A stretch of 64,000 nucleotides of DNA. It comes from Marinicella marina. GTDB lineage: Bacteria; Pseudomonadota; Gammaproteobacteria; Xanthomonadales; Marinicellaceae. The position numbers and the translations under genes are program-made. The stretch's first letter is position 1. Every line of letters begins with the position of its first letter. The stretch lies in NCBI RefSeq assembly GCF_030065545.1, contig NZ_JASJNC010000003.1, forward strand, positions 248,001 through 312,000, read 5' to 3'. Below are positions 1-64,000 of this stretch, one piece after another. The notes under the pieces were generated by a model. That model ran no database searches, was not told the DNA's origin, and saw nothing but the letters and a program-made list of their open reading frames with translations.

Positions 1-2
1 CA

Positions 3-551
3 GATGATGTGACTATTTTAATTAAATCTATAAAGACAGAATCATCGATTAAAACACATAGAGAATCTCTAAGGGAGTTAGATATTACTATCTACCCTGA
101 TGAAAACGGCAGACCTTTTGAAGGATCAGTGACAAACAACACAATTGGTGACGTGATGAGCGAAGTAAATGTCAATGAAGTAATTGAAAGTGTAATTTAT
201 AGAGCTCAATATATCTATGATAATTTCAGTGGTTATTACAACCCCGTTTTCAAGTTACGTATAGCAAAAAACCAACCAGCAGAGGTTATCCCTACCTATG
301 TAGCTAAATCTAAAGCAATACCATATTTATCAATTGATTTTGTGTTTACTTCAAAATTGAAAATTGAGTCACAAGGCATCGTTACCAATATCAGTAATCC
401 CATGATAGATGGTGAACCCATAAATCCGGTGCTTGCGCGAGCAATGATTGATTCTTTTCATTTTTTTTCTGCCAGAAAAAGATTCAAATCAGTTAACGAT
501 GACATAAATTTTACAGTTGTCTTCTCGTTGGTACAAAAATATGACATTTAA
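3..551 (+). CDS. Hypothetical protein, 5' end cut by the window edge
   Basis: I do not recognise this gene. The reading frame is open to the left edge, so the GTG at position 9 need not be the start and the protein may be longer. The last 80 or so residues alternate short beta-like stretches with one helix and end in a TVVFSL segment. This is loosely like the C-terminal domain of TonB-type proteins, in which a helix with an R-F pair precedes the last strand. There is no membrane segment in the visible part. Base composition is clearly more AT-rich than the neighbours. It converges on fis, and a short hairpin followed by T residues lies just after its stop. A function cannot be assigned. Confidence 0.6.
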   Translation, partial: DDVTILIKSIKTESSIKTHRESLRELDITIYPDENGRPFEGSVTNNTIGDVMSEVNVNEVIESVIYRAQYIYDNFSGYYNPVFKLRIAKNQPAEVIPTYVAKSKAIPYLSIDFVFTSKLKIESQGIVTNISNPMIDGEPINPVLARAMIDSFHFFSARKRFKSVNDDINFTVVFSLVQKYDI

Positions 552-581
552 GTAAAATACCACCAAAGAAAACCGATTCAG

Positions 582-608
582 TGATGAGATTTTTTTAGCT
601 CATCTTTT
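582..608 (+). terminator. Possible intrinsic terminator after the first gene
   Basis: A 6-bp stem GATGAG/CTCATC encloses a loop rich in T and is followed by TTTT. It lies 30 bases after the stop of the upstream plus-strand gene. The stem is short and AT-rich, so this is a moderate call. On the minus strand no T run follows, so it would not end fis transcription. Confidence 0.4.
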
Positions 609-725
609 AGATAACAGTAGGGTCGTAGTTTTTGATTTTAAACCTTTCAGGCTTCATGTATCTCCCTTGCAATGAAGGCTTTTTTCTTATTAAACCTAAC
701 AAGTACAAGCACCCCAAAAAATCAA

Positions 726-980
726 TCAACCGCTTATTTTCAATTTGCGCATTTTGTTGCGCAGGGTGGTGCGGGTGATACCAAGGGTGTCTGCGGCTTT
801 GGAGCGGTTGCCTTTGCACCATTTGAGTACTTCTAGGATCATGCCCTTTTCGGTTTCTTCAATCACCAAATCATACAAGCGGTTGGTGCTGTGGCCGTTG
901 AGTGATTCTAGGTAAACGCGAACCGATTCGCGGGTCATGTTCTTTTGGCTGTGACTGTTATGTTCTGATTTTTTACTCAT
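726..980 (-). CDS. fis: Fis family DNA-binding protein
   Basis: Small nucleoid-associated DNA-bending protein that activates rRNA promoters and influences supercoiling and recombination in gammaproteobacteria. The 84 residues are a little shorter than E. coli Fis (98). The C-terminal helix-turn-helix is clear: a KGNRSKAADTLGITRTTLR stretch near residues 56-74, followed by a basic tail. The N-terminal 20 residues are polar and unlike the E. coli beta-hairpin arm, so activation functions may differ. The ATG overlaps the stop of the zinc-ribbon gene upstream by 4 bases (ATGA), indicating translational coupling. In many relatives dusB sits directly before fis; here it is missing. Confidence 0.93.
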   Translation of the reverse strand: MSKKSEHNSHSQKNMTRESVRVYLESLNGHSTNRLYDLVIEETEKGMILEVLKWCKGNRSKAADTLGITRTTLRNKMRKLKISG

Positions 981-1870
981 GGTTGCACAAACCTGATTTC
1001 GAACGCCACAGCATCTTGGCCAGGACTGACGATTTCTAAGTTAATTGGAATCAAGGTATTCGGTAAAAACCCTGCTCTGAGCACATCGGCTGGCACATAT
1101 TCATCAGCAATGAAACGGCGCATAGCGACTATTTGTCCGTTGAGGTCTGAGAGTTTTATTTCTAAAGCTGGGAACTGTTGGTTGGCTTCGTTGGCATTGA
1201 TCATGCTGGCAGAAATAATCAACGCTTCATCGCGCCCAGGGTGCGGTCTGATATTGCGTGAAACCAGTGATATAGCGTTCAAATCAACCGCTACTTTATT
1301 TTGTGCACAATTGATGAATTCACACAGTTTCTCACTCATCGGGTGTTCGGGTAAGACCAATTGTCCTTTACTTATAGCGGCTTGGGCTTGCCAAAACAGA
1401 CCGATTAACATGGCCACGGCCAAAGCTGAGAACAACCAGCTGGAGCTTTTATTTTCAGGCTGGACTTTTTTCTCAGCCACAAATGGCCCGCTTAAATTGT
1501 CATCCTCAGCAACAAAACTTGGTAACGCTTCCTCATCCAGCTGACTGTCATTCATTTGTGCATCGGCAATGATTTCATCCAATTCAGCTTCCAGATCGCC
1601 CTCATCAACAACCGTCAAATCACCTTCTAGACCCTCCTCAACGGCATCAGCCACTTGCAAGGTGTGATAGGCTTGGGTCAGTAACGGTGGGGCGTTATCG
1701 AATTCGTGCAACAACAAGTCTTCATCTTCATGTGGCTTGGTGGCACTTAAGGTTTCCATTCCATCGAACACCGTGCCACATAAATTACATCGCACTTGTC
1801 CGCGCGCATGAGTTAAGTGTTCGACTTCGATCACAAAAACTTCACCGCATCCTCTACACTGGGTATACAA
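977..1870 (-). CDS. Zinc-ribbon (MJ0042-type) / DUF3426 membrane protein
   Basis: Conserved gammaproteobacterial protein of unknown role found near prmA and fis. The N-terminus is a zinc ribbon with Cys5, Cys8, Cys28 and Cys31. An acidic low-complexity stretch follows (about residues 60-130), then one transmembrane helix near residues 144-163 and a C-terminal DUF3426-type domain in the periplasm. The start is TTG: the ribbon begins five codons later, no ATG lies upstream before an in-frame stop, and a GAGAG ribosome-binding site sits about 7 bases before. The stop overlaps the fis start. The topology suggests a cytosolic metal-binding head tethered to the membrane; function unknown. Confidence 0.85.
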   Translation of the reverse strand: MYTQCRGCGEVFVIEVEHLTHARGQVRCNLCGTVFDGMETLSATKPHEDEDLLLHEFDNAPPLLTQAYHTLQVADAVEEGLEGDLTVVDEGDLEAELDEIIADAQMNDSQLDEEALPSFVAEDDNLSGPFVAEKKVQPENKSSSWLFSALAVAMLIGLFWQAQAAISKGQLVLPEHPMSEKLCEFINCAQNKVAVDLNAISLVSRNIRPHPGRDEALIISASMINANEANQQFPALEIKLSDLNGQIVAMRRFIADEYVPADVLRAGFLPNTLIPINLEIVSPGQDAVAFEIRFVQP

Positions 1871-1973
1871 ATTAACTCTCTGACTGGTTGGTTAACACAA
1901 CTAAAATCCACACATCAAATGACTTTCAAAAAGGCTGTGCATGCAATCTATTGATGCTGCTGTCGATGTCCTT

Positions 1974-2855
1974 TTATGTTTCGACTGTCTTGGTGGCACT
2001 CACACGCACCCAATCTTGGTCAATTTCTGTCTTAATGTCAACAAATCGCGAACTATATTTGGCACAAATCATGTCTTTCTGTTCGCTGAGGATACCACTG
2101 AGCACGATGAAACCGCCATCATTCAACATGGCATGAAAATCATCGCAAAAAGCCATCAGTGGTTCGGCCAAAATATTGGCCAGGATACCGTCTTGGTTTT
2201 TTATGCTGCCAGCTTTTTCAGGTGCCACCACTTTGATGCCGGATAACACGCCGTTTTTTGCCGCATTTTGTTGGGTAGCTTGGATCGCTTGATCATCGAT
2301 ATCCACACAAATCACTTGCTGCGCACCTTGCAGCAATGCCATGACTGCTAAAACACCCGAGCCACAGCCAAAATCAACCAAATACTTACCCCTTACGTCA
2401 TGCGCATCCAACCATGCCAAACACAAGGCGGTGGTAGAGTGGGTCCCTGTACCAAAAGCCAATCCGGGGTCTAAAATCAGGTTATGGGCAGCCGGGTCAA
2501 CCACCTCATAACCATCAGGAATCACCCAACTGTTTTGACCAAATTGCATCGGCTTAAAATGATCCATCCACAGTCGCTCCCAAACCTGGTCTTTTAATTG
2601 GGTGTGTTGTTGGCTGAGCTGTGGATAAGCTTGTTGTAGTTGCTGGCTGGCGTATTGCATTTGCTGCTCATCGTCAAACAAACCAATCAATTTAATTTGA
2701 CTCCAAAGCGGCATTTCACCTGGCTTGGGTTCATAAATTGGGCTGTCTTTGGCATCTACATATGTGACACCAACTGCACCATTTGATTGCAGTTGTTCAT
2801 CAACTGCTGCAACTTCAGCCTGATTAAGCTGAATGGTTATTTCGTAAAATGCCAT
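1974..2855 (-). CDS. prmA: Ribosomal protein L11 methyltransferase
   Basis: SAM-dependent enzyme that trimethylates lysines and the N-terminus of ribosomal protein L11. The 293 residues match E. coli PrmA (293). The N-terminal third is the L11-recognition domain. The catalytic domain shows the SAM-binding motif VDFGCGSGVLAV around residues 160-171 and the family motif NILAEPL near residue 227. It starts with ATG and lies 94 bases downstream of accC in the same direction, as in Pseudomonas and other gammaproteobacteria. Its cellular role is non-essential modification in studied bacteria. Confidence 0.96.
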   Translation of the reverse strand: MAFYEITIQLNQAEVAAVDEQLQSNGAVGVTYVDAKDSPIYEPKPGEMPLWSQIKLIGLFDDEQQMQYASQQLQQAYPQLSQQHTQLKDQVWERLWMDHFKPMQFGQNSWVIPDGYEVVDPAAHNLILDPGLAFGTGTHSTTALCLAWLDAHDVRGKYLVDFGCGSGVLAVMALLQGAQQVICVDIDDQAIQATQQNAAKNGVLSGIKVVAPEKAGSIKNQDGILANILAEPLMAFCDDFHAMLNDGGFIVLSGILSEQKDMICAKYSSRFVDIKTEIDQDWVRVSATKTVET

Positions 2856-2949
2856 TGTTCTGCGCCATTGCCAAATACTTAATTAAAACGCCCAGTGAAT
2901 AAGGTTCATGCAGCAAAAGCCAGCACCGAACCACATCTCTCTTGGGTAT

Positions 2950-4296
2950 TTATTTTTTCTCGTTCAAACGTTTTTCTAGGTAATGGATGTTTTTTGAACC
3001 CTCAACAAAACCCGGATCATTCATGATTCTCAATTGCAGTGATTTGTTGGTTTTTATACCTGAAACCACTGTCTCTGATAATGCCAACCGCATACGGCGT
3101 ATGGCCGTGATGCGATCCTCGCCGTAGGTGATGATTTTACCAATCATTGAATCATAATTAGGCGGCACTTTATAGCCGTCATACACATGCGAATCGACCC
3201 GCACGCCGGGCCCACCTGGTGCATGAAAAATATCTATGGTGCCAGGAGAAGGCATGAAAGTGTCTGGATCTTCTGCATTGATGCGACATTCAATGGCATG
3301 GCCGGTGAGTTTGATGTCTGATTGTTTGATTTTAAGTGGCTCCCCACTGGCTATCAGTAATTGTTGTTTGATCAAATCCACCCCAGTGATCAGTTCAGTA
3401 ACAGGATGCTCGACTTGAATTCGGGTGTTCATCTCAATGAAGTAAAAACGTCCACCATCATACAAAAACTCAAAGGTACCAGCGCCTTCATATTTGATGC
3501 GCTTACAAGCAGCAACACAAACTTCACCAATTTCTTGGCGCGCTGCTTCAGTCAAGCCGGGTGCCGGCCCCTCTTCAACCACCTTTTGGTGGCGGCGTTG
3601 CATCGAGCAATCGCGCTCACCCAAGTGGATGGCATTGCCGTGCATGTCTGAGAGCACTTGGATTTCTACATGTCGTGGATTTTCCAAGTATTTTTCCATA
3701 TAAACTGTGTCATCACCGAAAGCCGCTTTGGCTTCAGTTTTGGTGGTCATGATGGCATTGTTCAATGCGGCCTCAGTGTGCACCACACGCATACCACGTC
3801 CACCACCGCCTGCTGCTGCTTTAACAATGATTGGATAGCCAATTTTTTTGGCAATGCTTAAATTGCGTTCTGCATCGTTGTTCAACGGACCATCAGAACC
3901 CGGTACACAGGGCACACCTGCCGCTTTCATGGCTTCAATGGCGGCCACTTTATCACCCATCAAACGAATGGTTTCTGCCCGTGGACCAATGAATTTAAAG
4001 CCAGATTCCTCAATGCTCTCCGCAAATGCAGCATTCTCAGCCAAAAACCCATAACCGGGATGAATGGCTTCGGCGTCTGTCACTTCAGCAGCCGCAATGA
4101 TTTTAGGGATATCTAAATAAGATTCCAAGGAAGAAGGTGGGCCGATACACACCGATTCATCAGCCATACCAACGTGTTTTTGGTTGCGGTCTATCGTCGA
4201 ATGAACCGCCACAGTCTTAACCCCCATGGTCTGACAAGCACGCAAGATGCGCAAAGCAATCTCACCACGATTCGCAATAACAATTTTACTGAACAT
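2950..4296 (-). CDS. accC: Acetyl-CoA carboxylase, biotin carboxylase subunit
   Basis: ATP-dependent carboxylation of biotin on AccB, the first half-reaction of acetyl-CoA carboxylase in fatty acid synthesis. The 448 residues match E. coli AccC (449). The N-terminal Rossmann-like domain begins [16 protein letters not shown]; the ATP-grasp domain has a glycine-rich [13 protein letters not shown] loop near residues 160-172; the [14 protein letters not shown] active-site segment lies near residue 288-301. It is 8 bases downstream of accB, so the two are cotranscribed as in most proteobacteria. In E. coli this pair is controlled by growth rate and AccB autoregulation; no such element was resolved here. 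Confidence 0.98.
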
Positions 4297-4304
4297 GGCT
4301 GTGC

Positions 4305-4757
4305 TTACTCTATTTCGAACAATGGTTCATCAAATTCTACTGGCTGTCCGTTTTCAACCAATATGCGTTTGATTTTGCCTTTGTGCTCTGATTCAATCTG
4401 ATTGAACATTTTCATCGCTTCAACCATACATAAAGTGTCGCCGACGTTGACGCTTTGGCCGACTTTAACAAAAGGTTCAGCATCAGGTGAAGGCGAGGCG
4501 TAAAAGGTCCCCACCATGGGACTTCTGACCAATAATCCCGCCGGTTCTTCTACCGCTGGTTCATTACTGGCAGGGGCATTGCTGCTTGGCGCTGGCGCTG
4601 TAACTGGCGCTGCCTGGTAGACCTGGGGTGCTGGCGCTGGAGCCGCTTGGCTGGTGCGTGATAATTTAACCGTTTCCTCACCCTCGGTGATTTCCATTTC
4701 TGTTAAGGAAGATTGTTCCAACAGTTCAATGAGTTTTTTTATTTTTCTGATGTCCAT
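4305..4757 (-). CDS. accB: Biotin carboxyl carrier protein of acetyl-CoA carboxylase
   Basis: Carries the biotin that shuttles carboxyl groups between biotin carboxylase and carboxyltransferase. The 150 residues include an N-terminal helix-rich region (1-35), a flexible Ala/Pro linker (about 38-72) and a C-terminal biotinyl domain with the EAMKM motif, in which Lys116 is the biotinylation site. The protruding thumb segment typical of the AccB type (around [13 protein letters not shown], residues 81-93) is present. It lies directly upstream of accC and 47 bases downstream of aroQ, all minus strand. Confidence 0.97.
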
Positions 4758-4804
4758 TGATTATGTCCCGTGTTTGATTGTGTTGTTTAACTGTGTTGTT
4801 TTAA

Positions 4805-5239
4805 TTAGTTTTCTGAAGCCCAATAACGCAGTGCCATCTCATAACCCTTGGATCCCAAACCTGTGATGGTGCCGATTGCTACATCAGATAACCAAGACTT
4901 GCTGCGAAAATCTTCGCGGGCATGCACATTAGATAAGTGCACCTCTATAAAAGGAATTTGTGTGCCTAAGAGCGCATCGCGTATCGCCACACTGGTGTGG
5001 GTGAATGCCGCTGGATTGATGATGATACCTGAAATTTGATCATGAAAGCACTGATGAATGAAATCCACCAGCTCATGTTCTGCGTTGGCTTGTTTGAACC
5101 GCAAAGACAAACCCAACTGTTTGGATAAGTCCAGCATGCTGTCATTGATGTCTTGTAAGGTTTCTGTGCCATAAACCTCAGGTTCTCTGACCCCCAAAAG
5201 GTTTAGGTTTGGACCATTGATGATGGCAATTTCACGCAT
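4805..5239 (-). CDS. aroQ: Type II 3-dehydroquinate dehydratase
   Basis: Third step of the shikimate pathway, dehydrating 3-dehydroquinate. The 144-residue chain has the family N-terminus ([18 protein letters not shown]), where the Asn and the Tyr are active-site residues, then [16 protein letters not shown] and an [15 protein letters not shown] segment with the conserved His, which is diagnostic. A TTG four codons upstream is possible, but the ATG at 5239 fits the family start. Its place between dsbD and accB is common in gammaproteobacteria. Confidence 0.96.
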
Positions 5240-5310
5240 TGAAGAATTCAAATTTCGCTTCTAAGTGCTGCGATTGTGCATCAACTGGCAGCGAATGTCC
5301 AGAAAGTTGC

Positions 5311-7584
5311 TTATTTAACTATATTTTCAAACGTTTGTTTTAAGTCGCCTGCTGACTTGTATCCGAAGAAGTTGTGTTGCAACAAAGGGGTGCCATCAGC
5401 AGCAAAAAACAAGCTCGCCGGTGGACCTACAATGCCGAAATGTTTCATCAATGCCGCATCCACCTCATCGTTGGCCGTGACATCGGCTTTTAATACCGTC
5501 ATTTGTTGACTCAATGCGACAATTTCAGGGTCTTTAAATGTGGTGCGCTCCATGCGCTTGCATTCGATACACCAGTCGGCATAAAAGTCGAGGAAAACTG
5601 GCTTACTACTTTCATCGATTTGTTGTTCCAAATCGGCCAATGATTTAATCGGCGTGAATTCAACTTTTTGTTCAACCACCGCACCACCACCAGCGAAAAC
5701 CCCTTTCAAGGGTCGCAGCGGATCACTTTGTCCGGCCATCGCGCCGATTAATTGAGCCACACCAACCACCAACAAAGTCACTTTGATGGCATCGAACATT
5801 GACATCACCCAGCCAGATAAACCATTGTCCTTGGCGTGACGGTGCCACATCACTGCGGTGGCGATAGAAAGTAAACCCCACATCATCAGAATGATGTTTT
5901 CTGACATGATTCGAGAGAGGAACCAAATGGCCATACCAATCAACAACACACCAAAGAAAGATTTGACCACGTTCATCCAACCACCAGAATTCGGCATCCA
6001 TTTACCCGCCGAAGTACCAATGGCAATCAACGGCACACCCATGCCCATGGACATGGCGAACAAAGCCAAGCCACCAACCACTGGCCCACCATCAGCCGAT
6101 GAAATATAAATCACCGCGGCTGCCAAAGGGGGCGCCACACAAGGACCCACAATTAAAGCCGACAACAACCCCATTACCGCTACCCCAAGCCAGGAGCCAC
6201 CTTTCTGGCGGTTTGAAATGCTGGATAATTTGTTTTGCCAACTGGCAGGCAGTTGAAGGTCATAAAAGCCAAACATCGACAGGGCCAACAGCACAAATAC
6301 AATACTGAAACTGATGATGATCCAAGGGGTTTGAAACAAGGCTTGCAAGTTAGTCCCGGCCAAACCAGCCAACACACCCACTGCGGTGTAAGTCAGTGCC
6401 ATAGCCAAAACATAGATCATCGACAAGCTGAATGCTTTGGCGGTTGATGGGTCTTTTTGACCCACAATCAGACCTGAAAGTATCGGTATCATGGGAAATA
6501 CACAAGGCGTTAGCGACAACAACAAACCAAAGCCAAAGAACTGTAACACCACCCACCATATCGAGCCGCCAAAACCGTCAATGATTTTGTCTGTTTCAGA
6601 TTTGGGTGTTGCAGTTGCTGCTTTGACTGTTGTGTTCAGATCAATGGCTGCTTTCGGTTCGCTGAGTTGGGACGCTGGCGGTAAATCTACCGTGACCAGT
6701 TGTGAAGTGGGTGGATAACAGACTTTGCCATCTTCACAACCCTGAAAGGATGCATCAATGTCCATTTGGCTGACACCTGCTTGGGTGCGACTGATTGGGA
6801 TGATGACCTCAGCAATATCATAGTAAACATCAACCAAGCCAAATTCGGGATCATCTTTCAATTGGGCTGGTGGAAACTCAGGTTCGCCCAACTCAACGCC
6901 AGGCGTAAAGGAGGTAAACAACACCTGATCTTTATACAAGTAAATATTGGGCGCCATGGTAAAACGCGCCATCAATTGATTGGCATCCAATGCAATGGTT
7001 TCAAATTGAAAGGCTTGATCAACTGGCAGCAACTGTTGGCTGTCATTGAAAAAACCGTTGGCTGGCGTGTTACTGAATAAACCACCACCCAAAGCGCTGC
7101 TGGCAGGTACTGGCTCTTGCTTTATGATGGGCTGTAATTGACCCGTCAGATCAAAGGTTTTTCTTTGTGGCGGGTAACAGATGAAATCTTCCACACAGCC
7201 TTGGTATTTAACCATTAATTCAGGTGCATTGCCCACAGCAGTGATCGGCACATCGATACTCAAGCTGCCATAGTAAACCTCAACCAAACCAAAAGCCGGA
7301 TCATCTTTTTCTTTACCCTTCGGAATGACCAGTGAATCTTCAGACACGGTCAAGTCGGTGCCTTGAAAACTGAACGCATGTTTATACAAATATACATCTT
7401 CAATCAGATCAAAATCAACGGTGATGGTTTGTTCGTTGCTGATTCGATATGAGACCTTCATCGCCTGATCGGGCGGCGGTGGGATGGTCATCGCTGCAGC
7501 AGCTACCCCCAGACTTAACAATGACATCAGGCACAATAGCAAAGCCAAAGTGATGTTGTTGGTTTTAAAATCAAACTTGTTCAT
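5311..7584 (-). CDS. dsbD: Thiol:disulfide interchange protein DsbD with two N-terminal redox domains
   Basis: Moves electrons from cytosolic thioredoxin across the inner membrane to periplasmic reductases (DsbC, cytochrome maturation). The 757 residues exceed E. coli DsbD (565) because the periplasmic alpha domain is present twice. Copy 1 spans about residues 40-150 with Cys130/Cys136, copy 2 about 190-305 with Cys283/Cys289; both keep the CYPP signature. After a linker come eight predicted membrane helices (about 340-615) with Cys361 (TPCVFPMIPIL) and Cys482 (GPCVAPPLA), then a C-terminal thioredoxin-like domain with WCIEC (Cys672/Cys675). A signal peptide covers residues 1-31. The start overlaps the end of cutA by 14 bases. 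Confidence 0.95.
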   Translation of the reverse strand: MNKFDFKTNNITLALLLCLMSLLSLGVAAAAMTIPPPPDQAMKVSYRISNEQTITVDFDLIEDVYLYKHAFSFQGTDLTVSEDSLVIPKGKEKDDPAFGLVEVYYGSLSIDVPITAVGNAPELMVKYQGCVEDFICYPPQRKTFDLTGQLQPIIKQEPVPASSALGGGLFSNTPANGFFNDSQQLLPVDQAFQFETIALDANQLMARFTMAPNIYLYKDQVLFTSFTPGVELGEPEFPPAQLKDDPEFGLVDVYYDIAEVIIPISRTQAGVSQMDIDASFQGCEDGKVCYPPTSQLVTVDLPPASQLSEPKAAIDLNTTVKAATATPKSETDKIIDGFGGSIWWVVLQFFGFGLLLSLTPCVFPMIPILSGLIVGQKDPSTAKAFSLSMIYVLAMALTYTAVGVLAGLAGTNLQALFQTPWIIISFSIVFVLLALSMFGFYDLQLPASWQNKLSSISNRQKGGSWLGVAVMGLLSALIVGPCVAPPLAAAVIYISSADGGPVVGGLALFAMSMGMGVPLIAIGTSAGKWMPNSGGWMNVVKSFFGVLLIGMAIWFLSRIMSENIILMMWGLLSIATAVMWHRHAKDNGLSGWVMSMFDAIKVTLLVVGVAQLIGAMAGQSDPLRPLKGVFAGGGAVVEQKVEFTPIKSLADLEQQIDESSKPVFLDFYADWCIECKRMERTTFKDPEIVALSQQMTVLKADVTANDEVDAALMKHFGIVGPPASLFFAADGTPLLQHNFFGYKSAGDLKQTFENIVK

Positions 7585-7888
7585 TAATCCACTTCAAATA
7601 ATCGGTTGAGCCTTCCAACACTGGAATGGCTAAAATTTCGGGTACGTCGTAACTGTGTAATTTTTTAATGCTTGTTTCAATCGCTTTGAAATGATTGGCA
7701 GTGGTTTTTAACACCAACAACACTTCATTTGACTGGGTGATTTGACCCTGCCAACGATAAAAAGATTCCACCCCTTTCAGCATTTGTGCGCAAGCAATTA
7801 TCTGGTCATTCAACAAAGAATCAACCAGCTTTTTAGCTTGTTGCGATGATTCACAACTGACAAAGACCTGTATGGCTTCCTGATTCAT
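7571..7888 (-). CDS. cutA: CutA1 divalent-ion tolerance protein
   Basis: Small trimeric cytosolic protein of the CutA1 family, linked to copper and divalent-cation tolerance in E. coli; its biochemical role is still debated. The 105-residue product from the ATG at 7888 matches the family length. An upstream in-frame extension is possible, but it overlaps the neighbouring EAL gene and lacks family similarity. Features seen are the initial VFVSCESSQQAKKLVDSLL, the central ACAQM and YRWQGQI, and the C-terminal LHSYDVPEILAIPV and YLKWI. It overlaps dsbD by 14 bases, a pairing seen in many gammaproteobacteria. Confidence 0.95.
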   Translation of the reverse strand: MNQEAIQVFVSCESSQQAKKLVDSLLNDQIIACAQMLKGVESFYRWQGQITQSNEVLLVLKTTANHFKAIETSIKKLHSYDVPEILAIPVLEGSTDYLKWINEQV

Positions 7889-7943
7889 ACAAATAATTTT
7901 ATAAAAGAGTTGTGGATTGTAACAAAAACTTGGTGAAAGGTTT

Positions 7944-9437
7944 TCAACGCTCTTGCGCCAAGGCCTCCTCAACGGGCTGCTCAAACAAGTGAGGCTTCGG
8001 ACGGCCCAGATAAAACCCTTGCAGATAATTAACACCCAACTTGATGGCTAAGTCAGTTAATTCTGCATCAGAACAGTATTCAGCAACCACTTCTAAGTTT
8101 TTGTTTTGGGCCATTTTGACTATGCCTCTGGCCAATTTACGCATTTCTTTGTTGTGACTGATGTTTTCCATGATGGTTCGATCAATTTTGACAAAATCTA
8201 TAGGCAAACTGAACAAGCGTTCGATGTTGGAATAGCCTTTGCCTAAATCATCCATGCCCACCTGACAGCCCAATTCGTGCAACTGCAAAATAAACTTGGT
8301 GATTACCCTGGCATCAATAACCACCTCATTTTCCAATAATTCAAATTGAATCAAGTGTCCCACTCCAGATTTTTTTATTTTTTGAAACAAATAATCACAG
8401 GTTCTTTTGTTATTGATGTCAGTGATGCTGAAATTGATGGTTACAATGACATTGTGCTTAGAGGCAAAGTCAACCGCGTGTTTGACCATGATTTGTGACA
8501 ATAAATAATACACATTGGCTCGGTGTGCCAAGGGCATAAAAACACCAGGCATAGAAATCACATTACCTTGTTCATCGACCAACCTCGATAAACATTCATA
8601 TTTGGCCACAGTCAAGGAGTCGGCATGAAATATGGGTTGAAAATAAGCCACAACGCGTCGCTCGTGAATCCCTTGTAACAGCGTTTGGGTTAAACGCAAC
8701 TCCTTTTTATAGGTGGCTGGCAGCTGGCTTTGGCGGTTGTCTATCAAATAAAACTGTAACTTGTTGTGCTCAGCCTCTTGCAATGCCATGTTAGCCAAGA
8801 TGTAGGCATCCTCTTTCTGTCGCACCGCACCCATTGTGACATTGATGGCAATGTAGTCGCCATCACCCACTTGGTACTGGGTACTCATCAACTTCTTAAC
8901 CAGTGCTTTGGTGATTTGAGCAATGGTGTCGTAACTGGCGAATTGGTCTTCCAAGGTTGAAAACACCCCTGGCTGGATGTAGTAATGTTGGGTTTTACGT
9001 GCCAATTCGTGTTCAAACCTGGTTAAAACACTGGCAACTTGCTTCATCACATCATCGGTCACAGCGGGACCGTAGCTGTTGAGGATGCTGTTGTAATTGG
9101 TGATTTTCATGAATGCCAAATTGGTGTGTTCGCTTTTTTCTAAATCACGAAGCAGTTTTTGCTGATTGGGTAAACCGGTGAGTTGATCTCGGTTGGCAAC
9201 CTTTAATAGCTTCAACCAATGTTGTTGTGCTTGCCGAAAAGTCCAGAACCAAAGCAACCCAACCAAGGCTCCTGTGGACAACAACAAAGCAGCAATTCCA
9301 ATCATGACATGAACGGCTTGACTGGTTGAGTGCATGTAAAGGTAGTAAACAGAGAAAATCGCAATCGACAGCAGAATGCCGGCAGAAACCGCCAAAATCA
9401 ATGGCCTGTGTGGATATACTGTGTTATCAAACGACAT
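7944..9437 (-). CDS. Membrane protein with degenerate GGDEF and EAL domains
   Basis: Probable cyclic-di-GMP phosphodiesterase or sensor. Two transmembrane helices (about residues 10-36 and 43-66) precede a GGDEF-fold domain that begins RDQLTGLPNQQKLL but has no GGDEF signature, so cyclase activity is unlikely. The C-terminal EAL domain (about 240-490) carries ECL in place of EAL, then a conserved N-F-S, the ELLENE segment, DDLGKGYSN, VKIDR and QGFYLGRP, so most catalytic acids appear present. The ATG at 9437 is preferred because a GGGGGTGA ribosome-binding site lies about 13 bases upstream; a TTG at 9461 would overlap that site. It is transcribed away from tdk. Confidence 0.88.
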   Translation of the reverse strand: MSFDNTVYPHRPLILAVSAGILLSIAIFSVYYLYMHSTSQAVHVMIGIAALLLSTGALVGLLWFWTFRQAQQHWLKLLKVANRDQLTGLPNQQKLLRDLEKSEHTNLAFMKITNYNSILNSYGPAVTDDVMKQVASVLTRFEHELARKTQHYYIQPGVFSTLEDQFASYDTIAQITKALVKKLMSTQYQVGDGDYIAINVTMGAVRQKEDAYILANMALQEAEHNKLQFYLIDNRQSQLPATYKKELRLTQTLLQGIHERRVVAYFQPIFHADSLTVAKYECLSRLVDEQGNVISMPGVFMPLAHRANVYYLLSQIMVKHAVDFASKHNVIVTINFSITDINNKRTCDYLFQKIKKSGVGHLIQFELLENEVVIDARVITKFILQLHELGCQVGMDDLGKGYSNIERLFSLPIDFVKIDRTIMENISHNKEMRKLARGIVKMAQNKNLEVVAEYCSDAELTDLAIKLGVNYLQGFYLGRPKPHLFEQPVEEALAQER

Positions 9438-9533
9438 GTTATTATTATCTTCACCCCCCAATCATAATAACATTTTTTTAACGCAACGCATAATATATCG
9501 AAGTTTTCGGTCAATTATCGACATTTTTGACCA

Positions 9534-9550
9534 GCTGTGAGAGTCACAGC
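9534..9550. promoter_or_regulatory. Inverted repeat between the EAL gene and tdk
   Basis: Perfect 7-base arms GCTGTGA and TCACAGC are separated by GAG, with CCA/TGG continuing just outside. It lies in the 161-base divergent gap, 49 bases before the tdk start. The half-sites resemble CRP/FNR-type TGTGA/TCACA, but the 3-base spacer is shorter than the 6 bases of a CRP site. It could be an operator for either gene or a small hairpin. Confidence 0.4.
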
Positions 9551-9598
9551 ATGGTCTTATTCTGTTAAAATATATCGCTTTGTAAAACACACCCCCGC

Positions 9599-10216
9599 AT
9601 GGCCAAATTGTATTTCTATTATTCCGCTATGAACGCTGGAAAAACCACACACTTGTTGCAATCGAGTCATAATTATCGAGAGCGTGGTATGCAGACATTA
9701 ATCTTGTCATCATCAATTGATGATCGTTTTGGCCAAGGAATCGTGAAATCCAGAATTGGCATTGAATCACCGTCCATCGTTTTCAACCAAAGTGAAAATT
9801 TATATGATTTGGTCTTGGCGCAAGACCCAGTCGATTGCGTGCTGGTCGATGAAGTACAATTTTTGAGCAAACCACAAGTTTATCAATTAACAGAAATTGT
9901 CGATAAAATGAACATACCAGTTTTGGCTTATGGTTTGCGCACTGATTTTCAGGGTGAGTTGTTCGAAGGCTCCCAATATTTACTGGCTTGGGCTGATGAA
10001 TTAAGAGAGTTAAAAACCATTTGTCACACCGGTCGCAAAGCCACCATGGTGGTCAGGATCGATGACAGCGGTAAAGCCATAAAATCAGGCGCTCAAATCC
10101 AAGTAGGTGGTAACGAGAGGTATGTGTCTGTTTCGCGGGCTGAATACAAGCGCATCTTTCATGACCAAGGCAGCATCAAACCCTCACAAATTTCGCTGCC
10201 CTTGGATGACATTTAA
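9599..10216 (+). CDS. tdk: Thymidine kinase (type II, Tdk)
   Basis: ATP-dependent phosphorylation of thymidine for nucleotide salvage. The 205 residues equal the E. coli length and align along their whole span: P-loop SAMNAGKTT (residues 9-17), the DDRFG segment, [10 protein letters not shown] with the catalytic Glu, [22 protein letters not shown] and [12 protein letters not shown]. The zinc-binding lasso looks altered: where E. coli has Cys-X-Cys before GRKA and Cys-Arg-Lys-His near the end, this protein has CHTGRKA and SRAE. The ATG start leaves 16 bases between tdk and fmt, so the two may be cotranscribed. Confidence 0.97.
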
Positions 10217-10232
10217 TATGGAGTACATGTAA

Positions 10233-11162
10233 TTGGATATTATTTTTTGTGGCACCCCTGAGTTTTCTGTTCCACCCTTGGCCGACTTGGTGGCGGCCGG
10301 TTTCAATGTCAAAGCCGTCTTCACCCAACCCGACCGACGCAAAGGCCGTGGCCAACAGGTGCAAAAAACTGCAGTAAAAATTGAAGCAGAAAAACACCAC
10401 ATCCCAGTGTATCAACCCGTCAGTTTGAAAACGCCAGATGTGGCTTCTTTGATATCTGACATGAAGCCTGATCTGATGGTGGTGGTGGCGTATGGTTTGA
10501 TCATACCGCAAAACATCTTAGACATACCCAAATGGGGCTGCTGGAACATCCATGCCTCTTTGTTACCACGATGGCGCGGCGCGGCACCGATCCACCGTGC
10601 TATTTTGACTGGGGACAAAGAAACCGGTATTGCCATCATGCAAATGGAAGCAGGACTGGATACAGGGCCAGTTTTCAACATGTACCCAACCACCATTCGT
10701 GATGATGATACTGGACAAACGTTACACGACCGCCTGAGCTTGATGGGTGGCGAAGCCATTGTCAGTTGTGTGCAACAACTAAAAGCCGGCACCCTGCCTG
10801 CCGCTCAAGCACAAAATGAAGCCGAAGCCATTTATGCCCACAAACTCGAAAAATCAGAATCGCACATTGATTGGCACCAATCAGCACAACATATTGAACA
10901 ACAAATCAGGGCATTCAACCCATGGCCTGGCTCACAAGGTTCTGTTAATGATATGAGCTTAAAGGTTTGGGCAGCTAAAGTAATAGCCTGCGAAACTAAC
11001 CAAGCGCAAGAACCAGGTACCGTGGTGATGGCGGATAAATCAACCCTTATTATCCAATGTGGTGATGGCTGCTTGAGTTTGGAGGAAGTGCAAAAAGCCG
11101 GTAAAAAGCGCATGCCAATCGCCGCCTTTATGGCGTCGAAGTCAGCTTGGTTTACGGCATGA
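10233..11162 (+). CDS. fmt: Methionyl-tRNA formyltransferase
   Basis: Formylates initiator Met-tRNA using 10-formyl-tetrahydrofolate. The 309 residues match the family (E. coli 315). The catalytic domain begins IIFCGTPEFSVPPL; the SLLPRWRGAAPIHRAI motif lies near residues 109-124, with Asn and His of the active site in WNIHAS just before, and Asp in GLDTGPV near 144. The C-terminal OB-like domain binds tRNA. The start is TTG: an in-frame TAA lies directly before it and a GGAG site 9 bases upstream. The stop overlaps the rsmB ATG (ATGA). Confidence 0.96.
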   Translation: MDIIFCGTPEFSVPPLADLVAAGFNVKAVFTQPDRRKGRGQQVQKTAVKIEAEKHHIPVYQPVSLKTPDVASLISDMKPDLMVVVAYGLIIPQNILDIPKWGCWNIHASLLPRWRGAAPIHRAILTGDKETGIAIMQMEAGLDTGPVFNMYPTTIRDDDTGQTLHDRLSLMGGEAIVSCVQQLKAGTLPAAQAQNEAEAIYAHKLEKSESHIDWHQSAQHIEQQIRAFNPWPGSQGSVNDMSLKVWAAKVIACETNQAQEPGTVVMADKSTLIIQCGDGCLSLEEVQKAGKKRMPIAAFMASKSAWFTA

Positions 11163-12415
11163 CTCAAGTCGTTAACACCCGCTATTGGGCGGCGCAAGTC
11201 ATGTATCAGGTACTCCACAAACAAGTACACTTGAAAGCTGCCATCAAAAACACCCTGCCTCAACAGATTGCCTCGCAAGACAAGGCTTGGATTCAAAACT
11301 TATGCTACCAGACCATCAGGCACCACCAGAATTTGACGGCTCGTTGGCAAAAATTCACTCCAAAGCCTGTCAAAGATGCCCTGCTAGCCGAATTACTTAC
11401 ATTGAGTGTGGCACAAAAAATCATTCTGAATACACCAGACCACGCGATTGTTAATGAAGCCATAAAAGCAGCCAAAAAACTAAAGAAACATTGGGCCACT
11501 GGTTTGATTAATAAGGTCCTTAAATTAACCATTACTGACCAAGAGTTTGCCGCAGAAAGTGAACCCATTATTTACAACCACGCTCAATGGTGGATTGATT
11601 TGTTGCGCAAGGACTGGCCTGATCACTGGCAACAAATCATCCAAGCCAATAACCAAAAGCCACCGCTGTGGATCAGAACCAACGACACCCAGACAGAACC
11701 TGCCGGAAAACAACACAATACCATTGCATCAGCCTGGTTGCTGGATGACGAAAAGGCCTCACTGGGCGAATCCCTCAAAGCGGGTAAGTTTTCAGTGCAA
11801 GATGCCGCAGCCCAATATGCTGCACTGTTATTAAAACCACAAACCGGTGAGAAAATTCTCGATGCCTGCGCGGCACCAGGAGGAAAAAGCTGTCACTTAC
11901 TGGAGCTCAATCAAGACATTGAACTGGATGTACTTGAGAAAGAGCCCAGCCGGCTCAAACTGGTGAATGAAAACCTCGATCGTTTGAACCTCAAAGCAGC
12001 CAGAGTGATTTTGGGCGATGCCACCTGTCCAAATGATTGGTTTCAATCGCCGAAGTATGACAAAATATTGTTGGATGTGCCTTGCAGTGCTGCTGGTGTG
12101 GTCAGGCGCAACCCAGACATTAAACTACTCAGAGCCCCCGAACATTTAAAACAGTTGACACAATTACAACAACAAATCCTGCAAAACATCGCTCAATTAC
12201 TGAAAGTGGGTGGTCATATTTTGTATGTCACATGCTCTGTCTTTCGTTCTGAAAATGAGCGACAAATCAAAAAATTCCTCAAAAACAACAATAATTTTAC
12301 AACAGTGCCCATGGACATAACCGCTGCTGAGCCTTGTGCCTTCGGCCAACAAATAATCACAGGTACCGACAACATGGATGGGTTTTATTATTGTTTGATG
12401 AGTCGCACCGCATGA
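11159..12415 (+). CDS. rsmB: 16S rRNA m5C967 methyltransferase
   Basis: Methylates C967 of 16S rRNA using SAM. The 418 residues include an N-terminal NusB-like RNA-binding domain (about 1-130) and a C-terminal NOL1/NOP2/Sun methyltransferase domain. Visible motifs are the SAM site LDACAAPGGKSCHLLEL, the DVPCSAAGVVRRNPDI motif with the release cysteine, and VTCSVFRSEN with the catalytic cysteine. The ATG overlaps the fmt stop by 4 bases; an upstream TTG would extend the overlap and adds nothing recognisable. fmt-rsmB is a standard pair, and coupling continues into the DUF4390 gene. Confidence 0.96.
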   Translation: MTQVVNTRYWAAQVMYQVLHKQVHLKAAIKNTLPQQIASQDKAWIQNLCYQTIRHHQNLTARWQKFTPKPVKDALLAELLTLSVAQKIILNTPDHAIVNEAIKAAKKLKKHWATGLINKVLKLTITDQEFAAESEPIIYNHAQWWIDLLRKDWPDHWQQIIQANNQKPPLWIRTNDTQTEPAGKQHNTIASAWLLDDEKASLGESLKAGKFSVQDAAAQYAALLLKPQTGEKILDACAAPGGKSCHLLELNQDIELDVLEKEPSRLKLVNENLDRLNLKAARVILGDATCPNDWFQSPKYDKILLDVPCSAAGVVRRNPDIKLLRAPEHLKQLTQLQQQILQNIAQLLKVGGHILYVTCSVFRSENERQIKKFLKNNNNFTTVPMDITAAEPCAFGQQIITGTDNMDGFYYCLMSRTA

Positions 12416-12963
12416 AAAAAATACTGACATCGGTGGTTCTGGCTATGCTATTGACATGGTTACACAACAGCCAAGCGGCCAACATCATCAGGGCTGAACA
12501 AAGCATTCAGGGCCAACAACTCATCATCAAACCCATTTACCAATTGCCCATTTCCGATAAAGTGGTGGAAGCAATCGATAACGGCATTGTCATCACATTC
12601 GTTATGCAAGTTAAGCTGTACCAAGGCATTGATTGGTGGTTTGATACAGTCATCAGTGCTGGTATTAAAACGTTTCAAGTGCGATACTTTTCTCTGGGTG
12701 GTTTGTATCAATTACACAACATCAAAACCGATGAAAAACTCAGTTTTGTCTCGCTGGATGAACTACTGAATCACCTGGGCCAAGAAATCAATTTCCAATT
12801 TCAGCTCAGCCCCAGTGTCGACTACTTTGAAACCCGCATTTTCTTGGATAAACAGGCTTTGCCCTCCATCATGCAACTACCCAATGTGTTTGACCAAGAC
12901 TGGAACTTCAACTCTGACTGGCAACGTTTTGATCTTGCACCTGCACCGACTGAAAAACCATGA
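12412..12963 (+). CDS. DUF4390 family exported protein
   Basis: Small conserved protein of unknown function that usually sits between rsmB and an NtrY-like kinase in gammaproteobacteria. A signal peptide or membrane anchor covers about residues 1-23 (KKILTSVVLAMLLTWLHNSQA). The rest is predominantly beta-strand, with the segment VRYFSLGGLYQL near the middle typical of the family. The ATG overlaps the rsmB stop and its own stop overlaps the next gene (both ATGA), so it is translated as part of the same unit. The conserved linkage suggests a periplasmic accessory to the membrane kinase; this is inference. Confidence 0.85.
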   Translation: MKKILTSVVLAMLLTWLHNSQAANIIRAEQSIQGQQLIIKPIYQLPISDKVVEAIDNGIVITFVMQVKLYQGIDWWFDTVISAGIKTFQVRYFSLGGLYQLHNIKTDEKLSFVSLDELLNHLGQEINFQFQLSPSVDYFETRIFLDKQALPSIMQLPNVFDQDWNFNSDWQRFDLAPAPTEKP

Positions 12964-15110
12964 AAGCCAAAACCATGATTCTCAATAAAAACATCCCGCT
13001 ATTATTTTTGGTGGTGGCGCTATTGAGCGCATTGTACTTATTGGGTACAGCGGTGCAAAGTGCTGAACAGTTTAACCGCATATACATTTGGCTATTTGCT
13101 GCATCGGTATTGGCTGTGGTGATACTGACCTTAATCATCATCCAGAGAATAGTTTGGTTGGTTTTAAAACGCAAAAAGAAAGAACCCGGCATTCAACTAA
13201 CAACACGCATGGTCTTAATGTTCACTGGTTTGTCTTTACCGCCGGTGATTATCCTGTATCTATTTGCCACCATGTTGGTCAATCAGTACGTTGATTCATG
13301 GTTTGATGTGGCCACTGATGCTGCCCTCAACGATGCCATTTCATTGGGTAATATATTCCTTGAGACCCAAACGGTCACTCACTTGAATACCGGCAAGGAC
13401 ATCGCCAGTGAACTGGCAGAATACGATCCGTTGAATCAAGGCATCTATTTGGATCGATTGCTAGAAAATTCTAAAGCATCGTCATTGGGTATATACGACA
13501 CAGATGGTCAACTGATCACCTCAGCATCAATTGACCCACTGAAATTTATCGCACCCAACTTGCCACAAAACACCATAAGAGAGGTCAGTAATGGCAGAAA
13601 TTATGCCCGAGTCGAGCCCACAGGCAGCGAAAGGATGCAAGTGCGTGTGGTGGTTCCTATCAGCTCAAACCGCTCCATCAATCTGGGACAAAGTCGAATT
13701 CTGCAAGGGCTGTTTTCAATCCCTGAAGAATACCGCAATTTAGCCATCAATATTGAAACCCAATTTCACGAATACGACAAACAAAACTTCCAGCGCCAAC
13801 AGTTGAAAAGTACTTTCATGATCATTTTAACCGTTGTACTTTTGATCAGTGTGTTGTTAGCGATGTTGCGCGCGTTCTCTTCTGCTCGGCGCTTGGTTGA
13901 ACCCATTAAAATGCTGTCAGAAGCCACCGATGCCATCACCCAAGGAAATTTCAGCAAAGTCATTCCGGTTGAAACCGATGATGAACTTGGTTTATTGGTA
14001 AAATCATTCAACTCTATGTCCACACAGATAGCAACCTCCAGTGCGTTGGCGCATCGTGCCCAAAGCGAAGCAGAAAACCAAAGGGCATATCTAGAAAGTG
14101 TGATGTCACATTTGACCAGCGGTGTAATCAGTATTGATAATGATTTTTTGATTCGACTCAGCAATGAATCAACCCACAAAATCCTGCACCTGGGCAAACG
14201 TTCTTTGATTAACCAAAATATTGATTACTTGGCAATGAAGAACCCAACCTTATTGCCTCTGATTGATATCATTAAGCAGAAAGTAGCGGAAAAAACCAAT
14301 TTCTGGCAACAGGAAGTGTTGATAGCAGAGGACTCATTGCGACGTGTTTTATTGGTAAGAGGCAGCCAAATCACCGACTCTGAGATGGAAGGTGGTGGTC
14401 ATGTGATTGTGTTTGACGACCAAACCATCATCAACCAAGCCCAACGCGATGCTGCCTGGAGTGAAGTGGCCAGGAGGTTAGCACATGAAGTTAAAAATCC
14501 TTTGACCCCGATTCAACTCTCAGCCGAACGGATTCACATGAGACTCAGTGGTAAATTGGGCAAAGAAGAAGATGAAATTCTGAACAGAGCCACCCAGACC
14601 ATCGTTGCTCAAGTCGAAAACTTAAAGACATTAGTCAACGCCTTCTCAGATTATGCCAAGCCACCCGAATTGAAAAAAGAATTGGGTGGACTGAACAGAC
14701 TGATCAATGAAACTGTGGATTTATTCAGTTTATCGCACCCAAGTATACAATTTACTACCGAGTTAACAGATCCTGAGCCTCGGCTGTTATTGGACCGTGG
14801 GCGCATGACTCAACTGTTAACCAACTTGATAAAAAACACCCAAGAAAGTGCCAACCAAAGGCATGTTAAAATAAACATAAGTACAGAAGTATTGGCCAAT
14901 CATTTGGTTCTTAGTATCAAAGACAACGGCAGCGGTTTCAGTCCTGACATCATTGAACATGTCTTCGAACCCTATGAAACCACCAAACAAGGAGGTTCTG
15001 GTTTGGGTTTAGCCATTGTCAAAAAAATAGTTGAAGAACACGGTGGTACAATTGAAGTAAGGAATCACCACGAAGGTGCCATCATCGAAATCAAGCTGCC
15101 TTTGGCTTGA
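12960..15110 (+). CDS. NtrY-like membrane sensor histidine kinase
   Basis: Sensor kinase of the NtrY/nitrogen-regulation type. The 716 residues contain three N-terminal membrane helices (about 12-32, 41-69, 84-107), a periplasmic or extracytoplasmic region to about 280, a fourth helix (about 284-303), a HAMP domain (about 305-360), a PAS domain (about 375-480), the H-box [11 protein letters not shown] with phospho-acceptor His509, and a HATPase domain with the N-box, DNGSGF and [12 protein letters not shown]. The sigma-54-dependent regulator NtrX that normally follows is absent; an aldehyde dehydrogenase comes next. The natural signal is unknown; redox and nitrogen have been proposed for relatives. 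Confidence 0.9.
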
Positions 15111-15144
15111 TGATTTTTAAGTAAAGATAAAAAAACAACCAAAC

Positions 15145-16503
15145 ATGAAAACTCAACTGAAAAGCATGCAGGCACTGCCTCCTTTCACTCTGAACGAGAG
15201 AATCACACATTTAAAAAATCTTTCCAAAGTCATCAAACAAAGGCAAGCAGAAATCATCAGCACCATCAGCGAAGACTTCAGTCACCGCTCTGAGCATGAG
15301 TCATTGCTGGCAGAGGTTATGGTCTGCCTGGATGAAATAAATTACACCCTCAAACAGATCAAACAATGGGTCAGGGCCAAAACTTGGCATGCTGACTGGA
15401 AGTTTTTTCCATCAAAGTGCTCAATCACTCCACAACCCAAAGGCGTGGTAGGCATCATGGCACCATGGAATTACCCGTTTAATTTAGTGGTTGGACCATT
15501 GATTGCTGCCATCGCCGCAGGTAATCGAGTGATGATAAAACCCTCAGAAATCACTCCTAAAACAGCAAGTTTGACACAAACACTGATGGCTGAGGTATTT
15601 TCAGCAGATGAAGTCTATGTGGTTTTGGGTGGTGCCGAGGTGGCCAATGAATTCAGTGGCTTACCACTAGATCATATTTTATTCACTGGCTCAACCCAAG
15701 TGGGTAAAATCATCATGCGCAACGCCAGCGAAAACCTCACACCTTTGACGTTGGAATTAGGTGGTAAATCACCGGTATTGATTGGCGATGATTACAACAT
15801 CGACAAAGCAGCCAAAAGCATTGTTGCTGGTAAATGGTTCAATGCCGGACAAACTTGTTTGGCACCTGATTACATTTTGATTGATGCAGCAAGGCAAGAT
15901 GAACTCATCGAACACTTAAAAAAACACATCAACAAGGCTTTCCCAAAACCCGATGACAACCCGGACTACAGCTGTGTAGTGAACCCCAGACATCACCAGA
16001 GGCTCACGGATTTGCTCGATGGTATCGATGAACAACAAATTTACCAACTGGGTAAGGCCGGTGACAGTCGTAAAATGGCACCCACCTTGGTGGTCAATCC
16101 ACCCACCTCTCACCCGCTGATGCAAAACGAAATATTTGGCCCCATCCTTCCCATCATCACCACTGAAAACTTATCTGAGTCTATAGATTTCATTAACGCC
16201 AGAGACAAACCATTGACGCTATACCTATTCAGTAATCGCCGCGAAACCATAAAAACTATCAAAGAACAAACGCAATCAGGCTCCTTATCAATCAATGAAA
16301 CCTTGGTACATTTCGCGCAGAAAGGTCTGCCTTTTGGTGGAATTGGCCACAGTGGCATGGGCAGCTACCATGGTTACCAAGGCTTTGTTTCAATGAGCCA
16401 CATGAAATCAGTTTATTACCAATCAAAAATCAACTTCAATGACATGGTCAGAGCGCCCATCACACAATTTAAAGAAAAATTCATCGCCATGATTAATCGC
16501 TGA
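15145..16503 (+). CDS. Aldehyde dehydrogenase, coniferyl-aldehyde-dehydrogenase-like
   Basis: NAD(P)-dependent oxidation of an aldehyde to the acid. The 452 residues fit the short class typified by coniferyl aldehyde dehydrogenase and eukaryotic class 3 enzymes. Seen are the oxyanion Asn in MAPWNYPFNLVVGPL, the cofactor-binding FTGSTQVGKIIM, the general base Glu in LELGGKSP (about residue 209), the nucleophile Cys in NAGQTCLAPDY (about 243) and EIFGPILPI. It follows the kinase by 34 bases in the same direction without a visible terminator, so it may be in the same transcript. The substrate cannot be told from sequence. Confidence 0.9.
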   Translation: MKTQLKSMQALPPFTLNERITHLKNLSKVIKQRQAEIISTISEDFSHRSEHESLLAEVMVCLDEINYTLKQIKQWVRAKTWHADWKFFPSKCSITPQPKGVVGIMAPWNYPFNLVVGPLIAAIAAGNRVMIKPSEITPKTASLTQTLMAEVFSADEVYVVLGGAEVANEFSGLPLDHILFTGSTQVGKIIMRNASENLTPLTLELGGKSPVLIGDDYNIDKAAKSIVAGKWFNAGQTCLAPDYILIDAARQDELIEHLKKHINKAFPKPDDNPDYSCVVNPRHHQRLTDLLDGIDEQQIYQLGKAGDSRKMAPTLVVNPPTSHPLMQNEIFGPILPIITTENLSESIDFINARDKPLTLYLFSNRRETIKTIKEQTQSGSLSINETLVHFAQKGLPFGGIGHSGMGSYHGYQGFVSMSHMKSVYYQSKINFNDMVRAPITQFKEKFIAMINR

Positions 16504-16525
16504 GAAAAATCGCATGAATCGCAGT

Positions 16526-16555
16526 TTGTTAAATCAGCCAGTTCTGGGTTAAAAT
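16526..16555 (+). promoter_or_regulatory. Possible sigma-70 promoter of the GTPase signalling cluster
   Basis: TTGTTA and TAAAAT lie 18 bases apart in the 89-base gap before the response regulator gene. The implied start would leave a leader of about 30 bases. Assigned by eye only; the spacer is one base above the optimum. Confidence 0.4.
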
Positions 16556-16592
16556 GGATTTATAAGCACAATAATAATTGGGACATGGCAGG

Positions 16593-17279
16593 ATGAAAAT
16601 ATTTATATTAGAGGATGATGTCGATCAGGCTGAATTGATCAGTCATTGGCTGCAAGAAAAAAATCATGAATGCCAATCATTCACCAACGGCCGTGACTTC
16701 ATTGCGAAAGTACCCTATGAACAACCAGATTTGTTGGTTTTAGATTGGAACTTACCCGGCATCAGTGGGCTAGAGGTATTGAACTGGGTGCGTTCCAGTG
16801 AGTACAGTGATTTACCGGTGATCTTTGTGACCACCCGCAACCACGAAGATGACTTGGTCAGGGCTTTGGACCAAGGTGCTGACGATTATTTGGTCAAACC
16901 AATCAAACAAAGTGAACTGATTGCTCGATCTCATGCGCTGTATCGTCGCCACAACCAAGCACAAAATAAACTGGTATCAATTGAGCCTTTCACCTTTAAC
17001 CACAAAGAAGGCACCATCTCTTTTAACGGCAATGAAGTTAAACTCACAGCCAAAGAATTTCAATTGGCTAATTATTTTTTCAGTAACCAAGACCGTTTGA
17101 TTTCACGAGACTACCTGCTTGAGACCATTTGGACCAAAAGCGCCTCAATCACCACCAGAACCGTTGATACCCACATCAGCCGGTTAAGAAAAAAACTGGC
17201 TTTGGATGGTTCAACCGGTTGGAAGCTGGTCTCGGTCTATCACAAAGGTTATCGTTTGATTGAAGTCAAAACAGAATAA
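16593..17279 (+). CDS. OmpR/PhoB-family response regulator
   Basis: Two-component transcription regulator of 228 residues. The receiver domain (about 1-120) has the acidic pocket EDD (residues 7-9), phospho-acceptor Asp51 in VLDWNLPG, a Thr in FVTTRN and Lys in DYLVKP. The C-terminal winged helix (about 130-225) has LTAKEFQLANYF, a TRTVDTHISRLRKKL recognition helix and GYRL. The ATG at 16593 is chosen over an upstream TTG at 16578 because it begins directly with the receiver strand KIFILEDD. It heads a five-gene run with a coiled-coil protein, a BON/OmpA-type membrane protein, a Ras-like GTPase and a hybrid kinase; the kinase is its likely partner, though that is inference. Confidence 0.93.
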   Translation: MKIFILEDDVDQAELISHWLQEKNHECQSFTNGRDFIAKVPYEQPDLLVLDWNLPGISGLEVLNWVRSSEYSDLPVIFVTTRNHEDDLVRALDQGADDYLVKPIKQSELIARSHALYRRHNQAQNKLVSIEPFTFNHKEGTISFNGNEVKLTAKEFQLANYFFSNQDRLISRDYLLETIWTKSASITTRTVDTHISRLRKKLALDGSTGWKLVSVYHKGYRLIEVKTE

Positions 17280-17299
17280 AACAACAGGAGCAATCTAAA

Positions 17300-17695
17300 A
17301 TGTCAGATAAAAACAATGATTCTGTCGATCAAATAAGAGACATTTTGTTTGGTGAACAAACCAAAAACATAGAAAAAAAATTCGCCAAAATGGAGGCTGA
17401 CATCAACAGCCAATTCAATGCACTGAAAAAGCAATTGGAAGCCATCAATAAACAACTCAGCGCCAACATGAAAAGCATGGAAAATGCCAACAACAAGAGC
17501 CTTGATAATCTACAGGCAGATCACAGCGACCGCATGCAAGCGATTGAGCAGGAATTAAAAAACCGCATCATAGAAACAGAAGCCAGCATCCTCGGTGAGT
17601 TACAAGAGAAATCGAACGATTTAGATCACAGATTGACCCACCGCAATGACTTATCTGAGCTGCTAAGAAAAATGGCTGATCAGATTTCAGAGTAA
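17300..17695 (+). CDS. Small coiled-coil protein in the GTPase cluster
   Basis: I do not recognise a named family. The 131 residues are almost entirely helical and strongly charged, with heptad-like spacing of Leu, Met and Ile from about residue 20 to 125 (for example FNALKKQLEAINKQLSANMK). There is no signal peptide or membrane helix, so it should be cytosolic. An AGGAG site precedes the ATG, and it ends 7 bases before the OmpA-type gene. Its position suggests a scaffold or oligomerising partner for the GTPase, the membrane protein or the regulator; no function is demonstrated by sequence. Confidence 0.8.
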   Translation: MSDKNNDSVDQIRDILFGEQTKNIEKKFAKMEADINSQFNALKKQLEAINKQLSANMKSMENANNKSLDNLQADHSDRMQAIEQELKNRIIETEASILGELQEKSNDLDHRLTHRNDLSELLRKMADQISE

Positions 17696-17702
17696 TTTCA
17701 AA

Positions 17703-19505
17703 ATGAGCAACGATCGCGAAAAACTCAAAGCATTGTTGCTGAATGAGGAAATTGCGCAAATCAAGGCATTACAAAAATTACTCAATGACAAACAAGCACT
17801 GACTGAAAAAATATCCGAGGTCATTGATCCGGCCACAGATTTGGCCATCGCCAAAAACCCAAAATTTCAAAAAAAATTCTCCAAAATAGATTCAAAGGCC
17901 TACGTCAGAGCCATCAAGGCCAACAAACAAACCTTCATTGATGCCTTGTTGCCCATCATTGGTCCGATGATCAGGAAATCAGTTACATCAGCCATCAGGC
18001 GTTTTGTTTCCGATGTCAACCGAGCCGTTGAAATGGGGTTTTCTATACAGGCCCTGAAATGGCGCTGGAAAGCTTTCAGAACCGGCGTGCCTTTTGCTGA
18101 AATTGTGTTTAATAACACCATTGAATACCAAGTCCAACAAGTCTTCTTGATTGACAACAACAGCGGTTTATTGATTGCATACGCTGGTCATGAGGAGTAC
18201 CTGTTACAGGACAAAGACGCCATGTCCGCCATGCTTACAGCGATTCAAGATTTTGTCAAAGACTCAGTTAACTCAGGTGGCTCAGGTTTAGCAGCAGCGG
18301 AAATTGACGATGACATCTTGTGGATTACAGCCGGTAACAAAGCGCAAATAGCAGCCATCATCAAAGGCGCACCGACACAGCGGCTGCGTGAACGCATGTT
18401 GGCTGCCTCAGAAGATATTCACATCGAGTTTTATCAGGAACTAGATTCTCAAGAGCTGTGGGAAAACAACCACGAACTGGAAAGCGAACTTGAGAAGTTG
18501 TTGCTGACTAAGTCCCAATCAGATGATGAGGAAAGCCCAAAAGGCATCAATTATTGGCCTTGGGTCATGGTAATCGCTGGCTTATTGCTGTGGTGGGGTT
18601 GGTCAACTTATCAACAACACCAAACTGAGCAAAAACTACTTGATTCATTGCGCAACACACCGGGTTTCGTTTTAACGAATCTCAGCCATTCCAATGGCCA
18701 ATACACGGTTGAGGGACTGCAGGATCCAATGGCTGAGATCGCGCCCCAAGACGTCGAACTGACCATCAACAGTACCCCTTTTATTTCTTTAGAAGACCCA
18801 ATTCTGCGCAAACGGGCTGAACAAATCCTTTCAGATGATTCACTGCACGTTGAAGTCAACAACGGCGTGATGATAATCACCGGAGAGCACAATAATGATG
18901 AGGCTTACAAGCAAAAACTGTTACAGTTAAAAAGCCAGCCTGGAATCAATTCTGTTGATGACAGGGTAAGCCACCAGCCCAAAGCTGATTTAGCCGGCTT
19001 TTTACAACAGAATAGTCTGCCGCCAAGCATAAAAGCCACTGAAAATGCTGGCATCATTGAATTATCCGGCTATGCCACCAAAAGCATGTTGGATGAGTTA
19101 ACCGCAGAACTCAAGAAGTACGGTGGTATTGACGCCCAAAAAGTTGAGCTGGTTGTACTGGATGAAATAAAACAAAGCATCAAGCAAACTCCGCTCATTA
19201 TGACTAACCCAGCTGCATTGAATCAGCCTCAACAAAACCAGTTAAATGCGTTGATTGAACAGTTTCAGAAATTAATTAACTTACAACCCGGAGTAGGTAT
19301 AATGCTGATCGGTAAAAGTGATTGCCAAGGTTCAGCTAAGCAAAGCAACAAGTTCAGTCAGATGCGTGTTAACACAGTCAGTGCTTATTTATCTGAGAAC
19401 GGTTTGAAGGCAGCTACTTTGAGGCCCAAAATCAGTGCCTGCGAGAACAGTAACAGTGTAATAGATGCCAGAAAAATCGGCGTCTGGTTTGAGGTGGTTC
19501 AATGA
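17703..19505 (+). CDS. Membrane protein: cytosolic sensor-like domain, one helix, BON-like and OmpA-like domains
   Basis: A 600-residue bitopic protein. Residues 1-135 are helical and basic. Residues about 140-245 form an alternating strand/helix domain (QQVFLIDNNSGLLIAYAG, then a long helix, then ILWITAGNKAQIAAIIKGAP) that looks like a roadblock/longin-type fold. An acidic linker leads to one membrane helix (about 284-301). Outside lie BON-like repeats (about 366-425 and 440-490) and an OmpA-like C-terminal domain (about 505-600, IMLIGKSDCQGSAKQSN then QMRVNTVSAYL), which in known members binds peptidoglycan. Its last 4 bases overlap the small GTPase gene. With the GTPase it could form a membrane-tethered switch and effector pair (inference). 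Confidence 0.85.
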   Translation: MSNDREKLKALLLNEEIAQIKALQKLLNDKQALTEKISEVIDPATDLAIAKNPKFQKKFSKIDSKAYVRAIKANKQTFIDALLPIIGPMIRKSVTSAIRRFVSDVNRAVEMGFSIQALKWRWKAFRTGVPFAEIVFNNTIEYQVQQVFLIDNNSGLLIAYAGHEEYLLQDKDAMSAMLTAIQDFVKDSVNSGGSGLAAAEIDDDILWITAGNKAQIAAIIKGAPTQRLRERMLAASEDIHIEFYQELDSQELWENNHELESELEKLLLTKSQSDDEESPKGINYWPWVMVIAGLLLWWGWSTYQQHQTEQKLLDSLRNTPGFVLTNLSHSNGQYTVEGLQDPMAEIAPQDVELTINSTPFISLEDPILRKRAEQILSDDSLHVEVNNGVMIITGEHNNDEAYKQKLLQLKSQPGINSVDDRVSHQPKADLAGFLQQNSLPPSIKATENAGIIELSGYATKSMLDELTAELKKYGGIDAQKVELVVLDEIKQSIKQTPLIMTNPAALNQPQQNQLNALIEQFQKLINLQPGVGIMLIGKSDCQGSAKQSNKFSQMRVNTVSAYLSENGLKAATLRPKISACENSNSVIDARKIGVWFEVVQ

Positions 19506-19978
19506 TTTCAAAAAAAGTCTGCATGATAGGGCGCTTTGCGGTTGGAAAAACTTCATTAGTCGATCGCTTTGTAAAAAATCACTTTTCCGAAAAATACCAA
19601 ACCACTGTTGGTGTTTCGATTGCCACCAAAATCATCGACCCATCAACTAAATTTGTCATCTGGGACATCGCTGGCTTCGAACAAGACAGTCATTATAAAC
19701 CTTATTTACGCGGTGCCCATGCCATCATATATGTTGTTGATGCCACCGAACCAGAATCGCTGCATACACTCAATGACATCATCAAAGATTCACCTGAATT
19801 ATTGGAATTGCCAGCTGTTTGCTTTATCAACAAAGCCGACTTAGTCGATGACATTAAGTGGCAAGATGCATTCACCGAACAAGTTCGTGCCATCTCCAAA
19901 CAAAACTTTTGGACCAGCGCCAAATCTGGCGAAAACGTGGCACACGGGTTTGAGACTTTGGCCCATTTATTGTTGTGA
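19502..19978 (+). CDS. Ras/Rab-like small GTPase
   Basis: Stand-alone GTPase of 158 residues, similar in layout to eukaryotic Rab/Ras proteins. G1 is GRFAVGKTS (residues 10-18), G2 is the Thr in YQTTVGV (32-38), G3 is WDIAGFE (54-60), G4 is NKAD (110-113) and G5 is TSAKSG (138-143). The catalytic Gln of Ras (in AGQE) is replaced by Phe59, so hydrolysis may be slow or helped by a partner. There is no membrane helix and no lipidation motif. It overlaps the OmpA-type gene (ATGA) and the hybrid kinase gene (GTGA) by 4 bases each, so all three are translationally coupled. Confidence 0.9.
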   Translation: MISKKVCMIGRFAVGKTSLVDRFVKNHFSEKYQTTVGVSIATKIIDPSTKFVIWDIAGFEQDSHYKPYLRGAHAIIYVVDATEPESLHTLNDIIKDSPELLELPAVCFINKADLVDDIKWQDAFTEQVRAISKQNFWTSAKSGENVAHGFETLAHLLL

Positions 19979-21384
19979 AAATCCCCCAGGGCATTTTTAA
20001 TCGCGTCTATGATCATTACCAAGCTTCAGACTGGTGCTTAATTACACTGGATCGTAAAAACACCGTCAAAAACTTCAACCGCAATGCTGAAACAGCTTTT
20101 GCACTAAGCCATCAGCAAAATAACATCCGCGATGTGATTCCTCTGCTGGCTGCAGAATCATTGGACGAAGAGTTCATGCTGCCTTTTTTTAACCACAATG
20201 AAAAGGTTTTTGATGTGCACTTTCTGATTGAGGGTGACTACAAACACCTCATTATGGTACCCATCGACATGCTCCATAAACAAGTCCAATCCAGACAACA
20301 AATAGCCCACGAACAAGAGATTGAAAAATTAAGACTAGAGGGTTTATTTGTTGCCCTTGAGGGTGCACACGAAGAACTCAAAAAGGCCAATTCAGCCAAA
20401 TCATTTTACATCTCTGCCTTGTCGCATGAAATTGGCAACCCAATCACTGCCATCAAAGGTTATAACCAGCTATTAATGGAAGGCGCCATAGAACAAGAAG
20501 CTGCCACTAAAGTATTTCAAAACAACATCGAGAAGATCCAACAAATCATCACCCAGACCTTGGATTATGATCAACAATACAACACCCAATACAGCCGACA
20601 ACTGGCACCAGCACAGGTAATTGATCAATTATTCAATGACTTCAGCATCCAAGCCAGTAACAAAGGCCTCAAACTAATCAATCAAGTCGACCCAGAAGTC
20701 ATCATCAAAACCAACCAAACCAAGTGGTCACAAATATTCACCAATCTCATCAGCAATGCCATCAAGTACACCGAAAAAGGCAGCATCACAGTGAAATCTC
20801 AGCTTGAAGATGGTTTGTTACATATTGATACCATTGATACGGGCTGTGGCATGAGTCCAGCTTTTCAAAGCAAATTGTTCACTGCATGGAGTCGCGAGAA
20901 AAAAAGTCAATCGGCCGGCAACGGCATTGGCCTAGTCATTTCGAAAATGCTGGCCGAACAAATTGGTGGTGATCTGATCTTACATTCAAGTAATCAGCAT
21001 GGCAGTCGCTTCAGGTTTTCAGTGACCTACCACCAAGCATTGAACGCCCAACGTATTTTGTTGGTGGATGATGATGCTGATTGTTTGAGTTTGTTTGATT
21101 TCTATTTGACCGAAGCCGGTCACGAAGTCACCACGGCCCACTCCATCCAGAGCATCGAACAAAAACTGGCTGAAAAGGATTTTGATGTGGTATTAACAGA
21201 TTTGAATTTAACCGATGGTTCAGTCGATCAAATACATCAAAAACTTAAATCTCAAGTTGCCAGAGTGGTCATAATGACCGCCAACCCCACCAAACAAAAA
21301 CGCCATGAACTGGAGACACTGGGATTCGACCAGGTACTCAACAAGCCTTTAACTCAAGAACAAATAGTGAACAGCGTCGCATAA
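19975..21384 (+). CDS. Cytosolic hybrid histidine kinase with C-terminal receiver
   Basis: A 469-residue signalling protein without membrane helices. Residues about 5-100 look like a PAS-type sensor, a helical linker follows (105-145), then the dimerisation domain with H-box LSHEIGNPITAIKG (His151). The ATPase domain has NLISNAIKYTEKG, DTGCGMSP and GNGIGLVISKML. The receiver (about 360-469) has VDDDAD, phospho-acceptor Asp409 in LTDLNL, a Thr in IMTANP and Lys in LNKPL. The start is GTG, overlapping the GTPase stop (GTGA). Since the kinase lacks its own membrane input, the GTPase or the membrane protein may provide it (inference). The OmpR-type regulator of the cluster is the probable output. 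Confidence 0.9.
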   Translation: MKIPQGIFNRVYDHYQASDWCLITLDRKNTVKNFNRNAETAFALSHQQNNIRDVIPLLAAESLDEEFMLPFFNHNEKVFDVHFLIEGDYKHLIMVPIDMLHKQVQSRQQIAHEQEIEKLRLEGLFVALEGAHEELKKANSAKSFYISALSHEIGNPITAIKGYNQLLMEGAIEQEAATKVFQNNIEKIQQIITQTLDYDQQYNTQYSRQLAPAQVIDQLFNDFSIQASNKGLKLINQVDPEVIIKTNQTKWSQIFTNLISNAIKYTEKGSITVKSQLEDGLLHIDTIDTGCGMSPAFQSKLFTAWSREKKSQSAGNGIGLVISKMLAEQIGGDLILHSSNQHGSRFRFSVTYHQALNAQRILLVDDDADCLSLFDFYLTEAGHEVTTAHSIQSIEQKLAEKDFDVVLTDLNLTDGSVDQIHQKLKSQVARVVIMTANPTKQKRHELETLGFDQVLNKPLTQEQIVNSVA

Positions 21385-21454
21385 AAGCATATCGCTGTCA
21401 TTATTATCGTGAACCACAACCCATCTGCTCATACAATCTGGTATCACTTGTGGC

Positions 21455-21480
21455 ACATGAAAAAACAGCCCTTTTCATGT
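21455..21480. promoter_or_regulatory. 9-bp perfect inverted repeat before the SPFH gene
   Basis: Arms ACATGAAAA and TTTTCATGT flank an 8-base spacer. The right arm abuts TAAAAT at 21480-21485, a likely -10 box. There is no T run of terminator type, so an operator placed across the -35 to -10 region is more plausible than a terminator for the kinase gene. The ribosome-binding site GGAGGAG of the SPFH gene follows at 21502. Confidence 0.5.
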
Positions 21481-21513
21481 AAAATTAATATTTAAGCAAT
21501 TGGAGGAGTGACA

Positions 21514-22434
21514 ATGGAAGATACCATTTTCTATATAATATTGGGAGTTTTTGGGATTATATTTCTCAGAAGCGTCTTTGTGATCGTGCCGCAGGGTTTT
21601 GAGTATACGGTAGAACGGTTTGGCGAATTTCGTCGGGTATTTCCCCCCGGACTGGGTTTAAAAATGCCTTTCGTTGAAAGGATTGGCCGCAAAATAAACA
21701 TGATGGAACAAGTCGCCAACGTACCTTCACAGGAAGTCATTACACGTGACAATGCTGTGGTTACTGTCGATGGTGTGGTTTTTTATCAAATTCTTGATTC
21801 AGTCAAAGCAGCCTATGAAGTCAATCGTTTGGAATATGCCATATTGAACTTAACCATGACCAACATCCGTACGGTCTTGGGCGCCATGGATTTGGATGAA
21901 TCCTTGTCTAAAAGAGATGAAATTAATCACCGATTATTGGCTGTGGTCGATGAGGCCACCTCACCTTGGGGCGTGAAAGTCACGCGGATTGAAATCAAAG
22001 ACATCAAACCGCCGCACGATCTGGTGGCATCAATGGCCAGACAAATGAAAGCCGAGCGTGAAAAAAGAGCACAGATTCTTGAAGCTGAAGGTTCACGCCA
22101 ATCGGACATTTTACAAGCCGAAGGTAAAAAGCAAGCCGCCATCTTGGAGGCAGAGGGCTTGAAAGAGGCCGCCTTCCGCGAGGCCGAAGCGCGCGAACGT
22201 GAAGCCGAAGCTGAAGCCAAAGCAACTCACATGGTATCAAAGGCCATCGCAGCCGGCGACGTCAACGCGATTAACTACTTTGTGGCACAGAAATACCTGG
22301 ATCAGTTTGGTAAGTTTGCTGATTCACCCAACCAAAAAACCATGATCCTACCGATGGAAGCAACCCAAATTTTAGGATCCCTGGCAGGCATCACAGAACT
22401 GGCCAAAGACCTCACACAGGATAAAGAATCATGA
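21514..22434 (+). CDS. SPFH/band-7 (stomatin-like, QmcA-type) membrane protein
   Basis: Membrane scaffold of the prohibitin/stomatin superfamily. The 306 residues have one N-terminal hairpin or helix (about 3-24), an SPFH domain (FVIVPQGFEYTVERFGEFRRVFPPGL onward), and a long Ala/Glu-rich coiled coil (about 185-245) that drives oligomerisation. The ATG at 21514 is preferred over GTG at 21508, because the GGAGGAG ribosome-binding site overlaps the latter. Its stop overlaps the NfeD-like gene. The pair corresponds to E. coli qmcA-ybbJ; proposed roles are membrane microdomain organisation and control of proteases such as FtsH. Confidence 0.93.
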   Translation: MEDTIFYIILGVFGIIFLRSVFVIVPQGFEYTVERFGEFRRVFPPGLGLKMPFVERIGRKINMMEQVANVPSQEVITRDNAVVTVDGVVFYQILDSVKAAYEVNRLEYAILNLTMTNIRTVLGAMDLDESLSKRDEINHRLLAVVDEATSPWGVKVTRIEIKDIKPPHDLVASMARQMKAEREKRAQILEAEGSRQSDILQAEGKKQAAILEAEGLKEAAFREAEAREREAEAEAKATHMVSKAIAAGDVNAINYFVAQKYLDQFGKFADSPNQKTMILPMEATQILGSLAGITELAKDLTQDKES

Positions 22435-22886
22435 TCATGGGGTTCTTATTAGACCTAACACCCTGGCATTGGCTCACGGCTGCGGTGTTTTTGTTGGTGA
22501 TTGAAATGGTGGTTGGGTCTTATTACTTGTTGTGGGTCAGCTTTGCCGCATTCTTAGTGGCCATAATTCAGTGGATGTTCGGCATCAGTTGGGGCAGCCA
22601 AATGGTGTTGTTTTCAGCCATATCCGTGATGTCAGTGATTGCTTGGTACCTATACGACCTCAAACGCGACAAAACCAGCACCAGACCCAATTTAAACAAA
22701 CGCGGTCACCAATACATTGGAAGAACATTTCAACTCAGCCACCCCATCATCAATGGCGTGGGCAAAATAAATGTCGATGATTCTACTTGGAAAGTCAGGG
22801 GCGATGATGCGCCACTGGATACCACTGTAAAAGTGGTGGACATCGACGGCACCATATTAATTGTAAAAATACTTGGAGATAAATAA
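22431..22886 (+). CDS. NfeD-like (YbbJ-type) membrane protein
   Basis: Partner of the SPFH protein encoded upstream. Two or three membrane helices lie within residues 10-75, followed by a soluble OB-fold domain (about 90-151) with GRTFQLSHPIINGVGKI and WKVRGDDAPLDTTVKVV, typical of NfeD C-termini. It belongs to the short class without a protease domain. The ATG overlaps the SPFH stop by 4 bases; a second ATG two codons later is also possible. Such pairs are widespread and thought to act together in membrane microdomains. Confidence 0.92.
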   Translation: MIMGFLLDLTPWHWLTAAVFLLVIEMVVGSYYLLWVSFAAFLVAIIQWMFGISWGSQMVLFSAISVMSVIAWYLYDLKRDKTSTRPNLNKRGHQYIGRTFQLSHPIINGVGKINVDDSTWKVRGDDAPLDTTVKVVDIDGTILIVKILGDK

Positions 22887-22889
22887 ATC

Positions 22890-24698
22890 ATGAACAAATT
22901 ACTACCGATTTTGATCATCGCTGCCTTTCTGGTTGGTTGTGGTGAAGACAAAGCAACAACCAGCCCGACACCGCCGGAAGCAAAACAAGCCACCGCAGAA
23001 ATTCTTAATTACATCCCGGCTGACACACCGATGTTGATGACCTCTGGCTTGTACCCAGAACAGTACCCAGACAGGTATTTAGAGGTGATGCAAGGCAACA
23101 TGGATGGCGTTGTTAAATACTTGAAAGTGGTACTGGAAAGTGAACTGAATAAAGAAGAAGTCGTCAACTACGTCACCACAATAGATGAAAATGGTGAAGA
23201 AGTCATCACTGAAGATACAGACCCAGCAGCTGCTGAAATGAAAGCCAAAATACAAAGCTTTGCAGACAAATGGATGACTGACGATGCCATGGATAAGTTG
23301 GGAATCAAGATGGGTGAAACCCAATTTGCTGTTTACATGGTTGATTTGTTCCCGGTGTTGCGGATGAAATTAAGCAGCGATAATCAATTGAATGCATTCA
23401 TGAATGATTTAGAACAAGATTTTGAGTTATCATTTGTTAAATCTGAAGTGGATGGCAAACAAATCCGCGAAATTCAAAATGACAAAGTTTCGCTCTTAAT
23501 CAGTACAGATGACAACTACTTAGTCATCACAGCAACACCTGCTGTAATCAAAGACCAAATGTTCAACCAGCTGTTAGGACTCGATAAACCTGTTCAGTCT
23601 ATGGCACAAAACACAGCAGCGATAGAAGCTGTGAAAAACAAACATGGTTTTGTGATGGATGATTTGTTGTTGATTGATGTGGCTAAAATTGCCGATCACT
23701 TTATCAATCCCAGCAAATACAACTCAGCGATGGTTAATTTCATGCAAATTGACGACAACATGTTATCAGCGGCATGCAAAGCAGAATTTTCAGCCATGAT
23801 TGCCAAAGCCCCACGCATGGTCGCTGGTTCAAAAGTCATGACCAACGACACCATTGAGGCAGCCTTTGTCTGGGAAATGGATGCAGAATTGGCCAATGAC
23901 ATGTCATTGATGGCAGGTCGCATACCGCAAGGCAATGCCGATGCCGCCATCTCATTTGGTATGAGCTTTGATTTGTTGGCAGCTAAAAACTTGGCCAGCA
24001 AATATGTTGATGCTGCTGTTGCTGAGCCTTACAACTGCGAACACTTGGCACCATTCAATGCCCAGTTACAAGACATACAAGCCAAATTAAGCCAGCCCAT
24101 TCCACCTTTTGTTGGCAACTTCAAAGGTTTCAACTTTTCTTTGGATGAGTTGAAGTTGAATATGGCTGCTGCGCAGGCAGAGAACCCCAATGCGAAAGAC
24201 ATCATTGAATCTTTGAAAACACAAGTTTTCTTGGCTGTGGATGAGACCCAAGCGTTATTGGGGATGGCCCAAATGATGGTGCCTCAACTACAAGGCATGG
24301 ACATCAAAACAGATGGATCATTGATCACCTTGGCTGACACAGCACCGCTGCTTGGTGGCAGTGACATCCCCATTGACCTGGCTAATTTGTATGCTGCAGT
24401 TTCAAATAACACCATTGGATTCTCAATGGGCCACGAAGGTGGTGGTGGTTTAGAAACCAAAGTACAAGCCGAAGGTGATGCCATTCTCATGTCATCCAGC
24501 ATGAATCTAGAAGGCTATAAAGCCATCATGGAACAGGTTTTTGCGATGGCTGATATGCCACAACTGCCGGCGCAAGTCAGAAAAGATTTGGCCATGCAAA
24601 AAGATTTATACATGAGCATGATGTATTGGAAATCTCAAGAAATGGCCATCAGCTTCACTGAACAAGGCTTCACCACCAATGTCAATTACACTTACTGA
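22890..24698 (+). CDS. Large lipoprotein of unknown function
   Basis: I do not recognise the family. The N-terminus is a lipoprotein signal with lipobox LVGC (Cys17), so the 602-residue protein is anchored to a membrane facing the periplasm. The first segment after the signal (AEILNYIPADTPMLMTSGLYPE) is followed by alternating helices and strands with no known catalytic motif. It is rich in Met and Asp and poor in Cys (about four). It starts 3 bases after the NfeD-like gene and ends with a clear terminator, so it is the last gene of the SPFH operon and may act with that pair. Confidence 0.8.
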   Translation: MNKLLPILIIAAFLVGCGEDKATTSPTPPEAKQATAEILNYIPADTPMLMTSGLYPEQYPDRYLEVMQGNMDGVVKYLKVVLESELNKEEVVNYVTTIDENGEEVITEDTDPAAAEMKAKIQSFADKWMTDDAMDKLGIKMGETQFAVYMVDLFPVLRMKLSSDNQLNAFMNDLEQDFELSFVKSEVDGKQIREIQNDKVSLLISTDDNYLVITATPAVIKDQMFNQLLGLDKPVQSMAQNTAAIEAVKNKHGFVMDDLLLIDVAKIADHFINPSKYNSAMVNFMQIDDNMLSAACKAEFSAMIAKAPRMVAGSKVMTNDTIEAAFVWEMDAELANDMSLMAGRIPQGNADAAISFGMSFDLLAAKNLASKYVDAAVAEPYNCEHLAPFNAQLQDIQAKLSQPIPPFVGNFKGFNFSLDELKLNMAAAQAENPNAKDIIESLKTQVFLAVDETQALLGMAQMMVPQLQGMDIKTDGSLITLADTAPLLGGSDIPIDLANLYAAVSNNTIGFSMGHEGGGGLETKVQAEGDAILMSSSMNLEGYKAIMEQVFAMADMPQLPAQVRKDLAMQKDLYMSMMYWKSQEMAISFTEQGFTTNVNYTY

Positions 24699-24717
24699 TA
24701 CCAGCCAGCTTCTCAAC

Positions 24718-24747
24718 AGCCCCAGTCGATAAGATCTGGGGCTTTTT
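24718..24747 (+). terminator. Intrinsic terminator of the SPFH/NfeD/lipoprotein operon
   Basis: Perfect 8-bp stem AGCCCCAG/CTGGGGCT with a 10-base loop, followed directly by a T run. It begins 19 bases after the lipoprotein stop codon. Confidence 0.9.
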
Positions 24748-24771
24748 AATGTCCAAGATAAAGAGGAAAAC

Positions 24772-25317
24772 ATGTCTAACATCAGAGTTTTTAACAATCA
24801 CTTCCCACAGATTGGAGCGCGGGTTTTTATTGACCCCTTTGCCGTGGTTATTGGTGAAGTCACACTGGGTGATGATGTTTCAATCTGGCCCATGGTGGTG
24901 ATCAGAGGCGATGTGCATCGCATCAATATCGGAGCAAGCACCAACATCCAGGATGGCAGCATTTTACATGTCACACACCGCAATGATGCCGACCCAGACG
25001 GAGGACCGTTAACAATTGGCCAAGGCGTCACAGTGGGCCATGGCGCAATATTGCATGCTTGTGACATCGGTGATTATTGCTTGGTTGGGATGGGTTCTAC
25101 GGTGCTAGATAAAGCACAAATGGAACACCACAGCATGTTGGGTGCGGGCAGTGTTTTACCACCAGGTAAAATCATCAAAACAGGTGAATTATGGGTAGGT
25201 AACCCAGCAAAAAAAGTTAAAGATTTGTCACAATCTCAGCGCCAATCCTTAGAATATTCAGCCAAGCATTATGTTAAACTGAAAGACACTTATCAACAAC
25301 AGCAAACAGATGGTTGA
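24772..25317 (+). CDS. Gamma-class carbonic anhydrase family protein
   Basis: Trimeric left-handed beta-helix protein of the YrdA/CaiE/gamma-carbonic anhydrase family, 181 residues. Hexapeptide repeats run from about residue 15 to 150. The three metal-binding histidines of the family are visible as His66 (ILHVTH), His90 (VGHGA) and His95 (LHACDIG). The start has an AGAGGAA site upstream. Family members range from active carbonic anhydrases to proteins without shown activity, so hydration of CO2 is only probable. It overlaps the next gene by 8 bases. Confidence 0.92.
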   Translation: MSNIRVFNNHFPQIGARVFIDPFAVVIGEVTLGDDVSIWPMVVIRGDVHRINIGASTNIQDGSILHVTHRNDADPDGGPLTIGQGVTVGHGAILHACDIGDYCLVGMGSTVLDKAQMEHHSMLGAGSVLPPGKIIKTGELWVGNPAKKVKDLSQSQRQSLEYSAKHYVKLKDTYQQQQTDG

Positions 25318-26272
25318 GGTCGGTTCCACAGACCAAACAGAAGAACGGATTGACAGCTTCAAGGCCGCGCAAGCAGTTTTGGCGCAGCTGCCATCCGACC
25401 ACCAACAACTGAGCCCATGGCTGCGTTGGTCAGATGAGGTGTTTGCAGAACAGCCATGGCAACAAGCACTCAACCAGTCCATGATAATTGCTTACGCCAG
25501 AATGACACTGCGCAATGGCGCCTTAAGTGAACACCCCAGAAGCTACCACAACGAACGGCACATTGATGATTTATTGACCAGAATATTCTACTGTGCCGAA
25601 CAATACAAAACACAAATCAACCCAAATGGCCTGGCCATTTTGAGTTTTTTTGCGGCTTGTCACGACCTGCGTCAGGACGAGCCCAGAAACACCTCCAATC
25701 CGACTTCCTTGGTGGGCGCCAACGAAGCGGCAAGCTTTGCTGAGGCAGCAAGAATCATTGCCATGACAGGTGCTGACTCTTTGTGGAATGAACACCACAT
25801 GTTGTTACTCAGAACCATGATAGAGGGCAGCACTTTTGGTTCCGGTGGTAAAAGAAGTCAGAATTTTTTCCAAGGAAATTTAGCCAAACACCTGCTGCAG
25901 CAGTTAAGTCTACCGAATAAAAATGACGAGCAATTGGTTTTGTTGGCCTGCGACATTGATACCGCCAACGTCAGCTTGAACTTGGCTGAATTTGCCCAAT
26001 CGGCTGTGGCTATCTTTGACGAATTGAAATCCCATCAAAATGTCGAAACTTCGGCACATCAATTTTTTGGCGAACAACAAAAAATTTATTTCTTTGATCA
26101 GCAGCAGTTCAATGCCAAAATCACCCTGGACTTGTTCGAGCCTAAAAAACAAAACAACAAAAACAAATTATTGGCACTATCTGCCTACATCAACCAACAA
26201 GATCCATTGTTATCTGCTGAAAGTATCAAGGCCAAGTTCCTCAAAAAAGCCCGAGAGCTGGCCACTCAATGA
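25310..26272 (+). CDS. HD-domain-like putative metal-dependent phosphohydrolase
   Basis: A 320-residue cytosolic protein. Residues about 79-90 read SYHNERHIDDLL and about 112-120 FFAACHDLR, which together give the H...HD pattern of metal ligands in the HD superfamily; a further Asp (CDIDTANVSL, about 221) would complete the site. No signal peptide or membrane helix is seen. I cannot name a subfamily or substrate. It is embedded in a chain of overlapping genes (8 bases with the carbonic anhydrase gene, 4 bases with sixA), which implies coordinated translation. Confidence 0.75.
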   Translation: MVEVGSTDQTEERIDSFKAAQAVLAQLPSDHQQLSPWLRWSDEVFAEQPWQQALNQSMIIAYARMTLRNGALSEHPRSYHNERHIDDLLTRIFYCAEQYKTQINPNGLAILSFFAACHDLRQDEPRNTSNPTSLVGANEAASFAEAARIIAMTGADSLWNEHHMLLLRTMIEGSTFGSGGKRSQNFFQGNLAKHLLQQLSLPNKNDEQLVLLACDIDTANVSLNLAEFAQSAVAIFDELKSHQNVETSAHQFFGEQQKIYFFDQQQFNAKITLDLFEPKKQNNKNKLLALSAYINQQDPLLSAESIKAKFLKKARELATQ

Positions 26273-26742
26273 TGCGTTTGTTTTTGGTGAGACATGCAGA
26301 TGCCAGCTTCACCAGCAGTGACGATTACAATCGACCACTTTCAGAACTGGGCAAAAAACAAGCCCAACTGAGCGCTGCTTACATCCAACAAAACACCCAG
26401 TCTGAGCGAAGCTTGATCGTTGCATCCAGTGCATTGAGAACCTGTCAAACCGCACAAATCATAAGTGATCACCAGCCCAGCGCTGACTTGTACCAAGACC
26501 GCGCTTTTTACGAAGCCAGAGTGGGCCAATGGTGTGATGTTATTATTGAGAAATCTGACGCGAGCAACTTGATTCTGGTGGGTCACAACCCCACCATGGG
26601 TTTTCTTGCCAAACATTTAAATACCAGTCAACAAGTGGCGTTTTCACCAGCTTGCGTGGCACAGTACCACCTTGAAATTGCAGCAGATGGCCTCAAATTA
26701 CCTGCTCAATACATTGACTTTTACATACCACATGCAAACTAA
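26269..26742 (+). CDS. sixA: SixA-type phosphohistidine phosphatase
   Basis: Histidine phosphatase superfamily member of 157 residues, the size of E. coli SixA (161). The N-terminal RHA motif is in LFLVRHADAS (Arg8, His9), where His9 is the catalytic nucleophile. The ASSALRTCQTAQII helix and the second catalytic His in LVGHNPTMG are present. SixA proteins remove phosphate from histidine phosphocarriers such as ArcB or PtsN-pathway proteins; the target here is unknown. The start overlaps the HD-like gene and the end overlaps the rhomboid gene by 11 bases. Confidence 0.92.
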   Translation: MMRLFLVRHADASFTSSDDYNRPLSELGKKQAQLSAAYIQQNTQSERSLIVASSALRTCQTAQIISDHQPSADLYQDRAFYEARVGQWCDVIIEKSDASNLILVGHNPTMGFLAKHLNTSQQVAFSPACVAQYHLEIAADGLKLPAQYIDFYIPHAN

Positions 26743-27340
26743 CAACCCGCTCAGCAACATACCTCCAGTGACCCGCAATGTTTTGATTGCCATTGTGGTC
26801 ATGTTCATCGCTCAACAAATTCTAGGTGGCGCCAACAGCGGTTACTTTATCCAACGTTATTTTGCTTTATTTCCCGTTGATTCTCAGTATTTCTATCCTT
26901 GGCAATTAATCACTTATGCGCTGCTGCACGGTAATTTAATGCATTTGTTTTTTAATGGCTTTGCCATTTGGATGTTTGGCTCACAAATAGAACATTATTG
27001 GGGCGAAAAAAAATACGGCATTTTTATAGTTGTTTGTATCATTGGCTCTGGCATTGCCAATGCACTGCTCAGTAACGCACCAGCGATTGGTATATCTGGT
27101 GCAGTCTACGGACTACTGGTTGCCTACGGTATGATGTGGCCCAATCACACGATTCAATTGATACTGCCACCGATTCCGATGAAGGCAAAATACTTTGTTA
27201 TCCTGTTTGCCGGCATAGCCCTGTTCAGTAGCATCAGCGCCAATAACGATGGTATTGCTCATATTGCCCATTTGGGAGGCGCCATCACGGGCTTTTTATT
27301 GATTCAATATTGGCGCAAAAAACCACCCTTTAAATGGTAA
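26732..27340 (+). CDS. Rhomboid family intramembrane serine protease
   Basis: Six-helix membrane protease of 202 residues from the ATG at 26732. The active-site serine is in GISGAVYG (Ser122) and the partner histidine in AHLGG (His180); the HGNLMHLFFN motif of the second membrane helix is at residues 66-75. A longer in-frame start exists inside sixA but adds no rhomboid sequence. Substrates are unknown; bacterial rhomboids are linked to membrane protein quality control. It is the last gene of the overlapping four-gene set and converges on rluB only 12 bases away. Confidence 0.94.
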   Translation: MQTNNPLSNIPPVTRNVLIAIVVMFIAQQILGGANSGYFIQRYFALFPVDSQYFYPWQLITYALLHGNLMHLFFNGFAIWMFGSQIEHYWGEKKYGIFIVVCIIGSGIANALLSNAPAIGISGAVYGLLVAYGMMWPNHTIQLILPPIPMKAKYFVILFAGIALFSSISANNDGIAHIAHLGGAITGFLLIQYWRKKPPFKW

Positions 27341-27352
27341 ACAAGCCCTGTA

Positions 27353-28168
27353 TCAACGGCGGCCTTTTTTCACTGATTTAACCACCAAGGTTGATACTGC
27401 CGGTTCGTACTGGGTGTCTTTGAATAAAATATCCAGCTCTTTGGCGTTGAGTTCTTTCATTTGACCTTTGCGCAAACTCTTGGGCAAAAACACAGGCCCA
27501 TAGCGCACCCTTTTCAAGCGACTGACTTGGATGTTTTGTGATTCCCACAGGCGCCTGACCTCGCGGTTCTTACCTTCCATAATGGCGACATGAAACCAAC
27601 TGTTGGAGCCACGATCCTCATCACCCGCTGCTTGGATGTCTGAAAATTTGGCCATGCCATCTTCCAATTCCACACCATTGAGCAAGTTCTCAATCACCTC
27701 AGGGGTTACCTCGCCAAAAACCCGACAGGCATATTCACGATCAATATTGGCACTGGGGTGCATCAAGTGGTTGGCAAAATCACCATCAGTGGTGAACAAT
27801 AGCAAGCCTGTGGTGTTGATGTCTAAGCGACCTATGTTCAACCATTTTTGGCCTTTGATTCTTGGTAATGAATCAAACACTGTCTTTCGCCCTTTTTCAT
27901 CTTGGCGGGTGGTCACCTCACTCAGTGGCTTGTTGTACATCAAAACCTTTGGCGTAACATGCTCGGTCTCTACCACCCAAGCACGATTTTTCCAGGTGAT
28001 TTTGTCGCCAGCTTGTAACTTCTGACCCAACACGACCGGTTTGCGGTTGATACTTATTTGGCCCAGTTTGATGGCTGCTTCAATTTGTCTTCTTGAACCC
28101 AGTCCACAGCGGGCCAAAGTTTTTTGGATGCGCTCAGTGGGCTGAACTTCAAATGTTTCTTTACTCAT
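27353..28168 (-). CDS. rluB: 23S rRNA pseudouridine 2605 synthase (RluB)
   Basis: Converts U2605 of 23S rRNA to pseudouridine. The 271 residues have an N-terminal S4 RNA-binding domain (RIQKTLARCGLGSRRQIEAAI) and the RsuA/RluB catalytic domain with the aspartate motif GRLDINTTGLLLFTTDG. The motifs MEGKNREVRRLWE and RVRYG are also typical. The ATG at 28168 overlaps the scpB stop by 8 bases. Other RsuA-family members are related, but linkage to scpB and the length favour RluB. No C-terminal basic tail longer than a few residues (KSVKKGRR) is present. Confidence 0.93.
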   Translation of the reverse strand: MSKETFEVQPTERIQKTLARCGLGSRRQIEAAIKLGQISINRKPVVLGQKLQAGDKITWKNRAWVVETEHVTPKVLMYNKPLSEVTTRQDEKGRKTVFDSLPRIKGQKWLNIGRLDINTTGLLLFTTDGDFANHLMHPSANIDREYACRVFGEVTPEVIENLLNGVELEDGMAKFSDIQAAGDEDRGSNSWFHVAIMEGKNREVRRLWESQNIQVSRLKRVRYGPVFLPKSLRKGQMKELNAKELDILFKDTQYEPAVSTLVVKSVKKGRR

Positions 28169-28787
28169 TATTTTGTACTTCTTTTGATTGTGAGTCTGCT
28201 GCAGCAGCCTCGTTGGTGTTTTCATTATTGGCTTCGCCGAATTGCAGTTCCTGCTCTAAAGTCTCAATGTCTTTGATTTCTGCCAAAGAAGGTAAGTCTT
28301 GAAGTGAAGCCAAATTAAAATAATCTAAAAATTCTTTGGTGGTACCTAACATAGCTGGTTTTCCTGGCACGTCGCGGTACCCTAAAATTCTGATCCATTC
28401 TTTGTCCATCATGTAATGGATGATTTTACTGGATACAGCCACGCCACGGATGTCTTCAATCTCACCTCGGGTGATGGGCTGTCGATAAGCAATCAGTGCC
28501 AATGTCTCTAACAAGGCCCTGGACAATTTTTTGGGCTTTTGTTGCCACATGTTTTGTAGCCAAGGTTGAACTGATTCACGGGTTTGTAAGCGGTAACCCT
28601 TGGATAATTTTTTTAATTCAATGCCACGGTCTTGGTAACTCGCATCTAAATCGTTCAAGACCTGATTGATATCATTGGCGGTTATTTCCTCATCTGGGAA
28701 TAGACCTACCAAAGCTTTCATGCTCATTGGCTCATCAAAGGCCATCAAAGCGGCCTCCACCACATTCCTTACTTGTTTTAATTCCAC
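28161..28787 (-). CDS. scpB: Segregation and condensation protein B
   Basis: Subunit of the SMC-ScpA-ScpB condensin-like complex for chromosome segregation. The 208 residues contain two winged-helix domains; the family segments ALIAYRQPITRGEIEDIRGV and GYRDVPGKPAMLGTTKEFLDYF are clear, and the C-terminal tail is acidic and disordered. The start is GTG with a GAGGG site 7 bases upstream, 3 bases after the scpA stop. Many gammaproteobacteria use MukBEF instead, so scpAB marks a non-enteric lineage; an smc gene is expected elsewhere in the genome. Confidence 0.95.
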   Translation of the reverse strand: MELKQVRNVVEAALMAFDEPMSMKALVGLFPDEEITANDINQVLNDLDASYQDRGIELKKLSKGYRLQTRESVQPWLQNMWQQKPKKLSRALLETLALIAYRQPITRGEIEDIRGVAVSSKIIHYMMDKEWIRILGYRDVPGKPAMLGTTKEFLDYFNLASLQDLPSLAEIKDIETLEQELQFGEANNENTNEAAAADSQSKEVQNNE

Positions 28788-28790
28788 AGT

Positions 28791-29621
28791 TTATCCCTCA
28801 CTCATACTTGATTGTAGGTAGATGTCTGCAAAAGGGGCACTTTGTACCAGCTCGATGGTGTGTGCTTTCAACAGTTCAAGTACCGCCAAAAAAGTCACCA
28901 AGGCGCCCTGCTTGCCTTCAGTTTTACTGAACAGTGATTTGAAGTTCACGGTTTTGGCTTTTAATAAGCTGTCAAGCACCACCGTCATCCGATCACGTAC
29001 ACTTAAAACCTCACGTTCAATGGCATGAGAAACTTTTAAGTCTGCACGCATCATGACTTCCTTGAATGCCATCACCAAGTCTTTGACAGTGATGTCGACA
29101 ATGCTTTCAATGTCTGCTTGTTTGTCTAAATAAGCATGTGCCACCCAGACTTCTCTGCCAACCCGCGGTAGGCCATCAATGTCCTCTGCTGCTTGTTTAA
29201 ATCTTTCATACTCTTGTAGGCGCCTGATCAGTTCTGCCCTCGGGTCTTCCTCCGAGTCCTCATCATCATGTGTTTTAGGTAACAACATCCTGGATTTAAT
29301 TTCGGCCAACATCGCTGCCATCACCAAATACTCTGCAGCCAATTCAAAATTCATTTTGTGCATCAGCTCAATGTACTCGACGTATTGCTTGGTGATGTCA
29401 TAGATGGGGATGTTTAAAATATCCAGGTTCTGACGTCGAATCAGATACAACAACAAGTCCAGTGGTCCCTCAAATGCCTCTAAGATCACTTCCAATGCAT
29501 CTGGCGGGATATACAAGTCAGTTGGCATGCTGGTGAAAGGTTTACCCTCAACCACCGCAAAAGGCATCTCAGCCTGTTTGACCACCGGGTTGGATTTGAC
29601 TTCTTGTTCAGACAAAGTCAA
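28791..29621 (-). CDS. scpA: Segregation and condensation protein A
   Basis: Kleisin subunit bridging SMC heads. The 276 residues include the N-terminal segment FEGPLDLLLYLIRRQNLDILNI, diagnostic of ScpA, the YLVMAAMLAEIKSRMLLP helix and a C-terminal winged helix (TFLAVLELLKAH). The start is TTG: an AGGAG site is close upstream, and a second TTG two codons later (29615) has better spacing, so either may be used. The start overlaps the YciO-type gene by 14 bases, and scpA-scpB-rluB read as one operon. Confidence 0.95.
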   Translation of the reverse strand: MTLSEQEVKSNPVVKQAEMPFAVVEGKPFTSMPTDLYIPPDALEVILEAFEGPLDLLLYLIRRQNLDILNIPIYDITKQYVEYIELMHKMNFELAAEYLVMAAMLAEIKSRMLLPKTHDDEDSEEDPRAELIRRLQEYERFKQAAEDIDGLPRVGREVWVAHAYLDKQADIESIVDITVKDLVMAFKEVMMRADLKVSHAIEREVLSVRDRMTVVLDSLLKAKTVNFKSLFSKTEGKQGALVTFLAVLELLKAHTIELVQSAPFADIYLQSSMSEG

Positions 29622-30225
29622 TCACTCCTTTGCCTTGTCGGATGATATCAACTTCGCCCATCGATAAATCAACCACCGTGGAAGGTTCTTGTGCACAGTA
29701 TCCAGCATCAATGATCGAATTCACTCGATTACCCACGCGCAATTCTATATCATCCACATCCAGTTCATACATATCAATGTCCGGAAACTCTAAGGTCGAG
29801 GTCATCATGGGTTCACCTAACTCTTCCAGCAAAGCATCAACCACCGCATGATCAGCAATTCGCACCCCAATGGTTTTGCGTTTTTGGTGTTGTAGCTTTT
29901 TCGGCACCCTTCTGGTAGCTGGCATAATAAAAGTGTATGCACCAGGTGTGTGTTGTTTTATCAAACGGAAAGCAACGTTATCCACCAATACAAAATCAGT
30001 CATTTGTGAGATGTTTTGACACATCATGGTGAAATGATGTTGTGCATCTATTTGTTTGATCTGTGCCACCACTTTGGGTGCTTTTAAGTTATCTAAGCTC
30101 CAGCCGATGGCGTAGCCAGAATCAGTCGGGTAAATAATCAAGCCACCATTCCTCAAAGTATCAATCGCTGCCTTGATTGATCTGGCTTGTGGATTATCGG
30201 GATGTACCCGCAGGATATTAGCCAT
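29608..30225 (-). CDS. YciO/Sua5-type threonylcarbamoyl-AMP synthase-like protein
   Basis: Member of the SUA5/YciO/YrdC family, 205 residues, closest in layout to YciO. The core begins AAIDTLRNGGLIIYPTDSGYAIG, and KTIGVRIADHAVVDALL is also present. YrdC/Sua5 make the threonylcarbamoyl adenylate for the t6A base of tRNA; YciO proteins are weakly active or have another role, so the specific function is uncertain. The ATG at 30225 follows a GAGGAAG site. It lies between scpA and the asparaginase-like gene, a common arrangement in related bacteria. Confidence 0.9.
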   Translation of the reverse strand: MANILRVHPDNPQARSIKAAIDTLRNGGLIIYPTDSGYAIGWSLDNLKAPKVVAQIKQIDAQHHFTMMCQNISQMTDFVLVDNVAFRLIKQHTPGAYTFIMPATRRVPKKLQHQKRKTIGVRIADHAVVDALLEELGEPMMTSTLEFPDIDMYELDVDDIELRVGNRVNSIIDAGYCAQEPSTVVDLSMGEVDIIRQGKGVIDFV

Positions 30226-30227
30226 AA

Positions 30228-30713
30228 TCAAACTTCCTCAAAACGGTTGGCTTTGCGATTTTTACGCACATGCGCTGGATCCCAAACCAAACCATTCATG
30301 ATCACCCAAACACCATTGGGTTGGGTCTGCACCGCTGCCACAGCACAGCCAATGTTAAATATGGCATCAGTGGCATTGAACCTGGCGGGTGTCAAAGCAC
30401 CGGTCATGACGATGGTTTTACCTGGAATGTTTTGCAGATACTGAGCCGTCTCCACCATGGTGTCTGTACCATGGGTGATTAAAAAATGTGATTCATCTGA
30501 TTTCTCAATCACACTTTTTATCAATGAGCGATCCTCATCTGTGATGTAAATGGAATCTTTTTTTAATAACGGCACCACTTCAAAATCAAAGCCCACGTGG
30601 TAAGTGTTCAATAATTCACCAATGATGGGTTTGCCGATTTGATAATCGCTCAAATCATCAAAGTACAATTTATCAATGGTGCCACCAGTGGTTATGATTT
30701 TTAAGTTGTTCAT
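30228..30713 (-). CDS. Half-length asparaginase domain protein
   Basis: The 161 residues correspond to the N-terminal catalytic domain of type I/II asparaginases: TTGGTIDK (residues 8-15) carries the nucleophilic Thr, and THGTDTMVETAQYL (about 80-93) carries the second Thr-Asp pair. The usual C-terminal domain, which supplies part of the dimer interface, is absent, and the next gene begins immediately, so this is a short stand-alone version rather than a recent break. Similar short proteins are known beside yciO-type genes. Whether it hydrolyses asparagine is not shown by sequence. Confidence 0.85.
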   Translation of the reverse strand: MNNLKIITTGGTIDKLYFDDLSDYQIGKPIIGELLNTYHVGFDFEVVPLLKKDSIYITDEDRSLIKSVIEKSDESHFLITHGTDTMVETAQYLQNIPGKTIVMTGALTPARFNATDAIFNIGCAVAAVQTQPNGVWVIMNGLVWDPAHVRKNRKANRFEEV

Positions 30714-30787
30714 TATGTTGTTGATTATTTATTTCAGTGCCTATTTTAGCGCCTTTTATGGGTGAATTGAGCAGTTATAATAAGACT

Positions 30788-31528
30788 ATGCTGAAAATTA
30801 ATAATTATCTGTTGGTATTGAGTTTTTTACTGGCAATGGTCTCCTTCACCAAACGCAACGATTTCACTGCTGACTTTGTGCCACATCCCCTGCTGAAGCA
30901 TGAACCCATTCAACAATCCATCAATCAACAGCCTTACAACATTGAATACCAGCAAGAGACGTTCACCATCATGCCAAAATATGACTATGAACTTTTCGGC
31001 CTGGTTGTTTCTTATCGGCTGCATGACTCTGACGGCGGCTGGATGATTCATGCACAAAATAAAGATCACATCAACGTGGCTGATTATTGTGTGGTTTGGG
31101 GTGCATCTGCCGATGCCTCCATTCTGGCTCACTTCAGCTTCAGCAATGGACAGTTTACCTGTAATTTTCAAACCCAAAGTAACCAAGCTTGGGAGGCATT
31201 CAACCAAAACCAAATTTCAAACAATCATTTATTGGCTGTAGATGAGCATTTGCGCGAGACAATTGATGAAATAAACATAGGCGATGTCATCCACATCAAG
31301 GGCAAATTAGCGCACTACATCAACCCATTAGGTGGTGAGCGTGGCACCAGTGTTGTTAGGACTGATACCGGAAATGGGGCTTGTGAAACCATTTGGGTTG
31401 AAGCAATTGGTATCATTGATTCTATGACCAGTATTTGGCGTACTTTATTAACGGCATCATTGATTGTGCTGATTCTGACTGTGTTGATTTATTTACGTGC
31501 GCCTTATGCGCCCCACAAACTTCATTGA
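30788..31528 (+). CDS. Conserved membrane protein of unknown function
   Basis: I do not recognise a named family. The 246-residue protein from the ATG at 30788 has a hydrophobic N-terminus (about residues 4-20) and a second membrane helix near the C-terminus (about 218-238), so most of it is probably periplasmic. Dense aromatic and Asn/Cys motifs (YDYELFGLVVSYR, NVADYCVVWG, GQFTCNFQT, DTGNGACETIWVE) look like a conserved fold, and I have the impression of similar proteins in other gammaproteobacteria. Starts further upstream (GTG 30737, ATG 30758) are possible. Divergent from the asparaginase-like gene. Confidence 0.7.
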   Translation: MLKINNYLLVLSFLLAMVSFTKRNDFTADFVPHPLLKHEPIQQSINQQPYNIEYQQETFTIMPKYDYELFGLVVSYRLHDSDGGWMIHAQNKDHINVADYCVVWGASADASILAHFSFSNGQFTCNFQTQSNQAWEAFNQNQISNNHLLAVDEHLRETIDEINIGDVIHIKGKLAHYINPLGGERGTSVVRTDTGNGACETIWVEAIGIIDSMTSIWRTLLTASLIVLILTVLIYLRAPYAPHKLH

Positions 31529-31572
31529 AATCAGCATTAAGCATTTGCTGTTGATTTTGTTACAATGTCGAC

Positions 31573-34197
31573 ATGAGATATTTTCTTTTAAGCCTGTTTT
31601 TGTTGGCCCAAACAGCACCGAGCATTGCCCAAGAAATCGCAGCTGAAACCGCAGCTGAAACCGCAACTGAAGTGTTAAGCTTTGACAATGGCAACCAAAT
31701 AGCCGCCCACCTGCGCAGCGAATATGGCATTGCCAAAGCTGTTTATCTGACGCAATTGGCTGAGCAATTAAGTGAATCCTTTGCATCCAAAGAACAACTG
31801 CAACAACAATGGCTGCAAGCGCTGGAATTAACTGTTGCAGAACCACTGAATTTCGCCCGCATCAACTCACATGCCCTGATGGTTCAAAGTCTGATCCAGC
31901 ACACCAATGGCATGACGTTGAACCGTTGGCGTCAAATCAATATACCCACTCAAATGCGCTTTAACAAGCCTCAACAATTCAAACCAGACACTGACACCTT
32001 CACCACATGGCTCAATTTGAATGCCCATTGGCAGTATTTAATGAACGACAAAAGAGCCAAGATAGCCTCATGGAACCCATGGGTGGTTGAAACAGCAAGC
32101 TTAAATGAAAGCAACAAAAAAACAGCAGACACAAAATCTGAAGGAGACAACAATTCGGTATCTTTGGTATTGAACTTATTGCTGGATGAGAACAGTATTG
32201 ATGCAGCTAACATCAATCAATTAAGCCTACAAACTGCGCAGGCAGACCCACTGGCTGTGGCGCTTATCAGGCAACAGTTTCACCATGAAACAGCGCATCC
32301 ACTGGCAATGGCCTATGACTGGATTGAGATTTATCAATTGCTAGAACTCAGCCCTCGTCTGTTAACCGCTGAGCAACAAAACCAACTGGCCAACATCCTG
32401 TCACGCACCACCACACAGTGGCAATCCAATGAGGCAAACATCAACCTAATCAATCCTGACTTGTTCACTTTATTGAATCAAGTTTTTATCGCGTTGCCGA
32501 ATAAATTTAAAAACCCTGATCATTCTGATCAAGGGCTTAATAATGCCATATTCTCTTTCATTACTGGCATCCAAAACCCCAACACATATTTCGCTCATCC
32601 ATTGCGACAAGACATTCAAGAAAATTTAGAAGTATGTTTGAACTTAAGCGCCCAACAAAGACCCGAACCACCTTTACCAATTGCTGACAGTCAATTTGAA
32701 TCTTGTTTGGATGAGTTCATTAATTGGGGCAGTAACTTATCTAAAAGTGCTGATTTTGCCGGCAACCTGATCAAATTAGACAACCCAGCCAGTATCAACC
32801 GAGCGGTGGAATTACCCGCTGTACAAATCATTAACAACCTCGCAATCCATGCAGCCGGTGATGTCAGTTGTAAGCAACAAACCAAAAACAGAAGTAATTG
32901 GGTCGAATGGTCGATGGCTGCAGCCACACTGGCATGGTTCAACGACCGTTGGCCAGCTTTAATGGCGACTCAGCAAACCAATCAAATACTCGAACCCATG
33001 CTACGTGCTGGGGAAAACATTTTCGATTATTCAGCTTGCATTGCCGACAATGCGCCCTTACAGACACAATTCGAAGTGGTCTTGAACAAATGGCAACGAC
33101 TGAAACAAGAAATCATAACCCATGTGAATCAATTCATGATTGAGCGTTTGACTCCCAACAGTGATGTTGACTTGTTTAAATCAATCGATCAAGTAACCCA
33201 GTATGTGCCAGAAGATTTAACCATTGGCCCATGTGATGTGGCTCAGTCTTGTGGGGCCTTCGTAACCCTTGAGCCAAGCATTGAATTACTTAACTTATTC
33301 CCAAACCATTTAAAACTGGCTGAGCAGTTTGGTCTCGGCAAGTTAGCAATCTGCTATGAGGAAGTGCAATGGGTCAATAGGGAAACGGCTCCCACGCATC
33401 TAGATAACAACAAAATTGCCAATTTTTCTGGCCAGTTGGCTTTACAATTGACTGGTAAATACCAAGAAAAAGATGTCTTCACCAAACAATTCGTCAGTGA
33501 GCAAAGTCACATCTACTTATTTGGTGAGAACAACACTGAAGTGCTCGATACGGCTTGTCCGTTGAAGCTTATTGGTAAACAAATCAACACCACATTGGAC
33601 CGCGGTACTTTTGGTTTATTACCCAATCGACTGACTTTCTTAACGGCAGCTAAAGTTGATGTCAATGCAGTGATCGATAATAATTGGCAAAGCTGGTTAA
33701 ACAGCCTTCAAAACAGCCAAGATAATTTTGTTTATTTTGATGAAATGAATGAGGTGAGATCAACACTGAATGACGCTTTTTTACAACAAGCCAATGACCT
33801 ACAACAAGAAATATACCGTAAATTAATCGCCAACAACATATCTCGCAGCAATGACTCTGCCCTATCCAGAGCCACTTTTGACTTCATCACACATCGCAAA
33901 CTACTCGAACGCATGGCAACAGGTCTCTATCCACACTTGTTGGCAGCGGATGCCAAGTTACATGCCGCCATCAATGGCCAAGAGAGGCTGGTAGACATGC
34001 AATTTTTTAGATCAGCTTTTCAAACACAGAAAAACTTGGTCGACATGCTCAATTTTGCCGATGAAAATTTCATACAACACCAAAATGTCTGGCAATCAAC
34101 CAACCTCGCTGATTCAGCGATTCAGACCAGTTTAGAGCAACTACACAGCATCCGGCAATCACACACCAGTAAAGTCGCAGAAGCTGCGGAAGAATGA
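31573..34197 (+). CDS. Large exported protein of unknown function
   Basis: I do not recognise this 874-residue protein. A signal peptide is clear (residues 1-20, ending SIAQ), and the mature part is mainly helical, with a few Cys (seven or eight), no membrane helix and no known enzymatic motif. The mature N-terminus carries three near-copies of Ala-Ala-Glu-Thr encoded by a 12-base tandem repeat. It follows the preceding membrane protein gene by 44 bases, so both may be one transcription unit. It converges with an M48 lipoprotein gene only 22 bases away. Confidence 0.75.
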   Translation: MRYFLLSLFLLAQTAPSIAQEIAAETAAETATEVLSFDNGNQIAAHLRSEYGIAKAVYLTQLAEQLSESFASKEQLQQQWLQALELTVAEPLNFARINSHALMVQSLIQHTNGMTLNRWRQINIPTQMRFNKPQQFKPDTDTFTTWLNLNAHWQYLMNDKRAKIASWNPWVVETASLNESNKKTADTKSEGDNNSVSLVLNLLLDENSIDAANINQLSLQTAQADPLAVALIRQQFHHETAHPLAMAYDWIEIYQLLELSPRLLTAEQQNQLANILSRTTTQWQSNEANINLINPDLFTLLNQVFIALPNKFKNPDHSDQGLNNAIFSFITGIQNPNTYFAHPLRQDIQENLEVCLNLSAQQRPEPPLPIADSQFESCLDEFINWGSNLSKSADFAGNLIKLDNPASINRAVELPAVQIINNLAIHAAGDVSCKQQTKNRSNWVEWSMAAATLAWFNDRWPALMATQQTNQILEPMLRAGENIFDYSACIADNAPLQTQFEVVLNKWQRLKQEIITHVNQFMIERLTPNSDVDLFKSIDQVTQYVPEDLTIGPCDVAQSCGAFVTLEPSIELLNLFPNHLKLAEQFGLGKLAICYEEVQWVNRETAPTHLDNNKIANFSGQLALQLTGKYQEKDVFTKQFVSEQSHIYLFGENNTEVLDTACPLKLIGKQINTTLDRGTFGLLPNRLTFLTAAKVDVNAVIDNNWQSWLNSLQNSQDNFVYFDEMNEVRSTLNDAFLQQANDLQQEIYRKLIANNISRSNDSALSRATFDFITHRKLLERMATGLYPHLLAADAKLHAAINGQERLVDMQFFRSAFQTQKNLVDMLNFADENFIQHQNVWQSTNLADSAIQTSLEQLHSIRQSHTSKVAEAAEE
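31639..31674 (+). repeat. 12-base tandem repeat within a coding region
   Basis: Two identical copies of GCAGCTGAAACC are followed by a diverged third copy. They encode a repeated Ala-Ala-Glu-Thr directly after the signal peptide of the 874-residue protein. The unit is a multiple of three, so copy-number change would not shift the frame. Confidence 0.8.
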
Positions 34198-34219
34198 TTT
34201 AGCAGGAGTCATACAAACA

Positions 34220-35023
34220 TCACAAGGCGCATTGTGGCTTAAGGCCCAAGGCTTGCGCTTCTTTTTCAATGGCCAATGCCCGCCCCATGAATTTTTGTAA
34301 TTTAGCGATTCGATTGGCGGGTTCTGGGTGTGTCGATAAAAATTCTGGCGGACGCTGACCGGCAGAAGCAGCGGCCATGTTTTGCCACAAGTTAACACTC
34401 TCAGTGGGGTCAAAACCAGCGCCGGCCATAAAGAATAAACCAAAACGGTCGGCTTCCTTCTCATGGTCTCGTGAAAACGGTAACATCACGCCTACTTGAG
34501 CGCCCAAGCCCAATGCCGTCATCAACGTTTGACGTCCAGCCGATCCTTCCATTGTTTGCTGACTGACCACATCAGCAACTTGTAAACCGGCTTGTGCCAG
34601 CATTTGAGCAGACATCCTTTGTGCCCCATGCCGCCACAACACATGGGCAATTTCATGACCTATCACCGCGGCCAATTGATCAGGTGTTTCAGCCACATCC
34701 AACAACCCAGTGTGTACGCCTACTTTGCCACCCGGTAGCGCAAAGGCATTGGCAGAATCATCCTCAAAAACCACCACTTCCCATTGGCGGTTGCGGTGCT
34801 CATCGGGCAAGGCATTGATGATGGCCCATGAAACACATTGGACGTAATCATTTTTGCGGGTGTTGGTAGATATTTTCTGTGAAGTTTTCATCTGGCTGAA
34901 AGCCGTTGCGCCCATTTGGCTCATTTGATCGGTACTGACCAAAATCAAGCGTCTGTCACCACTGGGTGTGGTGGCACAGGCTGATAGCATCAACACAACA
35001 CCAACAAAAATAATCTTTTTCAT
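34220..35023 (-). CDS. M48 family metallopeptidase lipoprotein
   Basis: Zinc metalloprotease of the M48 family, 267 residues, resembling E. coli LoiP/YcaL. The signal ends in lipobox LSAC (Cys16), so it is a lipoprotein facing the periplasm. The catalytic motif HEIAHVLWRHG (His123, Glu124, His127) is intact, and a downstream Glu in DHEKEADRFG (about 186-195) is the third zinc ligand. The ATG at 35023 has GGAG 7 bases upstream; a GTG four codons earlier would overlap that site. Such proteases handle outer-membrane and envelope protein quality control. Confidence 0.93.
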   Translation of the reverse strand: MKKIIFVGVVLMLSACATTPSGDRRLILVSTDQMSQMGATAFSQMKTSQKISTNTRKNDYVQCVSWAIINALPDEHRNRQWEVVVFEDDSANAFALPGGKVGVHTGLLDVAETPDQLAAVIGHEIAHVLWRHGAQRMSAQMLAQAGLQVADVVSQQTMEGSAGRQTLMTALGLGAQVGVMLPFSRDHEKEADRFGLFFMAGAGFDPTESVNLWQNMAAASAGQRPPEFLSTHPEPANRIAKLQKFMGRALAIEKEAQALGLKPQCAL

Positions 35024-35111
35024 ATACAGCTCCACGGTTTAATTAATAATCGTTATGGGCCCAGCCTCAACGTTTCAGTCGCATGAATTTACCATAACAA
35101 GATTAATTATA

Positions 35112-35420
35112 TCAGCTCAAAACCACATAACTGATAACAAAACCAATTACAAATAACACCGCATAGATCCATTTAGCTAATTGATATTGGGAACGGATTT
35201 TAGCATCTTCAACCAATTTGCCCCGATGATGCAGCCATGTCCATTCCAGTAAAATCACAAAAACAAACAACATGATGAAGACCACTGACAAGACACCGAC
35301 AAACTCTGCCCAACTGGCTTCAGCATTGATCATGGTAAAAACACCCAACAGGTTAAATATGATGATACTGACAATTAAAAGGATGCGTAATGGGGTAAAA
35401 ACAACTGCTTTTTTGGCCAT
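35112..35420 (-). CDS. Small three-helix membrane protein
   Basis: I do not recognise the family. The 102 residues hold three predicted membrane helices (about 10-30, 40-62 and 83-101), with a charged cytosolic loop HHRGKLVEDAKIRSQYQ between the second and third. There are no motifs of known transporters. A TATAAT on the minus strand lies about 26 bases before the start, suggesting its own promoter. The M48 gene follows 88 bases downstream in the same direction; joint transcription is possible. Confidence 0.65.
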   Translation of the reverse strand: MAKKAVVFTPLRILLIVSIIIFNLLGVFTMINAEASWAEFVGVLSVVFIMLFVFVILLEWTWLHHRGKLVEDAKIRSQYQLAKWIYAVLFVIGFVISYVVLS

Positions 35421-35491
35421 AGGTAATTATGTACTAAAATCACAAATTATAGCAATTGGCTGTGTTAAAACAGTCAAAATTCAACATCTAA

Positions 35492-35521
35492 TTGACAATT
35501 AACTCAGGCATTTCTTGATAT
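35492..35521 (+). promoter_or_regulatory. Sigma-70-like promoter of the Sel1/TonB-C gene
   Basis: TTGACA at 35492 is followed after 17 bases by TTGATA (or after 18 by TGATAT). The leader to the GTG start would be about 95 bases. Read by eye; the -35 box is a perfect consensus match. Confidence 0.5.
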
Positions 35522-35622
35522 GAGTGAGTGATTAAAAAACACTTAAAGTACAAATAATAACAACTCAGCAGAACTTTTGTTAAACTAACAACTCAAAACA
35601 TTTACTTTTAAAGGAGATTAAA

Positions 35623-36969
35623 GTGAAATCACACACACAACTACCTGTCATATTATTTTCATGCCTGTTGGCAATCAGCACAGTATGTTGGGCTGATATC
35701 AATCAAGCCAACAAGGCTTACAAGCAACAACAATTTTCACAAGCATTCAGTAGCTATCAAGATCTGGCCCAACTGGGCAATCAACAAGCGATTCGTCGCC
35801 TCACTCACATGCACATCAATGGCGAGGGAACGCAAAAAGATTTAATCAAAGCTTACGCTTGGTCCACTTTGATTAAGGACACTTCAGGCAAAACAACCCT
35901 CACTGAGCGCATTACAAAAGACCTCACAACCGAAGATTTTTCCCAAGCTCAATTATTGGCCGAACAATTTGAATCAATGTATGGTCATGCGGCGATTGAA
36001 AACAAATACACTCCCATCACCCTCGAATCGGATAAAACTCAGAACAACAATGATTATGAACTGAATATTATCCAACGAACACCACCACAAATCACCCGTG
36101 CACAATACAGAAAAAAACTACAAGGCTGGAGCACTGTAAGTTTTTATATTCATCCAGATGGTTCAACCAGAGACATCGAAGTCATCAGTTCAATGCCAGT
36201 TGGTGAATTTGATCAATCCACCATTGATGCGGTTGCCAAATTTAAATTTGATGTCCAATTCAAAGACGGTATCGAACCCTACCCCATTCAACGGATCCAA
36301 ACCATCACTTTTGAAATGGGAAAAACAGATCAGTCTGAAATGACCCAACTGTTTCAGCAACACTTAGAAGAATTAAAACAAACGGCCCATGCAGGTCATC
36401 CAGAAGCGCAATACTATTATGCACTGGCAGCCAGTTCCAATTCAGTCATCAGCAACTACGTTCCGATGACTGATATTTCTAGTAACGATTGGTTGTTCAA
36501 AGCAGCTCAAAATGGACACCTCGATGCGCAATACCAATTAGGCATTAACATCATGTATGGCAGAGAAGGGTGTGGTATAGATAAACAAAAAGGCTTTAAT
36601 TGGTTGGTTCAAGCCGCGGATAATGGCCACCCAAAATCAGCACGTCAAGCCTATAAACTGGCCAGTAAACAATCTTTTGAAAACCATTCTGACACCGCGC
36701 CTGAGCTGTGGCTCAAGCAAGCCGCCGAAGCGGGTGATCCAGAGTCTCTATTGGCTTATGCCAACCATTTGCTGTTCAAAGAACAGAGTCAAAAAGCCAT
36801 CAACGCTGCCAAAGATTATTTAGATAATTACCTTGAACAACGAGATAAGTCAGTGAAATACCACCAGACCATGGCTCAACTATATACACTTGAAAACCAA
36901 CCAAAAAAAGCTAAAAAGGAAATGAAAAGAGCCAACAAACTGGCTAAAAAATTGGGTTGGGAAATTTAA
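35623..36969 (+). CDS. Exported Sel1-repeat protein with a TonB C-terminal-like domain
   Basis: A 448-residue chimera. A signal peptide (1-24) is followed by a Sel1/TPR-like segment (about 25-80), then a TonB C-terminal-type domain (about 160-245; GWSTVSFYIHPDGSTRDIEVISS then TIDAVAKFKFD) and further Sel1-like repeats (about 250-430; for example HPEAQYYYALA and HLDAQYQLGINIMYG). There is no internal membrane anchor, so it should be periplasmic. The start is GTG with a strong AAAGGAG site 7 bases upstream. Sel1 repeats bind partner proteins and TonB domains contact TonB-dependent receptors, so an adaptor role is possible. Confidence 0.82.
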   Translation: MKSHTQLPVILFSCLLAISTVCWADINQANKAYKQQQFSQAFSSYQDLAQLGNQQAIRRLTHMHINGEGTQKDLIKAYAWSTLIKDTSGKTTLTERITKDLTTEDFSQAQLLAEQFESMYGHAAIENKYTPITLESDKTQNNNDYELNIIQRTPPQITRAQYRKKLQGWSTVSFYIHPDGSTRDIEVISSMPVGEFDQSTIDAVAKFKFDVQFKDGIEPYPIQRIQTITFEMGKTDQSEMTQLFQQHLEELKQTAHAGHPEAQYYYALAASSNSVISNYVPMTDISSNDWLFKAAQNGHLDAQYQLGINIMYGREGCGIDKQKGFNWLVQAADNGHPKSARQAYKLASKQSFENHSDTAPELWLKQAAEAGDPESLLAYANHLLFKEQSQKAINAAKDYLDNYLEQRDKSVKYHQTMAQLYTLENQPKKAKKEMKRANKLAKKLGWEI

Positions 36970-36999
36970 CGACTCATAGAGACAAAAATGCTTTAGCAC

Positions 37000-37031
37000 A
37001 AAAAAACCCGCCTTAAAAAGCGGGTTTTTTT
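37000..37031. terminator. Bidirectional intrinsic terminator between the Sel1/TonB-C gene and pnp
   Basis: An 11 to 12-bp stem of A-rich arms with CCCGC/GCGGG and an 8-base loop, flanked by A and T runs on both sides. It serves the converging plus-strand gene and pnp. The stem sequence is almost identical to that of the rpsO terminator at 39273. Confidence 0.92.
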
Positions 37032-37050
37032 ATTTATCACTTTCAGTGAT

Positions 37051-39150
37051 TTATTCCGGCTTGGGTTCAAGCGCTTTCATTGATAAGCGCACACGGCCCT
37101 GCTTATCTACTTCAAGTACTTTAACTTTAACCACTTCACCTTCTTTGATTTTGTCAGTGACTTTAGCCACACGTTCATGACAAATCTCAGAAATGTGAAC
37201 CATGCCGTCTTGGCCTGGTAACAAATTCACAAAAGCACCAAAATCCATGATTTTTACCACTTTACCTTCATAGGTCGCACCCACTTCAACTTCAGCAGTC
37301 AAATCTTCGATGCGTTTCTTAGCTAAATCACCGTCTTCTTGGTTGATTGACGCAATAGTCACCGTACCATCATCATTGATATCGATGGTGGTATTGGTTT
37401 CCTCAGTCAATGCGCGGATGGTTGCACCACCTTTACCAATGATGTCACGGATTTTATCAGGGTTAACTTTGATGGTCTCTAATCGAGGCGCATATGCTGA
37501 CATTTCTTTGCGCGGCGTTGAAATCACTTTGTTCATCTCTTCCAAGATGAATTGACGACCCGCTGTGGCTTGTTTCAGAGCAATCTCCATGATTTCACGG
37601 GTGATGCCTTGAATCTTGATGTCCATTTGCAATGCAGTGATGGCACCTTCAGTACCAGCCACTTTAAAGTCCATGTCACCCAAATGATCTTCATCACCCA
37701 GAATATCAGACAATACAGCAAAGTTATCGCCTTCTTTAATCAAACCCATGGCAATACCTGCCACTGGTTCTTTCAAAGGAATACCAGCGTCCATCATAGA
37801 CAATGATGAACCACAAACTGAAGCCATAGAACTTGATCCATTTGATTCAGTAATCTCAGAGACGATGCGTTTAACGTATGGGAACTCCTCTTCTGAAGGA
37901 ACCACTGCCATCAAACCACGTTTGGCCAATCTACCATGACCAATTTCACGACGCTTAGGGCCACCCATAAAGCCAGCTTCACCGACACAGAATGGCGGGA
38001 AGTTGTAATGGAACATGAAGTCATCTTTGGTTTCACCTTCGATACCATCAATCAATTGTGCGTCACGGCCTGTACCCAATGTAGTTGCTACAATGGCTTG
38101 GGTTTCACCACGGGTGAACAAAGCTGAGCCATGCACACGAGGCAAGATGCCCACTTCCACTGAAATAGGACGAACTTGAGTCGGGTCACGACCATCAATA
38201 CGAGGCGCACCAGAAATAATCTTACCACGCACGTGGTCTTTTTCTAATTTACTGATCAATGCCGAAATTTCTTTGGCATCATATTTGGGCTCTTCCTCAC
38301 CTTCTGGAAAGAAGTGAGCCATCACTTTGTTGCGCATTGCATCCAAAGCCGCATAGCGGTCTTCTTTGACTTGGTTGGCAAATGCCGCTTCAATGTCAGC
38401 ACCGAATTCGCTGTTGATGGTATTTAACAATTCTTCGTTAACCGCTTCAACTTCCCAATCCCAACGTGGTTTACCATTTTCAGCAGCAAACTCTTTGATT
38501 GCTTCAATGGCCACTTGCATTTGCTCGTGTCCATAGTTAACGGCGCCTAACATCACATCTTCGCTCAACAAATCAGCTTCAGACTCAACCATCAATACCG
38601 CCTCATCAGTACCAGCAACAACCAAATCCAATTTCGATGTCTCAAGTGCTTCCAATGAAGGGTTCAATAAATATTCACCGTCGGCATAACCAATTCTGGC
38701 CGCACCAATGGGACCATCAAAAGGTATACCTGAAATGGCCAATGCCGCTGAGGCACCCAACAAAGCAGGAATATCAGAATCAATTTCTTTGCTGAATGAA
38801 ATCACATTAGCAATGACTTGAACTTCGTTCTTGAAACCTTTCGGGAACAAGGGTCTGATGGGTCTATCAATCAAACGACATATCAGTGTTTCTTTTTCTG
38901 TCGGTCTGCCTTCTCGTTTGAAAAAGCCGCCAGGAATGGCGCCTGCCGCATAAAATTTCTCTTGGTAGTTAACCGTTAATGGGAAGAAACTGGCATCTGG
39001 TTTGGCTTCTTTTTTACCTACCACTGTCACCAACAACATGGTGTCGCCCATGGACACTTTTACAGCACCAGTTGCTTGGCGAGCGATTTGTCCGGTTTCT
39101 AAAGTTACGGTATGCTGACCGTATTGAAATTGTTTTACTTGTTTTTTCAC
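37051..39150 (-). CDS. pnp: Polynucleotide phosphorylase
   Basis: 3'-to-5' phosphorolytic exoribonuclease of the RNA degradosome. The 699 residues show two RNase PH-like domains (about 10-230 and 300-545, the second with [18 protein letters not shown] and [19 protein letters not shown]), a KH domain ([19 protein letters not shown], about 563-581) and an S1 domain to the end. The start is GTG, with AGGA about 9 bases upstream. In E. coli pnp is autoregulated after RNase III cuts a leader hairpin; a leader hairpin is present here. It follows rpsO across a terminator, as in E. coli. Confidence 0.98.
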
Positions 39151-39196
39151 TTATATTTTCCTGGCCATTTGGCCTGTTATTTTCTTACTTTCCTAC

Positions 39197-39220
39197 AGAC
39201 ACATCCCCTTGGACGTGCCC
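39197..39220 (-). promoter_or_regulatory. Stem-loop in the pnp leader
   Basis: Reading the minus strand, arms GGGCACGTCC and GGATGTGTCT pair over 10 positions (with G-U pairs) around a 4-base loop, 47 bases upstream of the pnp start. Position and shape recall the leader hairpin that RNase III processes in E. coli pnp; whether it is cut here is inference. Confidence 0.45.
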
Positions 39221-39272
39221 TGATTGTTCTACCAATGATCAATCAATGCGTCAGCATCAGCAGATTACAATT

Positions 39273-39304
39273 AAAAAAAAACCCGCAAATCAGCGGGTTT
39301 TTTT
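39273..39304 (-). terminator. Intrinsic terminator after rpsO
   Basis: Perfect stem with CCCGC/GCGGG core extended by A and T runs, 6-base loop, 8 bases after the rpsO stop. In E. coli the equivalent terminator is leaky, so part of rpsO transcription continues into pnp. Confidence 0.9.
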
Positions 39305-39311
39305 ATTTGGC

Positions 39312-39578
39312 TTATCGGCGTAGGCCAAGGCGTTTGATCAGGTTCTGATACCTTTCGTTGTCTTTGCGCTTGGTGTAGGCCAATAATTTACGGCGTTGGT
39401 TAATCAATTTGATTAAACCACGTCTAGAATGCTTGTCTTTTTTGTGTGATTTAAAGTGCTCAGTCAAGTTGTTGATTCGAGCAGTCAATAAAGCCACTTG
39501 GACCTCTGGTGAACCGGTATCGTTGTCACCGGTTTGGTAGTCTTTGATAATTTCTTGTCTTTGTTCAACTGTAATCAT
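39312..39578 (-). CDS. rpsO: 30S ribosomal protein S15
   Basis: Primary 16S rRNA-binding protein of the small subunit platform. The 88 residues from the ATG at 39578 are nearly standard (E. coli 89). Conserved segments are [14 protein letters not shown]-like [21 protein letters not shown] near residues 20-38 and [22 protein letters not shown] near 45-65. A longer frame upstream has no family similarity. A likely promoter lies about 100 bases before the start. In E. coli S15 represses its own translation through a pseudoknot at the start; I did not fold this leader. Confidence 0.98.
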
Positions 39579-39674
39579 AATTACGCTCGTCGAAGGGGCC
39601 TCAATACAATGATTTAAACCCGTTAATAAAACCGAACTGCCGTCGGACTGTCGCACAGCTCAGATGTGGGGCGT

Positions 39675-39703
39675 ATTCTAATGGTTTGCTTATACAATCT
39701 CAA
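39675..39703 (-). promoter_or_regulatory. Sigma-70-like promoter of rpsO
   Basis: On the minus strand TTGAGA and TAGAAT are separated by exactly 17 bases, starting 13 bases after the J-protein gene ends. The leader to rpsO would be about 90 bases. Placement after the hscC pair gives rpsO its own start of transcription, as in E. coli. Confidence 0.6.
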
Positions 39704-39715
39704 GCTTTGCGGGGT

Positions 39716-40852
39716 TTATTTCACCATTATTGTGCCAGAAACCCAATCATGAAATAGTTGCTTATTCTTCCACCAACAGAACAAGTTTATTACCAATATA
39801 ACTGCAACTACAGGCAGCATCATCGAAAGGTAAATTGTGCTGTCATAATAAATGAAATAAAGTGGCGTCATAAGTAAATGAAACACCAATGCCCTTAGTT
39901 TATCGGTGCTTGAATCGGTTAAATTCAAATATTTATCGTATATCCTTAAACCAACACCATACTGAACCATAGACAAGCTTATTTCTGAAGTCATGGCACC
40001 AATATTAATAATCATGAACATAAAAATTGTTATTGCTTCAAATGACTCTGTTGCTGGCGCCCATGGCCTGAGCATATAAAGTTTAGCCAATAAGGAAGCA
40101 ACAGTGAATTCCAAGCATATAGTCGCTATTCGTAACATGAGGAATGAAAAACCACTTAATTGAGTTTGTGGCTCCAATAATTTAAACACATGCGCAACAT
40201 AATGCTCCGGAAATGTGTTTTGAAGTTCATGCCAATCACGCTCCCACTCAAGAACAGCGGCAATGGCTTGGACCATGTTTTGAGTGAGCAGCAGAGTGGC
40301 ATTTTCTTTAAGTTGAAACGAATTGTATTCAACAACACGCTTAAATAACTCTTTGGACAACTCATCACGGAGCTGTAAGTCTTGAATTGAATGAAATTGT
40401 TCCAAAAACTGCCAGTTAGAGGGATCTTTTTTGATGTTGTACTTAGCAAAAGCCATTTGGTGAAACTGTGCCAAAATTTCTTCAACTAAATCAGCCTCTC
40501 CGTTGGCAACAAACAATTCATGTTCAACGTCATTATCAATGGTGTCGACTGAGAAATTGGTATCGGGGTCATCTTCTCCTGCGTTTTCACTGTTGTTTTT
40601 CTTATCAATTGAAACAGAATCGACTGCCTCAACTCCAACTGCGGATAAGGACGTTGGTGACTCTTGGGAAATGGCTTCATCCGTCAATTGCTCATTGATT
40701 AAGGTCAAGGCAAATTGATAAGCCTGGTTAATCTCTTGAAATTTATCCGGATGCTCATCTGGTCGGTACTTTCTCAGTAACTTCGCATAAGCTTTTTTTA
40801 TGGTTTTTTTATCACCTGTTTCATCAATGCCCAACACATCCCATGGATACAT
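39716..40852 (-). CDS. J-domain membrane protein, partner of HscC (DjlB/DjlC-like)
   Basis: Co-chaperone of 378 residues. The J-like domain (about 1-55) begins MYPWDVLGIDETGDKKTIKKAYAK-type sequence, but the canonical HPD tripeptide is RPD (KYRPDEHPDKF), the form seen in the DjlB/DjlC group that pairs with HscC. An acidic linker (about 65-115) and a helical region precede several membrane helices in the C-terminal third; the ending LFHDWVSGTIMVK resembles the end of RDD-family membrane domains. The ATG overlaps the hscC stop (TGATG), so the two are translationally coupled. A GTG three codons earlier is also possible. Confidence 0.85.
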   Translation of the reverse strand: MYPWDVLGIDETGDKKTIKKAYAKLLRKYRPDEHPDKFQEINQAYQFALTLINEQLTDEAISQESPTSLSAVGVEAVDSVSIDKKNNSENAGEDDPDTNFSVDTIDNDVEHELFVANGEADLVEEILAQFHQMAFAKYNIKKDPSNWQFLEQFHSIQDLQLRDELSKELFKRVVEYNSFQLKENATLLLTQNMVQAIAAVLEWERDWHELQNTFPEHYVAHVFKLLEPQTQLSGFSFLMLRIATICLEFTVASLLAKLYMLRPWAPATESFEAITIFMFMIINIGAMTSEISLSMVQYGVGLRIYDKYLNLTDSSTDKLRALVFHLLMTPLYFIYYDSTIYLSMMLPVVAVILVINLFCWWKNKQLFHDWVSGTIMVK

Positions 40853-42537
40853 CAAAGCCACCTGTTGGCCTCAAATGATTCCAATGCCGAGGACAGTTCA
40901 CTCACTGCCTGTGCGATCCTTTTTGGGTCTTGGGAATCGATAATTACTTGGAACTGCATAATTAATTCATTTAAAGCTTCTCGTTCTTCATCCAGGCTAT
41001 TCTCGTATATGGATTCAGCTCGCCACATGACTTCTTTAACTGCCTCATTGTCTCTTGGATGAACTTTCAATAGTGACAGTTTCTGTTTCGACTGGGCAAT
41101 TTGTTCTTCGGTAAGCTCTTGTGGCGAATTGTTGATCAATAAGCTGGCAGTATCACCGGTAGATTCAACCAAGGCATCTACCTCTAAAATTCCATTGATG
41201 TCATAACTGATCCGTAAACTAATCATTTCTTCACCAGCCTTAGCTTTTGGCACTTTAACCTCAAACTCGCCCAGCTTGATGTTATTTTTAACCAACCTAC
41301 TTTCGCCTTGGTAAATGGCCATTTTTAATTTAGTTTGGTTATCTTGAACGGTGACATAGCTCTGCACGCGACTGGCAGGAACAACCGTATTGCGTTCAAT
41401 GATGGGTGAAAAAATCAACGATTGATCATAAACACTGTTTCCAACCACACCGGTGCCCAATGTGTAAGGACAAACATCAGTCAAAACCACGTCTGACAAG
41501 TCTTTATTTTTGCCTTTCAAGGCAGCTTGGATAGCTGCCCCATGAGCAATGGTTAAATCTGGATTAATATCAGTTCTTGGAATTTTTTTAAATATCCGTG
41601 TTACCAGGGTTTTTAAGAAAGGCAGTCGGCTGGAGCCACCAACCAAGATGACTTCTTCGATTTCTTGAGGAGTGAGCTGTGCATCTTTAAGGCACAACTC
41701 AATTGATTTTATGATCTTCTTCACCAAAGGACGGCAAGCATTTTCAAATGTTTCACCCGTGATGCTGATAGGCACTTTTACTTTTTTAATAAAAGGTTCA
41801 ATGACAGATTGTTTGTTTATTTCTTTTTTAAACAACTCCATCCTCGAGTAAACAGCTTGCTTGTCTTCAGCAGATAGATTGTTTACTTTAATCCCAGCTT
41901 TTTGACAGTACAACTCAACCAGAATCTGCAAAAAATCTTCACCGCCCAGGTGATTGTCACCACCGGAGGCTTTGACTTCTAAAATATCATCAAAATATTC
42001 CATGATTGACACATCAAATGTTCCACCGCCTAAATCGATAATCATGAAATCAGTGTATTCAGGTTTATTCTGCAAACCATAAGCGATGGCTGCTGCTGTG
42101 GGTTCATTGATCAGCTTTTCCACTTTAAGGTCAATCATAGCTGCCGCTTGTATGGTGGATTTTCTTTGTATGCCATTGAAATAGGCTGGAACTGATATCA
42201 CAGCCTCGGTTACTTTTTGCTGAGTAAATGCCTCAGCATCAGCAACCATTTTTTGTAAAATTATTGATGACAATTCAACCGGTGTGTATTTCTTTCCGTA
42301 GATTTTATAGGTCTTTTCTGAACCCATAAATCGTTTGAATTGAGCCACTGTCTCCTTGGGGTGAAGTGCTGCTCTGGTTCGGGCTGATTTGCCCACATGA
42401 ATCGTTCCATTTTTTTCAAAGCTGATGCATGATGGCGTCAGTAGCTCATCAAAGCTATTTGGGATAACTGTCACTTTATGGTCATTATATATCGCGCATA
42501 CGGAGTTGGTCGTCCCTAAATCAATTCCTATTATCAT
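40852..42537 (-). CDS. hscC: HscC-type Hsp70 chaperone
   Basis: Divergent Hsp70 of 561 residues, matching E. coli HscC (556) and shorter than DnaK (638). The nucleotide-binding domain has IGIDLGTTNSVCA (residues 3-15), the INEPTAAAIAYG segment, DLGGGTFDVSI (about 170-180) and VGGSSRLPFLK (about 300-310). The substrate domain is present and the helical lid is short, without the EEVD-like tail. Its J-protein partner is encoded immediately downstream. HscC does not replace DnaK in E. coli and is linked to stress and transcription control. Its position within the nusA-pnp region is unusual. Confidence 0.93.
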   Translation of the reverse strand: MIIGIDLGTTNSVCAIYNDHKVTVIPNSFDELLTPSCISFEKNGTIHVGKSARTRAALHPKETVAQFKRFMGSEKTYKIYGKKYTPVELSSIILQKMVADAEAFTQQKVTEAVISVPAYFNGIQRKSTIQAAAMIDLKVEKLINEPTAAAIAYGLQNKPEYTDFMIIDLGGGTFDVSIMEYFDDILEVKASGGDNHLGGEDFLQILVELYCQKAGIKVNNLSAEDKQAVYSRMELFKKEINKQSVIEPFIKKVKVPISITGETFENACRPLVKKIIKSIELCLKDAQLTPQEIEEVILVGGSSRLPFLKTLVTRIFKKIPRTDINPDLTIAHGAAIQAALKGKNKDLSDVVLTDVCPYTLGTGVVGNSVYDQSLIFSPIIERNTVVPASRVQSYVTVQDNQTKLKMAIYQGESRLVKNNIKLGEFEVKVPKAKAGEEMISLRISYDINGILEVDALVESTGDTASLLINNSPQELTEEQIAQSKQKLSLLKVHPRDNEAVKEVMWRAESIYENSLDEEREALNELIMQFQVIIDSQDPKRIAQAVSELSSALESFEANRWL

Positions 42538-42603
42538 CTTAATTTCTGGTTTGGTTCAAAGCACTAATTTATAGCAGAAAATCAATCCAATTTCATTAGG
42601 TGT

Positions 42604-43518
42604 TTAAGCACTGTAGGACTTTAAGAACAATTTTTGTACTTTTAAGATACCAGGTTCTTTGATCACGCCCAAACCGAGGAATTTATTATGGTGGTCATAC
42701 AAACAATAGGTATCTTGTTCGGCAGTGTATTGGACTGTTTTGCCGTGGATGAGGTCTTGGGTTTGTTGTTGGCTTAAGTCCAACCTGGGGTATTCAATCA
42801 AGGCATCTTGCATCGGCATCAACACCGAATTGAAATCATCCAATTGACCGATTGCCTCAAGAGTGAGCATATCATCACCACTGAATATACCGGTTTGGGT
42901 ACGGTGTAGGGCTGACATGTGAGCGACTGTGCCCATGGCCTTGGCGAAATCTTCCAATAAGGTTCTGATGTAAGTTCCTTTAGAAACCTTGATCTCAAAG
43001 TCTATGTGTTCCGGCGTATTTTCCACCAATGAAAATTCATGGATGGTGACTTTGCGGGCTGGTCGCTCTACCGTTTTGCCTTGTCTGGCCAAATCATACA
43101 GCCTTTGTCCGTTGTGGTGCAGGGCTGAATACATCGGCGGGATTTGTTCAATTTCACCGGTTAATGATTGGCAAGCTTGTTTGATTTCAGTGTCAGATGC
43201 CCTCTGCTTTTCAGCCGTCTGTACCACTTGACCTGTGGCGTCACCAGTATCGGTTTGGCTGCCTAAGACACATCTGGCAAGATAAGTTTTATCGGAATTA
43301 ATCAGTAAATGAGCCACTTTTGTGGCATCACCGAAGCAACAAGGTAACAGGCCCGTAGCCATCGGGTCTAGATTTCCAGTGTGCCCAGCTTTTTTGGCTT
43401 TGATCAGGTGCCTGAGTTTTTGTAGCGCCAGATTGGAGGAAATGCCTTTGGGCTTGTTCAATAAAATGATGCCATGTACATCAGGATATTTGCGTTTTGC
43501 TGACGTGTGATTCGCCAT
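42604..43518 (-). CDS. truB: tRNA pseudouridine 55 synthase
   Basis: Makes pseudouridine at position 55 of the T-arm in almost all tRNAs and also acts as a tRNA chaperone. The 304 residues fit the family (E. coli 314). The catalytic Asp is in AGHTGNLDPMATGLLP (about residues 45-60); KTYLARCVLG, PPMYSALHHNGQRLYDLAR and VSKGTYIRTL motifs are present. It follows rbfA by 11 bases as in E. coli, but rpsO is separated from it by the hscC/J-protein pair. Confidence 0.97.
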   Translation of the reverse strand: MANHTSAKRKYPDVHGIILLNKPKGISSNLALQKLRHLIKAKKAGHTGNLDPMATGLLPCCFGDATKVAHLLINSDKTYLARCVLGSQTDTGDATGQVVQTAEKQRASDTEIKQACQSLTGEIEQIPPMYSALHHNGQRLYDLARQGKTVERPARKVTIHEFSLVENTPEHIDFEIKVSKGTYIRTLLEDFAKAMGTVAHMSALHRTQTGIFSGDDMLTLEAIGQLDDFNSVLMPMQDALIEYPRLDLSQQQTQDLIHGKTVQYTAEQDTYCLYDHHNKFLGLGVIKEPGILKVQKLFLKSYSA

Positions 43519-43529
43519 CTGGTTTGACC

Positions 43530-43907
43530 TTAACTGTCTTCTTCAGTCAGGTTCGGGTCAGTGGCACGTGCTTTTTGAATCAGGTGCTCAAGTTTGCGAC
43601 CATACTCCAATGATGCATCGTATTTAAAACGCAATTCTGGCACCTTGCGGGTATTCAGTTCTTGCGCCATGACTTTGCGCAATTGCTTGGCGTTCAAACT
43701 GAGGGTTTGGATCGCCAACTTTTCTTGAGATGGGTCCAAGGTGTTAATGTACACCGTAGCGACTGATAAATCACGGGTCACTTCGACATCAGAAATGGTG
43801 ATGAAAGAAGTGTCCTCATCAGGTAAATTTTGATGAATGGCTGTGGCCAAGGTGCGACGCAAATGTGCTGCCACCCGATCACTTCTTTTAAAATCTCTGT
43901 GTCCCAT
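43530..43907 (-). CDS. rbfA: Ribosome-binding factor A
   Basis: Assembly factor for the 30S subunit that binds near helix 1 of 16S rRNA and is needed for cold growth. The 125 residues form a KH-like fold; the start RSDRVAAHLRRTLATAIHQ, the central VTRDLSVATVYIN and LRKVMAQELNTRKVPELRFKYD-type C-terminal helix and strand are typical. It lies 23 bases after infB and 11 before truB, all minus strand. Confidence 0.96.
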   Translation of the reverse strand: MGHRDFKRSDRVAAHLRRTLATAIHQNLPDEDTSFITISDVEVTRDLSVATVYINTLDPSQEKLAIQTLSLNAKQLRKVMAQELNTRKVPELRFKYDASLEYGRKLEHLIQKARATDPNLTEEDS

Positions 43908-43930
43908 GATTTTTCCTAATCAGTTTTGCT

Positions 43931-46624
43931 TTAGTCTAAAGTCCTTTGGACCTCAGTGCGCTCATAACATTCAATTTGATCACCCGGTTGAACGTCTTTG
44001 TATTGTTTTACACCAATACCGCATTCTGTACCTGATTTGACCTCTTTGACATCGTCTTTGTGGCGACGCAATGATTCCAGTTCACCTTCGAATATAACCA
44101 CGTTGTCACGCAATACGCGGATTGGGTTGTCTCGACGCACCACACCTTCTGACACCAAACAACCAGCGATGGTACCAAATTTAGATGATCGGAAGACGTC
44201 GCGCACATCAGCAATACCAATGATTTCTTCTTTGATCTCAGTACCCAAAATACCAGTTACTGACTGCTTCACTTGGTCGATGGCTTCATAAATGATGCTG
44301 AAATAATGTAAGTCCAGATCACTTTCTTTGATGAATTCTCGTGCTGCTTTATCAGCTCGGACGTTAAAACCAATGATGATGGCACTGGATGCTGCTGCCA
44401 ACTGTGCATCGGCGTTGGTGATACCACCTACACCTGATGAGATGACTTTCACATCAACATCATCATTTGAAATACTCTCCAATGATTCACGCAAAGCTTC
44501 AACTGAACCTTGCACATCGGCCTTAACCAATAGATTCACGTTGAGTTTTTCTTCTTTACCCATTTGTGACATGAGGTTTTCAAGTTTGGCGGCTTGTTGG
44601 CGTTTCAAGCGAGTTTCACGCTCTTGTTCGCGGTGTTCTTGGGCTGCTTCACGGGCATGTTTCTTGTTCTTAACCACCAAGAATTCATCACCAGCAATCG
44701 GCACACCTGACAAACCCAACACCACAGCAGGGATTGATGGGCCGGCTGATTTGATTTCTTTGCCATTCTCATCAATTAAACTTCTGATGCGGCCAAATTG
44801 TTCACCGCAGAGAATCATGTCGCCTTTTTTCAAAGTACCGTTTTTAACCAAAACAGTGGCTACCGGGCCGCGGCCTTTATCCAATGATGACTCAACCACG
44901 ATACCTGAAGCTGTTGAATCCGACACGGCTTTCAATTCCATCACTTCGGCTTGCAATGAAATCGCATCTAACAATTCGTCGATGCCTTGACCTGTGTGTG
45001 CTGAGACTTCGATGAACTGCACATCGCCGCCCCAATCCTCAGGAACCACTTCATGCGATGCCAGATCTTGTTTGACTTTATCTACATTGGCTTCAGGTAA
45101 GTCTATTTTATTGACCGCAACAATCACTGGTACACCGGCTGCTTTGGCGTGCTGAATACCTTCTTCGGTTTGTGGCATCACACCGTCATTGGCAGCAACC
45201 ACCAAAATAACGATGTCAGTGACTTGTGCACCACGCGCTCGCATGGCGGTAAACGCTGCGTGACCTGGGGTATCAATGAATGAAATAACACCTTTATCTG
45301 TGGTCACATGGTATGCACCAATGTGCTGGGTGATTCCACCCGCTTCTTTGTCTGTTACTTTGGTGTTTCTGATGTAATCCAATAATGAGGTTTTACCGTG
45401 GTCTACATGACCCATAACAGTCACCACTGGTGGTCTGATTTCAGCATTTTCCTCATCAATTTCTTTTTCTGATTCTTCTTTCAGAATTTCGGCCTTACTT
45501 TGAACCACCGCTTCTTCAGCCACATGGCCCAACTCTTCAACCACTAATATGGCTGTGTCTTGATCCAATGGCTGATTGATGGTGACCATCATACCCATTT
45601 TCATCAAAACTTTGATGATGTCAGATGCTTTGATAGAAAGTTCTTTGGCTAAGTCTGAAACCGTGATATTTTCTGGAATGGCAACAGTCTTAACCACCGG
45701 AGCTGCTGGTTTTTGGAAACCATGATCACCGCTGACATTAGATGCTGGACGCACGGCTTTGCGTTCTTGACGACCGTATGATTTACCACCCTGAACATGC
45801 AACTGTTTGCGCCCGTAACGGGTGTTGTTGCGGTTGTCTTGTTTGCCTTTTGGTCCGGCATTGTTGGCTGCAGCACCCGCTTGTTCTTTTTTCTTGCGAT
45901 TGGCACGATCGGTGATGGCCTTCTGAACTTGTTGGTTAACCAGTTCATCGTGACGTTTTTTCCTTTCAGCTTCCTCGTCAACTGGCTCTTTAACCTCTTC
46001 TGGCTCACTGACCTCAGCTTCAGTCTCTTCAGCCTTTGTGGTTTTAGCCACTTCAGCTTCAAATTTACTTTGCGCTTCATCATCCTTGCGCATTTCTTCT
46101 TGTTCTTTCTCTAATGCCAAGCGTTCTTTTTCAGCTTGGGCTTTGGCTTCTGCATCGATTCGCTCTTGCTCAGCCTTTTCAGCTGCCAAACGCGCTTCTT
46201 CAGCCGCTTGCTTGGCCTTGTCTTCAGCTGCTAATTGTTCTTTGCGCTCAGCCAGAGCCGCTTGTGCGTCTCGCCGCTCTTTTTCAATCTCTTCCATTTC
46301 AGACTGACTGGGACCGGTGCTCAGCTTTTTCTTTTTAACTTCAATGTTAATGCTTTTGGTCTTAGATACACCACTACCACCACTGGCAACGCGTAAAACT
46401 TCTTTTGATTTTCTTTTCAAAACAACTTTTTTACGTGGCGACAAACTCTTCTTCTCTTTACCGTGCGAACCACGCAGAAACTCCAGCAATTTGACCTTTG
46501 ACTCATTGCTGATGGTGTCGTCTTCAGACTTCGCTGGTATGCCGGCGCTGGCCAATTGTTCCATCAGTTTATCTGCGGAAATACCGAGCACACTTGCTAA
46601 TTGTTTTACTGTTACATCAGACAT
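43931..46624 (-). CDS. infB: Translation initiation factor IF-2
   Basis: GTPase that brings formylmethionyl-tRNA to the 30S subunit. The 897 residues (E. coli 890) begin with an IF2-N domain ([19 protein letters not shown]), a long charged Ala/Glu/Lys-rich linker (about 90-290), a second IF2-N segment, then the G domain with [20 protein letters not shown] and NKIDLP, followed by the EF-Tu-like domain 2, IF-2 core and C-terminal fMet-tRNA-binding domain. Internal starts producing shorter forms, known in E. coli, cannot be judged here. It follows nusA by 19 bases. Confidence 0.98.
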
Positions 46625-46643
46625 ATTTGCCTCCTGTTGTTTA

Positions 46644-48125
46644 TTACTCGAACCAATGTTTTCTGGCTTCCATGATTAAATCTGAAGCCTCTGACTCTTC
46701 CATGTCAACCAACTCTAATAATTCATCGGTGGCCAAATCGGCCAAATCATCTCTGGTTCTGATGCCTTTATCTGCCAAGATATAGGCCAATTTATCATTC
46801 ATTAAATCTAAGCCTAACATGTCATCTGCAGGCTTCTTATCTTCTAATTTTTCTTCTTTGGCAATCATCTGGGTTAACAGGGCATCACGCGCTCTGCCAC
46901 GTAGCTCTTCTACCAAGTCTTCATCAAAACCATCGATGTTCAACAGTTCAGATTCATCCACATACGCAATCTCTTCGATCGATGAAAAGCCTTCTTGTAC
47001 CAACATGATGGCCATGTCTTCATCAACATCCAGCTTCTCTTCGTACTCCTTTACGAACTCCATCGCTTCAGCCTCGTTTTTCTCTTCAGCTTGAGCTGTG
47101 GTCAGTACATTGATTTCCCAGCCGGTTAATTCACTGGCCAGGCGGACGTTCTGTCCACCACGACCAATGGCCTGAGACAGTTGTGCTTCATTCACTGCCA
47201 CATCGATGGTGTTTTTCTCTTCATCAACCACAATGGATTCAATTTCAGCCGGTGACATGGCATTGATCATAAATTGTGCGGTATTTTCATCCCATAAAAT
47301 AATGTCGATGCGTTCACCACCTAATTCATTGGCCACTGACATCACACGTGAGCCACGCATGCCGACACAGGCACCAATTGGATCCAGTTTTCTGTCATGC
47401 GAGAAAACTGCAATCTTGGCACGGTGACCAGGATCACGTGCTGCACCTTTGATCTCTAGGAAACCTTGCGAAATTTCTGGCACTTCAACTTTGAATAGCT
47501 CAATCATAAATTCTGGGCTTTTTCGCGATAAAGTTAAAATCGGGCCACGGTTCAAACGGTTGACCTCAATCAATAATCCTTTCAGACGATCACCACGTTT
47601 GACTTTTTCTCTCGGTATGCCGTGCTCACGAGGCACAATGGCTTCAATCCCACTGCCGACATCAATGAAAACATGTCCACGTTCAACCCTTTTAACGATA
47701 CCTGAAAGCACTTCACCAATGCGGTCTTCAAACATTTCGACCACTTGTTCACGTTCTGCTTCACGGACTTTTTGCAAAATAACCTGTTTGGCAGTCTGAG
47801 CAGCAATTCGACCAAACTCAACTGACTCCATTTCTTCCTCGATCACATCACCGATTTCCAAATCAGGATCTTCTTTTTTGGCTTGTTCAAGCGTTAATTC
47901 GCGATCCTCTGATTCAAACTCCTCATCTTCAACCACCGTCCAACGTCGAAAACTGTCATAGGTGCCTGTGGTACGATCAATATCGACCCTGACATCCATA
48001 TCTTTCATGTGTTTTTTGCGAGTGGCAGATGCCAAAGCCAATTCAATGGCCTCAAAAATCACATCACGACTGACGCCTTTTTCATTCGAAAGGGCCTCTG
48101 CAACATAAAGAATTTCTCTACTCAT
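46644..48125 (-). CDS. nusA: Transcription termination/antitermination factor NusA
   Basis: RNA polymerase-binding factor for pausing, termination and antitermination. The 493 residues (E. coli 495) show the N-terminal polymerase-binding domain, an S1 domain (about 135-200), two KH domains ([11 protein letters not shown] at about 253-263 and [20 protein letters not shown] at about 320-339), and two acidic C-terminal repeats, the second ending EEADLIMEAR-like sequence at the terminus. The ATG overlaps the rimP stop by 4 bases. The C-terminal repeats mark the gammaproteobacterial form. Confidence 0.98.
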
Positions 48126-48601
48126 TTTTTCACTCCACCAAACTTGGCATTATTCACTTGGGGTTTCAACCTTGCTTTCATCACGTTGGTCATTTCAAAG
48201 CCATATTCTGTGACTTCATTGGCGACCACAATCATTTCATCACTGACGGATTTTATGGTGCCCTTGATATTACGAGCACCATCTACTGGCTGAGCCAGTT
48301 TCACTTGTACATGTTCACCGACATAATCAGCAAATTGTTCGGAACTGAACAATACCCGATCCATACCTGGAGATGAAACTTCAAGCACATAAGCGCTTTT
48401 TATCGGGTCTTCAACTTCGAGTAATCCTGAGATTTCATGGCTACAGCGCGCGCAGTCATCCACACCAACGCCATTTTCATGGTCAATGTAAACCCGCAGG
48501 ATGGCGTTGTTTTTTTGCGGTAAATATTCAACACCCCACAAAACAAAACCTAAATCTTCAATCACTGGTTGAATCAGTTGTGTTAACAGCTTTTCTTTCA
48601 T
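48122..48601 (-). CDS. rimP: Ribosome maturation factor RimP
   Basis: Assembly factor that helps early maturation of the 30S subunit. The 159 residues match the family (E. coli 150). Seen are GFVLWGVEYLPQKNNAILRVYIDHENGVGVDDC and VEDPIKSAYVLEVSSPGMDRVL segments in the N-terminal domain, and the LAQPVDGARNIKGTI strand in the C-terminal SH3-like domain. It begins the protein-coding part of the nus operon, 93 bases after the initiator tRNA terminator, and overlaps nusA by 4 bases. Confidence 0.96.
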   Translation of the reverse strand: MKEKLLTQLIQPVIEDLGFVLWGVEYLPQKNNAILRVYIDHENGVGVDDCARCSHEISGLLEVEDPIKSAYVLEVSSPGMDRVLFSSEQFADYVGEHVQVKLAQPVDGARNIKGTIKSVSDEMIVVANEVTEYGFEMTNVMKARLKPQVNNAKFGGVKK

Positions 48602-48693
48602 CTATAAAAAATAAAATTCAGTTCGTAGCTGCTGAGATGAGTTAATTTTGGGCAAGGGAATTTGTCGCCTCACCAATCAATAAATTTCAGCAA

Positions 48694-48717
48694 CAAAAAA
48701 GGCTCCACTAGGAGCCT
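48694..48717 (-). terminator. Intrinsic terminator between the initiator tRNA and rimP
   Basis: On the minus strand a perfect 7-bp stem AGGCTCC/GGAGCCT with a 4-base loop is followed by a run of T. It lies 20 bases after the tRNA. Read-through into rimP is known for the E. coli metY operon and may occur here. Confidence 0.85.
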
Positions 48718-48736
48718 GACAATACGTTCAATCAAT

Positions 48737-48813
<77 letters not shown>

Positions 48814-48828
48814 TCATCAAGAGGGGCT

Positions 48829-48856
48829 ATTCTACTATAATATTTCTATTTTGCAA
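48829..48856 (-). promoter_or_regulatory. Promoter of the initiator tRNA and nus operon
   Basis: On the minus strand TTGCAA and TAGAAT are 16 bases apart, followed by a GC-rich discriminator (AGCCCC) typical of stable RNA promoters under stringent control. The start would be about 9 bases before the mature tRNA. Confidence 0.6.
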
Positions 48857-49067
48857 CCTTTTATAACGCTTGCTTTGTTTCTTTTTGATCAAGCACTTGA
48901 GCACAGAACATAATAACAAATAACTGTCTTTTGTATCTGGGTAAAAACCCACAACATCTATTATTTATCTGGCCATAACAGCCAACCAACGCCTGCCTCA
49001 AAGCAATAGTTTTACAGAACAATTTTTGATTGTCGTGATTTCATTTCATCTCTTTTATTCATTGCAT
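48857..49067. other. Gene-free stretch between the tRNA promoter and the receptor terminator
   Basis: Part of the roughly 310-base gap between the tRNA gene and the TonB-dependent receptor. Apart from the tRNA promoter at one end and the receptor terminator at the other I see no open frame, RNA structure or repeat of note. An upstream activating region for the tRNA promoter (fis sites are common there) would fall here, but no clear site was recognised. Confidence 0.5.
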
Positions 49068-49099
49068 AAAAAAAGGGTGACTGAAAAGCCACCCTTTAA
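49068..49099 (-). terminator. Intrinsic terminator of the TonB-dependent receptor gene
   Basis: On the minus strand an 8-bp stem AAAGGGTG/CACCCTTT is followed by a T run, 24 bases after the receptor stop codon. Confidence 0.88.
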
Positions 49100-49122
49100 A
49101 AGACTGATGTCTTTAGCTGGTA

Positions 49123-52100
49123 TTACCAATCCAAACGGAAACCAACTTGAGCACGCCATTGTGAAGCTGTGCGGTTGGTACTGAAACGGGTTGGGCCGTT
49201 CCAATCTAGTTCATAGATACCATCTTCTATAGAGTTCAATCGATAAACATCATTACCATCGAAGCCAGCAGTAATGATTTGACCCCAATCGCTGTCTATC
49301 ATGTTACCCAAGTTCTTGATGTTGAAAAACAAGGTTGCTCTGACTGGGCCCCAAGCTGGAAGCTCTTGTGAGACGTTCAAATCAACGGTATTGATGCGCG
49401 GCGCTTTGAAAGCATTACGTGGAGCCACTCGGCCACGATACTGCGCCAAACCTGAAGTACGCAAGAAAGTCTCAAACTCAGCTGCTTCGCTTGGATCAGA
49501 CAACACATATTCACCAGGTAATGGCACATAAACCAAATCATTATCACGGATGCCATCGCCATTCACGTCATTACTGTAAGTGTGTGAGAACGGTTCGCCA
49601 TCTTGCGAAATCCAAACCAAACCAATGTTTGTGTAATTATCACCGAAGAACATATTTTGGTATGTGGTGGTGAACACAAATGCATTCTCAACTTCATAAG
49701 CTGACGTGGCAGCCAATGCTTGGTTGGGGTTGAAGGCAGGTGTGTTGTTCCAATTTGAAATGGCACGTGAAGATGTACCCGCTGATGTTTCAGTTGCATC
49801 AGTAAAAGTGTATGAAGCTTTGGCATACCAATGTTCAGTTTGTGGTAACTCTAAGCTCACAGTAGCACGCTTGGTTTCACCTTTAGATGTATTGGTTAAG
49901 TAAATCACATCATTAAAATCTGGGTTGGCATTGCCACGACGACCTGAAAGATTCTCAATATCGCTCCAATAAGCCAAACGACCATCAGGCAAAGTACCTG
50001 TCGGGTCACCCAAGTTCAAGTGTTGGTAATCAATTGCATCTTGCGCTTTGATGTATTCCAGCTCAACCGAACCAACTAAACCAAACCACGGTAATTCTGC
50101 ATCAACAGCCAAGTTTGATTTCAATACCGTAGGAATCTTGAAATCTGGATCTAACACATCCACGTTCTGTCTAGATGAACCATCTAAAATAGGTTGGTTA
50201 TTAGGGTCCAATGTGAAAATCACGCCATCTTGATCAACGCCATTTGAACTGTAGAAGGTTAAATCACCACCGGTGTTGGTGAATGAGTTTGACAACCAAA
50301 CGTTAGGCGTGCCACCAGTGAAGACACCAACACCACCACGTAATTGCATGTAGCGCTCATCAGACATGTCATAGTTGAAACCTATACGAGGTTGGAATGT
50401 GCCTTCGTCAACTACATTGTTGTTGGCAAAACCATAGAAGTCAAAGAAGTCTTGGTTAAATCTTGGCTTATCACCTGCATTAGGCTTATCCCATCTGAGG
50501 CCATATTGAACCGTCAAACGGTCGTTAACTGCCCAGTTATCTTGAATGAACAGGCCCAAGTTTTCCCATGACCAATTGGCTTCAGGCCTAGGTTCGTTGG
50601 TACCACGATTGTATTCATAGCGCGAGTGAATGCCATTGGCAAAGTCATCAATACTAGCAAATTCGTAGTAACCCAACGCTTGTGAGATGAATAAGTTGCG
50701 AATATCTTGTTCACGCCAATCCACACCAAAAGTCAGGTTGTGGTCGCCCATGAAGTAGTTACCTTCTAAGTAAATATTGTCAGTCACAACATTCAACTCG
50801 TTGGCGTGTCTGAATTCTTCTGTGCCGAAGAACACTGAATCACCATCACCCACTTCAACTTCTACGTGTGGCAAAATTGAATTCAGCTGTGGAACTTTAT
50901 CAAACTCAGAGTTAGAAACACGCAATTCAGTCGAGAAATTAGCTGTCCAATCACTGTATAAGTTCAAATTATATGATTTGTTTTCAAAAGAGTTGGTGTA
51001 CCAATGTGAACTCAATGAAATCTCACCGCCACCATTATTTGCAAATGTAGGTTGTGCATCTTCGTTGTTTTGGTATTTGAAAGAGGCACGGTGGAATTCG
51101 TTGATGTTCCAATCTAATTTAACCACAATTGACTCTTCTTCAGTTACCAAATCAGTTGGTGCATTCAAGTTACCAACATCCACACCATAGGTGTTGGCGG
51201 CAATTGCAGCCACTTGTTGAGCCAGTGCAACATCAACTGATGAAGTATTGGCTAAGCGCGTTTGTTCTTCATTTTCATAAGCTAAGAAAAAGAACAACTT
51301 GTCTTTAATGATTGGGCCACCTGCACTGATTGAATATACTTCACGTGTGAAATCACTGTCATCACGTTGTAAGTCTTCACTTGAATAGTACATCGCCGCA
51401 CGACCAGAAAATTCATTGGTACCTGATTTGGTTATCGCGTTAATGTTGGCGCCAGTGAAGTTTGACAGTGTCACGTCATAAGGAGACAGCTGTACGTTTA
51501 ATTCTTCGATGGTATCCAAAGAGAAAGGCTGTGACAAACCAGGTGAACCACCTGCTTCTAAACCAAATGGATCACCAATACCAACACCATCAATAGAGAT
51601 GTTGTTGAAGCGGTTGTTCACACCAGAAACAGATATACCATTACCAAAACTTCTCAGGTTGACACGTGAATCCAAACGGACGAAATCTTGAATGTCGCGA
51701 TCAACTGTTGGTAAGTTGGTGATTTGCTCTTGTGAAACACTGGTGCCAGCGCCCATGTTATCAGGATTGAAGGTCAACGACTGTGCAGCCACACCCACTG
51801 CAGTCACTGTGTCTAAACTGATGGCATCAGCAACCAACACAGCATCAATGGCGCGGTCTTCACCCAGTTTGATGAAAATATTACCTTCTTCAGCATCTGA
51901 ATAACCGCTGTTTCTGACTTCAATGTTGTAAGGTCCGCCCGTTCTCAAACCACGCGCTGAGTAACGACCTTCATCATTGGTGGTCAATGTTTTCACTTGG
52001 CCAGTTGGCTCATGTGTCACGATCACAGTCGCACCAGAAATCGCATTACCATCAGAATCAACAATCGTACCGTTGATAGATGATGACGTTTCCTGAGCCA

Positions 52101-52173
52101 ATGCAACACCCAATGGCAATACCGCGATCATTAAAATCGCAATTACCCATTTCACTTGCTTCATATTTCTCAT
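49123..52173 (-). CDS. Oar-like TonB-dependent outer-membrane receptor
   Basis: Large outer-membrane beta-barrel of 1016 residues with a signal peptide (about 1-27), an N-terminal carboxypeptidase-regulatory-like Ig domain (about 30-115; INGTIVDSDGNAISGATVIVTH and RGLRTGGPYNIEV), a plug domain (about 125-240) and a long barrel ending RAQVGFRLDW. This architecture is that of Oar-type receptors, which import large substrates such as peptides or export protease cargo in some bacteria. The ATG at 52173 is chosen because the signal peptide starts there; an open frame further upstream has no signal. No TonB/ExbBD is nearby. The substrate is unknown. Confidence 0.9.
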   Translation of the reverse strand: MRNMKQVKWVIAILMIAVLPLGVALAQETSSSINGTIVDSDGNAISGATVIVTHEPTGQVKTLTTNDEGRYSARGLRTGGPYNIEVRNSGYSDAEEGNIFIKLGEDRAIDAVLVADAISLDTVTAVGVAAQSLTFNPDNMGAGTSVSQEQITNLPTVDRDIQDFVRLDSRVNLRSFGNGISVSGVNNRFNNISIDGVGIGDPFGLEAGGSPGLSQPFSLDTIEELNVQLSPYDVTLSNFTGANINAITKSGTNEFSGRAAMYYSSEDLQRDDSDFTREVYSISAGGPIIKDKLFFFLAYENEEQTRLANTSSVDVALAQQVAAIAANTYGVDVGNLNAPTDLVTEEESIVVKLDWNINEFHRASFKYQNNEDAQPTFANNGGGEISLSSHWYTNSFENKSYNLNLYSDWTANFSTELRVSNSEFDKVPQLNSILPHVEVEVGDGDSVFFGTEEFRHANELNVVTDNIYLEGNYFMGDHNLTFGVDWREQDIRNLFISQALGYYEFASIDDFANGIHSRYEYNRGTNEPRPEANWSWENLGLFIQDNWAVNDRLTVQYGLRWDKPNAGDKPRFNQDFFDFYGFANNNVVDEGTFQPRIGFNYDMSDERYMQLRGGVGVFTGGTPNVWLSNSFTNTGGDLTFYSSNGVDQDGVIFTLDPNNQPILDGSSRQNVDVLDPDFKIPTVLKSNLAVDAELPWFGLVGSVELEYIKAQDAIDYQHLNLGDPTGTLPDGRLAYWSDIENLSGRRGNANPDFNDVIYLTNTSKGETKRATVSLELPQTEHWYAKASYTFTDATETSAGTSSRAISNWNNTPAFNPNQALAATSAYEVENAFVFTTTYQNMFFGDNYTNIGLVWISQDGEPFSHTYSNDVNGDGIRDNDLVYVPLPGEYVLSDPSEAAEFETFLRTSGLAQYRGRVAPRNAFKAPRINTVDLNVSQELPAWGPVRATLFFNIKNLGNMIDSDWGQIITAGFDGNDVYRLNSIEDGIYELDWNGPTRFSTNRTASQWRAQVGFRLDW

Positions 52174-52586
52174 TGCTAAAAACCTATATAAAAATTTGTA
52201 ATGGCTTTGATACACGCAATCGAACAACCGAACTAAACGAACGTTTGAAAAAAATGGCGCTTTTAAAGCCTCTCTGAAAAAATCCTGTGCGTATTTTCTC
52301 ACATGTGGGCGTATGGTAAAAGGGTTTTGTGAAGATTCCGTTAAAAACCGTAACATTAACGCCAGGTTGATACAAAAAAATCACAAGGAATTGGCTGACT
52401 TTGTTTTTAATACTCAGTTTTGCACATGCAATCAGATACACAATGCGTTTCCATGCATTTTAATGCCCTTAAAATAAGTAACCCTATAATTATTGGTATT
52501 CTTTCTCACCTGTTTAATATGTATAATCTTATTCAAACAATCAGTGATTACCGAAATTCTTTCAATTAACTCAGTGAGATAAAAAA
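52174..52586. other. 413-base divergent intergenic region
   Basis: Separates the TonB-dependent receptor (minus) from the PhoD-type gene (plus) and must hold both promoters. On the plus side TTGGTA at 52493 and TAATAT at 52515 are 16 bases apart, and a TATAAT lies at 52522; either may serve the phosphoesterase. On the minus side AT-rich TATATA lies close to the receptor start. A frame open from 52356 into the receptor gene lacks a credible start. I see no RNA gene or long repeat, and no obvious Pho box could be confirmed. Confidence 0.5.
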
Positions 52587-53930
52587 ATGAGAACCACACT
52601 ACTTATAACCCTGATATTCATATCTCAAATCTCCACAGCAAAACAATTAACGGCTGGCCCGATGCTGGGTCATGTCGCCATCCGCGGCGCCAATATTTGG
52701 GCTCAATCACCTGAATCAGGTGAGCTGGCTATCACCTACTGGCAACAAGGCCAACCGAAACAAAAATCCTCATTCAGCGCCAAAGTCAACGAAGCACTTG
52801 GCAACATTCACACATTCAAATTGACCAACCTGGAACCCGGCACCACTTACAAATACAGTTTCGAGATCAACGGTAAAAAAATCAAACGCAAAGAACCTTT
52901 TGAATTCACCACCCAAGTGTTGTGGCAGTGGCGTTTTGACCCACCGGATTTTTCGGTCATGGCTGGCTCCTGTAACTTCATCAACGAAGCAGCCTATGAC
53001 CGACCTGGCAGGCCCTACGGCAGTGGCCATGAGGCGATGTTCAGCCAAATCGCCAGTGAAGATGCCGATGCGATGTTATGGATTGGTGATAATTGGTATT
53101 ACCGTGAGGTGGATTTTGATGCCGAACAAAACCTCTTACACCGCATCATGCGTGACAGAAGCCAGTCTTTTCTTCAGCCCATCTACCAAAAATTTGCCAA
53201 CTATGCGACTTGGGATGACCACGACTTTGGCCCTAACAATTCCGGTGCAGAATTTATATACAAGGAAAAAGCCCTAGAAATATTTAAAAACTACTGGGCC
53301 AATCCCAGTTATGGCATGCCAGAGCAAGAAGGCGTTTTCACCCGTGTCAGTTACAATGACATCGAATTTTTCATGTTGGATAACCGCTACAACAAGTCCC
53401 ACGAAAACGCACCAGATGGACCAGACAAGGTTTATTACGGTCAAGCCCAATTGAATTGGTTGAAGGACAGTTTACTCAGTTCTTATGCGCCCTTTAAAAT
53501 CATTGTCGGCGGTGGCCAGATGCTCAATGATCATCATGCCTACGAGGGTTGGGATAAATACCGCCATGAACGCGACCCTTTCATTGAGTGGTTGGATGAG
53601 GCTAAGATAACAGGTGTGATGTTTTTAAGTGGTGACAAACACCACAGCGAAATGCTCAGAGCAGACAGACCCGGCGCATACCCGCTTTACGAAATGACCT
53701 GTTCACCGCTGACAGCCGGCACCCATTCCAGCAAATCCGGTGGTGATTTTGACAACCCCAGGTTGGTTAAAGGCTCATTGGTTAATAAACACAACTACTG
53801 CAAATTCTCTTTCTCAGGCCCAAGAACTGACCGCAGTTTAAGAATCGAAGTCATAGGCAGCGAAGGACAACAGTATTGGACCAAACAAATTAAAAGCAGT
53901 GTGCTGAGTTATTCACAAGTGCCTGAATAA
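52587..53930 (+). CDS. PhoD-type alkaline phosphatase/phosphodiesterase
   Basis: Exported metallophosphoesterase of the PhoD family, 447 residues. A signal peptide (1-19, ending ISTA) precedes a fibronectin-like PhoD N-terminal domain (about 22-115), then the catalytic domain. Metal-site motifs are SVMAGSCNF, MLWIGDNWYYREV, TWDDHDFGPNNSG (about 211-223) and FLSGDKHHSEM (about 346-356). The family acts on phosphomono- and diesters outside the cytosol and uses Fe3+/Ca2+ in B. subtilis. It is followed by a PilS-like kinase 13 bases downstream. Confidence 0.9.
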   Translation: MRTTLLITLIFISQISTAKQLTAGPMLGHVAIRGANIWAQSPESGELAITYWQQGQPKQKSSFSAKVNEALGNIHTFKLTNLEPGTTYKYSFEINGKKIKRKEPFEFTTQVLWQWRFDPPDFSVMAGSCNFINEAAYDRPGRPYGSGHEAMFSQIASEDADAMLWIGDNWYYREVDFDAEQNLLHRIMRDRSQSFLQPIYQKFANYATWDDHDFGPNNSGAEFIYKEKALEIFKNYWANPSYGMPEQEGVFTRVSYNDIEFFMLDNRYNKSHENAPDGPDKVYYGQAQLNWLKDSLLSSYAPFKIIVGGGQMLNDHHAYEGWDKYRHERDPFIEWLDEAKITGVMFLSGDKHHSEMLRADRPGAYPLYEMTCSPLTAGTHSSKSGGDFDNPRLVKGSLVNKHNYCKFSFSGPRTDRSLRIEVIGSEGQQYWTKQIKSSVLSYSQVPE

Positions 53931-53943
53931 AAACCGATAAAAG

Positions 53944-55470
53944 ATGATCAGAAACGACGATCAAGAAAAACTATTCCAGCTTGAGAAGAAAAACCTCAGG
54001 TATTTGAATTTATTCCGGCTTTTTGCGGGTTTGTTCTTCTTTGCTTTATTAAACAATGATTGGGTGGCTAATTTTTATCCTTCCAGCGAGTTTCATCCAG
54101 CCACTTCCGACGTCATTGACATCTATTTGATGCTGTCCATCAGCATCATGATCATCACCTACGTCAGCCAACAAGAACGGGTGATCAGGGTCAGCAAACT
54201 GACTTTGTTTTTGGATTTGGTGGTCTTGATCTTTTTGGCTTTTGCCACCAATGGCTTTTCACAAGGTGTCGCCATCCTTCCGGTGCTGGCCATTGGCTCT
54301 GCAGCGATGTTGTATCGGCGCCCATTTAATATATTGTTAGCTCCCACTCTGGCCACTATTTTATTGTGGTTACTGCCTGAGGTGCTTGATTTTTCAAATC
54401 AAGAAGTGGTAACCGACTCGAGTAAATGGTTACATGCTCTGGGTTATTTTGTCATTGCCCTGTTGGGTATCAGACAGTCCATATCCTACACCAGCACGCT
54501 CAGTTTGTATAAAAGCCAGCGCAAGACCATTTCTGGTTTGGAAAACATGAACCAGGTGATTATCGAAAAGTTGACCAATGGCGTCATCATTTACCAAAAC
54601 GACCACGTGATTTTGCATGCCAATCAATCGGCCAAAAAACTGCTCGATAATGACGACATCATTTTCTTTCCTCCAGAGATACTCGACTTTTTGGAAAGTA
54701 ACAAAGACGGCGCGGTTTACACCTCAGACAATGGCTCCGATTTATACTTAAGGAAAGCTTCGGTGTCTGAAGAGAAGAACTTTGGGGTGTTGTTTATTGA
54801 AGATTCTAGTTATTTAAAAAAGGCGGCCCAACAACTGAACTTGGCATCCCTGGGTAAATTATCCAGTTCCATCGCGCATGAAATAAGAAACCCGCTGGCG
54901 GCCATCAGTACCGCAGCAGAATTGTTGGTTGAATCGCCTGACTTAAAAGACCAAGACAAACAAATCAGTGAAATCATTGTTAACCAAACACGCCGTGCCA
55001 ACCACATCATCGAAGACATACTGGAAATGTCTAAACGCCGCACAGCAGAACCTGAAACATTGGACATTGCAGACTACCTGTCACTGACCAAAAAGCAACT
55101 CATCGACCAAGGCTTGGCCAACAGCCAACAAATACAATTGATTGGCGCCAATAATAAAACCATCGAATTTGATCCAGATCATTTCAAACAAGTGGTTTGG
55201 AATCTGGCCTCGAATGCCATCAAGCACGGCATTGATAACGAACTCCAAATCATTGTCAGAGAACAAACTATTGAATTCCGCAACAATGGTGAAGCATTTG
55301 ATGCCAAGAAAATCAAAAATTTATTTGAGCCCTTTTTCACCACCCACAACCGCGGCACCGGACTGGGCTTACACATTTGTCGACAACTGTGTCACGACAA
55401 CCACGCCACCTTAGATTACCTGCACCTCAACAACCAACATGTTTTCAGGATAGAGTTTAATTTGGGATGA
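53944..55470 (+). CDS. PilS-like membrane sensor histidine kinase
   Basis: Sensor kinase of the PilS type, 508 residues. Residues about 25-190 hold six membrane helices, then a PAS-like domain (about 200-290) and the kinase core. The H-box is SIAHEIRNPLAAI (His312); the ATPase part has the N-box NLASNAIKHG, FRNNGEAF (a weakened G1) and GTGLGLHICRQL. The PilR-type regulator that normally follows is missing; the next gene, pntB, is on the other strand. Its proximity to the PhoD gene (13 bases) implies cotranscription. In PilSR systems the kinase senses pilin; here the signal is unknown. Confidence 0.9.
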   Translation: MIRNDDQEKLFQLEKKNLRYLNLFRLFAGLFFFALLNNDWVANFYPSSEFHPATSDVIDIYLMLSISIMIITYVSQQERVIRVSKLTLFLDLVVLIFLAFATNGFSQGVAILPVLAIGSAAMLYRRPFNILLAPTLATILLWLLPEVLDFSNQEVVTDSSKWLHALGYFVIALLGIRQSISYTSTLSLYKSQRKTISGLENMNQVIIEKLTNGVIIYQNDHVILHANQSAKKLLDNDDIIFFPPEILDFLESNKDGAVYTSDNGSDLYLRKASVSEEKNFGVLFIEDSSYLKKAAQQLNLASLGKLSSSIAHEIRNPLAAISTAAELLVESPDLKDQDKQISEIIVNQTRRANHIIEDILEMSKRRTAEPETLDIADYLSLTKKQLIDQGLANSQQIQLIGANNKTIEFDPDHFKQVVWNLASNAIKHGIDNELQIIVREQTIEFRNNGEAFDAKKIKNLFEPFFTTHNRGTGLGLHICRQLCHDNHATLDYLHLNNQHVFRIEFNLG

Positions 55471-55526
55471 ACCAAGCTGATTGGTTGTAGTTAAAACTTG
55501 CATTAAAAAATTATGCCACTTCACAT

Positions 55527-55553
55527 AAAAAAGCCCCGACATGCAGGGCTTTT
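55527..55553 (-). terminator. Intrinsic terminator of the pnt operon, possibly bidirectional
   Basis: A stem of AAAAGCCC/GGGCTTTT with a loop of about 9 bases. The minus-strand side is followed by six T, so it mainly ends pntB; the plus side has only four T but lies soon after the PilS-like gene. Confidence 0.8.
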
Positions 55554-55574
55554 CAGTGACTGGTTCGGTTCAGC

Positions 55575-57005
55575 CTACAGAGCCTTCAAGCCAGAAACCA
55601 ACTTGGCAATCGCATCTTGGGCATCTCCATACAGCATTTTATTGTTCTCAGCGAAAAACAAAGCGTTTTGAATACCCGCAAAACCGGTGCCTTTACCGCG
55701 TTTGATTACGATGGAGTTTTTCGCTTCATCGACATTTAAAACAGGCATGCCATAAATCGGACTTTCCGGATCGGTCTTGGCCACTGGATTGACCACATCA
55801 TTGGCGCCAATCACCAAGGCCACATCGGTTTGTGGGAACTGAGAATTGATGTCCTCCATGTCCTCAATCAAGTCATAAGGTACACCGGCCTCAGCCAGCA
55901 GCACGTTCATGTGACCGGGCATGCGCCCTGCTACAGGGTGTATGGCAAATTTCACATCAACACCACGGTCTAACAACAGTTGAGTCATTTCCCACAACTT
56001 GTGCTGGGCTTGCGCCACGGCCAAACCGTAACCTGGGATCACGATGACACGATCGGCGAAGGCCATTTGAATGGCTGCATCTTGGGCCTCAATCTCCTTC
56101 ATCTCACCATCAATCGCTGCGCCACCAGAACCACCCATGGAACCGAACAACACTGAACCCAAGGAGCGATTCATCGCTTTGGCCATGTGTTGGGTAAGCA
56201 TGGTACCCGCCGCACCGACCAACATACCGGCGATGATCATCGCTTCGTTTTGTAGCACAAAGCCCTCGAATGAAACCGCCAAGCCGGTGAATGCGTTGTA
56301 CAAAGAAATCACCACTGGCATGTCGGCACCACCAATGGGTAACGTCATTAATAGGCCAAGTAGCAAAGACAAGCCAAAGAAAATCCAGATGTAGTTTGGA
56401 TTCAAATCTTGCGTCAGGTAAAGGCCCAATAATAAGGTACCAATACCCACTATGCCGTTGAAAAAGTTTTGCCCTGGGAAGGTGAACCTTCGATCAAGCC
56501 AACCTTGCAGTTTTGCAAATGCCACCAAGGAACCACTTAAAGATATGGCACCAATGTAGACACCCACTATGGCAAATATCATACTGACACCAGCCAGACA
56601 ATCATGTGTGGTCGGGGTATCGACAATGATTCCTGCCTGACAGCCACCCAAATGATCAACGGCATTGAATAAGGCCATGGCACCAATGAAGGCAGCAGAG
56701 CCACCACCCATACCGTTATAAAGTGCCACCATTTGCGGCATATCGGTCATGGCTACTTTTTTGCCACTGATCCAAGCCAGTACCGTGGATGATACCAGTG
56801 CCGCAATGATCAACACCATGTTGTGCATATCAGGTAACAGGAAGGTGGCAATTGTCGCTATCAACATGCCCCAACCAGCCCAAACAATACCGCCCCGAGC
56901 AGTCCCTGGCGCACTCATGCGTCGCAAACCAGTGATGAATAAGATGGCAGCTAAGAAATATGAGCTTTTAATGACATAAGGTAAATATTCATTGATGAAT
57001 TCCAT
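55575..57005 (-). CDS. pntB: Proton-translocating NAD(P) transhydrogenase, beta subunit
   Basis: NADP-binding and membrane subunit of the energy-linked transhydrogenase, which makes NADPH at the expense of the proton gradient. The 476 residues have about eight membrane helices (1-275) and a C-terminal NADP(H)-binding domain with VIVIPGYGLAVAQAQHKLWE, FAIHPVAGRMPGHMNVLLAEA and VALVIGANDVVNPVAKTDPESPI. It starts with ATG, sharing one base with the pntAb stop. Split-subunit versions like this (PntAa, PntAb, PntB) are common outside enterics. Confidence 0.97.
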   Translation of the reverse strand: MEFINEYLPYVIKSSYFLAAILFITGLRRMSAPGTARGGIVWAGWGMLIATIATFLLPDMHNMVLIIAALVSSTVLAWISGKKVAMTDMPQMVALYNGMGGGSAAFIGAMALFNAVDHLGGCQAGIIVDTPTTHDCLAGVSMIFAIVGVYIGAISLSGSLVAFAKLQGWLDRRFTFPGQNFFNGIVGIGTLLLGLYLTQDLNPNYIWIFFGLSLLLGLLMTLPIGGADMPVVISLYNAFTGLAVSFEGFVLQNEAMIIAGMLVGAAGTMLTQHMAKAMNRSLGSVLFGSMGGSGGAAIDGEMKEIEAQDAAIQMAFADRVIVIPGYGLAVAQAQHKLWEMTQLLLDRGVDVKFAIHPVAGRMPGHMNVLLAEAGVPYDLIEDMEDINSQFPQTDVALVIGANDVVNPVAKTDPESPIYGMPVLNVDEAKNSIVIKRGKGTGFAGIQNALFFAENNKMLYGDAQDAIAKLVSGLKAL

Positions 57006-57313
57006 TATTTATCTCCCTCATCAGCCTGCTTCTTCACTCTGGGTTTGAACATCTCAAGCATCCGTTCGGTGACCACATAACCACCAGCTGCATTACCAGC
57101 ACCTAAGAATACCGCAATGAAACCGAAGACTTTTTCCAAAGTGGTGTCGGCATGGCCCAAAGCAATCATCGCTCCCACCAGAACAATGCCGTGAATGAAG
57201 TTTGATCCAGACATCAGAGGCGTATGTAATACCACCGGTACTTTTGAAATGATTTCAAACCCCAAAATCGCTGCCAGAGCGAATATATACAAAGCTATAA
57301 AACCGTCAATCAT
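57005..57313 (-). CDS. NAD(P) transhydrogenase alpha subunit, membrane part (PntAb)
   Basis: Small membrane domain of the transhydrogenase alpha chain, 102 residues, encoded on its own rather than fused to the NAD-binding part. Three or four helices span about residues 5-85; the family segment VPVVLHTPLMSGSNFIHGIVLVGA lies at about 26-49. The start overlaps the PntAa stop (ATGA) and its stop overlaps pntB by one base, so the three subunits are translated together. Confidence 0.94.
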   Translation of the reverse strand: MIDGFIALYIFALAAILGFEIISKVPVVLHTPLMSGSNFIHGIVLVGAMIALGHADTTLEKVFGFIAVFLGAGNAAGGYVVTERMLEMFKPRVKKQADEGDK

Positions 57314-58446
57314 GATTGTTCTCCACCTTTTTCTCCAACCACTGCTGGATGAACCACTTCACCACCTTTAGTGACCACGCAGCCTGCTAAAATATCATCT
57401 TCCCAGTCTAATTTAAATTCACCCTCAGCATGCATCAATGACAATAAGTTCCACACATTGCGTGAATACATCTCACTGGCATGTAAGGGCACTGTAGCAG
57501 ATAAATTCTTGGGTCCAATTACTTTGACGTTGTTAACCACCTTGGTCACACCTGCTTCAGTGGGTTCGCAGTTACCACCCCCTTCAGCGCCCAAATCAAC
57601 AATCACACTGCCTGGCTTCATGTCATTGACCATCTGAGCAGTGATGATGCGTGGGGCGGGCCTACCAGGTACAGCTGCCGTGGTAATTAACACATCCACT
57701 GAAGTTAGGTGTTTTGCCAAGTTTTGTTGTTGGGTTTGTTTTTCTTCATCAGTCAGGGCACGGGCATAGCCTCCCTCACCAACGGCCTCCACACCCAAAT
57801 CTAAAAATTTAGCACCCAGCGACTTAACTTGTTCTACTGTTTCTGGCCTGACATCGTAACCTGTGACATTGGCACCCAATCGTCTGGCTGTTGCCATCGC
57901 TTGTAAGCCCGCAACACCTGCACCAATCACCAACACCGAAGCGGGCCTAATGGTACCTGCTGCGGTGGTCAGCATGGGGAAAAATCGGGGGGCTTCAGAT
58001 GCCGCTAACAGAACTGCTTTATAGCCCGCCACTGAAGCTTGAGACGATAATACATCCATCGCTTGAGCACGGGTGGTTCTGGGAATCAGTTCCATCGAGA
58101 ACACTGTGACATCTTTTTCAGCGGCCTGTGTAAAACGTGCTTGATCTTGGTAGGGGGAAACCATTCCAACAACCACAGAATTATTTTTTAAATCTTCCAT
58201 GTCCTCGTTTGATAACGCATCTACACCCACCAGAATATCTGCCGCGTTAAGCACATCGCTGCGTTTTTTGGCCATTTGACACATCTCAGGATAAGCTTCG
58301 TTAGGGAATCCAGCTGATTCACCTGCATCAGGTTCAAACAAAATCTGCCAACCCAATTTGAGAATTTTTTCTGCGGTTTCTGGCACCAATGCCACCCGCT
58401 TTTCATCGTCATTGCGCTCTTTTAAAAAGCCAATTGTTATTGTCAT
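57310..58446 (-). CDS. NAD(P) transhydrogenase alpha subunit, NAD-binding part (PntAa)
   Basis: Soluble NAD(H)-binding subunit, 378 residues, similar to alanine dehydrogenase. The N-terminal region reads GFLKERNDDEKRVALVPETAEKI; the Rossmann motif VLVIGAGVAGLQAMATARRLGANV lies at about 171-194. It heads the pnt operon. Together with PntAb and PntB it forms the full enzyme. The 172-base gap to the divergent efflux adaptor gene should hold the promoters for both directions; none stands out enough to call. Confidence 0.95.
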   Translation of the reverse strand: MTITIGFLKERNDDEKRVALVPETAEKILKLGWQILFEPDAGESAGFPNEAYPEMCQMAKKRSDVLNAADILVGVDALSNEDMEDLKNNSVVVGMVSPYQDQARFTQAAEKDVTVFSMELIPRTTRAQAMDVLSSQASVAGYKAVLLAASEAPRFFPMLTTAAGTIRPASVLVIGAGVAGLQAMATARRLGANVTGYDVRPETVEQVKSLGAKFLDLGVEAVGEGGYARALTDEEKQTQQQNLAKHLTSVDVLITTAAVPGRPAPRIITAQMVNDMKPGSVIVDLGAEGGGNCEPTEAGVTKVVNNVKVIGPKNLSATVPLHASEMYSRNVWNLLSLMHAEGEFKLDWEDDILAGCVVTKGGEVVHPAVVGEKGGEQS

Positions 58447-58618
58447 ATAATCCCACTCTTTTTAATCATTCATTATTATAGCCAAAACGTTAAGGTTTTG
58501 TTGTTTCAATTTTTCCGAATAAAACATTTCATAAAAACAATCAAACTATTTGTGATTATTCACCTCTTAACCACATCCCTGTAACTACACTTCGTGAATC
58601 TCAGACAGTTGATAAAAC

Positions 58619-59713
58619 ATGAAAGCATTGAAAATAATTGGCATGGTGTGGGTCTTGCTCAGCTCAGGACTGTCAACAGCACAAAACAATTCAGATAACT
58701 TGGTACCAGTGATTACCGCATCGGCAGGGCTTGAAGATTTTGCCAATGTTGTCGAAGCTTTGGGTACACTAAAAGCCAACGACAGCATCTCCATCACCCC
58801 AACAGTCACTGAACTGGTAACCGAAGTGCATTTTTCCGACGGTCAAACCGTCGAAAAAGGTGATTTACTGATTTCAATGGATACCTCTGACGAGGATGCA
58901 CTGTTACAAGAAGAACAAGCCCGATTAGGCGAAGCGAAAAGACAAGTTAAGCGTCTGCAACCACTGGCAGCACAGAATGCCACCTCTAAAAGTGCCCTGG
59001 ATAATCAAAAAAGCATTGTCAGTGTTTCTGAGGCCAGAATAAAAGGCATCCAATCACAAATCGATAAACGGCGCATCACCGCACCATTTGATGGCGTGAT
59101 GGGGTTATTAGACATCAGTGTGGGCACCTTGGCACAACCCGGCACTGTGTTAGCTACCTTGGATGACACCCAAATCATGAAAATGGATTTTTCAGTACCA
59201 GAACGTCACTTAGCAGCCCTGCAAAAAGGCATCAAAATCGATGCCAGCACTCAAGCTTATCCGGATCGCGAGTTTATTGGTGAAATTGCCCACATTGACA
59301 GCCGCATCAACCCCAACACACGATCAGTTCAAGTTCGCGCCATCGTACCCAATGATGATGACCTTTTAAAACCAGGCCAATTGATGCGAATTAAATTATT
59401 GACCCAACCACGCCAGTCATTGCTGATTCCAGAAGAAGCTGTGACCTCAGCTGGTACCACTCAAACTGTGTTTGTGGTGGATCACACCAATGGTAAAAGC
59501 ATTGTCAGACAAACCCCAATCAAACCGGGCAACCGTTACAACGGCAAAATTGAAGTACTCAGCGGCATATCAGCAGGTGACGAAGTGATTATCCATGGCA
59601 CATTGAGGATACAAAACGGCAGCGCTGTTGAAGTCATTGCGCAGAAAAAAGGCAATGAAACATTATCGGAATTGTTGGCCCAAAGATCAAATCGCACCGA
59701 AAAAGACACATAA
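58619..59713 (+). CDS. RND efflux periplasmic adaptor (membrane fusion protein)
   Basis: Links the inner-membrane RND pump to an outer-membrane channel. The 364 residues have a signal peptide (about 1-20) without lipobox, a lipoyl-type domain split around a short alpha-hairpin (KANDSISITPTVTELV, EARIKGIQSQIDKRRITAPFDGVMGLLDISVG), a beta-barrel and a C-terminal domain. It precedes the pump gene by 3 bases. No outer-membrane factor of the TolC type lies next to it, so a shared one must be used. Confidence 0.93.
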   Translation: MKALKIIGMVWVLLSSGLSTAQNNSDNLVPVITASAGLEDFANVVEALGTLKANDSISITPTVTELVTEVHFSDGQTVEKGDLLISMDTSDEDALLQEEQARLGEAKRQVKRLQPLAAQNATSKSALDNQKSIVSVSEARIKGIQSQIDKRRITAPFDGVMGLLDISVGTLAQPGTVLATLDDTQIMKMDFSVPERHLAALQKGIKIDASTQAYPDREFIGEIAHIDSRINPNTRSVQVRAIVPNDDDLLKPGQLMRIKLLTQPRQSLLIPEEAVTSAGTTQTVFVVDHTNGKSIVRQTPIKPGNRYNGKIEVLSGISAGDEVIIHGTLRIQNGSAVEVIAQKKGNETLSELLAQRSNRTEKDT

Positions 59714-59716
59714 ACC

Positions 59717-62700
59717 ATGATCATTTCTGATGTTTCGGTTAAGCGGCCGGTATTCGCTTCAGTCATTTCATTGCTGCTGATTGCATTTGGTTTGGTGGCT
59801 TTTGAACGCTTATCACTGCGTGAGTACCCAGACATCGACCCACCGGTGGTGACTGTCGAAGTCAACTACCCCGGCGCCCCAGCCAATGTGGTTGAAACCC
59901 GGGTGACTGAAATCATTGAAGAACGCATTTCAGGCATCGAGGGCATTGAATTCATCGAGTCTTCATCCAGTGATGGTGAATCCAATGTCACCATCGAGTT
60001 TTCAATCAATCGTGACATCGATGCCGCTGCCAATGACGTACGAGACCGCATCGCTGGTGTGCAAGACAACTTGCCAGAGGAAGCCGAGCCACCAGAAGTA
60101 CAAAAAGTTGACAGCAGCAATGACATTGTTATTTGGCAAAACTTGGCCAGCAGCGAATTGTCAGTGCCTGAAATCACTGACTATGCCGATCGCTATTTGG
60201 TTGATCAATATTCAACTTTAGATGGCGTGGCGCGGGTCAGGGTCGGTGGCGGATTAAGTTATGCCATGCGAATTTGGTTAGACCGCATGTCATTGGCCGC
60301 CAGAAATTTGAGTGTGGCCGATGTAGAGCAGGCCTTACGCGCAGAAAACATCGAACTACCGGCTGGTAGTATTGAATCCGACCAACGTCTGTTCAAAGCG
60401 CGTATCAGCCGTAATTTCAATACCCCAGAGGATTTTACCAGCTTGGTATTGGCTGAGGGCGACAACGGCTATTTGGTCAGGTTAGGCGATGTGGCTCGGG
60501 TCGAGCTGGGCTTGGTTGAAGACCGCACTCTATTCCGCGGTAATGGCGTTCCCATGGTGGGCATTGGGGTGGTGAAACAATCCACCGCCAACAGCATTGA
60601 AGTGGCCCGCGCGGTCAAAGCTTTAACCGCCAAGCTCAATCAAAACCTACCTGAAGGTATGTCGATTGAACAAAGTTATGATGCATCCATTTTCATAGAA
60701 GAGGCCATCAAAGAAGTCTACTTTACTTTGTTTGTGGCCATCGGGTTTGTGGTTTTTGTCATCTTCATGTTTTTAGGTAACTGGCGCGCCATGCTGATTC
60801 CAGCGGTGACGGTGCCAGTTTCAATCATTGCTACATTCATTGTTATTAATGCTTTGGGATTTTCGATCAACTTATTGACCCTACTGGCCCTGGTGTTGGC
60901 CATCGGTTTGGTGGTCGATGATGCCATTGTGATGTTAGAAAACATTGTCAGGCGCATGCAAGAAAAAGGTGAAACGCCGCTGGTGGCTGCTTATCGCGGT
61001 GCCAGACAAGTGGGTTTTGCCGTGGTTGCAACCACTTTGGTGCTGGTGGCAGTGTTCGTCCCCATTACTTTCCTACAAGGCGACATTGGTAGGTTGTTTA
61101 CAGAGTTCTCACTGACGATAGCTGCAGCCGTAACTTTTTCATCGCTGGTGGCACTGACGCTGTCACCCATGCTGGCCTCGAAATTACTCAAACCCAATAA
61201 CAACCCAGGTAAAATCCTCAAAGCCACCAACAGCATCATCAAATCAACCCGCGATAAATACGTCAAGTTACTGGTTAAGGCCATGCGCAAACCGATAACC
61301 ACTGTCATCCTTTTCTTTGTGTTGATTGCTGGCACGGCGTTTTTATACCCTAAAATCAACCAAGAGTTCACCCCCAAAGAAGATCGTGGTGCATTCTTTG
61401 TCAGCGTCAATGGACCTGAGGGTGCCACTTACGAGTACATGGAAGAGTACATGACCGAAATCGAAGGTCGCATGATGAAGTACATCGACAATGGCGAACT
61501 CAGGCGGCTGTTGGTGCGATCACCACGTTCTTTTGGTAACATTTCATCCTTTAACTCAGGCATCATCATCGCCATCATGAACCCATGGGATGAAAGGCGT
61601 TCGGCCTTTACTGTGATGAATGAAGTGCGCGAAGGCCTGTCTGATTTACCCGGCGTGCGGGCCTTCCCCATCATGCGTCAGGGCTTGGGCGGCGGCACCG
61701 GCAAACCCATTCAATTTGTTTTGGGCGGAGCCGATTATGCCGAGTTGGCAGAATGGCGTGACATCATCTTTGACAAGATTAATCAAAACAACCCCGGCTT
61801 CACCGGCCTGGACAGTGGCTACAAAGAAACCAGACCACAAATTGATTTCGATGTAGATTACGATGCCGCCGCCGATCTAGGCGTGCGCATCAATGAAATA
61901 GGCCGCACCCTACAAACCATGCTCTCAGGACGCAACGTCACCACCTACATTGAAAATGGTGAAGAGTACGATGTGATCATGGAAGGTGAACGTGAACAAC
62001 AAAACAACTTCAGTGACATTGAAAACATTTATGTGCGCTCACAACGCTCTGGTGAATTGATTCCACTGTCCAGTTTTATCAGCATCAAAGAGTACGGTGC
62101 AGCGGATAACCTCACCCGTTACAACCGCGTACGCTCCATCACCCTAGAGGCCAACTTAACCGATGATTTGGCTTTGGGTGATGCCTTGCAACACTTAGAA
62201 CAGTTGGTAGATGACCATTTACCTGACTATGCCATCACCGATTACAAAGGCCAAACCCGAGATTTCATCGAATCAGGCAATTCAATCATTTTCGTATTTG
62301 CCTTGGGCTTGTTGGTGGTATTCTTGGTATTGGCGGCTCAATTCGAAAGTTATGTGCACCCCTTCGTCATCATGTTCACTGTGCCTTTGGCCATGGGCGG
62401 CGGTTTACTGGGCCTATTTTTAATGGGTGGCTCGATTAATATTTATTCGCAAATTGGCCTGATCATATTAATTGGTCTGGCCACCAAAAATGGTATTTTG
62501 ATTGTTGAATTTGCCAACCAAATCCGCGACATGGGATACAACTTTAACCGCGCCACTTTGATGGCATCAAAAGTCAGATTCAGACCCATCGTGATGACTG
62601 GCTTGACCACCATCGCCGGCTCGATTCCACTGCTGATAGCCAGTGGTGCTGGCGCTGAAACCCGTGTGGTTATCGGTACGGTGATTCTCTTTGGCGTGGT

Positions 62701-62824
62701 GGCCGCCACCCTATTCACTCTATTTATCGTACCTGTTGCCTACAGCTTATTGGCCCGAAACACCAGTTCACCTGAAACAGTGGCGAAGAATTTGGCCAGA
62801 GAACAACAACAAATAAGCAGCTAA
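59717..62824 (+). CDS. RND efflux pump, HAE1 family inner-membrane permease
   Basis: Proton-driven multidrug exporter of 1035 residues, a little shorter than AcrB (1049) and with the usual duplicated layout: a membrane helix, a large periplasmic loop (about 35-335), six helices, a second loop (about 555-865) and five final helices. The proton-relay Asp pair is in GLVVDDAIVMLENIVRRM (about 404-421). The short N-terminus (MIISDVSVKRPVFASV) and the RND signature GLATKNGILIVEF are visible. The substrate range cannot be read from sequence. Cotranscribed with the adaptor gene. Confidence 0.95.
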   Translation: MIISDVSVKRPVFASVISLLLIAFGLVAFERLSLREYPDIDPPVVTVEVNYPGAPANVVETRVTEIIEERISGIEGIEFIESSSSDGESNVTIEFSINRDIDAAANDVRDRIAGVQDNLPEEAEPPEVQKVDSSNDIVIWQNLASSELSVPEITDYADRYLVDQYSTLDGVARVRVGGGLSYAMRIWLDRMSLAARNLSVADVEQALRAENIELPAGSIESDQRLFKARISRNFNTPEDFTSLVLAEGDNGYLVRLGDVARVELGLVEDRTLFRGNGVPMVGIGVVKQSTANSIEVARAVKALTAKLNQNLPEGMSIEQSYDASIFIEEAIKEVYFTLFVAIGFVVFVIFMFLGNWRAMLIPAVTVPVSIIATFIVINALGFSINLLTLLALVLAIGLVVDDAIVMLENIVRRMQEKGETPLVAAYRGARQVGFAVVATTLVLVAVFVPITFLQGDIGRLFTEFSLTIAAAVTFSSLVALTLSPMLASKLLKPNNNPGKILKATNSIIKSTRDKYVKLLVKAMRKPITTVILFFVLIAGTAFLYPKINQEFTPKEDRGAFFVSVNGPEGATYEYMEEYMTEIEGRMMKYIDNGELRRLLVRSPRSFGNISSFNSGIIIAIMNPWDERRSAFTVMNEVREGLSDLPGVRAFPIMRQGLGGGTGKPIQFVLGGADYAELAEWRDIIFDKINQNNPGFTGLDSGYKETRPQIDFDVDYDAAADLGVRINEIGRTLQTMLSGRNVTTYIENGEEYDVIMEGEREQQNNFSDIENIYVRSQRSGELIPLSSFISIKEYGAADNLTRYNRVRSITLEANLTDDLALGDALQHLEQLVDDHLPDYAITDYKGQTRDFIESGNSIIFVFALGLLVVFLVLAAQFESYVHPFVIMFTVPLAMGGGLLGLFLMGGSINIYSQIGLIILIGLATKNGILIVEFANQIRDMGYNFNRATLMASKVRFRPIVMTGLTTIAGSIPLLIASGAGAETRVVIGTVILFGVVAATLFTLFIVPVAYSLLARNTSSPETVAKNLAREQQQISS

Positions 62825-62852
62825 AACTGGTTTTTGTTTTACAATAGCCAGC

Positions 62853-63329
62853 ATGGATAACAAACACGAAACATACATGCAGCGAGCCATAGATCTGGCT
62901 CGCAGCGGCATGGAAAGCGGCGCCGGTGGACCTTTTGGTTGTGTGATTGTCAAAGACAACGAAATCATTGCAGAGGGTTGGAACAAAGTCACTTCAACCA
63001 ACGACCCAACCGCGCATGCCGAAGTGACCGCCATTCGAATTGCCTGTGAACAACTCGGTTCATTCCAACTTGAGGGCTGTGTGATTTACACCTCTTGTGA
63101 ACCCTGCCCAATGTGCTTGGGCGCGATTTATTGGGCCCGCCCTGAAGCCGTTTACTATGGCTGTGACAAAGTCGATGCAGCGGCCATCGCCTTTGATGAT
63201 CAATTCATTTACGATGAAATCGATGCACCCATACATGCAAGAACCATTCCGTTTCAACAAATCGCCCAAAATGAGGCCATTGCTGTGTTTCAAGCATGGG
63301 CTGATAAAATTGATAAAACTAAATACTGA
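62853..63329 (+). CDS. guaD: Guanine deaminase-like nucleoside deaminase
   Basis: Zinc-dependent cytidine-deaminase-fold enzyme, 158 residues. The zinc site is HAE (His55, Glu57) and PCPMC (Cys85, Cys88). The whole chain, including GGPFGCVIVKDNEII, SNDPTAHAEVTAIR-like TNDPTAHAEVTAIR, YTSCEPCPMCLGAIYWARP and the tail IPFQQIAQNEAIAVFQAW, closely parallels the small bacterial guanine deaminase GuaD of Bacillus, rather than tRNA deaminase TadA. It would convert guanine to xanthine. A TACAAT lies about 10 bases before the ATG. Confidence 0.88.
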   Translation: MDNKHETYMQRAIDLARSGMESGAGGPFGCVIVKDNEIIAEGWNKVTSTNDPTAHAEVTAIRIACEQLGSFQLEGCVIYTSCEPCPMCLGAIYWARPEAVYYGCDKVDAAAIAFDDQFIYDEIDAPIHARTIPFQQIAQNEAIAVFQAWADKIDKTKY

Positions 63330-63343
63330 TTAAATCAACTCGT

Positions 63344-63787
63344 TTAAAACCACAGGTGTTTAAAAAAGGCCAACTGACTTTTAATAAACCCCTGGTGCTT
63401 GGGCAGCTCATCATCAACATCAGCCACTCGTTTGTCATAAAACATATGTGCATCAGGATCTGGTAAATCAGCATCGGCTGCAAACATGGCTGCAGGCACC
63501 ATGGTTAATTTTGGCAGCAAAGGAAAACTGAATGTCTCAATGGCTGCCTGGCCACATTTAACGCAACTGCCGCGCTTGACATTAGGCGGTGCTTTGTATG
63601 TTTTAAAAACCACATAATCACTGCTGGGAGTGGTGATATCACGGGTATTGAACACCAAAACATCCGCATGACTGGCTTGATTGAATTTTTGGCAGATGGT
63701 GCAGTGACAAAGCATTCTCAATCTGGGCTTTGTATTGACGTCAAATTGAACATGGCCACATTGGCAGCTACTAGTTTTTGTTTTCAT
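63344..63787 (-). CDS. GFA/CENP-V-like zinc-binding protein
   Basis: Member of the glutathione-dependent formaldehyde-activating (GFA) superfamily, 147 residues from the ATG at 63787 (a TTG five codons upstream is less likely). Zinc ligands are visible as CQCG (near residues 8-11), CHCTIC (about 28-33) and CVKCG (about 75-79). The fold is used by many uncharacterised enzymes, some glutathione-linked; formaldehyde activity cannot be inferred from sequence alone. It converges with guaD with 14 bases between stops. Confidence 0.87.
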   Translation of the reverse strand: MKTKTSSCQCGHVQFDVNTKPRLRMLCHCTICQKFNQASHADVLVFNTRDITTPSSDYVVFKTYKAPPNVKRGSCVKCGQAAIETFSFPLLPKLTMVPAAMFAADADLPDPDAHMFYDKRVADVDDELPKHQGFIKSQLAFFKHLWF

Positions 63788-63857
63788 GGTATTTGCTTTC
63801 AAATTATTTTGCTGTTGGCTTTCAAACGATGGGTTTCATCGCATCAGCCTCATACCT

Positions 63858-63863
63858 TATAAT
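63858..63863 (+). promoter_or_regulatory. Possible -10 box for the nitroreductase gene
   Basis: A perfect TATAAT lies 37 bases before the nitroreductase ATG. The region 17 bases upstream (TTCATC) is a poor -35, so this is a weak call. Confidence 0.35.
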
Positions 63864-63900
63864 ACCTGCAAACAACTGCTTATAGAACATCGTTTATCTC

Positions 63901-64000
63901 ATGACCCAAGAAAATAACCACGCCATCACTCAATTTATGCTCAATCGCCGTTCGGTGCTGATCAAAAATATGACCGAACCCGGTCCCTCATCCGATGACC
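63901..64000 (+). CDS. Nitroreductase family protein, 3' end cut by the window edge
   Basis: Only the first 33 codons are visible. The sequence HAITQFMLNRRSVLIKNMTE followed by PGPSSDD is the typical N-terminus of one flavin nitroreductase subgroup, in which an R-R-S segment contacts FMN and a Pro-rich turn follows. The substrate and full domain content lie beyond the window. The identification rests on this short stretch only. Confidence 0.7.
   Translation, partial: MTQENNHAITQFMLNRRSVLIKNMTEPGPSSDD

Follow-up and report, generated by a model that had tools for sequence, protein, structure and literature searches.

A conserved five-gene locus of Group 1 Rup type in Marinicella marina, with a Rab-like GTPase, a membrane protein with a predicted roadblock/longin-type domain and a PAS-like kinase module

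Five adjoining genes on the same strand of Marinicella marina DNA (positions 16593-21384 of the window, the whole stretch of 64,000 nucleotides that was analysed; open reading frame listing and sequence) form one real conserved unit, in which a Ras/Rab-like small GTPase is encoded together with an OmpA-type membrane protein, a small helical protein, a cytosolic hybrid histidine kinase and an OmpR-type response regulator. The sequence features mark the locus as a Group 1 Rup-type system, the core of which has been known since 2014 (Wuichet and Søgaard-Andersen, 2014; PMC4316618). Set against the 2014 picture as the text of that paper gives it, the additions are a predicted roadblock/longin-type domain, a PAS-like module and a lineage-specific regulator. 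The features, all on the forward (+) strand, are the following:

16593..17279, +, OmpR/PhoB-type response regulator with receiver and winged helix, ATG start (Pfam Response_reg 1.3e-27, Trans_reg_C 8.7e-21)
17300..17695, +, small charged helical protein, putative coiled coil (weak sub-cut-off Pfam matches)
17703..19505, +, bitopic membrane protein of OmpA type (AlphaFold2, Foldseek, roadblock profile, conserved D540/R555)
18093..18449, +, codons of the predicted roadblock/longin-like domain, membrane-protein residues 131-249 (predicted fold order; invariant M177, L178, I181, F184)
19502..19978, +, Ras/Rab-like small GTPase of Rup Group 1 type without the G3 glutamine (Pfam Ras 1.2e-22; Rab23/31/5 best solved relatives)
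19975..21384, +, cytosolic hybrid histidine kinase with PAS-like N-terminal module, HisKA (His151), HATPase and receiver, GTG start (Pfam HisKA, HATPase_c and Response_reg)
19975..20394, +, predicted PAS-like GTPase-system module at the kinase N-terminus, with Gln108-Gln109 (AlphaFold2, residues 1-140; glutamine conservation)

A sequence-only reading of this DNA had described five consecutive genes, among them the OmpR-type regulator, the OmpA-type protein, the GTPase and the hybrid kinase, and the open reading frames and Pfam matches bear this out. The 4-base overlaps that it placed between the last three genes are also present, as ATGA (19502-19505) between the membrane protein and GTPase genes and as GTGA (19975-19978) between the GTPase and kinase genes. 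The product of the second gene is probably a coiled coil, at which only weak matches under the Pfam cut-offs hint. Three features had escaped the sequence-only reading: the likely roadblock/longin domain of the membrane protein, the PAS-like module of the kinase with its stand-alone forms, and the absence of the G3 glutamine.

The co-occurrence of the five genes in related genomes, proposed earlier as a check, was examined and supports the unit. The order coiled coil, OmpA-type protein, GTPase and kinase is kept in all 29 same-order loci that lose no gene to a contig end, which argues that the arrangement is not due to chance, and in 25 of the 29 same-order loci long enough to show it all five genes adjoin, regulator included. 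The five-gene block is absent from six genomes of the same genus; in two of these, exactly the five genes are missing between intact ALDH and SPFH genes. Across 61 genomes, that of M. marina included, the GTPase and the membrane protein occur together in 33 and are both missing in 26, with the GTPase alone in one genome and the membrane protein alone in another, both at contig ends; this tally drops five weak rows (G037, G039, G046, G049 and G056), with which the tallies are 36 and 37 of 61. The genes are conserved as one unit and absent as a block, and the proposed tie of the GTPase to a bitopic wall-anchored protein and a cytosolic kinase, with the regulator part of the unit in this lineage, is supported. 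A wider sample consists of 80 loci of many phyla (L053-L132), found by a pattern that contains the MLTAI-helix motif. In 76/76 loci with room a relative of the small helical protein is encoded upstream of the membrane protein, no more than 400 bases away, and the GTPase follows within 1 kb downstream in 72/74, being missing from that position at two planctomycete loci (L083, L089). Of all the parts, these three vary least from phylum to phylum.

The GTPase is a single-domain member of the Ras superfamily, whose best solved relatives are Rab23, Rab31 and Rab5, with the best 60 all of Rab type. It had been called complete, which stands for the G1, G2, G4 and G5 motifs, but not for G3, where the catalytic glutamine is replaced by phenylalanine (WDIAGFEQ). 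This glutamine is present in 0 of 23 GTPases of the order, the window protein included, and absent from 73 of the 74 GTPase frames in the wider sample (present in one), all 74 of which carry the G1 and NKxD motifs.

The membrane protein was modelled with AlphaFold2 (pLDDT 83.9, pTM 0.45), and the predicted architecture comprises cytosolic helices (residues 1-127), a roadblock/longin-like domain (ca. 131-249), a transmembrane segment within helix 285-317, one or more BON-like regions (ca. 322-483) and an OmpA-like wall-binding domain (ca. 497-600). A hydrophobic 19-mer threshold of 1.2 is passed by 48/50 aligned rows, while the maximum of the window protein, 1.12, lies just below it, the helix being present in the model. 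OsmY and DolP are among the best Foldseek matches, which also include OmpA/Pal, 5ldd_B and 5ldd_E. By Pfam, the window protein scores under the OmpA cut-off (22.8 vs 27.2 bits), with matches at E ≤ 1 in 40 of 50 scanned family members (best 6.5e-15); BON is weak (E 0.022) and matched by 13/50 members. Within the OmpA-like domain, D540 is found in 44/50 and R555 in 50/50 aligned sequences.

The cytosolic domain is, in the predicted model, of roadblock/longin type, with moderate support from sequence. Residues 131-249 are predicted in the order helix-strand-strand-helix-strand-strand-strand-helix, as in roadblock or longin domains, with ten-residue pLDDT means of 61-90. Foldseek pairs the membrane protein, with no residue range given, with chain 5ldd_B of Mon1-Ccz1-Ypt7, taken by elimination to be Ccz1. 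M177, L178, I181 and F184 are invariant in 23/23 rows of an alignment from a whole-protein search, and the conservation of the MLTAI helix rests on this alignment, because its invariance in L053-L132 is biased by the choice of those loci through a pattern with that motif. An initial roadblock profile of 22 sequences gave an hhalign E of 0.0037 (Prob 9). With a clean profile of 53 sequences, from which rows of this membrane-protein family had been removed, hhalign returned P 2.1e-4 and Prob 45.7 against the family (17.9 when reversed), exceeded by one of 199 column shuffles; as an HMM this profile reached E < 0.01 for only 2 of 161 family frames. A deeper iterated profile with Prob 99.85 was discarded as circular, since its last round had taken in 152 of these same membrane proteins; the family rows per round (0/50, 2/55, 14/74 and 152/223) are a hint only. 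Robl_LC7 was not among the best 25 of 54 Pfam families for 50 membrane-protein members, and a solved-structure profile search with the cytosolic domain gave nothing usable.

The kinase N-terminus is, on the evidence of its model, a PAS-like module with an invariant glutamine. AlphaFold2 models residues 1-140 with a pLDDT of 77.6, and Foldseek matches the N-terminus to WalK, FixL and phytochromes (E ~2e-4, TM 0.3-0.5), while a profile search weakly matched 3a0s, a sensor protein (E 0.0097). The PAS fold was assigned to residues 1-100 on the model and Foldseek together, despite the silence of Pfam, which finds no PAS domain in this N-terminus or in two stand-alone modules. In the module alignment Q108 is present in 49/50 rows and Q109 in 46/50. 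The module follows the GTPase in 56/70 loci with room, fused to a kinase (38), alone (13), or with a nucleotide cyclase, HD-GYP or second PAS domain (4); the stand-alone forms, seen in Nostoc and some Nitrospirales, are genes of 120-168 amino acids placed right behind the GTPase. The remaining 14 loci have no recognisable PAS-like module behind the GTPase, one of them encoding a module-less kinase (L082). As the module is common to fused and stand-alone forms directly after the GTPase, it appears to be part of the GTPase system rather than of an independent kinase.

The composition had been thought to match no characterised system, a view overtaken by the Group 1 Rup neighbourhoods, which were described computationally in 2014, though experimentally uncharacterised there (PMC4316618); the reading as an unprecedented system is ruled out by the same description. 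As that paper presents them, these neighbourhoods contain a GTPase, a coiled coil, a protein with an unknown domain, transmembrane segment and OmpA domain, and, as output, either a kinase or a c-di-GMP enzyme with an invariant glutamine in its N-terminal region, in hosts that include gammaproteobacteria and Nostoc (PMC4316618). The present locus has a GTPase with G1-G5 motifs minus the G3 glutamine, a small helical protein that is putatively the coiled coil, an unknown domain followed by an inner-membrane helix and a C-terminal OmpA domain, and an output with an invariant N-terminal glutamine, which may be the glutamine of the published logo. New against that description are the OmpR-type regulator, which the text of PMC4316618 does not mention, an output N-terminus now resolved as a predicted PAS-like module that is sometimes its own gene, the putative assignment of the unknown domain to the roadblock/longin type, and cyclase, HD-GYP and sigma-54 regulators as additional outputs or neighbours of such systems. 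MglA/MglB likewise combines a Ras-like GTPase with a roadblock-type partner, whereas here a Rab-like GTPase stands beside a roadblock-like domain built into the membrane protein; an MglA/MglB reading is ruled out by the Rab-type solved relatives and by a window genome without a match to MglB-type Robl_LC7 (PF03259) at E ≤ 0.001, a family matched somewhere in 33 of 61 relatives searched. The actinobacterial conservons (CvnA-D) also show a genetic link of a small GTPase with both a roadblock-type protein and a histidine kinase, but according to PMC4316618 they pair a membrane kinase (CvnA) and a separate roadblock protein (CvnB) with an MglA-type GTPase, in contrast to the soluble kinase, the wall-anchored bitopic protein that includes the roadblock/longin-like domain, the Rab-like GTPase and the regulator found here. 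No separate MglB-type roadblock protein, CvnC protein or membrane kinase is among the Pfam matches listed for the five proteins. In eukaryotes the tri-longin Rab GEF Mon1-Ccz1 (Foldseek matches 5ldd_B and 5ldd_E) resembles the system in joining a Rab-like GTPase to a longin-type partner; the present candidate is bacterial, wall-anchored and a single protein, its topology may be that of either roadblock or longin, and its GEF role is putative.

A Group 1 Rup-type GTPase relay running from envelope protein to GTPase to kinase to OmpR-type regulator is narrowly the probable mechanism. The membrane protein would grip peptidoglycan by its OmpA-like end and carry, on its cytosolic side, the roadblock/longin-like domain together with the conserved helices linked to it. 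This domain, which probably serves as an exchange factor or as a platform for recruitment, would bind the Rab-like GTPase and set its nucleotide state in line with the condition of the envelope. The GTPase would in turn bind the PAS-like module and change kinase activity, and the glutamine that the GTPase active site lacks may come from the invariant glutamine pair of the module. The kinase would then phosphorylate the regulator, directly or via its own receiver and an HPt encoded elsewhere, and so alter transcription.

The direction could also be reversed, with the kinase upstream: its state would control the GTPase through the PAS-like module and the glutamine pair, the invariant glutamine being a possible GAP residue, and the GTPase, as output, would act through the membrane protein on envelope or cell polarity. 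Such an arrangement has been proposed for the conservons, which lack a regulator and whose GTPase is posited as their output (PMC4316618), and an adjoining OmpR-type regulator is lacking in 49 of 70 wider loci; however, a module that stays constant beside the GTPase while the fused enzyme changes between kinase, cyclase and HD-GYP agrees with an output that lies downstream of the GTPase, and in this genus an OmpR-type regulator is absent together with the unit, which makes a GTPase output unlikely here. Improbable, too, is a scaffold for envelope or polarity, comparable to MglA/MglB and built from coiled coil, GTPase and membrane protein, next to which kinase and regulator would be a two-component system with no role other than to control expression of the operon. 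The constancy of these three parts across phyla agrees with a scaffold, as does the work of Ras-like GTPases in polarity elsewhere (PMC4316618), but the placing of the PAS-like module, fused or stand-alone, directly after the GTPase speaks against leaving the kinase outside.

The regulator itself might be an unrelated neighbour or an autoregulator, the true partner of the kinase lying elsewhere, as its own receiver with an HPt would allow. The kinase is a hybrid, a receiver-EAL gene lies behind it in two sister-genus loci scanned, and the regulator is not adjacent in 4/29 same-order loci and adjoins the system in only 21/70 wider loci, which places it outside the core; kinase and regulator also come from huge families, so that adjacency alone does not prove phosphotransfer. 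Against this stand its adjoining position in most same-order loci and its absence from the site in 6/6 same-genus genomes that lack the other four genes; the regulators that score best elsewhere in those genomes show 31-35% identity. A stray regulator is given little credence, and the OmpR-type regulator is, as far as gene neighbourhoods indicate, a lineage-specific fifth part.

A bolder form of the Rup-type relay, rather doubtful but worth stating, is a transmembrane Rab-type relay in which the longin/roadblock domain of a peptidoglycan-anchored receptor is the GEF and the PAS-like effector or GAP module plugs onto kinases, cyclases and c-di-GMP hydrolases. If so, the eukaryotic pairing of Rab and longin GEF would have a bacterial counterpart in envelope signalling. 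GTPase partners of roadblock type in prokaryotes are regarded as the likely ancestors of longin domains (PMC3521125). Should the membrane protein have a roadblock/longin domain and the PAS-like module be the effector, the whole pathway would be testable with four proteins; a bacterial small GTPase would then carry an envelope signal to interchangeable outputs, with a bearing on the origin of the Rab-longin pairing.

Among minor observations, scans gave 17 promoter-like sites against a shuffle mean of 9.9 and 8 terminator-like sites against 5.4, and were uninformative.

The five genes all lie on one strand, and open reading frames, sequence and Pfam bear out the composition given in the sequence-only reading, together with its statement that the last three genes overlap by 4 bases. 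From gene 1 to gene 5 the spacing is a 20-base gap, a 7-base gap and two 4-base overlaps.

16593-21384, all on one strand: the five-gene unit
Gene 1, same strand: OmpR/PhoB-type regulator
Gene 2, same strand: helical protein, 131 aa
Gene 3, same strand: bitopic protein, 600 aa
Gene 4, same strand: Ras-type GTPase, 158 aa
Gene 5, same strand: hybrid kinase, 469 aa

An SPFH and NfeD-like gene pair (21508-22886) lies directly downstream of the unit.

The core of this system has already been described, while the regulator is a lineage-specific addition. Such GTPases were named Group 1 Rup by Wuichet and Søgaard-Andersen (PMC4316618), who give as their neighbours a coiled-coil protein, a protein in which an inner-membrane helix and an OmpA domain accompany a conserved unknown domain, and an enzyme for output (a c-di-GMP enzyme or a histidine kinase) with an invariant Gln at its N-terminus. 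According to the same paper, the GTPases lack the G3 Gln and no Rup member had then been characterised; the open-access literature, judged by titles and abstract openings, showed no experimental work on a system of this kind. The window system fits this description: its G3 motif reads WDIAGFEQ, the G3 Gln being absent in 23/23 same-order sequences and, across the wider loci L053-L132, in 73/74 GTPase frames, and the kinase carries Q108 and Q109 (49/50 and 46/50 rows, respectively). By sequence, the closest solved relatives of the GTPase among the best 60 of 641 are eukaryotic Rabs (Rab23 at 4e-18, Rab31, Rab5). The earlier interpretation is broadly reasonable, except that the core of the composition had already been described in PMC4316618. 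What is added here is a domain-level account which renders the system testable, plus the lineage-specific regulator.

GTPase and membrane protein occur together in 33 of the 61 genomes compared and are both missing from 26 (own genome included), with either one alone in a single genome each (G022 and G025), at a contig end. Two sets of weak matches are left out of these counts: those to the GTPase with E-values from 8e-12 upwards (G046, G049, G056), and those to the membrane protein with E-values from 6e-4 upwards and confined to the OmpA part (G037, G039); with the weak matches retained the tallies are 37 and 36 of 61. Conserved co-occurrence, proposed earlier as a check, is evident: among 32 same-order loci (L021-L052), less three in which a contig end cuts at least one gene (L041, L051, L052), the order helical protein, membrane protein, GTPase, kinase is kept in 29/29, and all five genes are adjacent in 25, the adjoining regulator being absent in L024, L026, L028 and L029.

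The site of the unit was inspected in each of six same-genus genomes without the system. In L219 and L220 none of the five genes lies between the aldehyde dehydrogenase and SPFH genes, which flank the unit in the window and stand here about 540 and 300 bases apart, respectively; in L221-L224 the five genes, plus SPFH and NfeD, are missing from the site. The SPFH/NfeD-like pair stays at the site in two unit-less genomes and is missing there in four, whose empty sites hold an opposite-strand frame of 199-231 aa:

L221:4036-4653, opposite strand: frame at empty site
L223:4026-4640, opposite strand: frame at empty site
L222:2446-3138, opposite strand: frame at empty site
L224:2434-3030, opposite strand: frame at empty site

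In these six genomes, and in two further ones that lack the membrane protein (G018, G030), the best-scoring regulators share 31-35% identity with the window regulator, against 53-88% for regulators which other members of the family carry at the locus. Together with the empty sites, this argues that the regulator was lost or gained with the rest within the genus, which is evidence for its membership of the unit and not for its phosphorylation by this kinase.

Beyond the order, species genomes searched by pattern yielded at least 545 confirmed relatives for the cytosolic part of the membrane protein, 80 of which were retained (L053-L132), some being named copies of first-set genomes (e.g. L053 and L034; the Marinicella record L053 is the best named match, at 86% over membrane-protein residues 1-280). 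Their titles span Gammaproteobacteria, Nostoc, Acidobacteria, Nitrospirales, Planctomycetes, Desulfobacterales, Latescibacterota and others, and the cytosolic part is present in 30/299 genomes of an even draw within the window's own phylum (at least 95% complete, own included). Within the retained loci, a relative of the helical protein lies at most 400 bases upstream in 76/76 loci with room and a GTPase less than 1 kb downstream in 72/74, none being found within that distance in L083 and L089; an OmpR-type regulator occurs within 1.5 kb upstream in 21/70. L085 carries a tandem pair of GTPase genes next to its membrane-protein gene (8789-9277 and 9415-9918), and in L077 a second GTPase is encoded on the other strand (1070-1567).

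The AlphaFold2 model of the membrane protein (50 sequences, pLDDT 83.9, pTM 0.45) predicts cytosolic helices up to residue 127, a roadblock/longin-like part, and then a membrane helix, BON-like domains and an OmpA-like domain. Residues 131-242 form helix 131-139, strands 142-151 and 157-162, helix 171-189, strands 198-201, 204-209 and 214-222 and helix 226-242. This arrangement is that of roadblock domains and, apart from an additional helix at its start, that of longin domains. According to PMC3521125, each of the two arrangements is a circular permutation of the other. The best Foldseek matches are OsmY, OmpA/Pal-type domains, YscD and DolP; among the best 50, 5ldd_E ranks 14 (E 2e-4, TM 0.53 by target length) and 5ldd_B ranks 19 (E 3e-4, TM 0.52, likewise). 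Chain A of 5LDD is Mon1 (PMC7703760) and chain C Ypt7 (PMC5216073), so chain B is Ccz1 by elimination and 5ldd_E presumably a second copy of it; the Mon1-Ccz1 complex is a longin-dimer GEF of a Rab. Foldseek gives no residue range, and the match probably falls on residues 131-249, the one stretch of the model with such an order.

Sequence gives moderate support for the predicted roadblock/longin assignment. After removal of membrane-protein family rows, a roadblock profile (53 sequences) aligned in register with the family over 77 columns (P 2.1e-4, Prob 45.7) at a score of 29.3. Six unrelated profiles scored 11-16, the reversed profile scored 17.9, and 199 shuffles averaged 11.3 and reached at most 30.1; the clean HMM fell below E 0.01 in 2/161 family frames. 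In helix 171-189, all 23 rows of an alignment from a whole-protein search share M177, L178, I181 and F184. In Mon1-Ccz1 and TRAPP the Rab docks on a surface to which each of the two longin domains contributes its first helix (PMC5216073); helix 171-189 may correspond to that helix. In the Thermoleophilia bacterium of L117 the cytosolic part occurs as a 299-aa protein (6929-7825), too short for a membrane and OmpA part, with a GTPase gene directly next, which points to the cytosolic part as the core that handles the GTPase. At the other end of the membrane protein, D540 is kept in 44/50 and R555 in 50/50 aligned sequences; in OmpA proteins this pair binds peptidoglycan.

Kinase residues 1-140 are predicted to form a PAS-like domain followed by a helix bearing Q108-Q109 (pLDDT 77.6, only 56 over residues 101-110); its best Foldseek matches are PAS-containing sensors, and Pfam recognised no PAS domain there. 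This module follows the GTPase in 56/70 loci with at least 600 bases downstream (L129 being a fragment), by a profile trained partly on the same loci; a first profile from same-order sequences alone already gave 54. It is fused to a kinase in 38/56 and a separate gene of 120-168 aa in 13/56 (eight Nostoc and relatives, three Nitrospirales, L072, L085), with a separate kinase further downstream in 8/8 Nostoc-type loci; in other loci its fusion partner is a nucleotide cyclase (L120), an HD-GYP domain (L099) or another PAS domain (L090, L092). In the 14/70 loci without a recognisable module the next gene may encode a GGDEF protein (L097), HD-GYP (L118), a sigma-54 regulator (L073, L114, probably L130) or a kinase without the module (L082). 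Three acidobacterial loci have in its place, directly after the GTPase, a protein of 187-200 aa with no Pfam match at E<=0.01:

L070:8035-8634, 187-200 aa protein
L077:4563-5123, 187-200 aa protein
L109:9179-9751, 187-200 aa protein

That the module beside the GTPase is constant while the enzymes behind it vary is the chief argument for placing the output downstream of the GTPase. The most likely relay runs from envelope to GTPase, module, kinase and regulator. The OmpA-like end would sense the state of the wall or envelope and pass it to the roadblock/longin-like domain controlling the GTPase, which would act on the PAS-like module; the soluble hybrid kinase would then, in the window's lineage, hand the signal to the OmpR-type regulator. 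In the main rival the signal runs the other way, from an upstream kinase to the GTPase as its output, a role which the authors of PMC4316618 posited for the GTPases of conservons. A possible extra kinase target is a receiver-EAL protein (c-di-GMP phosphodiesterase type) encoded by a sixth gene after the kinase in the two loci scanned from a sister genus:

L021:6932-8887, receiver-EAL protein
L047:10490-12421, receiver-EAL protein
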